A stretch of 30,141 bases of DNA from a virus: positions 1 to 30,141 of IMG/VR virus record IMGVR_UViG_3300030380_002899; one strand, 5' to 3'. The number at the start of each line of letters is the position of its first letter. The stretch's first letter is position 1. Position numbers and translations under genes: made by a program. The notes under the pieces were generated by a model, which saw nothing but the letters and a program-made list of their open reading frames with translations, had not been told where the DNA came from and ran no database searches. Positions 1-30,141 of the stretch are shown one piece after another.

Positions 1-70
1 TTGGATTAGGTTTTTTAAGACCATCTTTGAGAAGTTTAATAACAGAAAGTGTGTTAAATATTCGTTCCAT
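1..70 (-). CDS. Hypothetical protein, N-terminal fragment cut by left edge
   Basis: An open frame starts with ATG at 70-68 on the minus strand and stays open to the window edge; the visible 23 residues begin MERIFNTLSVIKLL. Its start overlaps the last codons of the preceding gene (stop at 54-56) by 17 nt, so it looks like the third gene of a leftward unit starting near 724. Too little is visible to name a family. Confidence rests on position and overlap only. Confidence 0.5.
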   Translation of the reverse strand, partial: MERIFNTLSVIKLLKDGLKKPNP

Positions 71-254
71 TATTTTTCTCTTTTTTTAAAGTTTTGATTT
101 CTGAAAAAATAGTTTTATGTTTTTTATTTCTTTTTCTAGGTCTAAACATTCTATTTTTTTCATAAACTCCTAGGTTCTCAAAATCTGTGGTAGTCATGTT
201 TTTATCTGCATGAAGATTGCTTTGAGAATTGACATCCATATATCTGTCGGTCAT
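54..254 (-). CDS. Hypothetical basic protein, 66 aa
   Basis: I do not recognise this protein. It is hydrophilic, with a strongly basic middle (RPRKRNKKHK, about residues 39-48) and a Lys-rich C-terminus; no membrane segment or metal motif is visible. Its ATG (254-252) shares one base with the TAA stop of the upstream RHH gene (a TAATG junction), which suggests translational coupling and supports this start. The basic stretch would suit nucleic-acid contact, but that is a guess from composition. Confidence 0.6.
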   Translation of the reverse strand: MTDRYMDVNSQSNLHADKNMTTTDFENLGVYEKNRMFRPRKRNKKHKTIFSEIKTLKKEKNNGTNI

Positions 255-724
255 TATTCAAACCCTCCACTGGCGGTAAAAACTCTATGAGCAGGATGAT
301 TATTTTTAGGTTCTTCTGGTTTGTTAGTCCGCTTAACTTCAAATAAGTCTCTCCAACCCCCTGCTATGGCGTTCTCAAGGGCTTGTTTCCTGTCTTGCGT
401 AGGAAATGACCTTAGCTTCTTAAAGATGCGGTTAGCAACGCTTGTAGAGCAAGTTCCCTTGTTTTTATATCTGATGGGCCACCATTCACAGATCAGTTGT
501 GAATATTCCTTCAAGTCTTCAGGTATCAAACGTCCATTGATAGTAGGACTTGCAAAGGGATCTAAATGAATTGGAACTGTTTTACTCCTGGATTTACGTT
601 TCATTGCAGTTCTAATTAGATTTCTAATCAGACCTGATTTCGTTAGTTCATCTTCAGTGTTCAGATCAAGCCATTCAACCATCTCCTGATCCAAGTACAT
701 GGTGAACTTTTCTTTCTTAGCCAT
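254..724 (-). CDS. RHH DNA-binding protein with replication-protein-like C-terminal domain, 156 aa
   Basis: Residues 5-43 fit a ribbon-helix-helix (CopG/Arc-like) fold: a beta strand (KFTMYLDQ), helix 1 (EMVEWLDLN) and helix 2 beginning at KSGLIRNLIRTAMKRK. Residues 68-128 are a second, aromatic-rich domain ending in AIAGGWRDLF; this A-x-x-x-GW-x-x-(L/I)F ending is common in the C-terminal part of phage replication initiators and replisome organisers. The protein may therefore bind DNA near an origin or control early transcription. It is the first gene of a leftward unit; a near-consensus promoter lies 21 nt upstream of its start. RHH call is fairly firm, the replication link is inference. 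Confidence 0.75.
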   Translation of the reverse strand: MAKKEKFTMYLDQEMVEWLDLNTEDELTKSGLIRNLIRTAMKRKSRSKTVPIHLDPFASPTINGRLIPEDLKEYSQLICEWWPIRYKNKGTCSTSVANRIFKKLRSFPTQDRKQALENAIAGGWRDLFEVKRTNKPEEPKNNHPAHRVFTASGGFE

Positions 725-744
725 AATTTATTTTAACTTTTGTC

Positions 745-773
745 AGTGTATATGCGTTTGCGTGCGGTGTCAA
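745..773 (-). promoter_or_regulatory. Sigma70-type promoter for the unit starting at 724
   Basis: On the minus strand there is TTGACA (773-768), a 17-nt spacer (767-751) and TACACT (750-745). The -35 is a perfect consensus, the -10 matches 4 of 6, and spacing is ideal. TGACA occurs again just after the -10 (TGACA in CACTGACAAAAG), so the promoter is flanked by a short direct repeat that could be an operator, for example for the RHH product it drives. The spacer is unusually G+C-rich for this genome (CGCACGCAAACGC). Confidence 0.6.
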
Positions 774-999
774 TCTGTATATATTAAAAAAATCTTCTCT
801 ATATCCTAAGTATATATAATATTACTTATATTATAGTATCTATAGATTATTACTACATGTATATACTATTACTATATCTATTCATGTATTTATAAAAAAT
901 ATATATATATCTAATAATATTCTTTTTCTTTTGCTTCTTTTCTTTTTCTTAAAATCAACAGTGATTTTTTAATTTTCCATTTCCGCCATTCATATAAAC
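774..999. other. A+T-rich intergenic region between divergent RHH genes
   Basis: The 318-nt gap 725-1042 lies between the leftward RHH gene and the rightward RHH gene. Apart from the promoter (745-773) and the repeats at 1000-1030, it is almost pure A/T with many TATATA runs (about 777-915) and a pyrimidine-rich strip (about 919-951). One CCATTCAT motif sits at about 986-993. I see no ORF or RNA gene. Very low-melting DNA next to a replication-like protein could be an origin, but no clear iteron set supports that here. Confidence 0.4.
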
Positions 1000-1030
1000 T
1001 TATATTTATGTTATATTAATGTTATATATG
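1000..1030 (+). repeat. Three tandem copies of TTATATnnATG
   Basis: TTATATTTATG (1000-1010), TTATATTAATG (1011-1021) and TTATATATG (1022-1030) follow each other without a gap, 11, 11 and 9 nt long. Eleven bp is about one helical turn, the spacing at which RHH dimers often bind tandem sites. The array lies directly upstream of the start of the RHH gene at 1043, so it is a candidate autoregulatory operator. The DNA is generally A+T-rich, so some of the likeness could be chance. Confidence 0.5.
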
Positions 1031-1042
1031 TTTTTTCCATTC

Positions 1043-1201
1043 ATGAGCAAGAAGCTTAAGATGATTAGTGTCTGTGTTGACGAAGAAGACTATGAAAAGT
1101 TAAAAAAACTTTCAAAAGCTGGTTTATCAGTAGGTTTTTTAATTAGAGAAGCTATATCAAGATTTCTTAAAACTGTTAAAAGATCAAAAAAAATTATTTA
1201 A
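1043..1201 (+). CDS. Small RHH (CopG/Arc-like) regulator, 52 aa
   Basis: From ATG 1043 the protein begins MSKKLKMISVCVDEEDYEKL and carries a full ribbon-helix-helix pattern: strand KMISVCVD, helix 1 EEDYEKLKKLS, turn with Gly, helix 2 SVGFLIREAISRFLK. In-frame ATGs at 1019 and 1028 would add a hydrophobic tail untypical of this fold, and they fall in the tandem repeats, so I prefer 1043. It is the only rightward gene left of terL, which suggests a repressor or switch. It ends 3 nt from the end of the convergent leftward unit, so read-through from that unit would be antisense to it. Confidence 0.75.
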   Translation: MSKKLKMISVCVDEEDYEKLKKLSKAGLSVGFLIREAISRFLKTVKRSKKII

Positions 1202-1204
1202 CTT

Positions 1205-1588
1205 TTAACCCTTATCTATTAGTTTCTGTTCAAATGCTTTTTTGTTTCTTTCTGCTGCTGATATAGGTGGTTCTCCACCAGTATCATCATAAAGATATTG
1301 CGGTGTAGGATCTATATCGTAAGGACTAGAATAATCATCATAATCATCACCGTATTCATCCCACCAATCTTCTATTAAATCTTTTGAATAAGTAAGACTA
1401 TATCCATCATCAGATTCTCTACAAAGATCAGCAAAATATTCTGCAAAATCTTCATAAAATTCTGGTAATAAATCATATTCTTTAGCTATTTCATTAGCTC
1501 TATCGGTGCAGTGTTCATGGAAAAGATCAGCCATATAAAGCTGATCCATTTCATCCATACGTTGCTGCGGTGTAGGATTATCAATCAT
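1205..1588 (-). CDS. Hypothetical acidic protein, 127 aa
   Basis: Not recognised. It is strongly acidic and rich in Tyr and Trp; the section around residues 75-92 (DWWDEYGDDYDDYSSPYD) is mostly Asp/Tyr. Such acidic, aromatic, small early proteins include several DNA-mimic inhibitors in phages, but this is only compositional. It is the last gene of the ten-gene leftward unit and overlaps the upstream gene by 8 nt. No strong terminator follows; only weak pairing and a T8 run on the minus strand inside the convergent RHH gene. Confidence 0.65.
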   Translation of the reverse strand: MIDNPTPQQRMDEMDQLYMADLFHEHCTDRANEIAKEYDLLPEFYEDFAEYFADLCRESDDGYSLTYSKDLIEDWWDEYGDDYDDYSSPYDIDPTPQYLYDDTGGEPPISAAERNKKAFEQKLIDKG

Positions 1589-1829
1589 CTTTATACTCCC
1601 TACATTTTATGTGTGAATAATTAGGAAATTCATCATGCCATTTACCCGTAACATTGACTTCTAAATCAATATCAAGATCTTCTATATCATTAGCAAATGG
1701 TCGTTTAGCTAAGAATCTCGTTATAAGAGTTATTAACTCTTTATCTTCTTCATCAGTCCAATCAAGACAGGTTAATTGCCAATCAACACGTTTAGCACCA
1801 CCTGTAGTTTCATCATAAATTTTAATCAT
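1581..1829 (-). CDS. Hypothetical protein, 82 aa
   Basis: Not recognised. Acidic, with a predicted alternation of strands and one helix (about residues 27-43, EEDKELITLITRFLAKR); no Cys pair motif, signal or membrane segment. Its start overlaps the stop of the gene upstream (1822-1992) by 8 nt and its end overlaps the next gene by 8 nt, so it is embedded in a translationally coupled string. Confidence 0.65.
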   Translation of the reverse strand: MIKIYDETTGGAKRVDWQLTCLDWTDEEDKELITLITRFLAKRPFANDIEDLDIDLEVNVTGKWHDEFPNYSHIKCREYKDD

Positions 1830-1992
1830 TTTTTATCTCCGTAATTTCAGTAATCTCATGATCTTCTAATTCAATATCATGCTGTTCTAAGTATTGTCTT
1901 TTTAAAATATCAATGTAATGTTCTTTTGATTCTGCTTCGTGAGAGTTATACGCAAACTCTACAACAATTACTGATTTAAATTTTTTAGTCAT
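1822..1992 (-). CDS. Hypothetical protein, 56 aa
   Basis: Found by translating the gap between neighbours: ATG at 1992-1990, TAA at 1824-1822. The protein begins MTKKFKSVIVVEFAYNSHEA and ends in an acidic tail rich in Glu, Asp and Ile. It fills the space between two accepted genes exactly, overlapping each by 4 and 8 nt, which is the main support for its being real. The N-terminal strand-like part and acidic tail do not point to a known family. Confidence 0.6.
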   Translation of the reverse strand: MTKKFKSVIVVEFAYNSHEAESKEHYIDILKRQYLEQHDIELEDHEITEITEIKND

Positions 1993-2180
1993 TTTAATTC
2001 CTCCACAGTTGTTTTAATTTTTTCTTCAAACCAGTCACTATCTGTAATTACATCTATTTCATGGTTTACTAAATCAAGAACATAATTCTTAATTAGTTTT
2101 GTTAGTTGTAAAGAAAATTCTTCATCGACTTGATTAATTATTGGATCACTTTTTATGTGATTCTCATGAGAATTTCTCAT
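1989..2180 (-). CDS. Hypothetical acidic protein, 63 aa
   Basis: Not recognised. Mostly helical and acidic by composition (for example SLQLTKLIKNYVLDLVNHEI, about residues 23-42). Both ends overlap the neighbouring genes by 4 nt (ATGA junctions), which supports the start and implies coupled translation in the ten-gene unit. Confidence 0.6.
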   Translation of the reverse strand: MRNSHENHIKSDPIINQVDEEFSLQLTKLIKNYVLDLVNHEIDVITDSDWFEEKIKTTVEELK

Positions 2181-2512
2181 AGCTTTTTTAGCTCCTTTTT
2201 TAATTTGGTTACTTTTGATAAGATTTCTATTTTTTCATCAAAATTATATTTTGATAAATTTTTCATTCCTTTTTCTATTTCACTTTCTACTTTCTCTTTA
2301 TAAGATTTTATATCTAATGCAGTTGATATATCTGGTATAACTAATTCATCATAAATTCTGTTATACCATCTATTAGCAGTAGCAGTTGATATTTTAAAAT
2401 GTGATTCAAAATATTTGATACAACTAGCTCTAGTTTCTTCTTTATCAAGATAATCCTGAGCTAAATCCTTAGCTTCTTCTCTTGATTCTTCCCATTTATC
2501 TGTAGGTAACAT
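2177..2512 (-). CDS. Hypothetical protein with helix-turn-helix-like segment, 111 aa
   Basis: Residues about 32-56 (CIKYFESHFKIST then ATANRWYNRIYDEL) fit a helix-turn-helix: helix, turn, and a recognition-like helix with Trp and Arg. Helical flanks and a Lys/Glu-rich C-terminal coiled-coil-like segment follow (residues 72-111). Such a layout is seen in small DNA-binding phage proteins and some small terminases, but terS is already accounted for elsewhere in the window. It abuts the zinc-ribbon gene upstream (stop 2513, start 2512) and overlaps the next gene by 4 nt. The function is not known. Confidence 0.6.
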   Translation of the reverse strand: MLPTDKWEESREEAKDLAQDYLDKEETRASCIKYFESHFKISTATANRWYNRIYDELVIPDISTALDIKSYKEKVESEIEKGMKNLSKYNFDEKIEILSKVTKLKKELKKL

Positions 2513-3004
2513 TTAAAAACACCCCTGATATTCATAAATGTGTTTTTTATATTCTTTATAAATGTCATCTTTACAATCTTTGAATCTTAAATTATTTCTT
2601 TCATCTTCATCACATAATCCATTATCTCTATATATTTTTACATTTGGATTCATATATTCTATAATTCCTTCTAATTCATATAAAGTAGCTTGAAGATATT
2701 CTTTAGATTTATATTCAACATTAGAATCATGTAAATAATCCAATAAACCTGCATTAATAAGTTTTTGTCCACAATTCCAGTATGGTACTGGGTTATTTGA
2801 ACCAAAATCTCTTAACAAATGTCTAAATGTATAGTTATGCCACCAACAATGTATCCACTTTCTAAATGGATATGTTTTATTACATATAGGGCAAAAATAA
2901 CTTTTTTCATTTACTTTTAAACCTACATTAATTCTAAATTGATCTTCAGATTTACCTGAGTACATACATTTTCTGCATGTCTTTTCATAAAAATGATTTT
3001 TCAT
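2513..3004 (-). CDS. Zinc-ribbon-like hypothetical protein, 163 aa
   Basis: Two CxxC knuckles are visible: Cys10/Cys13 (CRKC) and Cys38/Cys41 (CPIC), 24 residues apart, typical of a zinc ribbon. Further Cys at 53 and 78 and an aromatic stretch (KWIHCWWHNYTFRHLL, about residues 49-64) follow, then a charged helical C-terminal half. Zinc ribbons in small phage proteins usually bind nucleic acid or a host protein; here no partner can be named. The start overlaps the upstream gene by 4 nt (ATGA). This is the largest gene of the ten-gene unit. Confidence 0.65.
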   Translation of the reverse strand: MKNHFYEKTCRKCMYSGKSEDQFRINVGLKVNEKSYFCPICNKTYPFRKWIHCWWHNYTFRHLLRDFGSNNPVPYWNCGQKLINAGLLDYLHDSNVEYKSKEYLQATLYELEGIIEYMNPNVKIYRDNGLCDEDERNNLRFKDCKDDIYKEYKKHIYEYQGCF

Positions 3005-3186
3005 TTTTTACCTACATATCTAGGGTTATCCTTTAAATGGTATGGATTATATTTTTTAACTTTCTTATATACATCTAAAATAGATTCTCTTTCATCTTGA
3101 CTAAATTTTTTTAAATCAAAATTTACTATCTCATCAAGTGCTAAAAATAATGCACTTGCATCTTTTTCTTGTAATTTAAGATTCAT
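3001..3186 (-). CDS. Hypothetical protein, 61 aa
   Basis: Not recognised. An amphipathic, charged protein, probably two helices, with a basic C-terminus (KKYNPYHLKDNPRYVGKK). It overlaps the upstream gene by 11 nt and the zinc-ribbon gene by 4 nt. No signal peptide or metal motif. Confidence 0.6.
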   Translation of the reverse strand: MNLKLQEKDASALFLALDEIVNFDLKKFSQDERESILDVYKKVKKYNPYHLKDNPRYVGKK

Positions 3187-3373
3187 AACTTTTTTTCCCT
3201 TTTGTATAAAGTCTCTCTGCTATGTCATTACAAGAATTAAAACTTTCAAATGTTAATCCAACTGTAAAATGTAAAATATCTCGATACAGTTGGCCTGAAG
3301 TTTTATTATCTGAAGCATCATAATACTTAAGTAAAGTATTTATTAATGCTATTTTTTGCTTTTTAGTTTCCAT
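3176..3373 (-). CDS. Hypothetical protein, 65 aa
   Basis: Not recognised. Basic N-terminus (METKKQKIALINTLLKYY), then a mixed helical region with one Cys (NSCNDIAERLY). Start ATG shares one base with the TAA of the gene upstream (TAATG at 3375-3371), indicating coupling and supporting the start. Confidence 0.6.
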   Translation of the reverse strand: METKKQKIALINTLLKYYDASDNKTSGQLYRDILHFTVGLTFESFNSCNDIAERLYTKGKKSYES

Positions 3374-3543
3374 TAATTATTCTCCTTAAAAAATTCAATA
3401 GCTCTATCCTCTATAGCTACTGCGACATAAGGATTAATCTTAATCCAATTACTTAAGTCTTTAAGAGATAAACCACTCTCAAGAGAATATTCTTGATAGG
3501 CTTTATTCCAGTACTTAGATTTTTCTTTTGAAGTCCAATTCAT
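3373..3543 (-). CDS. Hypothetical protein, 56 aa
   Basis: Found by translating the gap: ATG at 3543-3541, TAA at 3375-3373. It begins MNWTSKEKSKYWNKAYQEYS and is helical and aromatic in its first half; the middle (LSLKDLSNWIKINPYVAVAI) could be a short helix-turn-helix-like element, weakly. It lies 2 nt after the stop of the upstream gene and shares one base with the start of the next, exactly filling the space, which is the best evidence that it is expressed. Confidence 0.6.
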   Translation of the reverse strand: MNWTSKEKSKYWNKAYQEYSLESGLSLKDLSNWIKINPYVAVAIEDRAIEFFKENN

Positions 3544-3545
3544 AA

Positions 3546-3728
3546 TTAATACTCACATTCAAGAATTTTACGAAGCATTGACTCATCATTCAAAGCATAT
3601 GCTCTACGAATACCTTGATTTTCATAGTATTCAGTAGGATCAATTAAATATTCACCCATAATTGATTGAAAAATTATTTCATTCATGGGTTGCCCATTCA
3701 TGGGTTTTTTGTCTTTAGTTGGTTTCAT
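3546..3728 (-). CDS. Hypothetical protein, 60 aa, first gene of ten-gene unit
   Basis: Not recognised. The N-terminal part encodes a small repeat, PMNGQPMNE, because the DNA holds two CATTCATGGGT copies (from 3680 and 3695); M15 (start of MNEIIFQ) is an alternative start that would leave those repeats as upstream DNA. No Shine-Dalgarno clearly favours either start. The rest is charged, with an acidic-aromatic middle (DPTEYYENQG). Confidence 0.5.
   Translation of the reverse strand: MKPTKDKKPMNGQPMNEIIFQSIMGEYLIDPTEYYENQGIRRAYALNDESMLRKILECEY
3680..3704. repeat. Two copies of CATTCATGGG
   Basis: CATTCATGGG occurs at 3680-3689 and again at 3695-3704, 15 nt apart. The CATTCAT core is the same as in the five-copy array at 4285-4340 and in single copies near 987 and 1037. 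It may be part of a dispersed binding-site family in the early region; inside this gene the repeat also encodes a PMNGQPMN peptide. Confidence 0.4.
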
Positions 3729-3797
3729 TTAAACTGGTATGTTTATGTAGGTTATTATAAGTATATATATTAAATATTGCAAATATTGAAATATATA

Positions 3798-3825
3798 TAA
3801 AAAAGAGTCTTATTTTTAAGACTCT
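3798..3825 (-). terminator. Rho-independent terminator overlapping a stop codon
   Basis: A perfect 9-bp stem, AGAGTCTTA (3804-3812) with TAAGACTCT (3817-3825) and a 4-nt loop, is followed on the minus strand by six T (3804-3799). The TAA stop of the gene at 3816-4217 lies inside the hairpin (3818-3816). It would separate that gene from the ten-gene unit downstream. Confidence 0.85.
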
Positions 3826-4217
3826 CTAAAACTAGGTGCAATTATTCCAAAACCGCCCCAATCACTATGAAAAGGATAAATTTTATAATCCTTCATATAA
3901 CTATCTTCTATTTTTAAAGCGTATCCTCTACAATCACCATTAAAAAATACAGGGATTTTTTGATTTTTAAAATTTAAAAGTTTATCTACTTTATTTAAAA
4001 TATTATTAATAATTTCTTCTTGTTCTTTTTCTGTACACTTAAAACCATTGCAAAAATCTTCTGCTATTGAATGAGCTTTATTTTCTATTCTGAATAAAGA
4101 CTTACATAGTTTTATTTCATCAACTGATGAATCTAATTTAAAAACTCTTTTTAAGTTTTGACCATGTTCAAAAATATTTTGATACATAGTAATTTTTTTT
4201 TCTTTTAATGTTGGCAT
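3816..4217 (-). CDS. Hypothetical protein, 133 aa, single-gene unit
   Basis: Not recognised. Predominantly charged and helical for about 90 residues (including EKEQEEIINNILNKVDKLL, residues 63-81), then a more aromatic, probably beta C-terminal part (IYPFHSDWGGFGIIAP, about residues 113-128). Two Cys (55, 60) lie in FCNGFKCTE. It has its own upstream region with a TATAAT box on the minus strand (around 4241-4246) and its own terminator at the stop, so it is transcribed alone. That layout suggests independent timing or dosage from the neighbouring units. Confidence 0.65.
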   Translation of the reverse strand: MPTLKEKKITMYQNIFEHGQNLKRVFKLDSSVDEIKLCKSLFRIENKAHSIAEDFCNGFKCTEKEQEEIINNILNKVDKLLNFKNQKIPVFFNGDCRGYALKIEDSYMKDYKIYPFHSDWGGFGIIAPSFRES

Positions 4218-4284
4218 TGCGGAAAGTTTGTTAATGCTCTTTTATTATATATTAAATGTAGGTTAATGTAAGTCTATTAATTTA

Positions 4285-4340
4285 CATTCATTAACCCATT
4301 CATTAAGCCATTCATTGACCATTCATTATTGCCATTCATT
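4285..4340. repeat. Five CATTCATT repeats at about 12-nt period
   Basis: CATTCATT occurs at 4285-4292, 4297-4304, 4309-4316, 4320-4327 and 4333-4340, with start-to-start distances of 12, 12, 11 and 13 nt. The spacers differ (AACC, AAGC, GAC, ATTGC), so this is an array of a conserved word and not slippage of one unit. It lies upstream of the leftward gene starting at 4217. It looks like a multi-site operator or a small iteron array. Confidence 0.65.
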
Positions 4341-4433
4341 ACTTATTAGTTATCAATGATTTATTTATTTATTTTTAAATTTATTTTTTAAAAAATTTTT
4401 CTTGTAAAATTCTATACATGTATAATTTTATAC
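4341..4433. other. A+T-rich spacer without genes
   Basis: Together with the repeat array this forms the 268-nt gap between units 1 and 2. It is almost entirely A/T (TTATTTATTTATTTTTAAAT and similar) and holds no ORF, RNA gene or clear promoter beyond TATA-like words. As low-melting DNA beside an iteron-like array it could contribute to an origin, which is speculation. Confidence 0.35.
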
Positions 4434-4465
4434 AAAAAAATACCTGAGTAATTTTGCTCAGGTAT
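4434..4465 (-). terminator. Rho-independent terminator of unit 1
   Basis: A 9-bp perfect stem, ATACCTGAG (4440-4448) with CTCAGGTAT (4457-4465) and an 8-nt loop, is followed on the minus strand by seven T (4440-4434). It lies 20 nt past the stop of the gene at 4486-4839. Confidence 0.88.
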
Positions 4466-4485
4466 ATATATTAACTTATTTTTTT

Positions 4486-4839
4486 TTAAATGTCTCCCAT
4501 TTTTCGCTTTTCATTATCATGTATCTCTTTCAAGTGTTCTTCATAAGCTGGCCTTAGTGCAGTTCTCCAGAACTTAAAAGTCTTTTTTGTATTAAACCAA
4601 TAATTGAGCTCACTTACGGCTCTTGATCTAAAACCACATCTCCCATCTCTTCCCGTATTCTCTCCAACATATAAAAAGTTCATAATCTGAAAAAGTGTTA
4701 TTTGAGGAATTTCTACAAATCCCTCTTCTACGAAATCAGTTTGAATTTTTACTTTTGTAGCAAAAGGATTTTCTATACAATAACCTGAGTTCGGATCATC
4801 AGGGTTATCAAAAGTTACTTTTGTTTTTAATTCTGACAT
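4486..4839 (-). CDS. Hypothetical protein, 117 aa
   Basis: Not recognised. N-terminal half is probably beta-rich (KVTFDNPDD..., KVKIQTDFVEEGFVEIPQ), followed by a helix (LFQIMNFLYVG, about residues 49-59) and a basic, aromatic region (FNTKKTFKFWRTALRPAYEE). Two Cys (21, 68) do not form a visible motif. It is the last gene of unit 1, starts 4 nt after the stop of the membrane-protein gene, and is followed by a clear terminator. Confidence 0.65.
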   Translation of the reverse strand: MSELKTKVTFDNPDDPNSGYCIENPFATKVKIQTDFVEEGFVEIPQITLFQIMNFLYVGENTGRDGRCGFRSRAVSELNYWFNTKKTFKFWRTALRPAYEEHLKEIHDNEKRKMGDI

Positions 4840-4843
4840 TGTT

Positions 4844-5008
4844 TTAATTTAGTAATTGATTAATAAGGTTTTCTTTTTCTAATTGCTTACATGCTAGAGA
4901 CTCACTGCCCATAGCTTCACAATCTAATTGAGTTGATTTCTGGAGCGATAAACTCACCCCAGAAAATACAACTATTGAAAAAAGTAAATAATAAAATAAA
5001 CTTTTCAT
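4844..5008 (-). CDS. Small membrane or exported protein, 54 aa
   Basis: Found by translating the gap (ATG 5008-5006, TAA 4846-4844). It begins MKSLFYYLLFSIVVFSGVSL, a Lys followed by about 18 hydrophobic residues: a signal peptide or single membrane anchor. The remaining 32 residues are polar with two Cys (30, 40) and would lie outside the cytoplasm. No lipobox Cys follows the hydrophobic part. Its ATG overlaps the TGA of the RHH gene upstream (ATGA). Small membrane proteins in phage early operons often act in superinfection exclusion or membrane takeover; this is only a possibility. Confidence 0.6.
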   Translation of the reverse strand: MKSLFYYLLFSIVVFSGVSLSLQKSTQLDCEAMGSESLACKQLEKENLINQLLN

Positions 5009-5154
5009 TGTTCTAAATCTCTACGTATTAATATCCTGAGATATTGTGATAGATTCTCCTCACCTAAATAATTAATGCACTTGCTAACTAACCTAGAGTA
5101 GAGAGCTCTAGGTAAAGTACATTTGATTTGTTCTTGTTTGATTCTCTTAGTCAT
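5005..5154 (-). CDS. Small RHH-like protein, 49 aa
   Basis: Found by translating the gap (ATG 5154-5152, TGA 5007-5005). The pattern fits ribbon-helix-helix: strand EQIKCTLP, helix 1 RALYSRLVSKCINYLG, helix 2 NLSQYLRILIRRDLEQ, with a basic N-terminus (MTKRIK). It overlaps the upstream gene by one base (TAATG) and the next by 4 nt. It is probably a DNA-binding regulator; two Cys (12, 27) are unusual in so small a protein. Confidence 0.6.
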   Translation of the reverse strand: MTKRIKQEQIKCTLPRALYSRLVSKCINYLGEENLSQYLRILIRRDLEQ

Positions 5155-5393
5155 TACTTAACCTCACTTAGTTTGTTTAGTTGATCTCCAACCTGATCTA
5201 TTACTTTTTCAAGTTCATCAGCTTCATCCTGACATTTTTGGACATACAAATTGTAATGTTGCTTCATGGGCTCAGGATGTGCCATATAATGTTTTGATTC
5301 TCTTAATCCATCTATAAAAACACACATTTTTGAATGTTCTTTTTGAAGAATATCAATAATTTGATTTAATTGTTTTTTGTTAAATGTGTTCAT
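5154..5393 (-). CDS. Hypothetical helical protein, 79 aa
   Basis: Not recognised. It reads as two long charged helices (about residues 5-31 and 44-76, the second containing DEADELEKVIDQVGDQL) with heptad-like hydrophobic spacing, so a coiled-coil hairpin is likely. It shares one base with each neighbour (TAATG junctions at both ends), typical of a coupled unit. Confidence 0.65.
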   Translation of the reverse strand: MNTFNKKQLNQIIDILQKEHSKMCVFIDGLRESKHYMAHPEPMKQHYNLYVQKCQDEADELEKVIDQVGDQLNKLSEVK

Positions 5394-5740
5394 TATTTAA
5401 CCTCTGGTGTGAAGTTTTCACTAGTGTTTAAGTTATTAACCAAGTAAGCGGCTAACTCATCCTTTAGACTGTCATCTTTTGATTGTTCGATCTTATCAAC
5501 AATAATCTTAAATACTTCTAATAGATAATCTTTATCTGCTGAGTAGTTAGAAGACAACATTTGAAAGCTAGATAAAATGTCTTTTTTCATTTGCTTATTG
5601 CATAAAGTAATATGCAATACATTTGATTCGTTGCTGATATCTAAAAAAGAACTATATGAACCAAAAGCAAAGTTAACCTTTAGAGTCTCTGTATCTAACT
5701 TTTGTGTGTTAGTTGTTGGGAATAAATTAATTGAGTTCAT
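5393..5740 (-). CDS. Hypothetical protein, 115 aa, first gene of unit 1
   Basis: Not recognised. The first half looks beta-rich (KVNFAFGSYSSFLDIS, NVLHITLCNKQ), the second helical and acidic (LLEVFKIIVDKIEQS). No signal or metal motif. It is the first gene of the five-gene leftward unit next to the terminase region; an AGAG stretch just before ATG may serve as a weak ribosome-binding site. The rightward ORF opposite it is a shadow. Confidence 0.65.
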   Translation of the reverse strand: MNSINLFPTTNTQKLDTETLKVNFAFGSYSSFLDISNESNVLHITLCNKQMKKDILSSFQMLSSNYSADKDYLLEVFKIIVDKIEQSKDDSLKDELAAYLVNNLNTSENFTPEVK

Positions 5741-6118
5741 CTCTGGTATGGAAATAATTTTTATTTGTATTTAGTTAAGTGATCTATAAATGATTAATTG
5801 CTATTAGTCCAGAAGCGAAAGCGAAAGAACCAGGAGCAAGAATTAAAAATAAATAAAAATACTTAACTATTAATAGTATACAGCAAAATTATATAAAAGG
5901 TATATAAGGTTAAAAAAATAATATATATATACTTGCTTAGGCTTTTATGGACCTCTAGTACTTATTTGATACTTGTGTGTGCGTTTTTACCTTTGCTTAA
6001 ACTTGATGACCTTACAAGGCTTTTCAGGTCTATTTCTTAGACTTTTATGGACTAGGGGGGACTGCTAGTGAAAAAAATTTTTTTATATCGTGGACGGGGG
6101 AACTTAAATATATTCTGT
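5741..6118. other. Gap next to terS: candidate packaging (cos/pac) region
   Basis: This 378-nt gap lies between unit 1 and terS. It holds three imperfect direct repeats (5939, 6017, 6039), G6 at 6055-6060, G5 at 6096-6100 and an A7T7 tract at 6071-6084 between the two G-runs. G-runs are rare elsewhere in this genome. Packaging sites are often beside terS, so this is the best candidate in the window. The left part (about 5862-5935) is very A+T-rich with TATA-like boxes facing unit 1 (for example TATACT on the minus strand near 5875-5880). No ORF with a start codon and no RNA gene is seen. Confidence 0.4.
5939..6052 (+). repeat. Three imperfect copies of AGGCTTTTATGGAC
   Basis: AGGCTTTTATGGAC (5939-5952), AGGCTTTTCAGGTC (6017-6030) and AGACTTTTATGGAC (6039-6052). 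The CTTTTATGGAC core is identical in copies one and three, exactly 100 nt apart; copies two and three start 22 nt apart, about two helical turns. Position beside terS suggests binding sites for the small terminase. Confidence 0.55.
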
Positions 6119-6553
6119 TTAATTTTTTGGTTCTACTTTTATGGAAAGTTCAGGAGCTTGAATATTAACTGTTTCTACTGATTCGCCAATTACTTTTCCT
6201 AGGCTATCAAGAATTTGTGCTGCGGTTTGAAGTTGACCTTTTTTAACTGCTTTGTTAAATAGACGGATTCTCATGGCTTGAAGTCGAGGTAGGAGAGCTT
6301 CTCTATCTTTTTCCCAATCTTCGTTATTCCAAACTTTAACTCTATCCCAATCTAGCCATGCGGTAGTTTCAGAGATTCTTTCTATAGTTGAATGTTCTAT
6401 GACTAATTGACGAGTAGTTTTACCCTCTAATTGTCTAGCGTAAAGACGTTGAGAACGTTTTAGGACATCTGATACTGTGGAGCGAGTTCTTTTTTTAGGA
6501 GGATTAGCTAAAGGATTATTGATTATGTTTTCAGGAAAAGAAGATGCAGTCAT
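6119..6553 (-). CDS. terS: Terminase small subunit (putative), 144 aa
   Basis: The small terminase binds the packaging site and delivers DNA to TerL. The layout fits: a basic disordered N-terminus (PPKKRTRSTVS), a helix-turn-helix-like region (about residues 41-75, LEGKTTRQLVIEHSTIERIS), a helical oligomerisation part (about 80-123, KAVKKGQLQTAAQILDSLGK) and a short beta-type C-terminus (VNIQAPELSIKVEP). It is next to terL, which strengthens the call, but it is transcribed in the opposite direction, which is unusual. No good Shine-Dalgarno precedes the ATG. It could instead be a regulator with a similar fold. Confidence 0.65.
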   Translation of the reverse strand: MTASSFPENIINNPLANPPKKRTRSTVSDVLKRSQRLYARQLEGKTTRQLVIEHSTIERISETTAWLDWDRVKVWNNEDWEKDREALLPRLQAMRIRLFNKAVKKGQLQTAAQILDSLGKVIGESVETVNIQAPELSIKVEPKN

Positions 6554-6624
6554 CGTCTTATTGATTAGGTGTATTTAAGTGAATGATAACTTAAAAGTGA
6601 GTAAATAGGCTATAAAGGAGGGGT

Positions 6625-6645
6625 ATGAGTTGTATTTTTTGTTAA
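6625..6645 (+). CDS. Possible six-codon leader ORF before terL
   Basis: The strongest Shine-Dalgarno-like sequence of the region, AAGGAGGGG (6615-6623), serves ATG 6625 and not terL: ATG AGT TGT ATT TTT TGT TAA encodes MSCIFC. It ends 4 nt before the terL ATG. The terL frame has an in-frame TGA at 6626-6628 and no other start between, so terL could be translated by termination-reinitiation. The SD-ATG spacing is short (about 4 nt), so use of this start is uncertain. Confidence 0.25.
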   Translation: MSCIFC

Positions 6646-6649
6646 TTTC

Positions 6650-7912
6650 ATGGTTATAAGTGGAAAAAAACGAGAAGAGATAAGTTTGCGATATGCACAG
6701 GGTGAGGTTTTTAATAGTGATAAAAGATTTAGGGTGCTGGTAGCTGGAAGAAGGTTTGGAAAGAGTTATTTATCTTGTATAGAACTATTGAGAGGAGCTA
6801 TAAATCGTCCTGGTGAGGTTTATTTCTATTGTGCTCCTACTTATAGGATGGCAAAGGACATTGCATGGAAGGAATTGAAGAGGTTGACACCGAAGGTATG
6901 GATTCAAAGCAAGAATGAAACAGATTTAAGGTTGGAATTGATTAATGGTTCAACTATTGAGTTAAAAGGTACTGAAAATGCTATGGCATTGAGAGGTAGA
7001 AGCTTGGCTGGTGTGGTATTGGACGAGGCAGCATTTATGGATAGGGACGTTTGGGCTGAAGTAATAAGACCTGCGTTAGCCGACAAACAAGGATGGGCAC
7101 TGTTTATTTCAACACCAGATGGAACTGCGAGTTGGTTTTATGATATGTGGTGTTATTGCGGTGAGGAGGAATGGAAAGATTGGCAAAGATGGAGTTTTAC
7201 GACTATAGAGGGTGGTAATGTTGCAAAGGAGGAAGTTGAAGCTGCAAGGAGTCAATTAGATGCGAGGACATTTAGACAGGAATTTGAGGCTAGTTTTGAG
7301 AATTTAACTGGATTGGTGGCTGTTAGCTTTGCTGATGACAATATTGATAAGGAAGTACAGGATTTACATTTATTACCTTTGTTAATTGGGCTGGATTTTA
7401 ACGTTGACCCTATGGCAGGAATTTGTGCTGTGAAGCATGATGATATGCTTTATGTTTTTGATGAAATTATGCTTACAGGAGGTGCTACCACATGGGATTT
7501 TGCAGAAGAGGTTACGAGAAGATATGGAGTTGATCGTAGAATTATTGCTTGTCCTGACCCTACTGGAAGTGCAAGAAAGACAAGTGGGGTTGGTGTAACG
7601 GATCATACGATACTAAGACGTAGTGGTTTTACTGTTATGAGTCCTAGAAGCCCCTGGAAAATCAGAGATAAGATTACTGCTGTTAATACTGCCCTGTTTG
7701 ATGCAAATGGTGATAGGAGGACGCTTATACATCCTCGTTGTAAAGAATTGATAAAAGCACTTAGGACATTAACTTATGCACCTAATACAGGTTTACCTAA
7801 TAAGAATTTAGGTGTGGATCATGCGTTTGATGCTTTTGGTTATCTTTGTCTGCAACAATTTAACTTGGCGAAGCCTGAGACACTGGGCCAAACTTCGTTT
7901 AGAATATACTAA
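6650..7912 (+). CDS. terL: Terminase large subunit, 420 aa
   Basis: The ATP-driven motor and nuclease that packages DNA through the portal. Motifs in order: Walker A AGRRFGKSY (residues 32-40, Lys38), Walker B GVVLDEAAF (121-129, Asp125-Glu126), coupling motif FISTPDG (152-158), then an RNase H-like nuclease with acidic residues in LIGLDFNVD (Asp249, Asp253), ACPDP (Asp303) and GVDHAFDAFGYL (Asp390/Asp394). Length is normal for the family. ATG 6650 is the only start in this frame before an in-frame stop, 27 nt from the nearest SD. It is divergent from terS and heads the rightward late block. Confidence 0.95.
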   Translation: MVISGKKREEISLRYAQGEVFNSDKRFRVLVAGRRFGKSYLSCIELLRGAINRPGEVYFYCAPTYRMAKDIAWKELKRLTPKVWIQSKNETDLRLELINGSTIELKGTENAMALRGRSLAGVVLDEAAFMDRDVWAEVIRPALADKQGWALFISTPDGTASWFYDMWCYCGEEEWKDWQRWSFTTIEGGNVAKEEVEAARSQLDARTFRQEFEASFENLTGLVAVSFADDNIDKEVQDLHLLPLLIGLDFNVDPMAGICAVKHDDMLYVFDEIMLTGGATTWDFAEEVTRRYGVDRRIIACPDPTGSARKTSGVGVTDHTILRRSGFTVMSPRSPWKIRDKITAVNTALFDANGDRRTLIHPRCKELIKALRTLTYAPNTGLPNKNLGVDHAFDAFGYLCLQQFNLAKPETLGQTSFRIY

Positions 7913-7928
7913 GATACCCTTTTTGCTT

Positions 7929-8009
7929 ATGGCCTACGGAATGTCAACTACAAAAAAGAAAAAGAAGAAGAAGAAGGGAGGGAAAAAGAGGCATGAATGT
8001 ACCTGTTAA
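7929..8009 (+). CDS. Possible lysine-rich mini-protein, 26 aa
   Basis: ATG 7929 to TAA 8007-8009 encodes MAYGMSTT, a run of eight Lys, then GGKKRHECTC. It lies 16 nt after terL and its end overlaps the next gene by 17 nt. No clear ribosome-binding site is seen, so it may be untranslated; in its favour, four better supported Lys-rich mini-genes follow it. Confidence 0.3.
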   Translation: MAYGMSTTKKKKKKKKGGKKRHECTC

Positions 8010-8166
8010 TAAAGCACTTTATGCAAGAGTAAAAGCTGAAGCCAAACGTAAGTTTGACGTTTACCCCTCTGCCTACGCTAATGCTTGGTTAGTCCGAGAG
8101 TATAAAAAGCGTGGTGGAACTTATAGAGTAGGAAAGAAAAAAAGTGCCACAAAGAAGAAAAAGTAA
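7993..8166 (+). CDS. Lysine-rich mini-protein, 57 aa, of a family common in marine phages
   Basis: Found by translating the gap: ATG 7993 to TAA 8164-8166. The core (KFDVYPSAYANAWLVREYKK, residues 20-39) resembles short proteins I have seen repeatedly in marine phage genomes near terminase genes; the C-terminus is KKKSATKKKK. An AAAGAGG-type ribosome-binding site lies just upstream (GGGAAAAAGAGGC). Function is not established; the charge suggests DNA contact, perhaps inside the capsid. Confidence 0.7.
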   Translation: MNVPVNKALYARVKAEAKRKFDVYPSAYANAWLVREYKKRGGTYRVGKKKSATKKKK

Positions 8167-8425
8167 ACCTACAACAAAGACTAGAGGTGGTTTAGACCGT
8201 TGGTTTAAGGAAAACTGGGTTGATGTTAAGACTGGGAAGCCTTGTGGTCGTCAAAAAGGAGAGAAAAGAGGATATCCTGCCTGTCGTCCTAGTAAACGTG
8301 TATCAAGTAAGACACCTAAGACAACAAAAGAGATGACACCAGCAGAAAAAGCTAGGTTTAAACGAGAAAAAACAAGCAGTAAGAAGATAACATATCAACA
8401 TAGACGAAAAAAGAAGAAAAAATAA
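8144..8425 (+). CDS. Basic protein with conserved Cys/Trp domain (DUF5872-like, from memory), 93 aa
   Basis: Starts with GTG 8144 after GGAAAG, overlapping the previous gene by 23 nt. The core, LDRWFKENWVDVKTGKPCGR then GEKRGYPACRPSKR (about residues 17-51), is a recognisable conserved domain with two Cys; I believe it is the family named DUF5872, also found in large DNA viruses, but that number is from memory. A second conserved part, TPAEKARFKREKTSSKKITYQHRR, precedes a final Lys run. Very basic throughout. Likely nucleic-acid-associated; no experiment-based function is known to me. Confidence 0.75.
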   Translation: MPQRRKSKPTTKTRGGLDRWFKENWVDVKTGKPCGRQKGEKRGYPACRPSKRVSSKTPKTTKEMTPAEKARFKREKTSSKKITYQHRRKKKKK

Positions 8426-8474
8426 GTGAAAATTACAAATTAAAAGGTAAGATAGTGGTATAAGGACTGTAAAA

Positions 8475-8633
8475 ATGAAAGAACTCACGCAAAGACAAAA
8501 AACTGCGTTAGCAAATCATAAAAAGAAGGGAACTCATACTGCACAGCACATGGCAGTTATGAAGAAAGAGATGTTAAAAGGCAAGACATTTACGGAGGCA
8601 CATAGAATAGCCATGAAGAAGAAAGGAAAGTAA
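8475..8633 (+). CDS. Basic mini-protein, 52 aa, His/Lys-rich
   Basis: Found by translating the gap: ATG 8475 to TAA 8631-8633, with AAGGA 8 nt before the ATG. It reads MKELTQRQKTALANHKKKGT then HTAQHMAVMKKEMLKGKTFT and ends KKKGK. The pattern of H-T-x-x-H-M followed by M-K-x-G-K-(T/S)-F-x-x-A-H is a small family I have met in marine phages in this same position. It shares one base with the next start (TAATG). Confidence 0.7.
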   Translation: MKELTQRQKTALANHKKKGTHTAQHMAVMKKEMLKGKTFTEAHRIAMKKKGK

Positions 8634-8902
8634 TGCCACGCAAAAAAGGAGTCAGTTTATCAGTAGGAAGAGGCGAAAAGTCCAAGAAAGGAGGACTGAC
8701 TGCTAAAGGACGAGCAAAGTATAATAGAGCCACAGGAAGTAATTTAAAAGCACCTGTTACAGGCAAAGTAAAACCTGGTAGTAAAGCTGCGAAAAGACGT
8801 AAATCTTTTTGTGCAAGAATGTCTGGTATGCCTGGACCATTAAAAAAACCTAATGGTAAACCCACTAGAAAAGCATTAGCATTAAGGAGATGGAAGTGTT
8901 GA
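8633..8902 (+). CDS. Basic DUF6321-like protein, 89 aa
   Basis: Conserved core KKGGLTAKGRAKYNRATGSN (about residues 18-37) followed by a second conserved part with Cys (RRKSFCARMSG, about 55-65) and PLKKPNGKPTRKALALRRWKC. I recognise this as the family usually named DUF6321 (number from memory), widespread in phages and some large viruses, function unknown. Start is coupled to the gene before it; the stop is 1 nt before the portal ATG. Confidence 0.75.
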   Translation: MPRKKGVSLSVGRGEKSKKGGLTAKGRAKYNRATGSNLKAPVTGKVKPGSKAAKRRKSFCARMSGMPGPLKKPNGKPTRKALALRRWKC

Positions 8903-8903
8903 C

Positions 8904-10433
8904 ATGACTTATTCTTTGCCAGGAATGTTTAATACCAGTATTACTTCTACGACCTATATGGGTGGAAGTGATAGTCCTTTTACTCGTAACAGAGCAGTAT
9001 TGGACATGATAAAGGGATGGGAAATAATGAAAGCTGTTACTGAGGGAACAGAATATCTTCGTGATAATAGTGAAGCTTTTTTACCGCTAGAACCAAGAGA
9101 AGATTTTGATGCCTATAAAGCAAGAGTAAATAGATCTGTCTTCAGTCCTTTTACACAGAGATTAATAAGAGCAGCGACAGGTTTAGTACTTCGTAAACCA
9201 ATAACACTGATAGGAGATCCTTACTGGACAGAGATGTTCAAAATGGATGTTGATGGTTGTAAATCAGATTTAGATGAATATGCAAGAAGATTATTGATGT
9301 GTTCATTAACTTATGGTCAAAGTCATATCCTTGTTGATTACCCTGCACCTTCTGGTGCGGTAAGTCTTGCAGAAGAACGTCAGCAGAATCGCAGGCCATA
9401 TTGGATTGAGATAGATCCAACAAATATCTATGGTTGGAGATTGGATAGAGAATCTAATTATGGAAATCTTATACAGGTAAGGATTGCAGAAAAAGCTGTT
9501 TTACCTGATGGCGAATTTGGTGAAAGCATATACGATCAGATGAGAGTTATAGAACCAGGACGTTATCGTGTTTTCAGAAAAAAAGAAACAGTACAGGACT
9601 TATACGAAGAGAATGATGGTGCTTATTCTGGGGATATGTCTAGTCCAGCAGGTGCGAAAGATTATGAACTGTCCGAATCAGGCCAATTTTCTTTGGGCGA
9701 GATACCTTTGGTCACTGTTTACTCAGGTAAGATTGACAACATGACAAGTAAGCCACCATTACTTGATATTGCATATTTAAACTTAGCTCATTATCAAAGA
9801 CAAGCTGATTTAATTCATAGTCTGCATGTTGCATCTCAACCAATGCTTGTGATGGAAGGTTATGACGATCAGACAAAAGATCTTGCTATATCGGTTAACT
9901 ATGCAATGGCTACACAACCAGGTAACAAAGTTTATTATGTAGAGCCAGCAAGCAGTGCTTTTGATGCTCAATCAGCAGAAATTAAAGAATTACAGATGCA
10001 GATGGCGACTTTAGGTATCAGTACATTATCTCAACAGAAGTTTGTAGCAGAATCTGCTGATGCAAGAAGGTTAGATCGTGTTGATACGAACTCTATGTTG
10101 TCTATGGTTTCTATGGAGTTAGAACAGAAACTACAGAAAGCATTTAATCTATCTGCACAATATGTAGGATTAGAACCACCAGAAGTAAAGATCAGTAGAG
10201 ACTTTGATATTGAAAGATTGATTGGACAGGATATTACAGCATTAACTTCATTGTTTGACCAACAGGTTATTGATAGAGAAGAATTTAGACAGATCCTTGT
10301 ACAGGGTGAAGTTTTACCTGCTGCTAATGAACAAAATGAATCTACTCAAGTGCAGGAAACAGCAAGAAAAGAAGGAGCAACACCAGAGCAGGTAGATAGA
10401 CTAATTAACGCATTAATGAACGATGGCAACTAA
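8904..10433 (+). CDS. Portal protein (DUF4055-type), 509 aa
   Basis: The portal is the ring at one capsid vertex through which DNA enters and to which the tail is joined. The N-terminal part (TEYLRDNSEAFLPLEPREDF, then YKARVNRSVFSPFTQRLIRAATGLVLRKP) matches DUF4055 phage proteins, which take the portal role; the middle has wing/stem-like alternation and the C-terminus is helical and Gln/Glu-rich. Length suits a portal. SD AAGGAG lies at 8884-8889. It overlaps the next gene by 11 nt. Placement between terL and scaffold/capsid genes supports the call. Confidence 0.88.
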   Translation: MTYSLPGMFNTSITSTTYMGGSDSPFTRNRAVLDMIKGWEIMKAVTEGTEYLRDNSEAFLPLEPREDFDAYKARVNRSVFSPFTQRLIRAATGLVLRKPITLIGDPYWTEMFKMDVDGCKSDLDEYARRLLMCSLTYGQSHILVDYPAPSGAVSLAEERQQNRRPYWIEIDPTNIYGWRLDRESNYGNLIQVRIAEKAVLPDGEFGESIYDQMRVIEPGRYRVFRKKETVQDLYEENDGAYSGDMSSPAGAKDYELSESGQFSLGEIPLVTVYSGKIDNMTSKPPLLDIAYLNLAHYQRQADLIHSLHVASQPMLVMEGYDDQTKDLAISVNYAMATQPGNKVYYVEPASSAFDAQSAEIKELQMQMATLGISTLSQQKFVAESADARRLDRVDTNSMLSMVSMELEQKLQKAFNLSAQYVGLEPPEVKISRDFDIERLIGQDITALTSLFDQQVIDREEFRQILVQGEVLPAANEQNESTQVQETARKEGATPEQVDRLINALMNDGN

Positions 10434-11406
10434 AGAAGATCTAAGTTTAGCTCAAGTTACAGCTTTAGTTCGTCTTAAAAATAAAATAGATTCCCTACCA
10501 AAACCTGTTGATGGTAGAGATGGCAAACCTGGAACGCAGGGGCCGACAGGACCAAAAGGTGAAAAAGGTATTCAAGGAGCTAAAGGAGAACAAGGCCCAA
10601 AAGGTAATAAGGGAGATCAAGGTAAGGAAGGACAAAGAGGACCAGCAGGACCACAAGGAGTAAAAGGAGATCCTGGGAATAAAATTATCAGTGGAGCAAA
10701 TCAACCTGAAGCTAATCAGGGAGATGAAGGTGATTTTTATGTACAGAAAAAACCATTAAAGTTTTTTGGTCCTAAAAGATTAGATAACTGGGGTGATGGT
10801 ATTTCTTTGTCTGCCCTGCCTGAAGATGACAAGAAAAGTTCTTTGACGTTAGCAGGAATTTTACCTCAAGGACAAACTGGTACTGGTAGTGGTGCAACTG
10901 TAGAGATAGGAACAACAACTACTGGTAATGCTGGTACAAATGCAAGTGTCACTAATACAGGAACAAGTAGTGCTGCTGTTTTTAACTTTACAATTCCCAG
11001 AGGTGCTAACGGTACAAACGGAACTAACGGTACGAATGGAAGTGATGGAGCAGATGGTGCGGATGGAGCTACTGGTGCTCAAGGCCCAGCAGGTAATGCT
11101 GCAACAGTTGCTATCGGTACAGTGACTACAGGAGCAGCAGGTTCCAGTGCTTCGGTAACAAATGTGGGAACATCAAATGCTGCGGTATTAACTTTTAGTA
11201 TTCCTACGGGTGCAACAGGTGCTGCTGGCTCTGATGGTGCCACTGGAGCACAAGGACCTCAAGGTGATACTGGTCCACAAGGAGCTACTGGGCCACAAGG
11301 ACCTGCTGGTAGTAATGCAACAGTGACTGCTGGTACTGGGATTATAGTAAGTAGTGGTGAAGTATCTATAGACCCTAATGCAACCTTCGATGGTGGTAGT
11401 TTTTAG
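10423..11406 (+). CDS. Collagen-like virion protein, 327 aa
   Basis: Gly-X-Y repeats occupy residues about 31-86, 194-224 and 263-296, enough for three collagen-type triple-helix segments. Between them are two copies of a beta-type module (158-193 and 227-262; shared words ASVTN, GTS, AAV and F-x-I-P) common in phage fibres. The N-terminus (about 1-30) is helical with a Val-Arg-Leu pattern and could be the capsid-anchoring or trimerising part. Position between portal and scaffold, not in the tail block, suggests a head-attached fibre or decoration. Its ATG overlaps the portal end by 11 nt. Confidence 0.8.
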   Translation: MATKEDLSLAQVTALVRLKNKIDSLPKPVDGRDGKPGTQGPTGPKGEKGIQGAKGEQGPKGNKGDQGKEGQRGPAGPQGVKGDPGNKIISGANQPEANQGDEGDFYVQKKPLKFFGPKRLDNWGDGISLSALPEDDKKSSLTLAGILPQGQTGTGSGATVEIGTTTTGNAGTNASVTNTGTSSAAVFNFTIPRGANGTNGTNGTNGSDGADGADGATGAQGPAGNAATVAIGTVTTGAAGSSASVTNVGTSNAAVLTFSIPTGATGAAGSDGATGAQGPQGDTGPQGATGPQGPAGSNATVTAGTGIIVSSGEVSIDPNATFDGGSF

Positions 11407-11462
11407 TTAAAAAGTCAGATCTTGATTAATATATTACAATAACTACAAAGTATTTTTTTCTT

Positions 11463-11624
11463 ATGGGAAAGCACATTGATTACGTTGAGCAATCTGACGG
11501 AACCTTCAAGTGGGAATTAGCAGAGATTCCTGCTGTGAAATCTTCTCAACCTGTTAAGACAGAAGAGAAGAAAAAAGCTGCACCCAAGAAAACTACTACA
11601 ACATCAACTTCAACAAAAGACTAA
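11463..11624 (+). CDS. Hypothetical protein with Lys/Thr-rich tail, 53 aa
   Basis: Found by translating the gap: ATG 11463 to TAA 11622-11624, three nt before the scaffold ATG. It begins MGKHIDYVEQSDGTFKWELA, a compact-looking strand region, then a low-complexity tail (EEKKKAAPKKTTTTSTSTKD). It may be a minor head or scaffold-associated protein; no family recognised. Confidence 0.6.
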   Translation: MGKHIDYVEQSDGTFKWELAEIPAVKSSQPVKTEEKKKAAPKKTTTTSTSTKD

Positions 11625-11627
11625 TTT

Positions 11628-12356
11628 ATGGCAATCGAAGAAAAAGTAATTCAGCCTGAGTCCGTGACCAGTACTGAACAGCCCGTGGCTGAAACTCCTT
11701 CACAACCACAATCACCAAACGCACCAAACCTTGATTCAGTAAAGGCAGAATATGAAGCACAACTGGCTGCTGCTCGAAAGGAAGCTGCGGAAGCACATGA
11801 AAAGTTTCAAGGCATAAAAGGTAAGCTTGATGAAGTTTATAAGCAGAAAGAAGAAAAACGTACTAAAGATTTAGAAGATCAGGGACAGTTCAAGACTCTT
11901 TGGGAAGAAGCTAATAAAACAAACCAAGACAAAGAACAAAAGATTTCTCTTTTGCAACAACAATTAGAAGACATGAAAACTTCTAATGAAATGGCTACCA
12001 CAAAACAAACTGCACTTGCAGCTATTAGTAATCAAGGTGCTATTAATGCTGAACAAATGCTTTCTTTATTACAAGGAAAATTACAAAAAAATTCTGAAGG
12101 TAAAGTAGTTGTTTTAAATGGAGGAGTTGAACAAGATTTAAATTTATATCTTACAAACTTGAAAAATCCTGGAAGTGGTTATGAACATCATTTCAAGCCA
12201 AGCAGTGCTGCTGGTATGGGTGCGAAGCCTAGTCCTGTGGCAAATGTGTCAGGTGGAACAGATAATCCTTGGAAGACTGGCAATTTAACACAACAGCTTA
12301 TAATGGAGAATGAGAACCCCGAACTCTCAGCCGTGCTGAAGAGGGAGGCTCAATAA
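11628..12356 (+). CDS. Capsid scaffold protein (putative), 242 aa
   Basis: Scaffolds guide coat protein assembly and then leave or are degraded. Evidence: Pro/Gln/Ser-rich N-terminus (about residues 8-36), a long charged coiled-coil (about 37-118; EYEAQLAAARKEAAEAHEKF, then repeated Lys/Glu), a C-terminal disordered part and position directly before the major capsid gene. Composition and length fit scaffold proteins; sequence is too low-complexity to name a family. No protease domain is visible in it. Confidence 0.8.
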   Translation: MAIEEKVIQPESVTSTEQPVAETPSQPQSPNAPNLDSVKAEYEAQLAAARKEAAEAHEKFQGIKGKLDEVYKQKEEKRTKDLEDQGQFKTLWEEANKTNQDKEQKISLLQQQLEDMKTSNEMATTKQTALAAISNQGAINAEQMLSLLQGKLQKNSEGKVVVLNGGVEQDLNLYLTNLKNPGSGYEHHFKPSSAAGMGAKPSPVANVSGGTDNPWKTGNLTQQLIMENENPELSAVLKREAQ

Positions 12357-12361
12357 AAATA

Positions 12362-12400
12362 ATTAGTTTCTGTGGAACTAATCCCCTTTTCTGTGATTAG
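12362..12400 (+). other. Two mutually exclusive hairpins before the capsid gene
   Basis: Hairpin 1 pairs ATTAGTTTC (12362-12370) with GGAACTAAT (12374-12382), loop of 3, one G-U pair. Hairpin 2 pairs CTAATC (12378-12383) with GATTAG (12395-12400). They share CTAAT, so only one can form. The first is followed by CCCCTTTT. This may be a weak terminator or mRNA-stability element; it may also be chance. Confidence 0.35.
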
Positions 12401-12431
12401 GGTATCGCAAAAGTATTTAAGGTAAATCTGA

Positions 12432-13511
12432 ATGGCTGCTCCGTTTCAGAATTATTCTGGCGGTGTCCTATTAGCGGACATCGTTAAGAGAAATAATTTT
12501 AGCACCTACGTTTCCGAAGCTATCAAAGAGCGTAGTGCATTTGTTAAATCTGGTGCTATCACTCGTAACGCATTATTAGATGCAAGCGAAGGTGGTACAA
12601 GAATCCAGGTTCCTGAGTTCAACCCAATCGCTCCAACAGAAGAAATTCTTACTGGTGCTTCTAACTGGGGTACATCTACTGCTGGTCATTTAACACCACA
12701 GAAGATTGGCACAGGTACACAGATTGCAACTATCTGTCATAGAGCATTTGCTTATGCTGTAGATGATATTGCTATCTTGGCTGCTGGTGAAGATCCTATG
12801 GGTCACATTAGAAATCAGCTTGCTGATGCTATCAACAAACTAAATAACGCTAGATTGTTCTCACATTTGGCTGGTTTGTTTGGTACTGCTCTAGCTTCTA
12901 ACAAGTTAGATGTAGCAAAGGCTGGTGCTAGTGCAACAGAAGCTAACTTCTTAACAGCTTCTACTATTGCAAGAGCAAGAAATCTTTTGGGAGAAAGAGG
13001 TGAGGATCTTAATATCCTTATCGTTCACCCAACAGTTGCTTACTACTTGTATCAGGTTGGAATGTTAACATTCTCTACTTCTGCATTATCGACTGGAACA
13101 GGTATTCAGTGGGGTGGTGGTGGAGTTGGTGTCAGTGAAAGAGCCGTTGGTGAATTTGCTGGTTGCACCGTTGTTGTTGACTCTGCTGTCAATACAGTTG
13201 CTCCATCAAGCTCAAGTGGTCATCAGATAGAGTTCTTCTGCTACTTAACAACAGCAGGAACAATTCTTGAAGGACAGCAACAGGCACTAAGAATTGAAGC
13301 TGAAAGAAACATTCTTTCTAAGCAGGATGTTATGTCTGTTGATTATCACACTGCGTATCACGTTATGGGTACTAAGTGGAATGATGCTGCTGACAACCCT
13401 ACTAATGCAAACTTAGCTACAGCTAACAAGTGGGCTATCACATACGATGCTGACTTGATTCCATTGGTACAGTTAACAGTTAACTCTCCTCTTGATACAT
13501 CAACTTATTAA
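12432..13511 (+). CDS. Major capsid protein, 359 aa
   Basis: Forms the icosahedral shell. Evidence: position after scaffold, length, and typical coat-protein features such as an N-terminal region with SEAIKERSAFVKSGAI, a beta-rich core with TRIQVPEFNPIAP (about residues 56-68), a helix with ILIVHPTVAYYLYQVG (about 196-211) and a C-terminal part with VDYHTAYHVMGTKWN. This pattern is found in coat proteins of the HK97 fold that lack a cleaved N-terminal delta domain. SD AAGG lies 9 nt before ATG, and a strong terminator follows, as expected for a highly expressed gene. Confidence 0.9.
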   Translation: MAAPFQNYSGGVLLADIVKRNNFSTYVSEAIKERSAFVKSGAITRNALLDASEGGTRIQVPEFNPIAPTEEILTGASNWGTSTAGHLTPQKIGTGTQIATICHRAFAYAVDDIAILAAGEDPMGHIRNQLADAINKLNNARLFSHLAGLFGTALASNKLDVAKAGASATEANFLTASTIARARNLLGERGEDLNILIVHPTVAYYLYQVGMLTFSTSALSTGTGIQWGGGGVGVSERAVGEFAGCTVVVDSAVNTVAPSSSSGHQIEFFCYLTTAGTILEGQQQALRIEAERNILSKQDVMSVDYHTAYHVMGTKWNDAADNPTNANLATANKWAITYDADLIPLVQLTVNSPLDTSTY

Positions 13512-13536
13512 TATTATTATTAAGTTGCTTGGAACA

Positions 13537-13566
13537 AACCTCATCAATTATTGGTGGGGTTTTTTC
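13537..13566 (+). terminator. Rho-independent terminator after the capsid gene
   Basis: AACCTCATCA (13537-13546) pairs with TGGTGGGGTT (13552-13561) over 10 bp including two G-U pairs, loop ATTAT, followed by a T-run to 13565. It lies 26 nt after the capsid stop. A partial terminator here would give more capsid mRNA than downstream tail mRNA. Confidence 0.85.
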
Positions 13567-13602
13567 TTTACGCTAGAATAAAACTAAATTTAATTATTAA
13601 TT

Positions 13603-14133
13603 GTGGCAGCTACCATAAACGCTAATATTTCTGGAACGACTTCAAATAGTTATGTGACCTTGGCAGAAGCTAATAGTTACTTTGAAACCGTACCAGATTC
13701 AAGCACTTGGACAAATAAAACAGACGATCAGAAGAACAGAGCATTGATTGCAGCAACAAGAGAGATAGATAATTTAGTTTTTTATGGAGATAGATGTGAT
13801 AATGGTCAGGCATTAAAGTTTCCAAGAAACAATTACGAAGTTGATGATGTGGAACTTACCTGTTCAATAATTCCAAATAATATTAAATATGCACAATATG
13901 AATTAGCGAGAGCGTTGGCAAATGATACTGATGCGATTACTGGTAACACTGGTACAGCAGGTGTACCCTCTGAAGTGAAGATTGGTGATCTTGAGGTTAA
14001 ATATAATGAAAAGTCACAAAGTACAGGAACAGTAAATAATATCTTTGATGTTTATCCTTGGTTACAGAGTTTTCTTGGAGCGTATTGTTCTGGTGGTAGT
14101 GGTAGCTATCAGGTAAGAGTGATGAGAGGATAA
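13603..14133 (+). CDS. Head-tail connector (DnaT-like adaptor), 176 aa
   Basis: The N-terminal part (TSNSYVTLAEANSYFETVPD, then WTNKTDDQKNRALIAATREIDNL) matches the phage family labelled 'putative DnaT-like', which sits after capsid genes and is generally an adaptor bound to the portal. The core continues with ALKFPRN and a helix (IKYAQYELARALAND). Start is GTG 13603, giving the MAA start common to several genes here. Two nt separate it from the next gene's ATG. Confidence 0.75.
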   Translation: MAATINANISGTTSNSYVTLAEANSYFETVPDSSTWTNKTDDQKNRALIAATREIDNLVFYGDRCDNGQALKFPRNNYEVDDVELTCSIIPNNIKYAQYELARALANDTDAITGNTGTAGVPSEVKIGDLEVKYNEKSQSTGTVNNIFDVYPWLQSFLGAYCSGGSGSYQVRVMRG

Positions 14134-14134
14134 T

Positions 14135-14512
14135 ATGGCAGCAATAGATAATATTTTTGGTTCTATTCCTGCACAGGTTTTATCGCAGTTTGGACAGGAT
14201 ATAACATATATAAAGACGACAACACCTCGTACATATAATCCTACAACTGGTGCTGTGACAGGATCTGACACAAACGTAACTGTAAAAGGAGTTATATCTG
14301 TTATAAATTCTTCAGAGAATGATGGAACGATGCAATCTACAAACGTAAGAGTATTGATTGGTGCTAATGAGTTGGGAGATTATTATCCGACACAGGCAGA
14401 TCGTGTTCAATATACTCAGTCAGGTTCTACAGTAGAAGGTAAAATTATATCAGTGACAACATATAGAGGTGATTCACCTGTATATCATTCTTTATCAGTT
14501 AAGGTGCAGTAA
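14135..14512 (+). CDS. Head-tail connector / head-closure protein (putative), 125 aa
   Basis: Beta-rich small protein (TYIKTTTPRTYNPTTGAVTG, then VTVKGVISVINS and VRVLIGANELGDYYPTQADR). This pattern, with a metal-site-like or loop insertion in a small barrel, is typical of stopper proteins that close the connector. Position second in the connector block fits. Its stop shares one base with the next ATG (TAATG). A GAGAGGA motif precedes its start. Confidence 0.65.
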   Translation: MAAIDNIFGSIPAQVLSQFGQDITYIKTTTPRTYNPTTGAVTGSDTNVTVKGVISVINSSENDGTMQSTNVRVLIGANELGDYYPTQADRVQYTQSGSTVEGKIISVTTYRGDSPVYHSLSVKVQ

Positions 14513-15153
14513 TGGCAAAAGAAATTAAATTATCTGATGGCAGTACATATCAAGTAAGAGATGTTTCACAACCATCTATTACCCCACGTGGAAGAAGGCT
14601 ATTTGGAACACAAAGAAGGGATGCTAGATCTTTAAAACCTGAAGTTATTGAAAAATTTAATCAAGGATTAAGAGAAGCAACAGTAATTGTAATGAATGAA
14701 TTAGCTGAAGCTGGTCCTTATTGGGATGGTACTTTTAGAAATAATTGGCAAGCTGAAGCTATTAGTGGTGGAATTGATCCAGGTTCTAAAGGTTCTTACC
14801 CTTATAAAATTAGTAATATTCCAAATTTAGAACCTAGTAAAGAAGTTGCTAGCAGAGTAAAGAAAATAGAAATAAGTAATTCAACTTCTTACGCACCTTA
14901 TGCAATGGATTTACAAAAAGGTAAATTTTTTAGGCCAAATTTTCCAAGATCAGGTAAAGGAAGAAGTCCTTTAGGAGATGCTAAATCTGGTACTAGAGAT
15001 CACGAGGTAGAAACATTAAGAGGAGATATTGCTTTGGGAGCAGGTGGTTCACAAATAACTGCTCCGTTAGATTGGTACAAAACTTATCTTGATGGTGGTG
15101 CTTTGCGTAATTCAGTAACAAGAGGAATTAAATTAGGATTTAAAACAAAATGA
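14512..15153 (+). CDS. Neck / tail-completion protein (HK97 gp10-like), 213 aa
   Basis: The segment EATVIVMNELAEAGPYWDGT then FRNNWQAEAIS (about residues 54-85) resembles the HK97 gp10-type neck proteins, where a helix is followed by a G-x-(L/F)-x-x-(S/N)-W motif. The N-terminus is basic (TPRGRRLFGTQRRDARS) and the middle has a long Gly/Pro/Ser loop. It lies where gp10-like genes are found, between stopper and tail terminator, and overlaps the next gene by 4 nt. The call is by motif and place, not by strong similarity. Confidence 0.65.
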   Translation: MAKEIKLSDGSTYQVRDVSQPSITPRGRRLFGTQRRDARSLKPEVIEKFNQGLREATVIVMNELAEAGPYWDGTFRNNWQAEAISGGIDPGSKGSYPYKISNIPNLEPSKEVASRVKKIEISNSTSYAPYAMDLQKGKFFRPNFPRSGKGRSPLGDAKSGTRDHEVETLRGDIALGAGGSQITAPLDWYKTYLDGGALRNSVTRGIKLGFKTK

Positions 15154-15581
15154 ATTATCAATCTATTAGAGCAGCCGTTGAAAATCCTATGCTTACAGCA
15201 TTTTCTGGGTTATCACCTTCTGTTCCTGTTTTCTTTGATAATATTACTGCTGCACCAGTTGGAAGTGTTACAGAATATGTACGAGTAAATATTACTTTTG
15301 GAATTACAAATGAAGTAACTCTTACTTCCAGTGTTGATACAGCAAGAGGTGCAATTATCATTCGTGTTTATTCTGAAAAAGGTAAAGGACCAGCAAGAAA
15401 TCAAACCCTTGTTACTACTGCTGTTAATGTCTTAGAGACTTTAAATAATGCTGCTAAAACTAATACGGGTGTTTATTTTAAAACTGGAAACATACAAGGT
15501 CCATCTTTTTCTACAACAGAAAGTCCTCCTTTATTTGAAGGAAGAATAGATACTTCTTATGTTGCTACTGTCTTAAGCTAA
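15150..15581 (+). CDS. Tail terminator protein (putative, DUF4128-like), 143 aa
   Basis: Fits the tail terminator that caps the tail tube at the head-facing end: N-terminal helix (YQSIRAAVENPMLTAFSGL), strand with EYVRVNITFG, then RGAIIIRVYSEKGKGPARN followed by a helix (TLVTTAVNVLETLNNA) and a final beta strand (GRIDTSYVATV). This alpha/beta order and the position directly before the tail-tube gene match the gpU/DUF4128 type. Confidence 0.75.
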   Translation: MNYQSIRAAVENPMLTAFSGLSPSVPVFFDNITAAPVGSVTEYVRVNITFGITNEVTLTSSVDTARGAIIIRVYSEKGKGPARNQTLVTTAVNVLETLNNAAKTNTGVYFKTGNIQGPSFSTTESPPLFEGRIDTSYVATVLS

Positions 15582-15630
15582 ACAAATTACCAAAATCTGC
15601 TAACCTATAATTAGGTCTTTCATTTACGTT

Positions 15631-16401
15631 ATGGCAGCTACTTGTTTATCTGGTACCTCTGGTGCTCTTTACTATAAACCTGCTGGTACTATTGGAACTT
15701 TTAACTCAAGTGACGTTACTATCGGTACGGAAACAATTACAATCGATCCTTTTTTAAATTTTGAAGCAGGAGATCCTGTTAAATTCTCTGTTGTTAATTC
15801 ACAGACAGGTGCTGCTGGTACGGGTACCTTACCTGCTGGCCTGACTACTTCAGATACTTTTTTTATTAAAACTTATACTGCTGCAACAGGAGCATTGACA
15901 GTTTCTGCTACCAACGGTGGTTCTGCTGTTGATATTACAGATACAGGAACTGCTGCTTCTCCAAATGTATTCCAAATTGCTTATGGTTCCCATGAGAGTG
16001 TTTCTCAGGTTAGAGAATGGACTTTTGAAATAACTAGAGATGAAATTGATGTAACAACTATTGGAGGAACTCCAGGTCAGTTTGTTCCATTTAGAAAGTT
16101 TATATCAGGTTTTGGTGATGGTTCTGGTTCTGCAACTGTTTATATGACAGATGAAGATACAACCCTTGCTAACAGAATGATTAAGGACGTTTTACAGAGA
16201 CAACAGGTGGGTGCTTCATTTAAGCTTTATATAGATCAGGTGTTTACTGGCGGTACTGTCAGTGATACATTAAGTCGTTTTATAAGTTTTGATGCGACAT
16301 TAACATCTGCTGGATTCAGTGTTAATCCTGACGATCCACAATCAGTAAATGTAGAGTTCAGACCTTCTGCACAGCCTACATTTGATTTATCTAAATCATA
16401 A
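15631..16401 (+). CDS. Major tail tube protein, 256 aa
   Basis: Forms the rings of the tail tube. The diagnostic part is VREWTFEITRDEIDVTTIGG (residues about 127-146) followed by KFISGFGDGSGSATVYM, the central strands of the tube fold, and a final strand VNVEFRPSAQP. Residues about 26-118 look like an inserted beta domain rich in Thr, Gly and Ala (TFFIKTYTAATGALTVSA) of the kind that decorates tails on the outside. Gene order (terminator, tube, chaperone, tape measure) is the standard one. A TATAAT box (15606-15611) lies upstream. Confidence 0.85.
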   Translation: MAATCLSGTSGALYYKPAGTIGTFNSSDVTIGTETITIDPFLNFEAGDPVKFSVVNSQTGAAGTGTLPAGLTTSDTFFIKTYTAATGALTVSATNGGSAVDITDTGTAASPNVFQIAYGSHESVSQVREWTFEITRDEIDVTTIGGTPGQFVPFRKFISGFGDGSGSATVYMTDEDTTLANRMIKDVLQRQQVGASFKLYIDQVFTGGTVSDTLSRFISFDATLTSAGFSVNPDDPQSVNVEFRPSAQPTFDLSKS

Positions 16402-16455
16402 TTATTGATATTTTATATAGAAATAATATAATATAATAGTAAATAAATATAATTT

Positions 16456-16803
16456 ATGGCATCAAACAAGACCATGCGAGCGATTGATCGTTTGCGTAAA
16501 GCTGCAAACCTAGAGGCAACAAAAAAAGAAGTTAGTTTATCTGATGGAACTGTTTTTGAAATGTGGGTAACACCTTTAACTCTTGCTGAAAAGGAAAGAG
16601 CTTTAAAAATGGCTAAAGGTGATGATACAAATGAATTTGCTTTACGTTTATTGTTAACAAAAGCACAGGATGAAACTGGTGAAAAATTGTTCCAACTTGG
16701 TGAGATTGATATTTTAAAAAATGAAGTGAGAGATAGTGATTTACAAAAGTTAATGCTAAGTATTATTCAGGAGGAAGAAGAACCTATTGACCCAAAAGAT
16801 TAA
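16456..16803 (+). CDS. Tail assembly chaperone, short form (gpG-like), 115 aa
   Basis: Binds the tape measure and recruits tube protein. It begins MASNKTMRAIDRLRKAANLE, has a small beta part (VSLSDGTVFEMWVTPLTLAE) and a helical C-terminal half ending EEEEPIDPKD. Most ribosomes stop at TAA 16801-16803; the slippery heptamer at 16791-16797 would allow a longer form (see next entries). Position between tube and tape-measure genes is standard. Confidence 0.85.
   Translation: MASNKTMRAIDRLRKAANLEATKKEVSLSDGTVFEMWVTPLTLAEKERALKMAKGDDTNEFALRLLLTKAQDETGEKLFQLGEIDILKNEVRDSDLQKLMLSIIQEEEEPIDPKD
16791..16797 (+). promoter_or_regulatory. Programmed -1 frameshift site CCCAAAA
   Basis: In the reading frame of the short form the bases are GAC CCA AAA GAT TAA, so C-CCA-AAA is a perfect X-XXY-YYZ heptamer 3 nt before the stop. 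A -1 slip reads CCC AAA AGA TTA AGT and enters an open frame of 62 codons. A possible stem lies downstream (AACTGC 16810-16815 with GCAGTT 16838-16843), weak. Confidence 0.88.
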
Positions 16804-16985
16804 GTGCTGAACTGCGTAAAGATAACTTAATGATGTTGCAGTTTGGTATAGCAAAAGAGTTGGGAATGAGTTTATCTGATGTTAGAAAAATGACTCTTGA
16901 AGAAGTGTTAGGTTGGAGTGCATATTTTCAGGTATTAAATGAAGATCAGGAAAAAGAAATGCAAAAGATAAAAAGACGTAGGTAA
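16797..16985 (+). CDS. Frameshift extension of the tail chaperone (gpT-like), 62 aa
   Basis: In the -1 frame residues RLSAELRKDNLMMLQFGIAK and ELGMSLSDVRKMTLEEVLGW then SAYFQVLNEDQEKE follow the slip. This helix-rich segment with L-S-A-E-L-R and M-(S/T)-L-x-E-(V/L)-x-x-W is typical of the second chaperone frame in many siphoviruses. The fusion would have 114 + 62 = 176 residues; TAA at 16983-16985. An independent start (ATG 16830 or 16833) cannot be excluded but has no SD. Confidence 0.85.
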   Translation, partial: RLSAELRKDNLMMLQFGIAKELGMSLSDVRKMTLEEVLGWSAYFQVLNEDQEKEMQKIKRRR

Positions 16986-17032
16986 AATTCATATTTTGCT
17001 TTAAGATATAAACAACAGTAATAAGAAAAGTA

Positions 17033-19576
17033 GTGGCTGCTCCATATAAAGAAACGGTATTACTGGTTGGTGACACAAAACAATTTGAGCAATCTATAAA
17101 AAGAATACTTAAAGGTTTAGGTCTTATACAGAGAAAGGCACGAAAATTAAGTCAGACATCTATAAATTTAGGAAGAGTAAGAACAAGATCAAGAAATATA
17201 AGAGGTACAGGAAGAAATACAAGCACTAATCAAGATCGTCAGATTAGAGATGATGCAAGTCCACAATTAAAAAGACAAATCACTGCATTAAATAATGCAA
17301 ATAAAGCTTTAAATGAATATGTTAGAAAAATAAGTACAGCAGATGGAGCACAAAGAGGTTTTGCAGGTTCTACTAATAAAATCAGTACACAGGTTTCAGC
17401 ACTTAGAGATAGATTAAAAGGTTTAACAAGAAGTAATTCAGAATATACATCTACACTTGCAGCAGTACAAAGAGGTGAACAAGCTTTATTTCAGGATAGA
17501 AATAAAAGGTTAGGAGATGAAAGCAAGAGACTTGCTACAGGTGGTAAAGGTGGAACTAAAGATTTAGTTACGAATATATTAAATGAAGATTTTACACAGT
17601 CAGTAGATGGAATTAACAATTATATAAACAGACTCGAAGCCCTTAAGAATAAAGTAAATATAAATAGTCAAGAATTTAAAGAGTTACAACAAAGAATTGC
17701 TGAAGTTAATAAAACTTTAGAGTCAACACAATTAGAAAAACCAAAATCAGAACCAAAAGTATCTACAAGCAATGCGAGTAGAATTAAAGCCATAGAAGAA
17801 CAAAGAGCAAATATTTTACAGCGAATTAATGATTCTTCTTTAGGTGAAGTTAAAAAAAATGAATTAATAAATAATTTAAAAAGAGTAGGAGTTGAGATAC
17901 AAAAAGAAGAATTAGCTTTAGCAAAACAAATAAATTCTGAAACACAACGAAATTTAATTTCTTCTGAAAAGAAACAAAGACGTAATCAAAGGATTACACA
18001 AAGCACATTAATTGGTGGTGGTTTTCCATTATTATTTGGCGGTGGACCTATTCAAGCTTTAGCTGGTGGTATTGGCGGAAATATCGGAGAACGATTTAGT
18101 CCTGGAGGAGGTTTTGCTGGTTCTATTGCTGCTACTGCTGCCGTAAATTCTTTAGGTCAATTAGCGACAAGTGCAAGAGAATTGGGTGAAGCTGTAAGAA
18201 CTACTTCTGGCACTATTGATTTAATGCAACAAAGATCATTGTTTAGTAGTGAAGCCATTGAACAACAAGCTTTAGCTTTACAAAAGCAAGGTAAGGAAAC
18301 ACAATTAGCAACACTTTTATCTAAAGAATTAACTCGTGTTCTTGGCCCTACAGGTTTAGGTCAATTACAAAAACTTGGTGATTCATCAAGAGAGATGGCA
18401 AGAGAATTTGGTATTTTGAGAACACAAATGGAATTATTTATTGCAGGTCCATTAACAACTTTAATTAAAATACTTAATAAAGTAGTTGGAAAAGCCAATA
18501 CAGTTAAAGCTTTGGATCAAAGTTTATCTGAATTAAGAAAAGTTAATCCTAAAGAATATGGACAAATATTAAAAGAGTTAGATTTAGGTTCTCCTGGTTC
18601 TAGTCTTAATCCAATATCACCTCAAAATAAAAGTAGGATTGGTGGTATTATAAATCCATCAAATTTACAAGTTCAAGGTGTTCCTGTTGGTGGTTTTTCT
18701 AATAAGAATTTAACTAAATTTTTAGAAAGATCTAATTCATTACTGCCAGAACCTGAGCTAAATTTTGCAGATTCATTTAATAATATTCGTTCTACTAAAG
18801 TTAGTAAACTTGAGGAATTACAAGAAGAAAGAAAGCTCCTTGAGAGATCTTTACAAATAGGAAGTAAAGCTGCTTTACAACAGAAAGAAGCAAAAGAAAT
18901 ATTTGCAGAGCAAGTTAAACTCAACAAAGATAATTTATCTGTAACTGAGGCTGATATTTTAAAACAAATTAAGAAACGTGATGCTCTTACAGAACAGCTA
19001 AATCTACAGCAACAAATAAAAGATTTATTATCAACAGGAATGACTGATGCTGTAATGGGTCTTATAGATGGTACAAAAACATTAAGTGAATCATTATCAG
19101 GTATAGCTAGACAATTAGCTTCATTGTTCTTAAACAGAGCCTTCAGTGCTATGTTTGGTGGTTTCTTTGGAGAACAAGGTGGTTATCTTCGTTCTGGTAG
19201 TTTCAAAGCTTTTCAATACGGTGGAGTCGTCAGTTCTCCTACTCTTGGAATGATTGGTGAAGGTGGTGAACCAGAATACGTTATCCCGTCCTCCAAGATG
19301 GATGGAGCGATGGCTAGATATTCCGCAGGTGCTAGAGGTGGTGCTGTCATTCCAGGTGGTTCTGGTGCTTCTGGTACAGTTGCAGGTTCTTCTGGTAACA
19401 CAATCGTTGAATATACTGGCCCTGTCCTTAACTTCAATGGAGATGAATACGTTCCAAAAGATTCTGTTCCTCAGATAATAAATGCTGCTGCAAAACAAGG
19501 TGCTACTTTAGGACAGTCACGCACATTAAATACTCTTAAGAACTCAAGAAGTTCCAGAGCTAAGATAGGTATATGA
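17033..19576 (+). CDS. Tail tape measure protein, 847 aa
   Basis: Sets tail length and helps DNA enter the cell. Long, helical and Lys/Gln/Arg/Asn-rich N-terminal third (LGRVRTRSRNIRGTGRNTST), coiled-coil regions, a hydrophobic Gly-rich stretch (about residues 323-375; STLIGGGFPLLFGGGPIQAL) likely to enter a membrane, further coiled coil (about 590-680), and a C-terminus with FQYGGVVSSPTLGMIGEGGE found at the end of many tape measures. Starts with GTG 17033. At about 1.5 A per residue the tail would be about 125 nm (a rule of thumb). The ATG of the next gene overlaps its stop by 4 nt. Confidence 0.93.
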   Translation: MAAPYKETVLLVGDTKQFEQSIKRILKGLGLIQRKARKLSQTSINLGRVRTRSRNIRGTGRNTSTNQDRQIRDDASPQLKRQITALNNANKALNEYVRKISTADGAQRGFAGSTNKISTQVSALRDRLKGLTRSNSEYTSTLAAVQRGEQALFQDRNKRLGDESKRLATGGKGGTKDLVTNILNEDFTQSVDGINNYINRLEALKNKVNINSQEFKELQQRIAEVNKTLESTQLEKPKSEPKVSTSNASRIKAIEEQRANILQRINDSSLGEVKKNELINNLKRVGVEIQKEELALAKQINSETQRNLISSEKKQRRNQRITQSTLIGGGFPLLFGGGPIQALAGGIGGNIGERFSPGGGFAGSIAATAAVNSLGQLATSARELGEAVRTTSGTIDLMQQRSLFSSEAIEQQALALQKQGKETQLATLLSKELTRVLGPTGLGQLQKLGDSSREMAREFGILRTQMELFIAGPLTTLIKILNKVVGKANTVKALDQSLSELRKVNPKEYGQILKELDLGSPGSSLNPISPQNKSRIGGIINPSNLQVQGVPVGGFSNKNLTKFLERSNSLLPEPELNFADSFNNIRSTKVSKLEELQEERKLLERSLQIGSKAALQQKEAKEIFAEQVKLNKDNLSVTEADILKQIKKRDALTEQLNLQQQIKDLLSTGMTDAVMGLIDGTKTLSESLSGIARQLASLFLNRAFSAMFGGFFGEQGGYLRSGSFKAFQYGGVVSSPTLGMIGEGGEPEYVIPSSKMDGAMARYSAGARGGAVIPGGSGASGTVAGSSGNTIVEYTGPVLNFNGDEYVPKDSVPQIINAAAKQGATLGQSRTLNTLKNSRSSRAKIGI

Positions 19577-20094
19577 GTCTCACTGCTATCACTACGTTTA
19601 TCAAGATTATTGATAAAGATGGTAACGTGCAAAGACGTTATCAGAATGGAAAACAAAATCCAGATAATCTCAACGAAAGCAAAATATCTTTTCAATTCCC
19701 TGGTGATCCTGCTATTTCTGATTACCTGTTTTTAAATTTCATATATCAGGGTGCTGCAAAAAATAACTCAGGAGATAATTTAGAAGCTGCTTTAGTTCTT
19801 GCTAACAATCAGGTATCTATGTCTCATGCACAGGAAGCTATAACAAATAAATATAGTGTTGAAATATTTGTATCAAAAGTAAATCCAGATACCATGATTC
19901 CAGAACAAATATACGGTAATAACTTTTTGACAAGAGATAACTGGTTAGCAGCTTCTTTGTCCTACGATGCAGAAACTATTGAAGTTTTGTTAAGCAGTTC
20001 TATTGATGCTGTTGGTACGACTGCACCTAACAGACGTTTAACTACAAGTATTGTTGGAGCGTTACCTGTAACTGGAGATATACAGAATAGATGA
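19573..20094 (+). CDS. Minor tail-tip protein (gpL/DUF1833-like place), 173 aa
   Basis: Beta-rich protein between tape measure and the NlpC-like gene, where lambda-type phages encode gpM/gpL tip proteins. Clear parts: ITTFIKIIDKDGNVQRRYQN, ISFQFPGDPAISDYLFLNFI, a helix (LEAALVLANNQVSM), and DNWLAASLSYDAETIEVLLS near the C-terminus, a strand pattern seen in DUF1833-type proteins. It likely builds the ring between tube and tip fibre. Family assignment is by order and strand pattern. Confidence 0.6.
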   Translation: MSLTAITTFIKIIDKDGNVQRRYQNGKQNPDNLNESKISFQFPGDPAISDYLFLNFIYQGAAKNNSGDNLEAALVLANNQVSMSHAQEAITNKYSVEIFVSKVNPDTMIPEQIYGNNFLTRDNWLAASLSYDAETIEVLLSSSIDAVGTTAPNRRLTTSIVGALPVTGDIQNR

Positions 20095-20480
20095 AGCCTG
20101 TACATCTTATTGGCATGCCATATCGTTTAGGTGCTGATCCTATCAAGCATGGTGCTGCTGATTGTTTATCTTTAGCTAAGACTGTATTAGCCAGTTATGG
20201 TATCAAGACTCCAGAACCTACAAGAGATTGGTATAAAAGGTTTCGTAAAAGAGAATATCAAATATTCAAAGAAGAACTTAATAAATGGGGAAACCCGACA
20301 GAACACAGTAAGATAGGTACAGTTGGGCTATGCAAATCAAATGAAGGTTATGGGCTTGCTGTTTACTGGGGAGAAGGATGGCTAAGTTGCGGAGAGTCGG
20401 AGGTAAGATGGAGTCCTCTAGGGTATTTGGAGGTCGTAGAGCGTTATTACCCTATGAAATCCAACTTTGTGAAGCCTTAG
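20091..20480 (+). CDS. NlpC/P60-like tail-tip protein (lambda gpK type), 129 aa
   Basis: The nucleophile motif is present as HGAADCLSLAKTVL (Cys25). The second motif, normally H-V-(G/A)-I-Y-x-G with the catalytic His, aligns to GLAVYWG (residues 88-94) with Gly where His is expected; the remaining His residues (5, 20, 72) lie elsewhere. So peptidoglycan-cleaving activity is doubtful and a structural role in the tip is possible. Length is short but near the domain size. It overlaps the previous gene by 4 nt and the J-like gene heavily. Confidence 0.75.
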   Translation: MKPVHLIGMPYRLGADPIKHGAADCLSLAKTVLASYGIKTPEPTRDWYKRFRKREYQIFKEELNKWGNPTEHSKIGTVGLCKSNEGYGLAVYWGEGWLSCGESEVRWSPLGYLEVVERYYPMKSNFVKP

Positions 20481-23400
20481 AAATAACAGAGGAAGAATAT
20501 TGGCAGTTTATATATTTAGCTGAATCTGTTAGTGGTAAGAGAAGAAAAGAATATGATCTGATTCCTAATATTGTAAATATGCCAGCAGTGCCAATAGCTC
20601 CTTTAATTTTTGGTGGAGTAAGTATTGGTTTTTATGGTGTTGTTGCCATAGGTGTTGCCTTGACTTATATTTCCAATGCCTTAAGACCAAAGCCAAAAGC
20701 ACCTAAAACTCCACCTAGTTTACAGACAGAAGGAGCACAATCTGTTAAAAGATTTGCACCACAATCAGGGTTTAATTCTTTACAGGAACTAGCTGTTATT
20801 GGTGAAACAATACCTTTAATTTTTACCAAAAGAGATTCTGCAAATAATATTGGTGGTGTTCGTGTTAATAGTAAACTTGTATGGTCACAGTTAAGGAGTC
20901 TTGGTACGCATCAACAATTAAAAGGTGTATTTATATTTTCTAATGAAAAGATTCCTACAAAACCTGATTTTGCAGGATATGCAATAGGAGATTTACTACT
21001 TAAAAACTACACGGGTGCAAAGGTAGCTTTATATTACAAAGGACAAAAAGATAGTAATCTTATAAACAGACTATTAGAAGCAGATAGATATACAGATAGT
21101 GAACTTGCAAGAGAAATAGGTAGAGATGGTTCTAATCCTGAAGATGTATTTAGTATTGACTGGGATGAAACTGGTACTTTTAATAATAAGATATTCTGTG
21201 GGGTAAGAACTCCTACTACACAATCTAGGTTTGGTAACTTTTCTCCAATGCCAAATCAGATGCGTTATCAGTTATCTTATGAATTAATCCTTAAAGGTAA
21301 AGATGCAAGTAATAAAAGTGATATTGATAAAAAAAGAAGAAAAATTGCTAAATATTATCCTAGATATGCAGGATTTGAAGAGCATCAAGGACAGGTAAAG
21401 ACTGGACGTATTACTCTGTCAAAAGGAGATAAGGTTAGATATACAATCAATGATATGAATCCTGTAGATGACGTACCAGGAGATTTTAATCCTTGGGGTT
21501 TGCAGGATGTGAAAACAGCAGTTGATTCTGATAGAGAACGTATTGATGACAATATTTCTATCGGTGAATCATATATGATTGGATCTGCTTTAGCTATATG
21601 TACTGAAATACAACAGGAAAGATTATGGGCAGAAGGTACACTAAAGAATTTTGATTTTAAGATTACAGATATAGGTGCTGATTCAACTTCTGAATTAGAG
21701 ATTCGTGGTACGAATGATGGTTTTAGAAGTACTCATGCTCCTTGGGAATTAAATACTTTACAGAGAGTTGCTGTTGCTTCGATTACAAATAATAGAGATT
21801 GTGATGTTACAGAGATAGGGTTGAAGTCAAAAGTTTTCAAACAGATAACTGGTTTTCCTAATGTCAATAGTCATCCTGGAGGTTTAAGTTATAGCAATCC
21901 TTCTGGCACTTTAAAAAGTTATCAGAATGATAATGGTAACATTGGCCTTGGTCCGTTAAATAAGTATGTTTCCAGATATAGCTTCTTCAGATTACAGGCA
22001 AGAAAAGCTAATACTACTGATGATTTTGTAACAATAGATAATGGTAAGCCTTTTGCTATCAAAGGTAGAACACCACAGTTTCAATATAATTTCATAAGAA
22101 TTAATCATCCTAAAAGTCAATATGAATTTAGGTTTATACCTTATCCAGGGAATGAAATAAAAAGAAGTTTTATTGATAATAAAAATAGTCGCATACGTTT
22201 ATTAAGATCAAACGCTCCATTGCAACAGGATACAAGCGGTGAGTTTGGTATAAGGTATGCAGGTTTTGATGTAGTTCTAACAGGTGGAGATGTTTCTAAC
22301 AGTGAATGGTACTTGGGTCAAGTTCCTGACACTGCGACAGAATTAACAGGTTTGGCTGTTAATAGCACTGGTTTTATTAATGATAACAATAATACTTGGA
22401 CAACTACCGATGAAAAGTATTCTACAGGTACTCCCCGTTTTTTCGTTTCTAGTTGGGCTTTTATAGAATACGTTTTTTATTTTCATTATGATGGAAAATA
22501 TTTAGGAGAAGTCAGTTGGGGAGGTAATTTGGATGACATTATTTATTATGAATCTGATTTAGTTAGATACATACTAGGGGAAAGAAAAGAAAGTTTTAGC
22601 GATGATTTTATGGGTGGCTTTGGTGATCTTTATGTTATAAAAAGACAGACTTTATTACCCTCTGGGTCATCTATTGTACATACAAGTGAGAATGTAGAGT
22701 TAATAACTTCTCGTGGTTCTGGTTCTGGTGCAAAAGTAACTATACAATTATTTAATACAGGTGCTGCTGCGTGGTTTCTTACAGATCCTGGTTCTGGTTA
22801 TACATTTGAATCTACTGTGAATGTTCCTGCTGTATCTGGTGGAGGTCAGTCCTTTGCTGGTTTTGATAACATACAGACTTTGATTAGTGGTCAGGCTTTT
22901 GTTACAGATCCTTGGCCTGATAATGAAATTGGTGATGCAGTAAGAAATAGAAATTTATTACCTTATGGTGCAATTGCTGATTTTATTAGTTTTGAAGCAG
23001 AAGTTCCAAGTCACATGGAAGAACCCGAACATGAAATTGTTTATGTAAATGAGCAGGTAAAGGGTGCTGGTAATTTTATGAATTATAAAGATCTGACAGT
23101 ATCAGGTATAAGAATAAACAGCAGTAAAGAATTTTCAAGTTTTAGTCAATTATCTGCATATTTTAAAGAAGGATTACATATTAAAAATCTTATAGATGGA
23201 ACGATAGGATCAACTAATTTATTTCCTGATATTGTCTTTTCCCTGTTAACTGATCCCTTGATCGGTGCTGGAGATTTAATTGGTGCGAGATCTGTTGATG
23301 AAGACAGAATGAAGATAGCTTCACAATTCTGTAAAGCAAATAAATTATTCTGGGATGGTGTCATAGTTGAAGAAAAGAATTTACGAGAGTTTATCTTTCA

Positions 23401-24211
23401 AAATGCACAATACTGTTTATTAGATTTCACAGTATTAGGTGGTAGATTTTCTCTGTTTCCTTCTGTACCTTTTAACCCAGAAACATTTCTAATAGATCCA
23501 ACACAAAAACCATTTATAAAAGCTTTGTTTACTGATGGTAATACAAAAAATTTACAGGTTAGTTTTTTAAGTGCAGAAGAAAGACAGGATTTCAGGGGTT
23601 TTGCTTCATATAGGCATGAAACTGAAAATGGTTTTGCTGAGACTAAAGTCGTTAATCGTAAATTAATCAGTACATCAGATAATGATCCAAGAGAAAGCTT
23701 TGATATGTCTATCTTCTGTACGAGTGCAACACACGCACAAGTATTTTTAGATTATGCGTTGAAAGTTAGAAACAAGGTGGATCATGGTATTACTTTTGAT
23801 ACAACACCACAGGCTGCAATGCATTTAGCTCCAGGAGATTATATAAGATTACATTCAGAAGCTACTCATACCAATCGTTTTGCTAATGGAGTCATAACAC
23901 AGGATGGTGAGATTCAATCACAGGTTAATGTAACAAATGGTACGCAAATAATGTTTTGGAAACCTGGAGATACCTCTGTTTCAGATGTTGTGGCAATAGA
24001 AATAACAGATGGTAAAGCAGCTTCAAGATTTAGAGGTTGTGTATTTACCGTTCCAGATAATTCAGTATCAGATCGTGTTTATAAGATTGAGGCTATATCT
24101 TATGGAGAAGATGGTTTAATTAATATTTCTGGAAGTTATGCTCCTTTAAATGCAGATGGTACACTTGCAATAATGAATTACACACCAACTGACATAGTAT
24201 CAATCCTATAA
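20408..24211 (+). CDS. Central tail-tip / host-attachment protein (lambda gpJ type), about 1267 aa
   Basis: The large tip protein that contacts the host. N-terminus: LPYEIQLCEALEITEEEYWQ, a hydrophobic Gly-rich stretch (IAPLIFGGVSIGFYGVVAIG, then VALTYISNALRPKPKAPK), PPSLQT and QELAVIGETIPLIFTKR, the typical opening of J-like proteins that carry an I-like piece. The rest is beta-rich, with a late tube/hub-like part (RFRGCVFTVPDNSVSDRVYK). I chose ATG 20408, preceded by GGAGGT (20399-20404); ATG 20378 would add 10 residues. Either way it overlaps the NlpC gene by over 70 nt. Confidence 0.9.
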   Translation: MESSRVFGGRRALLPYEIQLCEALEITEEEYWQFIYLAESVSGKRRKEYDLIPNIVNMPAVPIAPLIFGGVSIGFYGVVAIGVALTYISNALRPKPKAPKTPPSLQTEGAQSVKRFAPQSGFNSLQELAVIGETIPLIFTKRDSANNIGGVRVNSKLVWSQLRSLGTHQQLKGVFIFSNEKIPTKPDFAGYAIGDLLLKNYTGAKVALYYKGQKDSNLINRLLEADRYTDSELAREIGRDGSNPEDVFSIDWDETGTFNNKIFCGVRTPTTQSRFGNFSPMPNQMRYQLSYELILKGKDASNKSDIDKKRRKIAKYYPRYAGFEEHQGQVKTGRITLSKGDKVRYTINDMNPVDDVPGDFNPWGLQDVKTAVDSDRERIDDNISIGESYMIGSALAICTEIQQERLWAEGTLKNFDFKITDIGADSTSELEIRGTNDGFRSTHAPWELNTLQRVAVASITNNRDCDVTEIGLKSKVFKQITGFPNVNSHPGGLSYSNPSGTLKSYQNDNGNIGLGPLNKYVSRYSFFRLQARKANTTDDFVTIDNGKPFAIKGRTPQFQYNFIRINHPKSQYEFRFIPYPGNEIKRSFIDNKNSRIRLLRSNAPLQQDTSGEFGIRYAGFDVVLTGGDVSNSEWYLGQVPDTATELTGLAVNSTGFINDNNNTWTTTDEKYSTGTPRFFVSSWAFIEYVFYFHYDGKYLGEVSWGGNLDDIIYYESDLVRYILGERKESFSDDFMGGFGDLYVIKRQTLLPSGSSIVHTSENVELITSRGSGSGAKVTIQLFNTGAAAWFLTDPGSGYTFESTVNVPAVSGGGQSFAGFDNIQTLISGQAFVTDPWPDNEIGDAVRNRNLLPYGAIADFISFEAEVPSHMEEPEHEIVYVNEQVKGAGNFMNYKDLTVSGIRINSSKEFSSFSQLSAYFKEGLHIKNLIDGTIGSTNLFPDIVFSLLTDPLIGAGDLIGARSVDEDRMKIASQFCKANKLFWDGVIVEEKNLREFIFQNAQYCLLDFTVLGGRFSLFPSVPFNPETFLIDPTQKPFIKALFTDGNTKNLQVSFLSAEERQDFRGFASYRHETENGFAETKVVNRKLISTSDNDPRESFDMSIFCTSATHAQVFLDYALKVRNKVDHGITFDTTPQAAMHLAPGDYIRLHSEATHTNRFANGVITQDGEIQSQVNVTNGTQIMFWKPGDTSVSDVVAIEITDGKAASRFRGCVFTVPDNSVSDRVYKIEAISYGEDGLINISGSYAPLNADGTLAIMNYTPTDIVSIL

Positions 24212-24217
24212 ATAATT

Positions 24218-24634
24218 ATGGCTACTGTACGTCCTTTTCCTAATATCAAACCAGCGTCCAGAAGTTATACTCCTGGATCGTATCCTCAGACAGAGTTTGT
24301 TGCACAGAATGGTGCTAAAAGTGTTATCAGATATGGAAATAAAAAGACAGATGCAAAATTATCGTTAGGTTTTTCTAATATTACAGATTCACAGGCAAAT
24401 GAAATCTTGGATCTATATGACACCGTAAACAGTGTGTATGATTATATTTCTTTTGCATCTTCAAATGCTTTAGCAGGAATTGATAATAATAATTTAATTT
24501 TTAAAAAAGCAGAGGCTGATAATTCTGGAGTTAAGTTAAGATATAGATTTGATGGTCCTCCTACAGTTACAAGTGTCAGACCTGGCATTTCTAATGTGCA
24601 ATGTAAATTTGTCGCATGCCTTGATGGGGATTAG
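24218..24634 (+). CDS. Minor tail protein (gpM-like), 138 aa
   Basis: Motifs ASRSYTPGSYPQTEFVAQNG and VIRYGNKKTDAKLSLGFSNI then DSQANEILDLYDTV match the phage minor-tail family (Phage_min_tail, gpM type): S-R-S-(Y/F)-x-P-G-x-(Y/F)-P-x-T, R-(Y/F/S)-G-N-(K/R), and A-x-L-x-L-x-F-x-N-I. It is placed after J instead of before it. It probably completes a ring at the tail tip. Confidence 0.75.
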   Translation: MATVRPFPNIKPASRSYTPGSYPQTEFVAQNGAKSVIRYGNKKTDAKLSLGFSNITDSQANEILDLYDTVNSVYDYISFASSNALAGIDNNNLIFKKAEADNSGVKLRYRFDGPPTVTSVRPGISNVQCKFVACLDGD

Positions 24635-24660
24635 AATGAATTTAAAATTTACTTAAAACG

Positions 24661-25116
24661 ATGTCTGGCTTTTATTCTGGTAAAGAAGGTGAATTACTGA
24701 TAGATGGTACAAAGGTTGCCAAAGTCAGATCATGGTCTTTCACTTTCAATCAAGCAATATTGGAAACTGTATCTTTGGAAGATACTGATAGAACTATTAT
24801 TCCAGGAATAAGAAGTTATACAGGTAATGCAAGTATTTACTATTACCAGGACACTGCTGGTGGAGGATCTGGAGCGTTAAGCACTCTTATCAACGGTATG
24901 ATAAAAACTGGTAGTTCTGCTGGAGATGGTACTAATTCAGAAAGCTCTAAAAATTTAACTTTTAAATTAAATATTAAAGATGGTTCTACAAATGGTAGAT
25001 TTATACAGTTTGCAGCACAGCCTACAAGTATGACGATGACTAGTAGTGTAGGGGAAGTTGTAGCAGCAGATGTAAACTTTGAAGTTAATGGAGCACCTAC
25101 TGGCCTTGCTTTATAA
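24661..25116 (+). CDS. Tail-tube-like protein, 151 aa
   Basis: Compact tail-tube pattern: GKEGELLIDGTKVAKVRSWS at the start, the strand SFTFNQAILETVSLEDTDRT and GIRSYTGNASIYYYQDT, a helix (LSTLINGMIKTG), and final strands MTMTSSVGEVVAADVNFEVN. The same order of elements occurs in the 256-aa tube protein at 15631-16401, without the inserted domain. It lies downstream of J, so it may form a ring or sheath-like element near the distal tip, or be an alternative tube subunit. Its stop directly precedes the next ATG. Confidence 0.72.
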   Translation: MSGFYSGKEGELLIDGTKVAKVRSWSFTFNQAILETVSLEDTDRTIIPGIRSYTGNASIYYYQDTAGGGSGALSTLINGMIKTGSSAGDGTNSESSKNLTFKLNIKDGSTNGRFIQFAAQPTSMTMTSSVGEVVAADVNFEVNGAPTGLAL

Positions 25117-25977
25117 ATGGCTATATATTTTGGATCTACAGGTTTTATAGAATTAAAACGTGATGCGTTAAATTCAGATTTAGCGACATCATTAGATCCT
25201 GCTGATGTGAATACAACAAAGAAAAGATTTTCTGTAGATAATGCAGCAGGTTCTTTAATTACAGGAGATCAGATAGAAATAGAGACAGTAGATAAAACTA
25301 ATTTAGAATTATTATCTGAGCATAGTTTTCCTGATCTTCGTAAATATATTCATATAGATGATATGGGAGGTATCAAGTTATATGACACCTTTGCGGCTGC
25401 CTTGGCAGGAGAAGTTTCTGGAGCGTTAACCCTTACAGCACCTTCATCAAAAAAAGATATTTTAATCAGGACAAGAAATACAAGATTTAGACCATTAGCT
25501 AAGATCACTGAATTTGAAATTACAACTACAAGAGATACTGTTGATGTAACAAACTTAGGAGAAGAATTTAGACAGCAATATGAGAATGGCCTTATTTCTG
25601 GGCAGGGAACAATACAAACAATATGGCAGCATAGAAACTTTCAGTTAGATACAGAAGATTTTGCAAGTCCAGAATTTCCTGTTTACCTAAGTCAATTATT
25701 GGTTCGTATGCAACAGGGATCAGACTTTGAAGGTAGATTTTATGTTTATCACGACCCATCACAAAGCACTAATAGTGTCTGGTATCAATCAAATTGTGTA
25801 GTGACTAATGTTGCAGTATCAGTACCTGCTGTTGGGATTGTTGAAGCAAGAATAGAATTTGTAACAAATGGAGAGATTAGGTTACATAATGGAGTTCCAC
25901 CTTCATTCTTATTATTAGAGAGTAGTGATAAAATCTTGCAAGAGGATGGTGATGGTATTTTACTTGAAGATCCTTAA
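25117..25977 (+). CDS. Second tail-tube-like protein, 286 aa
   Basis: The middle (about residues 129-170) reads AKITEFEITTTRDTVDVTNL, GEEFRQQYENGLISGQG and closely parallels the tube protein's EWTFEITRDEIDVTTIGG section, so the same fold is likely. The first 110 residues (TDKTNLELLSE and neighbours) and a Leu/Asp/Glu-rich tail (LLLESSDKILQEDGDGILLE) are extra. It follows the previous gene with no gap. A role in the distal tail or fibre attachment is inferred from place only. Confidence 0.7.
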   Translation: MAIYFGSTGFIELKRDALNSDLATSLDPADVNTTKKRFSVDNAAGSLITGDQIEIETVDKTNLELLSEHSFPDLRKYIHIDDMGGIKLYDTFAAALAGEVSGALTLTAPSSKKDILIRTRNTRFRPLAKITEFEITTTRDTVDVTNLGEEFRQQYENGLISGQGTIQTIWQHRNFQLDTEDFASPEFPVYLSQLLVRMQQGSDFEGRFYVYHDPSQSTNSVWYQSNCVVTNVAVSVPAVGIVEARIEFVTNGEIRLHNGVPPSFLLLESSDKILQEDGDGILLEDP

Positions 25978-26012
25978 ATAGAGATTTATGATGTACTTAA
26001 AGACTATCTAAC

Positions 26013-28121
26013 ATGGCTGATCTACAAATTACACAACTACCTGAGTTAGGTTCAGCTAGTTTACAGGCAACAGATCCTATTGCAGTTGCAGATGTAAGTG
26101 CTACTGAAACAAAGAAGATAACAGCAAAAAACTTAGTACAGGGTGCATTTGGATTGGTGGATGCTGCATCAATACCTGCAACAGCACTTAGTTATCCGTT
26201 AACAGCAGGACAGATTATCACAGCTTCTTTGGCTGATAATGCCGTAACAAACGTAAAGATTACAGATGCGACTATAACTGGAACGAAATTAGCAAATGAT
26301 ACAATAACAGCTACACAAATAGCAGCAAATGCAATAGGTTCTAGTGAGCTTGCAGATAATGCGGTAGATACAGCAGCAATAACAAACCTAAATGTAACAA
26401 CAGATAAATTAGCAGCTACAGCAGTTACAACTGCAAAGATAGCTAATAGTGCTGTTACCTTTGTTAAAACTAATTTTAGCGATGGAGATATACCTGGAGC
26501 GAAACTTACTTCTGCTTCTGTCACCTCTACTCAAATTGCTAATAATGCAGTTACTGCCAATGAGTTAGCAGATAATGCAGTGGATACGGCTGCCATTGCT
26601 AATACTGCAATTACAGGAGCAAAGATTGCATCAGATACGATCACTGCTGGTAATATTGCTGCTAATGCCATTGGAGCTTCTGAACTTGCTGATAACGCAG
26701 TGGATAGTGCAGCTATTGCTTCTAATGCTGTAACGACTGCAAAGATCTTAAACTTAAATGTTACTACAGATAAATTAGCTGCCAATGCTGTCACTGCTGC
26801 CAAGATTGATGATGATACTATCACTGCTACACAGATTGCTGCTAATGCGATTGGTTCCAGCGAATTAGCTGATAATGCTGTTGATACTGCTGCTATTGCT
26901 AACTCTGCTGTTACTGACGGTAAAATCTCAGGTGTCTCAGGTACAAAACTTACAGATGGATCTGTTACAGCAACTAAATTAAATACTTCTAATCTTGATA
27001 GGTCATTAAATGTAGCATCAGGTAATTTAGGAATAAATAATGCAGTAACTGGTGGAGCGTCTGCAAGAAATGGTATTACATATAATAATGAAGGATTGAT
27101 TACAGCTACAGCAGCATTAGTTGCAAGTGATTTACCTGAAGCTACAACTTCTGCGGTTGGTGCGGTAAGCGTTCCATCATCAGGTGGTTTGGCAGTTACA
27201 AACTTAGGTGCATTATCAATAAATAATAGTGTTACTGGAACGACTAGATCTGGCATTACATTTAATAATCAGGGATTAATCACTGCTACTGCTGCCTTGC
27301 AGGGTTCTGATTTACCAGTGGCAACAACTTCAGCTAAAGGTGCTGTTGTTATACCTACAGGTTCTGCTCCTCTGACAGTGGATGGTAATGGTGTTTTATC
27401 TATAGCAGATAGTGGTGTTACTGCTGGTACTCATATAAAAGTTACTGTCAGTGCAAAGGGAATAATTACAGGAAGTTCAACTCTAGCTGCTTCTGATATA
27501 CCTAATTTGGCTACAACCAAGATTACGACTGGTACGTTTGGAACTAACTTCCTTGCCAACGACTCCATAACAATGGATAAGCTTGCTAACCTGTCCACTG
27601 GTTTCATACAGGAAGCATCACCCGATATATCAGACTTACCAACTGGTGTCTTCTGGTTACAGGAATCAACAGGACAGTTAAGAATATTTAACGGTAACAG
27701 TTTCTTCTCTGTTGGTTTCGGACGATTATCAGAAGAGAACTTAAGATTCTGCGGTACTTTTAACGCTACAAATGGAACGATTGTAACGTTGACATCTTTT
27801 GGTACGTCAGCAGGATTTACTGTTGGCAATGCAATACCAGCAGGTACCACAACACTTACAGGTGCATATTTTGTATGTGTTACACCTGGTAATGGCACGG
27901 CTGTTGTTCCTTCCACATCATTTGATGCAGGAGATTGGTGCTTATGTATGGGTGCTGATGACTGGGATAGAATTGATACCTTGTCTGGTCCTGGAAGTGT
28001 TTCAAGTCTTAATGACTTATCAGATGTCACTGTCAGTAGTCCTGTCGAGGGTAATTTATTACAGTTTTCATCTGCTGGACAGTTTGCAAATGTTCAAGTT
28101 ATAGCAGCAGGAACTTTTTAG
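26013..28121 (+). CDS. Tail fibre with degenerate tandem repeats, 702 aa
   Basis: Residues about 60-310 are repeats of the type (A/S)-x-x-I-A-x-x-A-(V/I)-x-x-x-(K/E)-(I/L)-A-D, for example SSELADNAVDTAAI, which form a long trimeric shaft in phage fibres. The N-terminus (ADLQITQLPELGSASLQATD) is the usual attachment domain after tail genes; the C-terminal third has a Cys-containing module (LRFCGTFNATNG, TGAYFVCVTPGNG, DWCLCMGADDW) and SLNDLSDVTVSS. It likely binds the host surface. Some repeats are identical as protein but not as DNA. Confidence 0.85.
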   Translation: MADLQITQLPELGSASLQATDPIAVADVSATETKKITAKNLVQGAFGLVDAASIPATALSYPLTAGQIITASLADNAVTNVKITDATITGTKLANDTITATQIAANAIGSSELADNAVDTAAITNLNVTTDKLAATAVTTAKIANSAVTFVKTNFSDGDIPGAKLTSASVTSTQIANNAVTANELADNAVDTAAIANTAITGAKIASDTITAGNIAANAIGASELADNAVDSAAIASNAVTTAKILNLNVTTDKLAANAVTAAKIDDDTITATQIAANAIGSSELADNAVDTAAIANSAVTDGKISGVSGTKLTDGSVTATKLNTSNLDRSLNVASGNLGINNAVTGGASARNGITYNNEGLITATAALVASDLPEATTSAVGAVSVPSSGGLAVTNLGALSINNSVTGTTRSGITFNNQGLITATAALQGSDLPVATTSAKGAVVIPTGSAPLTVDGNGVLSIADSGVTAGTHIKVTVSAKGIITGSSTLAASDIPNLATTKITTGTFGTNFLANDSITMDKLANLSTGFIQEASPDISDLPTGVFWLQESTGQLRIFNGNSFFSVGFGRLSEENLRFCGTFNATNGTIVTLTSFGTSAGFTVGNAIPAGTTTLTGAYFVCVTPGNGTAVVPSTSFDAGDWCLCMGADDWDRIDTLSGPGSVSSLNDLSDVTVSSPVEGNLLQFSSAGQFANVQVIAAGTF
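26301..26897 (+). repeat. Protein-identical, synonymously diverged fibre repeats
   Basis: Codons 26301-26381 and 26817-26897 encode the same 27 residues (TITATQIAANAIGSSELADN plus seven more), but by my count 20 of the 27 codons differ, all silently. The first copy prefers A-ending codons (GCA, ACA, ATA), the second T-ending codons (GCT, ACT, ATT). A third, slightly changed copy begins near 26637. Confidence 0.8.
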
Positions 28122-28140
28122 TAAGGTAATATAAGGTTAT

Positions 28141-28162
28141 CCCATGTATATGGGCGATTTTT
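28141..28162 (+). terminator. Weak terminator-like hairpin between the two fibre genes
   Basis: CCCAT (28141-28145) pairs with ATGGG (28150-28154), loop GTAT, followed by CGA and five T (28158-28162). A 5-bp stem is short, so this may be only a partial terminator. It lies 20 nt after the fibre stop and 16 nt before the next ATG. Confidence 0.35.
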
Positions 28163-28177
28163 ATGCTTGTATAAGCT

Positions 28178-30141
28178 ATGGCCTTAAGAATTAAATTAAA
28201 AAACAGTGTTGTACAGGATAGAGTTCCTACAACATCTGATCTTCCTGAAGTTGGAGAGTTGGCGGTAAATGCCAATATAAATAGTATTGGTGGCTTTATG
28301 CGAGCCAGTGATAATAGTGTTGTAAAGATATTTGGACCTGGCAGTTTATCAACACCTACTGCTACTACATCGGTTTCTGGTATATCAGAACTTGCTACCA
28401 ATAGTGAGACTACAACTGGAACAGCTACAAATAGGGTTGTAACTCCTGCTGGATTAAATGCGGTGACAGTTGCAGAACGTACCACATCAAATACTAACTA
28501 TGTAGCAAAATCTGGCAGCACATTAACAGGTGTATTGACCATGCCTAATGGTTCTAATTCAGCACCTGCTATAAACTTTGGAGATAGCGATAGCGGAATA
28601 TTTGGTGGAACGAATACTGTTAGCTTGGCTGCTGGAGGAACAACAAGATTAACTGCTGACACTGGTGTTGATATAACTGGTACGTTAGCTGTTACTGGAG
28701 CTATTACATCTACAAGTAATCTGACCGTTGCAGAAAAAGTAATTCACGCTGGTGATACAGATACCTTTCTAAGTTTTCCTGCTGCTAATACTGTTTCTAT
28801 TGAAAGTGGCGGTAATGAAGCATTAAGAGTTGATAGTTCACAGCGTCTGCTTGTTGGAACATCTAGCTCAAGAAGTGTTGCTGGAGAATTCTCAAAATTT
28901 CAAATAGAAGTTGGTAATACTGGTGGATTATCTATAACAAGAACTTCTAATGATAATGGAGGTTGTGTATTAGCTCTTGGGAAGACTAGAAATGGTGCAA
29001 TTATACAAGATGACGATATTTTAGGGATTTTAGGTTTTTATGGCGATGATGGTAATGATATAGATCGTCCTGGTGCAGAAATAAGGGGTTTTGTAGATGG
29101 TACACCTGGAACTAATGATATGCCAGGTCGTTTAGAGTTTAAGACAACGGCTGATGGTGCTGCTACTCCTACGACAAGATTAACAATTGACAGCACAGGA
29201 AAGGCTACGTTTACTGTTGATGCAAGTATAAACAGCGTAAACATAGGAAAAGGAGCAAACTCTGTTGCTGGTAACACTGTTCTTGGAGAAAATGCTTTAG
29301 ATGCTGGTGTTACTGGTATAAATAATACTGCTATTGGTAAGGAAGCATTAACAACCAATACTTCTGGTGAAAAGAATGTTGCTGTTGGCAACCAATCTTT
29401 AAAAGATAATACTACTGGTGACCATAATGTAGCTTTAGGTGCTGAAGCACTTTTTGATAATACGACAGGATCAAATAATACTGCTACAGGTTTTTTTGCT
29501 TTAGGTCTTAACACAACTGGTTCTAATAATACAGCGATAGGTTTTGGTGCTTTAGATGCTAGTACCACAGGAAATAAAAACACTGCCATAGGAAGAATGG
29601 CATTGTCAGCTAATACTACAGCACATGATAATACTGCTGTAGGTGGAGATGCACTTCTTGTGAATACAACTGGTACTCAAAACGTAGCGGTGGGAAGTAA
29701 TGCTTTAGATGCTAATACAACAGCTAATAATAATGTAGCCGTTGGTATGAATTCATTGGGAGGTACAACAACTGGTTCTAGTAACGTAGCGGTAGGAAGT
29801 CAATCTTTAAGAACAAATTCTACTGGTCAACAAAATACAGCAGTAGGTAATGAAGCCTTATTGAATAGCACAACTGCTAGTAATAATACTGCAGTTGGTC
29901 ATGCTGCTTTAACATCAAACACAACTGGAGCACAGAACGTAGCCGTAGGAACTTTTGCGTTAGATGCTAATACTACAGCTGAAAATAATACAGGTATAGG
30001 TTATCAAAGTTTAGGTGCTAATACCGAGGGATTTAGTAACACTGCCGTCGGATCACTTTCATTAGATGCTAACACCACAGGTGATTTTAATACTGCCATT
30101 GGTGAAAATGCTTTAAGTGCAAACACAACAGCTGACAATAA
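28178..30141 (+). CDS. Second fibre / adhesin with 17-residue repeats, cut by right edge (654+ aa)
   Basis: ATG 28178 opens a frame with no stop to the window end. N-terminus: ALRIKLKNSVVQDRVPTTSD then LPEVGELAVNAN, a fibre attachment type. The middle (about residues 110-340) holds fibre modules such as APAINFGDSDSGIFGG and LRVDSSQRLLVGTSSS, often found before S74-type chaperone domains. From 29273 it has 17 complete 17-aa repeats, N-(T/V)-A-(V/I)-G-x-x-(A/S)-L-x-x-N-T-T-G-x-x, like the head repeats of trimeric adhesins. It likely forms a trimeric beta-helix reaching the host. The C-terminus is not in the window. Confidence 0.85.
   Translation, partial: MALRIKLKNSVVQDRVPTTSDLPEVGELAVNANINSIGGFMRASDNSVVKIFGPGSLSTPTATTSVSGISELATNSETTTGTATNRVVTPAGLNAVTVAERTTSNTNYVAKSGSTLTGVLTMPNGSNSAPAINFGDSDSGIFGGTNTVSLAAGGTTRLTADTGVDITGTLAVTGAITSTSNLTVAEKVIHAGDTDTFLSFPAANTVSIESGGNEALRVDSSQRLLVGTSSSRSVAGEFSKFQIEVGNTGGLSITRTSNDNGGCVLALGKTRNGAIIQDDDILGILGFYGDDGNDIDRPGAEIRGFVDGTPGTNDMPGRLEFKTTADGAATPTTRLTIDSTGKATFTVDASINSVNIGKGANSVAGNTVLGENALDAGVTGINNTAIGKEALTTNTSGEKNVAVGNQSLKDNTTGDHNVALGAEALFDNTTGSNNTATGFFALGLNTTGSNNTAIGFGALDASTTGNKNTAIGRMALSANTTAHDNTAVGGDALLVNTTGTQNVAVGSNALDANTTANNNVAVGMNSLGGTTTGSSNVAVGSQSLRTNSTGQQNTAVGNEALLNSTTASNNTAVGHAALTSNTTGAQNVAVGTFALDANTTAENNTGIGYQSLGANTEGFSNTAVGSLSLDANTTGDFNTAIGENALSANTTADN
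29273..30139 (+). repeat. 17 tandem 51-bp coding repeats
   Basis: Starting with AAC at 29273, seventeen units of exactly 51 nt end at 30139, and the first two bases of an eighteenth follow. No unit is missing or of a different length. The protein unit is 17 residues (first N-T-V-L-G, last N-T-A-I-G). DNA units differ by many silent changes. Confidence 0.9.

Follow-up and report, generated by a model that had tools for sequence, protein, structure and literature searches.

Where does an uncultured marine phage mark its genome for packaging, and does that mark travel with the gene for the small terminase subunit or with the gene for the large one? The question is raised by a stretch of 30,141 bases (positions 1–30,141 of the virus record IMGVR_UViG_3300030380_002899), the whole of which is called the window here. 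The gene for the large terminase subunit, terL (6650–7912, + strand; phrog_2, PF03237), is followed to the right by the portal, major capsid and tail genes, and the genes to its left, an O-like replication gene among them, form a block that points mostly leftward. The GC skew switches sign within 5250–5750, where the direction of the genes flips. Further along, the interval between terL and the portal gene (7993–8902) encodes four small lysine-rich proteins in a row, the portal gene is directly followed by a gene for a protein with collagen-like GXX repeats (10423–11406), and a long protein with many NTAVG-type repeats (28178–30139) is still open at the end of the window. A preliminary description had placed a candidate packaging site beside a reversed terS, taking a cluster of CTTTTATGGAC repeats as its key feature, together with two G-runs and an A7T7 tract.

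These features are all present in the DNA. The two best repeats lie exactly 100 nt apart (5939–5952 and 6039–6052), within longer copies reading TTGCTTAGGCTTTTATGGAC (5933–5952, + strand) and TTTCTTAGACTTTTATGGAC (6033–6052, + strand); a weaker third, AGGCTTTTCAGGTC, can be read at 6017–6030 (+ strand), and the G-runs (6055–6060 and 6096–6100) and the A7T7 tract (6071–6084) are as described. A further repeat-like match, CTTTTATGGAA (6136–6146, + strand), falls inside terS, where it is the reverse complement of the codons for LSIKVE in the conserved C-terminus of TerS, and is probably coincidental. With at most one mismatch, CTTTTATGGAC has three copies in the window against 0.92 expected, one of the three being those terS codons. 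Because 8 of 100 shuffles also reach three copies, only the clustering of the repeats is notable, and the motif was chosen after being seen. The preliminary description had proposed conservation in relatives as its own test, and here the repeats fail: both copies are confined to the closest relatives, and CTTTTATGGAC was rejected as a conserved motif on this ground and for its near-chance copy number. The A7T7 tract represents the local version of an A/T-rich stretch; an A-run followed by a T-run is common to AT-rich relatives only, and GC-rich relatives do without such a stretch.

The features that are conserved are instead the G-runs with their fixed spacing and an AAC(C/T)TA core. A non-coding element with the order GGGG, 43–44 nt, AAC(C/T)TA is found in well over 100 distinct related contigs, and the window's version of the core is AACTTAAATATAT. 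The first G-box, R1, consists of GGGGGG and the next positions (6055–6070, + strand), its last GGGG starting 44 nt before the AAC. The core itself, GGGGG followed by AACTTAAATATATTC (6096–6115, + strand), is ∼99% conserved in the window's clade and is a candidate for the region of cleavage or nucleation. Apart from the two G-runs, the + strand has no run of five or more G anywhere in the 30,141 bases, and the 19-nt string at 6097–6115 has no second match in the window at up to three mismatches (0.00 expected). Across 114 non-redundant element sequences, the GGGG of R1 is conserved at 89, 100, 100 and 97% by position; a GTTGCA-like motif comes next, in A/T-rich DNA, and GGGNAACTTAAATATAT follows 40 nt past the first G-run at ∼99%. 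Conservation per column rises from about 0.1 bit outside the element to 1–2.9 bits within it. The conserved set was partly picked by the second half of the element, the first G-run and the spacing lying outside that pick, and the loci for the alignment of the region beside terS came from a TerL search alone. The window's own R1 reads GACTGCTAGTG, against a consensus of GTAGTTGCA, and because it departs in this way from the AGTTGCA consensus, the joint pattern GGGGN4GTTG...AACTTAAATATAT has no match in the window. Each record with a match has one copy of the element, which in the window's clade always stands just past the stop codon of the reversed terS, 5–30 nt beyond it.

Known isolates give no counterpart: S-2L, HTVC202P, DSL-LC06, Vibrio 1.242.O, LP.2, P-SCSP2, MED4-184, KBS-S-2A and S-H1 have neither a match to the element nor usable genome ends, and no description of such a site was found in the open-licence literature. 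One of these isolates is P-SCSP2, a T7-like podovirus of Prochlorococcus whose terminase is its own, of the gp19 type; small genes between its scaffold and capsid genes share 79.5% DNA identity with positions 8022–8338 of the window, an apparent exchange between unlike cyanophages.

The position of the element relative to the terminase genes could be followed in 121 loci chosen by TerL alone. Relatives at 90–99% TerL identity occur in at least 80 IMG/VR contigs, and the wider search reached relatives at 71–85% identity. In 96 of the 121 loci the core is found upstream of terL and on its strand; one locus has it on the other strand, and one and one have it downstream; where a GGGG accompanies the core, it stands 42–45 nt before the AAC in 86 of 91 cases. 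The pattern used missed the core in 25 loci, some of which have visible variants of it (L273, L287, L301). In these relatives terS is either reversed, upstream of terL, or forward, in which case it may lie directly upstream, ∼1 kb upstream or downstream of terL. The element is kept where terS is forward ∼1 kb upstream (8/8) or downstream of terL (2/2), and also where it is forward directly upstream. In the TerL tree the reversed terS is nested among forward forms and the arrangement of terS has changed several times; the simplest history has six label changes with the outgroup included, a number that is uncertain, several forks being weakly supported. The element thus tracks terL rather than terS, and since it stays with terL through the moves of terS, it is not incidental to the terS coding sequence or to a terminator of that gene.

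A second G-box, R2, becomes visible at loci where no terS intervenes. It follows the core in 20 of the 23 such loci that have R1 and the core, lying at 39–45 nt in 18 of them (mode 42), at 47 nt in one and at 59 nt in one. R2 reads GGGGGNAGGGGTT and the first box GGGGGNAGGGTTGC; as direct repeats they score a mean of 9.9 of 14, against 6.2 when inverted, with p ≤ 0.05 in 9 of 19 loci, a moderate similarity. In the window, an R2-like G-box, GGGGTATGAGTTG, is located at 6620–6632 (+ strand), shortly before terL; GGGGNNNNAGTTG has its sole exact match in the window there, and with one mismatch is no commoner than chance. In 34 of 79 relatives the position of the best R1-profile match is about −30 relative to terL; of the 79 loci of the window's clade, only 17 have a match near terL that beats all shuffles. 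The window's lineage thus has its reversed terS between the core and the R2-like box, at which the R2 match is weaker. The spacer between terS and terL (6554–6649 in the window, and in relatives) also contains a conserved ATAACYT...GGCTATAAA block, perhaps a promoter.

The terS-like gene (6119–6553, − strand) encodes a product of 144 aa, predicted to consist of a helix-turn-helix (HTH) domain and a long helical hairpin. The product has no family match in Pfam, PHROGs or NCBIfam and no match by sequence to solved structures, and a search for TerS in phage records found none. In an AlphaFold2 model (19 relatives; mean pLDDT 78), the third of three HTH helices extends into a long helix, which is followed by a closing helix. 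Fold searches returned HTH domains alone from the PDB, at E > 1, and, with an earlier model against a viral library, a few proteins named small terminase among weak matches. The gene lies close to terL in several arrangements, and from position, size and predicted fold we infer that it may encode TerS; as a location, ‘beside terS’ was correct, and the name of the gene is to be read as putative, with no family match behind it. A TerS of the SF6 type recognises DNA that is bent and shows little specificity for the local sequence (PMC4737164), and recognition of this kind would fit the weakly conserved boxes. In three relatives (L265, L268, L274) a GC-rich hairpin and then a T-run, likely a terminator, follow the reversed terS; window-like phages are without it.

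Repeats of another kind vary with the type of TerS. Related phages with the same TerS type as the window carry other short units in place of CTTTTATGGAC, such as GGACTT, CAGACTT and CGGACTT, each phage having its own uniform unit (ATGGACTT, CAGACTT, CGGACTT). Arrays of the GGACTT type stand to the left of the first G-box in 64 loci with the SDVLKR or VQKR type of TerS, which have means of 2.5 and 4.1 copies, respectively; among 124 loci with the two other large types of TerS they are practically missing. At L022 and L239, for which no neighbouring left gene was found, the association holds as well. This pattern fits arrays that follow TerS specificity, with shared ancestry as a possible confounder.

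Taken as a whole, the element is probably the packaging-initiation site of the phage, whether pac-like or cos-like. The preliminary description was thus probably right about the place and the kind of site and wrong about the repeats as its key feature: it is the conserved G-runs and core that track terL, and the CTTTTATGGAC repeats are restricted to the closest relatives. The site would consist of R1, a core ∼43 nt downstream in which AAC(C/T)TA comes after a G/C-rich patch, and R2, all upstream of terL and on its strand. Oligomeric TerS, with its HTH and helical hairpin, would bind R1 and R2 and, in the window's sublineage, additionally the extra GGACTT-type repeats. The bound TerS would position TerL, which would cut at or near the core, and packaging would run rightward, beginning with the terL DNA. 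The reversed terS gene of the window's clade would lie inside the site, between the core and R2. Conservation, spacing, strand, single copy, independence from the place of terS and absence from the sampled host-genus genomes are observed, whereas the identity of TerS, its binding, the cut at the core and the direction of packaging are inferred.

The contigs themselves bear on the mode of packaging. The relative G002 (36,321 nt) starts 30 nt from the element and covers the left genes round to the capsid gene, and because of this start point and run of genes, the phage genome map is indicated to be circular and about 42–43 kb long. G001 and G002 share one circular map and start at different places on it, and contigs traverse the site; a search for terminal repeats found none. 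True left contig ends lie near the element in 2 of 45 cases, with no pile-up, and contig ends were rejected as evidence for cos as not convincing. If the samples are viromes, the absence of a pile-up argues against cos with short overhangs. G001 encodes an Erf-like annealing protein, which would agree with terminally redundant DNA such as that of P22. Given that no contigs break at the site and that this annealing protein is present, headful packaging appears slightly favoured over cos.

A conserved non-coding element upstream of a late gene could also serve transcription, as a late promoter or operator of terL regulated by the HTH protein that is here called terS. The element is strand-specific, lies upstream of terL and has an HTH protein encoded nearby, and the conserved block in the terS–terL spacer could be a separate promoter. 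A role in transcription is nevertheless unlikely: the element is single copy per record, its conserved boxes 43 nt apart are unlike a simple promoter, and in the window's clade ∼540 bp, including the reversed terS, separate the core from terL. No sigma-70-like site above chance is found, and the core does not occur in 81 genomes of the host genus except on a phage contig.

A replication origin, with the G-boxes or the GGACTT repeats acting as iterons, is more doubtful again. Repeats do lie beside an A+T-rich stretch, the skew changes sign at about 5250–5500, and the O-like replication gene belongs to the same leftward block. However, the skew change coincides with the flip in gene direction, 5 kb separate the element from the O-like gene, the iteron-like repeats, unlike the core, are lineage-specific, and the core follows terL through rearrangements.

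An element acting in the transcript, either as a terminator of the reversed terS or as a structured RNA, is very improbable. In the window's clade its location, 5–30 nt past the stop of terS, would suit such a role, but the element stays in place where terS sits elsewhere, and the rearranged relatives largely refute it; in some GC-rich relatives terS is followed by a separate hairpin and T-run. Single loci hinted at stem-loops with a G-rich loop, and dyads spotted by eye, GTAACAAATGTTAC among them, differ between lineages. In the alignment of 114 sequences the consensus energy is 0 on either strand, with no convincing covariation. There is no consensus RNA fold on either strand, no Rfam match and no terminator-like site, and both an RNA structure and a terminator were rejected. 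A phage attachment site, attP, is barely credible: the element is non-coding, single copy and at a boundary of gene modules, but there is no tRNA in the window, no integrase is among ten G001 proteins scanned, and a matching host site was rejected on finding the core in 81 Prochlorococcus-genus genomes on the phage contig only, while a reversed control pattern occurs 13 times.

The probable packaging site resembles two well-known systems in part. In the case of the Bacillus phage SPP1, pacC is flanked by pacL and pacR, which are bound by TerS (PMC6316719), and the element likewise has a central site between two boxes at the terminase genes. The TerS of SPP1 is an HTH protein (PMC6316719, PMC4737164), and an HTH is predicted for the terS-like product. 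In SPP1, pac extends over promoters and over the beginning of the phage's own terS gene, unlike the element, which is separate from a terS that can be reversed or elsewhere; cleavage is established for SPP1, and at the present site it would take place at or near the core. In lambda-like phages, the R sites of cosB follow TerS specificity (PMC4669245), and cos (cosQ–cosN–cosB) is similar in that the sites flanking a conserved core differ with the type of TerS, and in being a site of about 100–200 bp upstream of terL (PMC4669245). In contrast with these phages, contigs here run through the site without a break, and no R3–IHF–R2–R1 arrangement is identified. Among cultured phages, the Prochlorococcus and Synechococcus phages MED4-184 and MED4-117 (uvMED group G2), KBS-S-2A and S-H1 are cyanophages of 38–41 kb (PMC3861242) with a distantly related major capsid protein (28–33% identity). 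The element was not found in MED4-184, KBS-S-2A and S-H1, in which terL is not preceded by such an arrangement.

The host is probably Prochlorococcus, because an element-bearing contig of 41,291 nt belongs to the single-cell genome Prochlorococcus sp. AG-418-M08. Relatives of the window's terL also occur in metagenome-assembled genomes (MAGs) labelled SAR202, Sphingobacteriales, Verrucomicrobiota and Planctomycetota (L326–L330), which are probably wrongly binned phage contigs.

Packaging sites have been mapped mostly for cultured phages, and the signature described here, boxes with a fixed spacing on the terL strand that are kept through relocations of terS, gives a testable coordinate in an uncultured marine group. 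Tentatively, and with somewhat less assurance than an even case would warrant, it may represent a new architecture of packaging signal in a large clade of uncultured, probable cyanophages: G-boxes ∼43 and ∼42 nt to either side of an AAC(C/T)TA core, held upstream of terL while terS moves, which in one sublineage would have been split by a reversed terS, with new repeats that go with the type of TerS arisen beside it. If this is true, existing virome reads would allow genome ends and the mode of packaging to be assigned, and in gene order the packaging site would be separable from terS.
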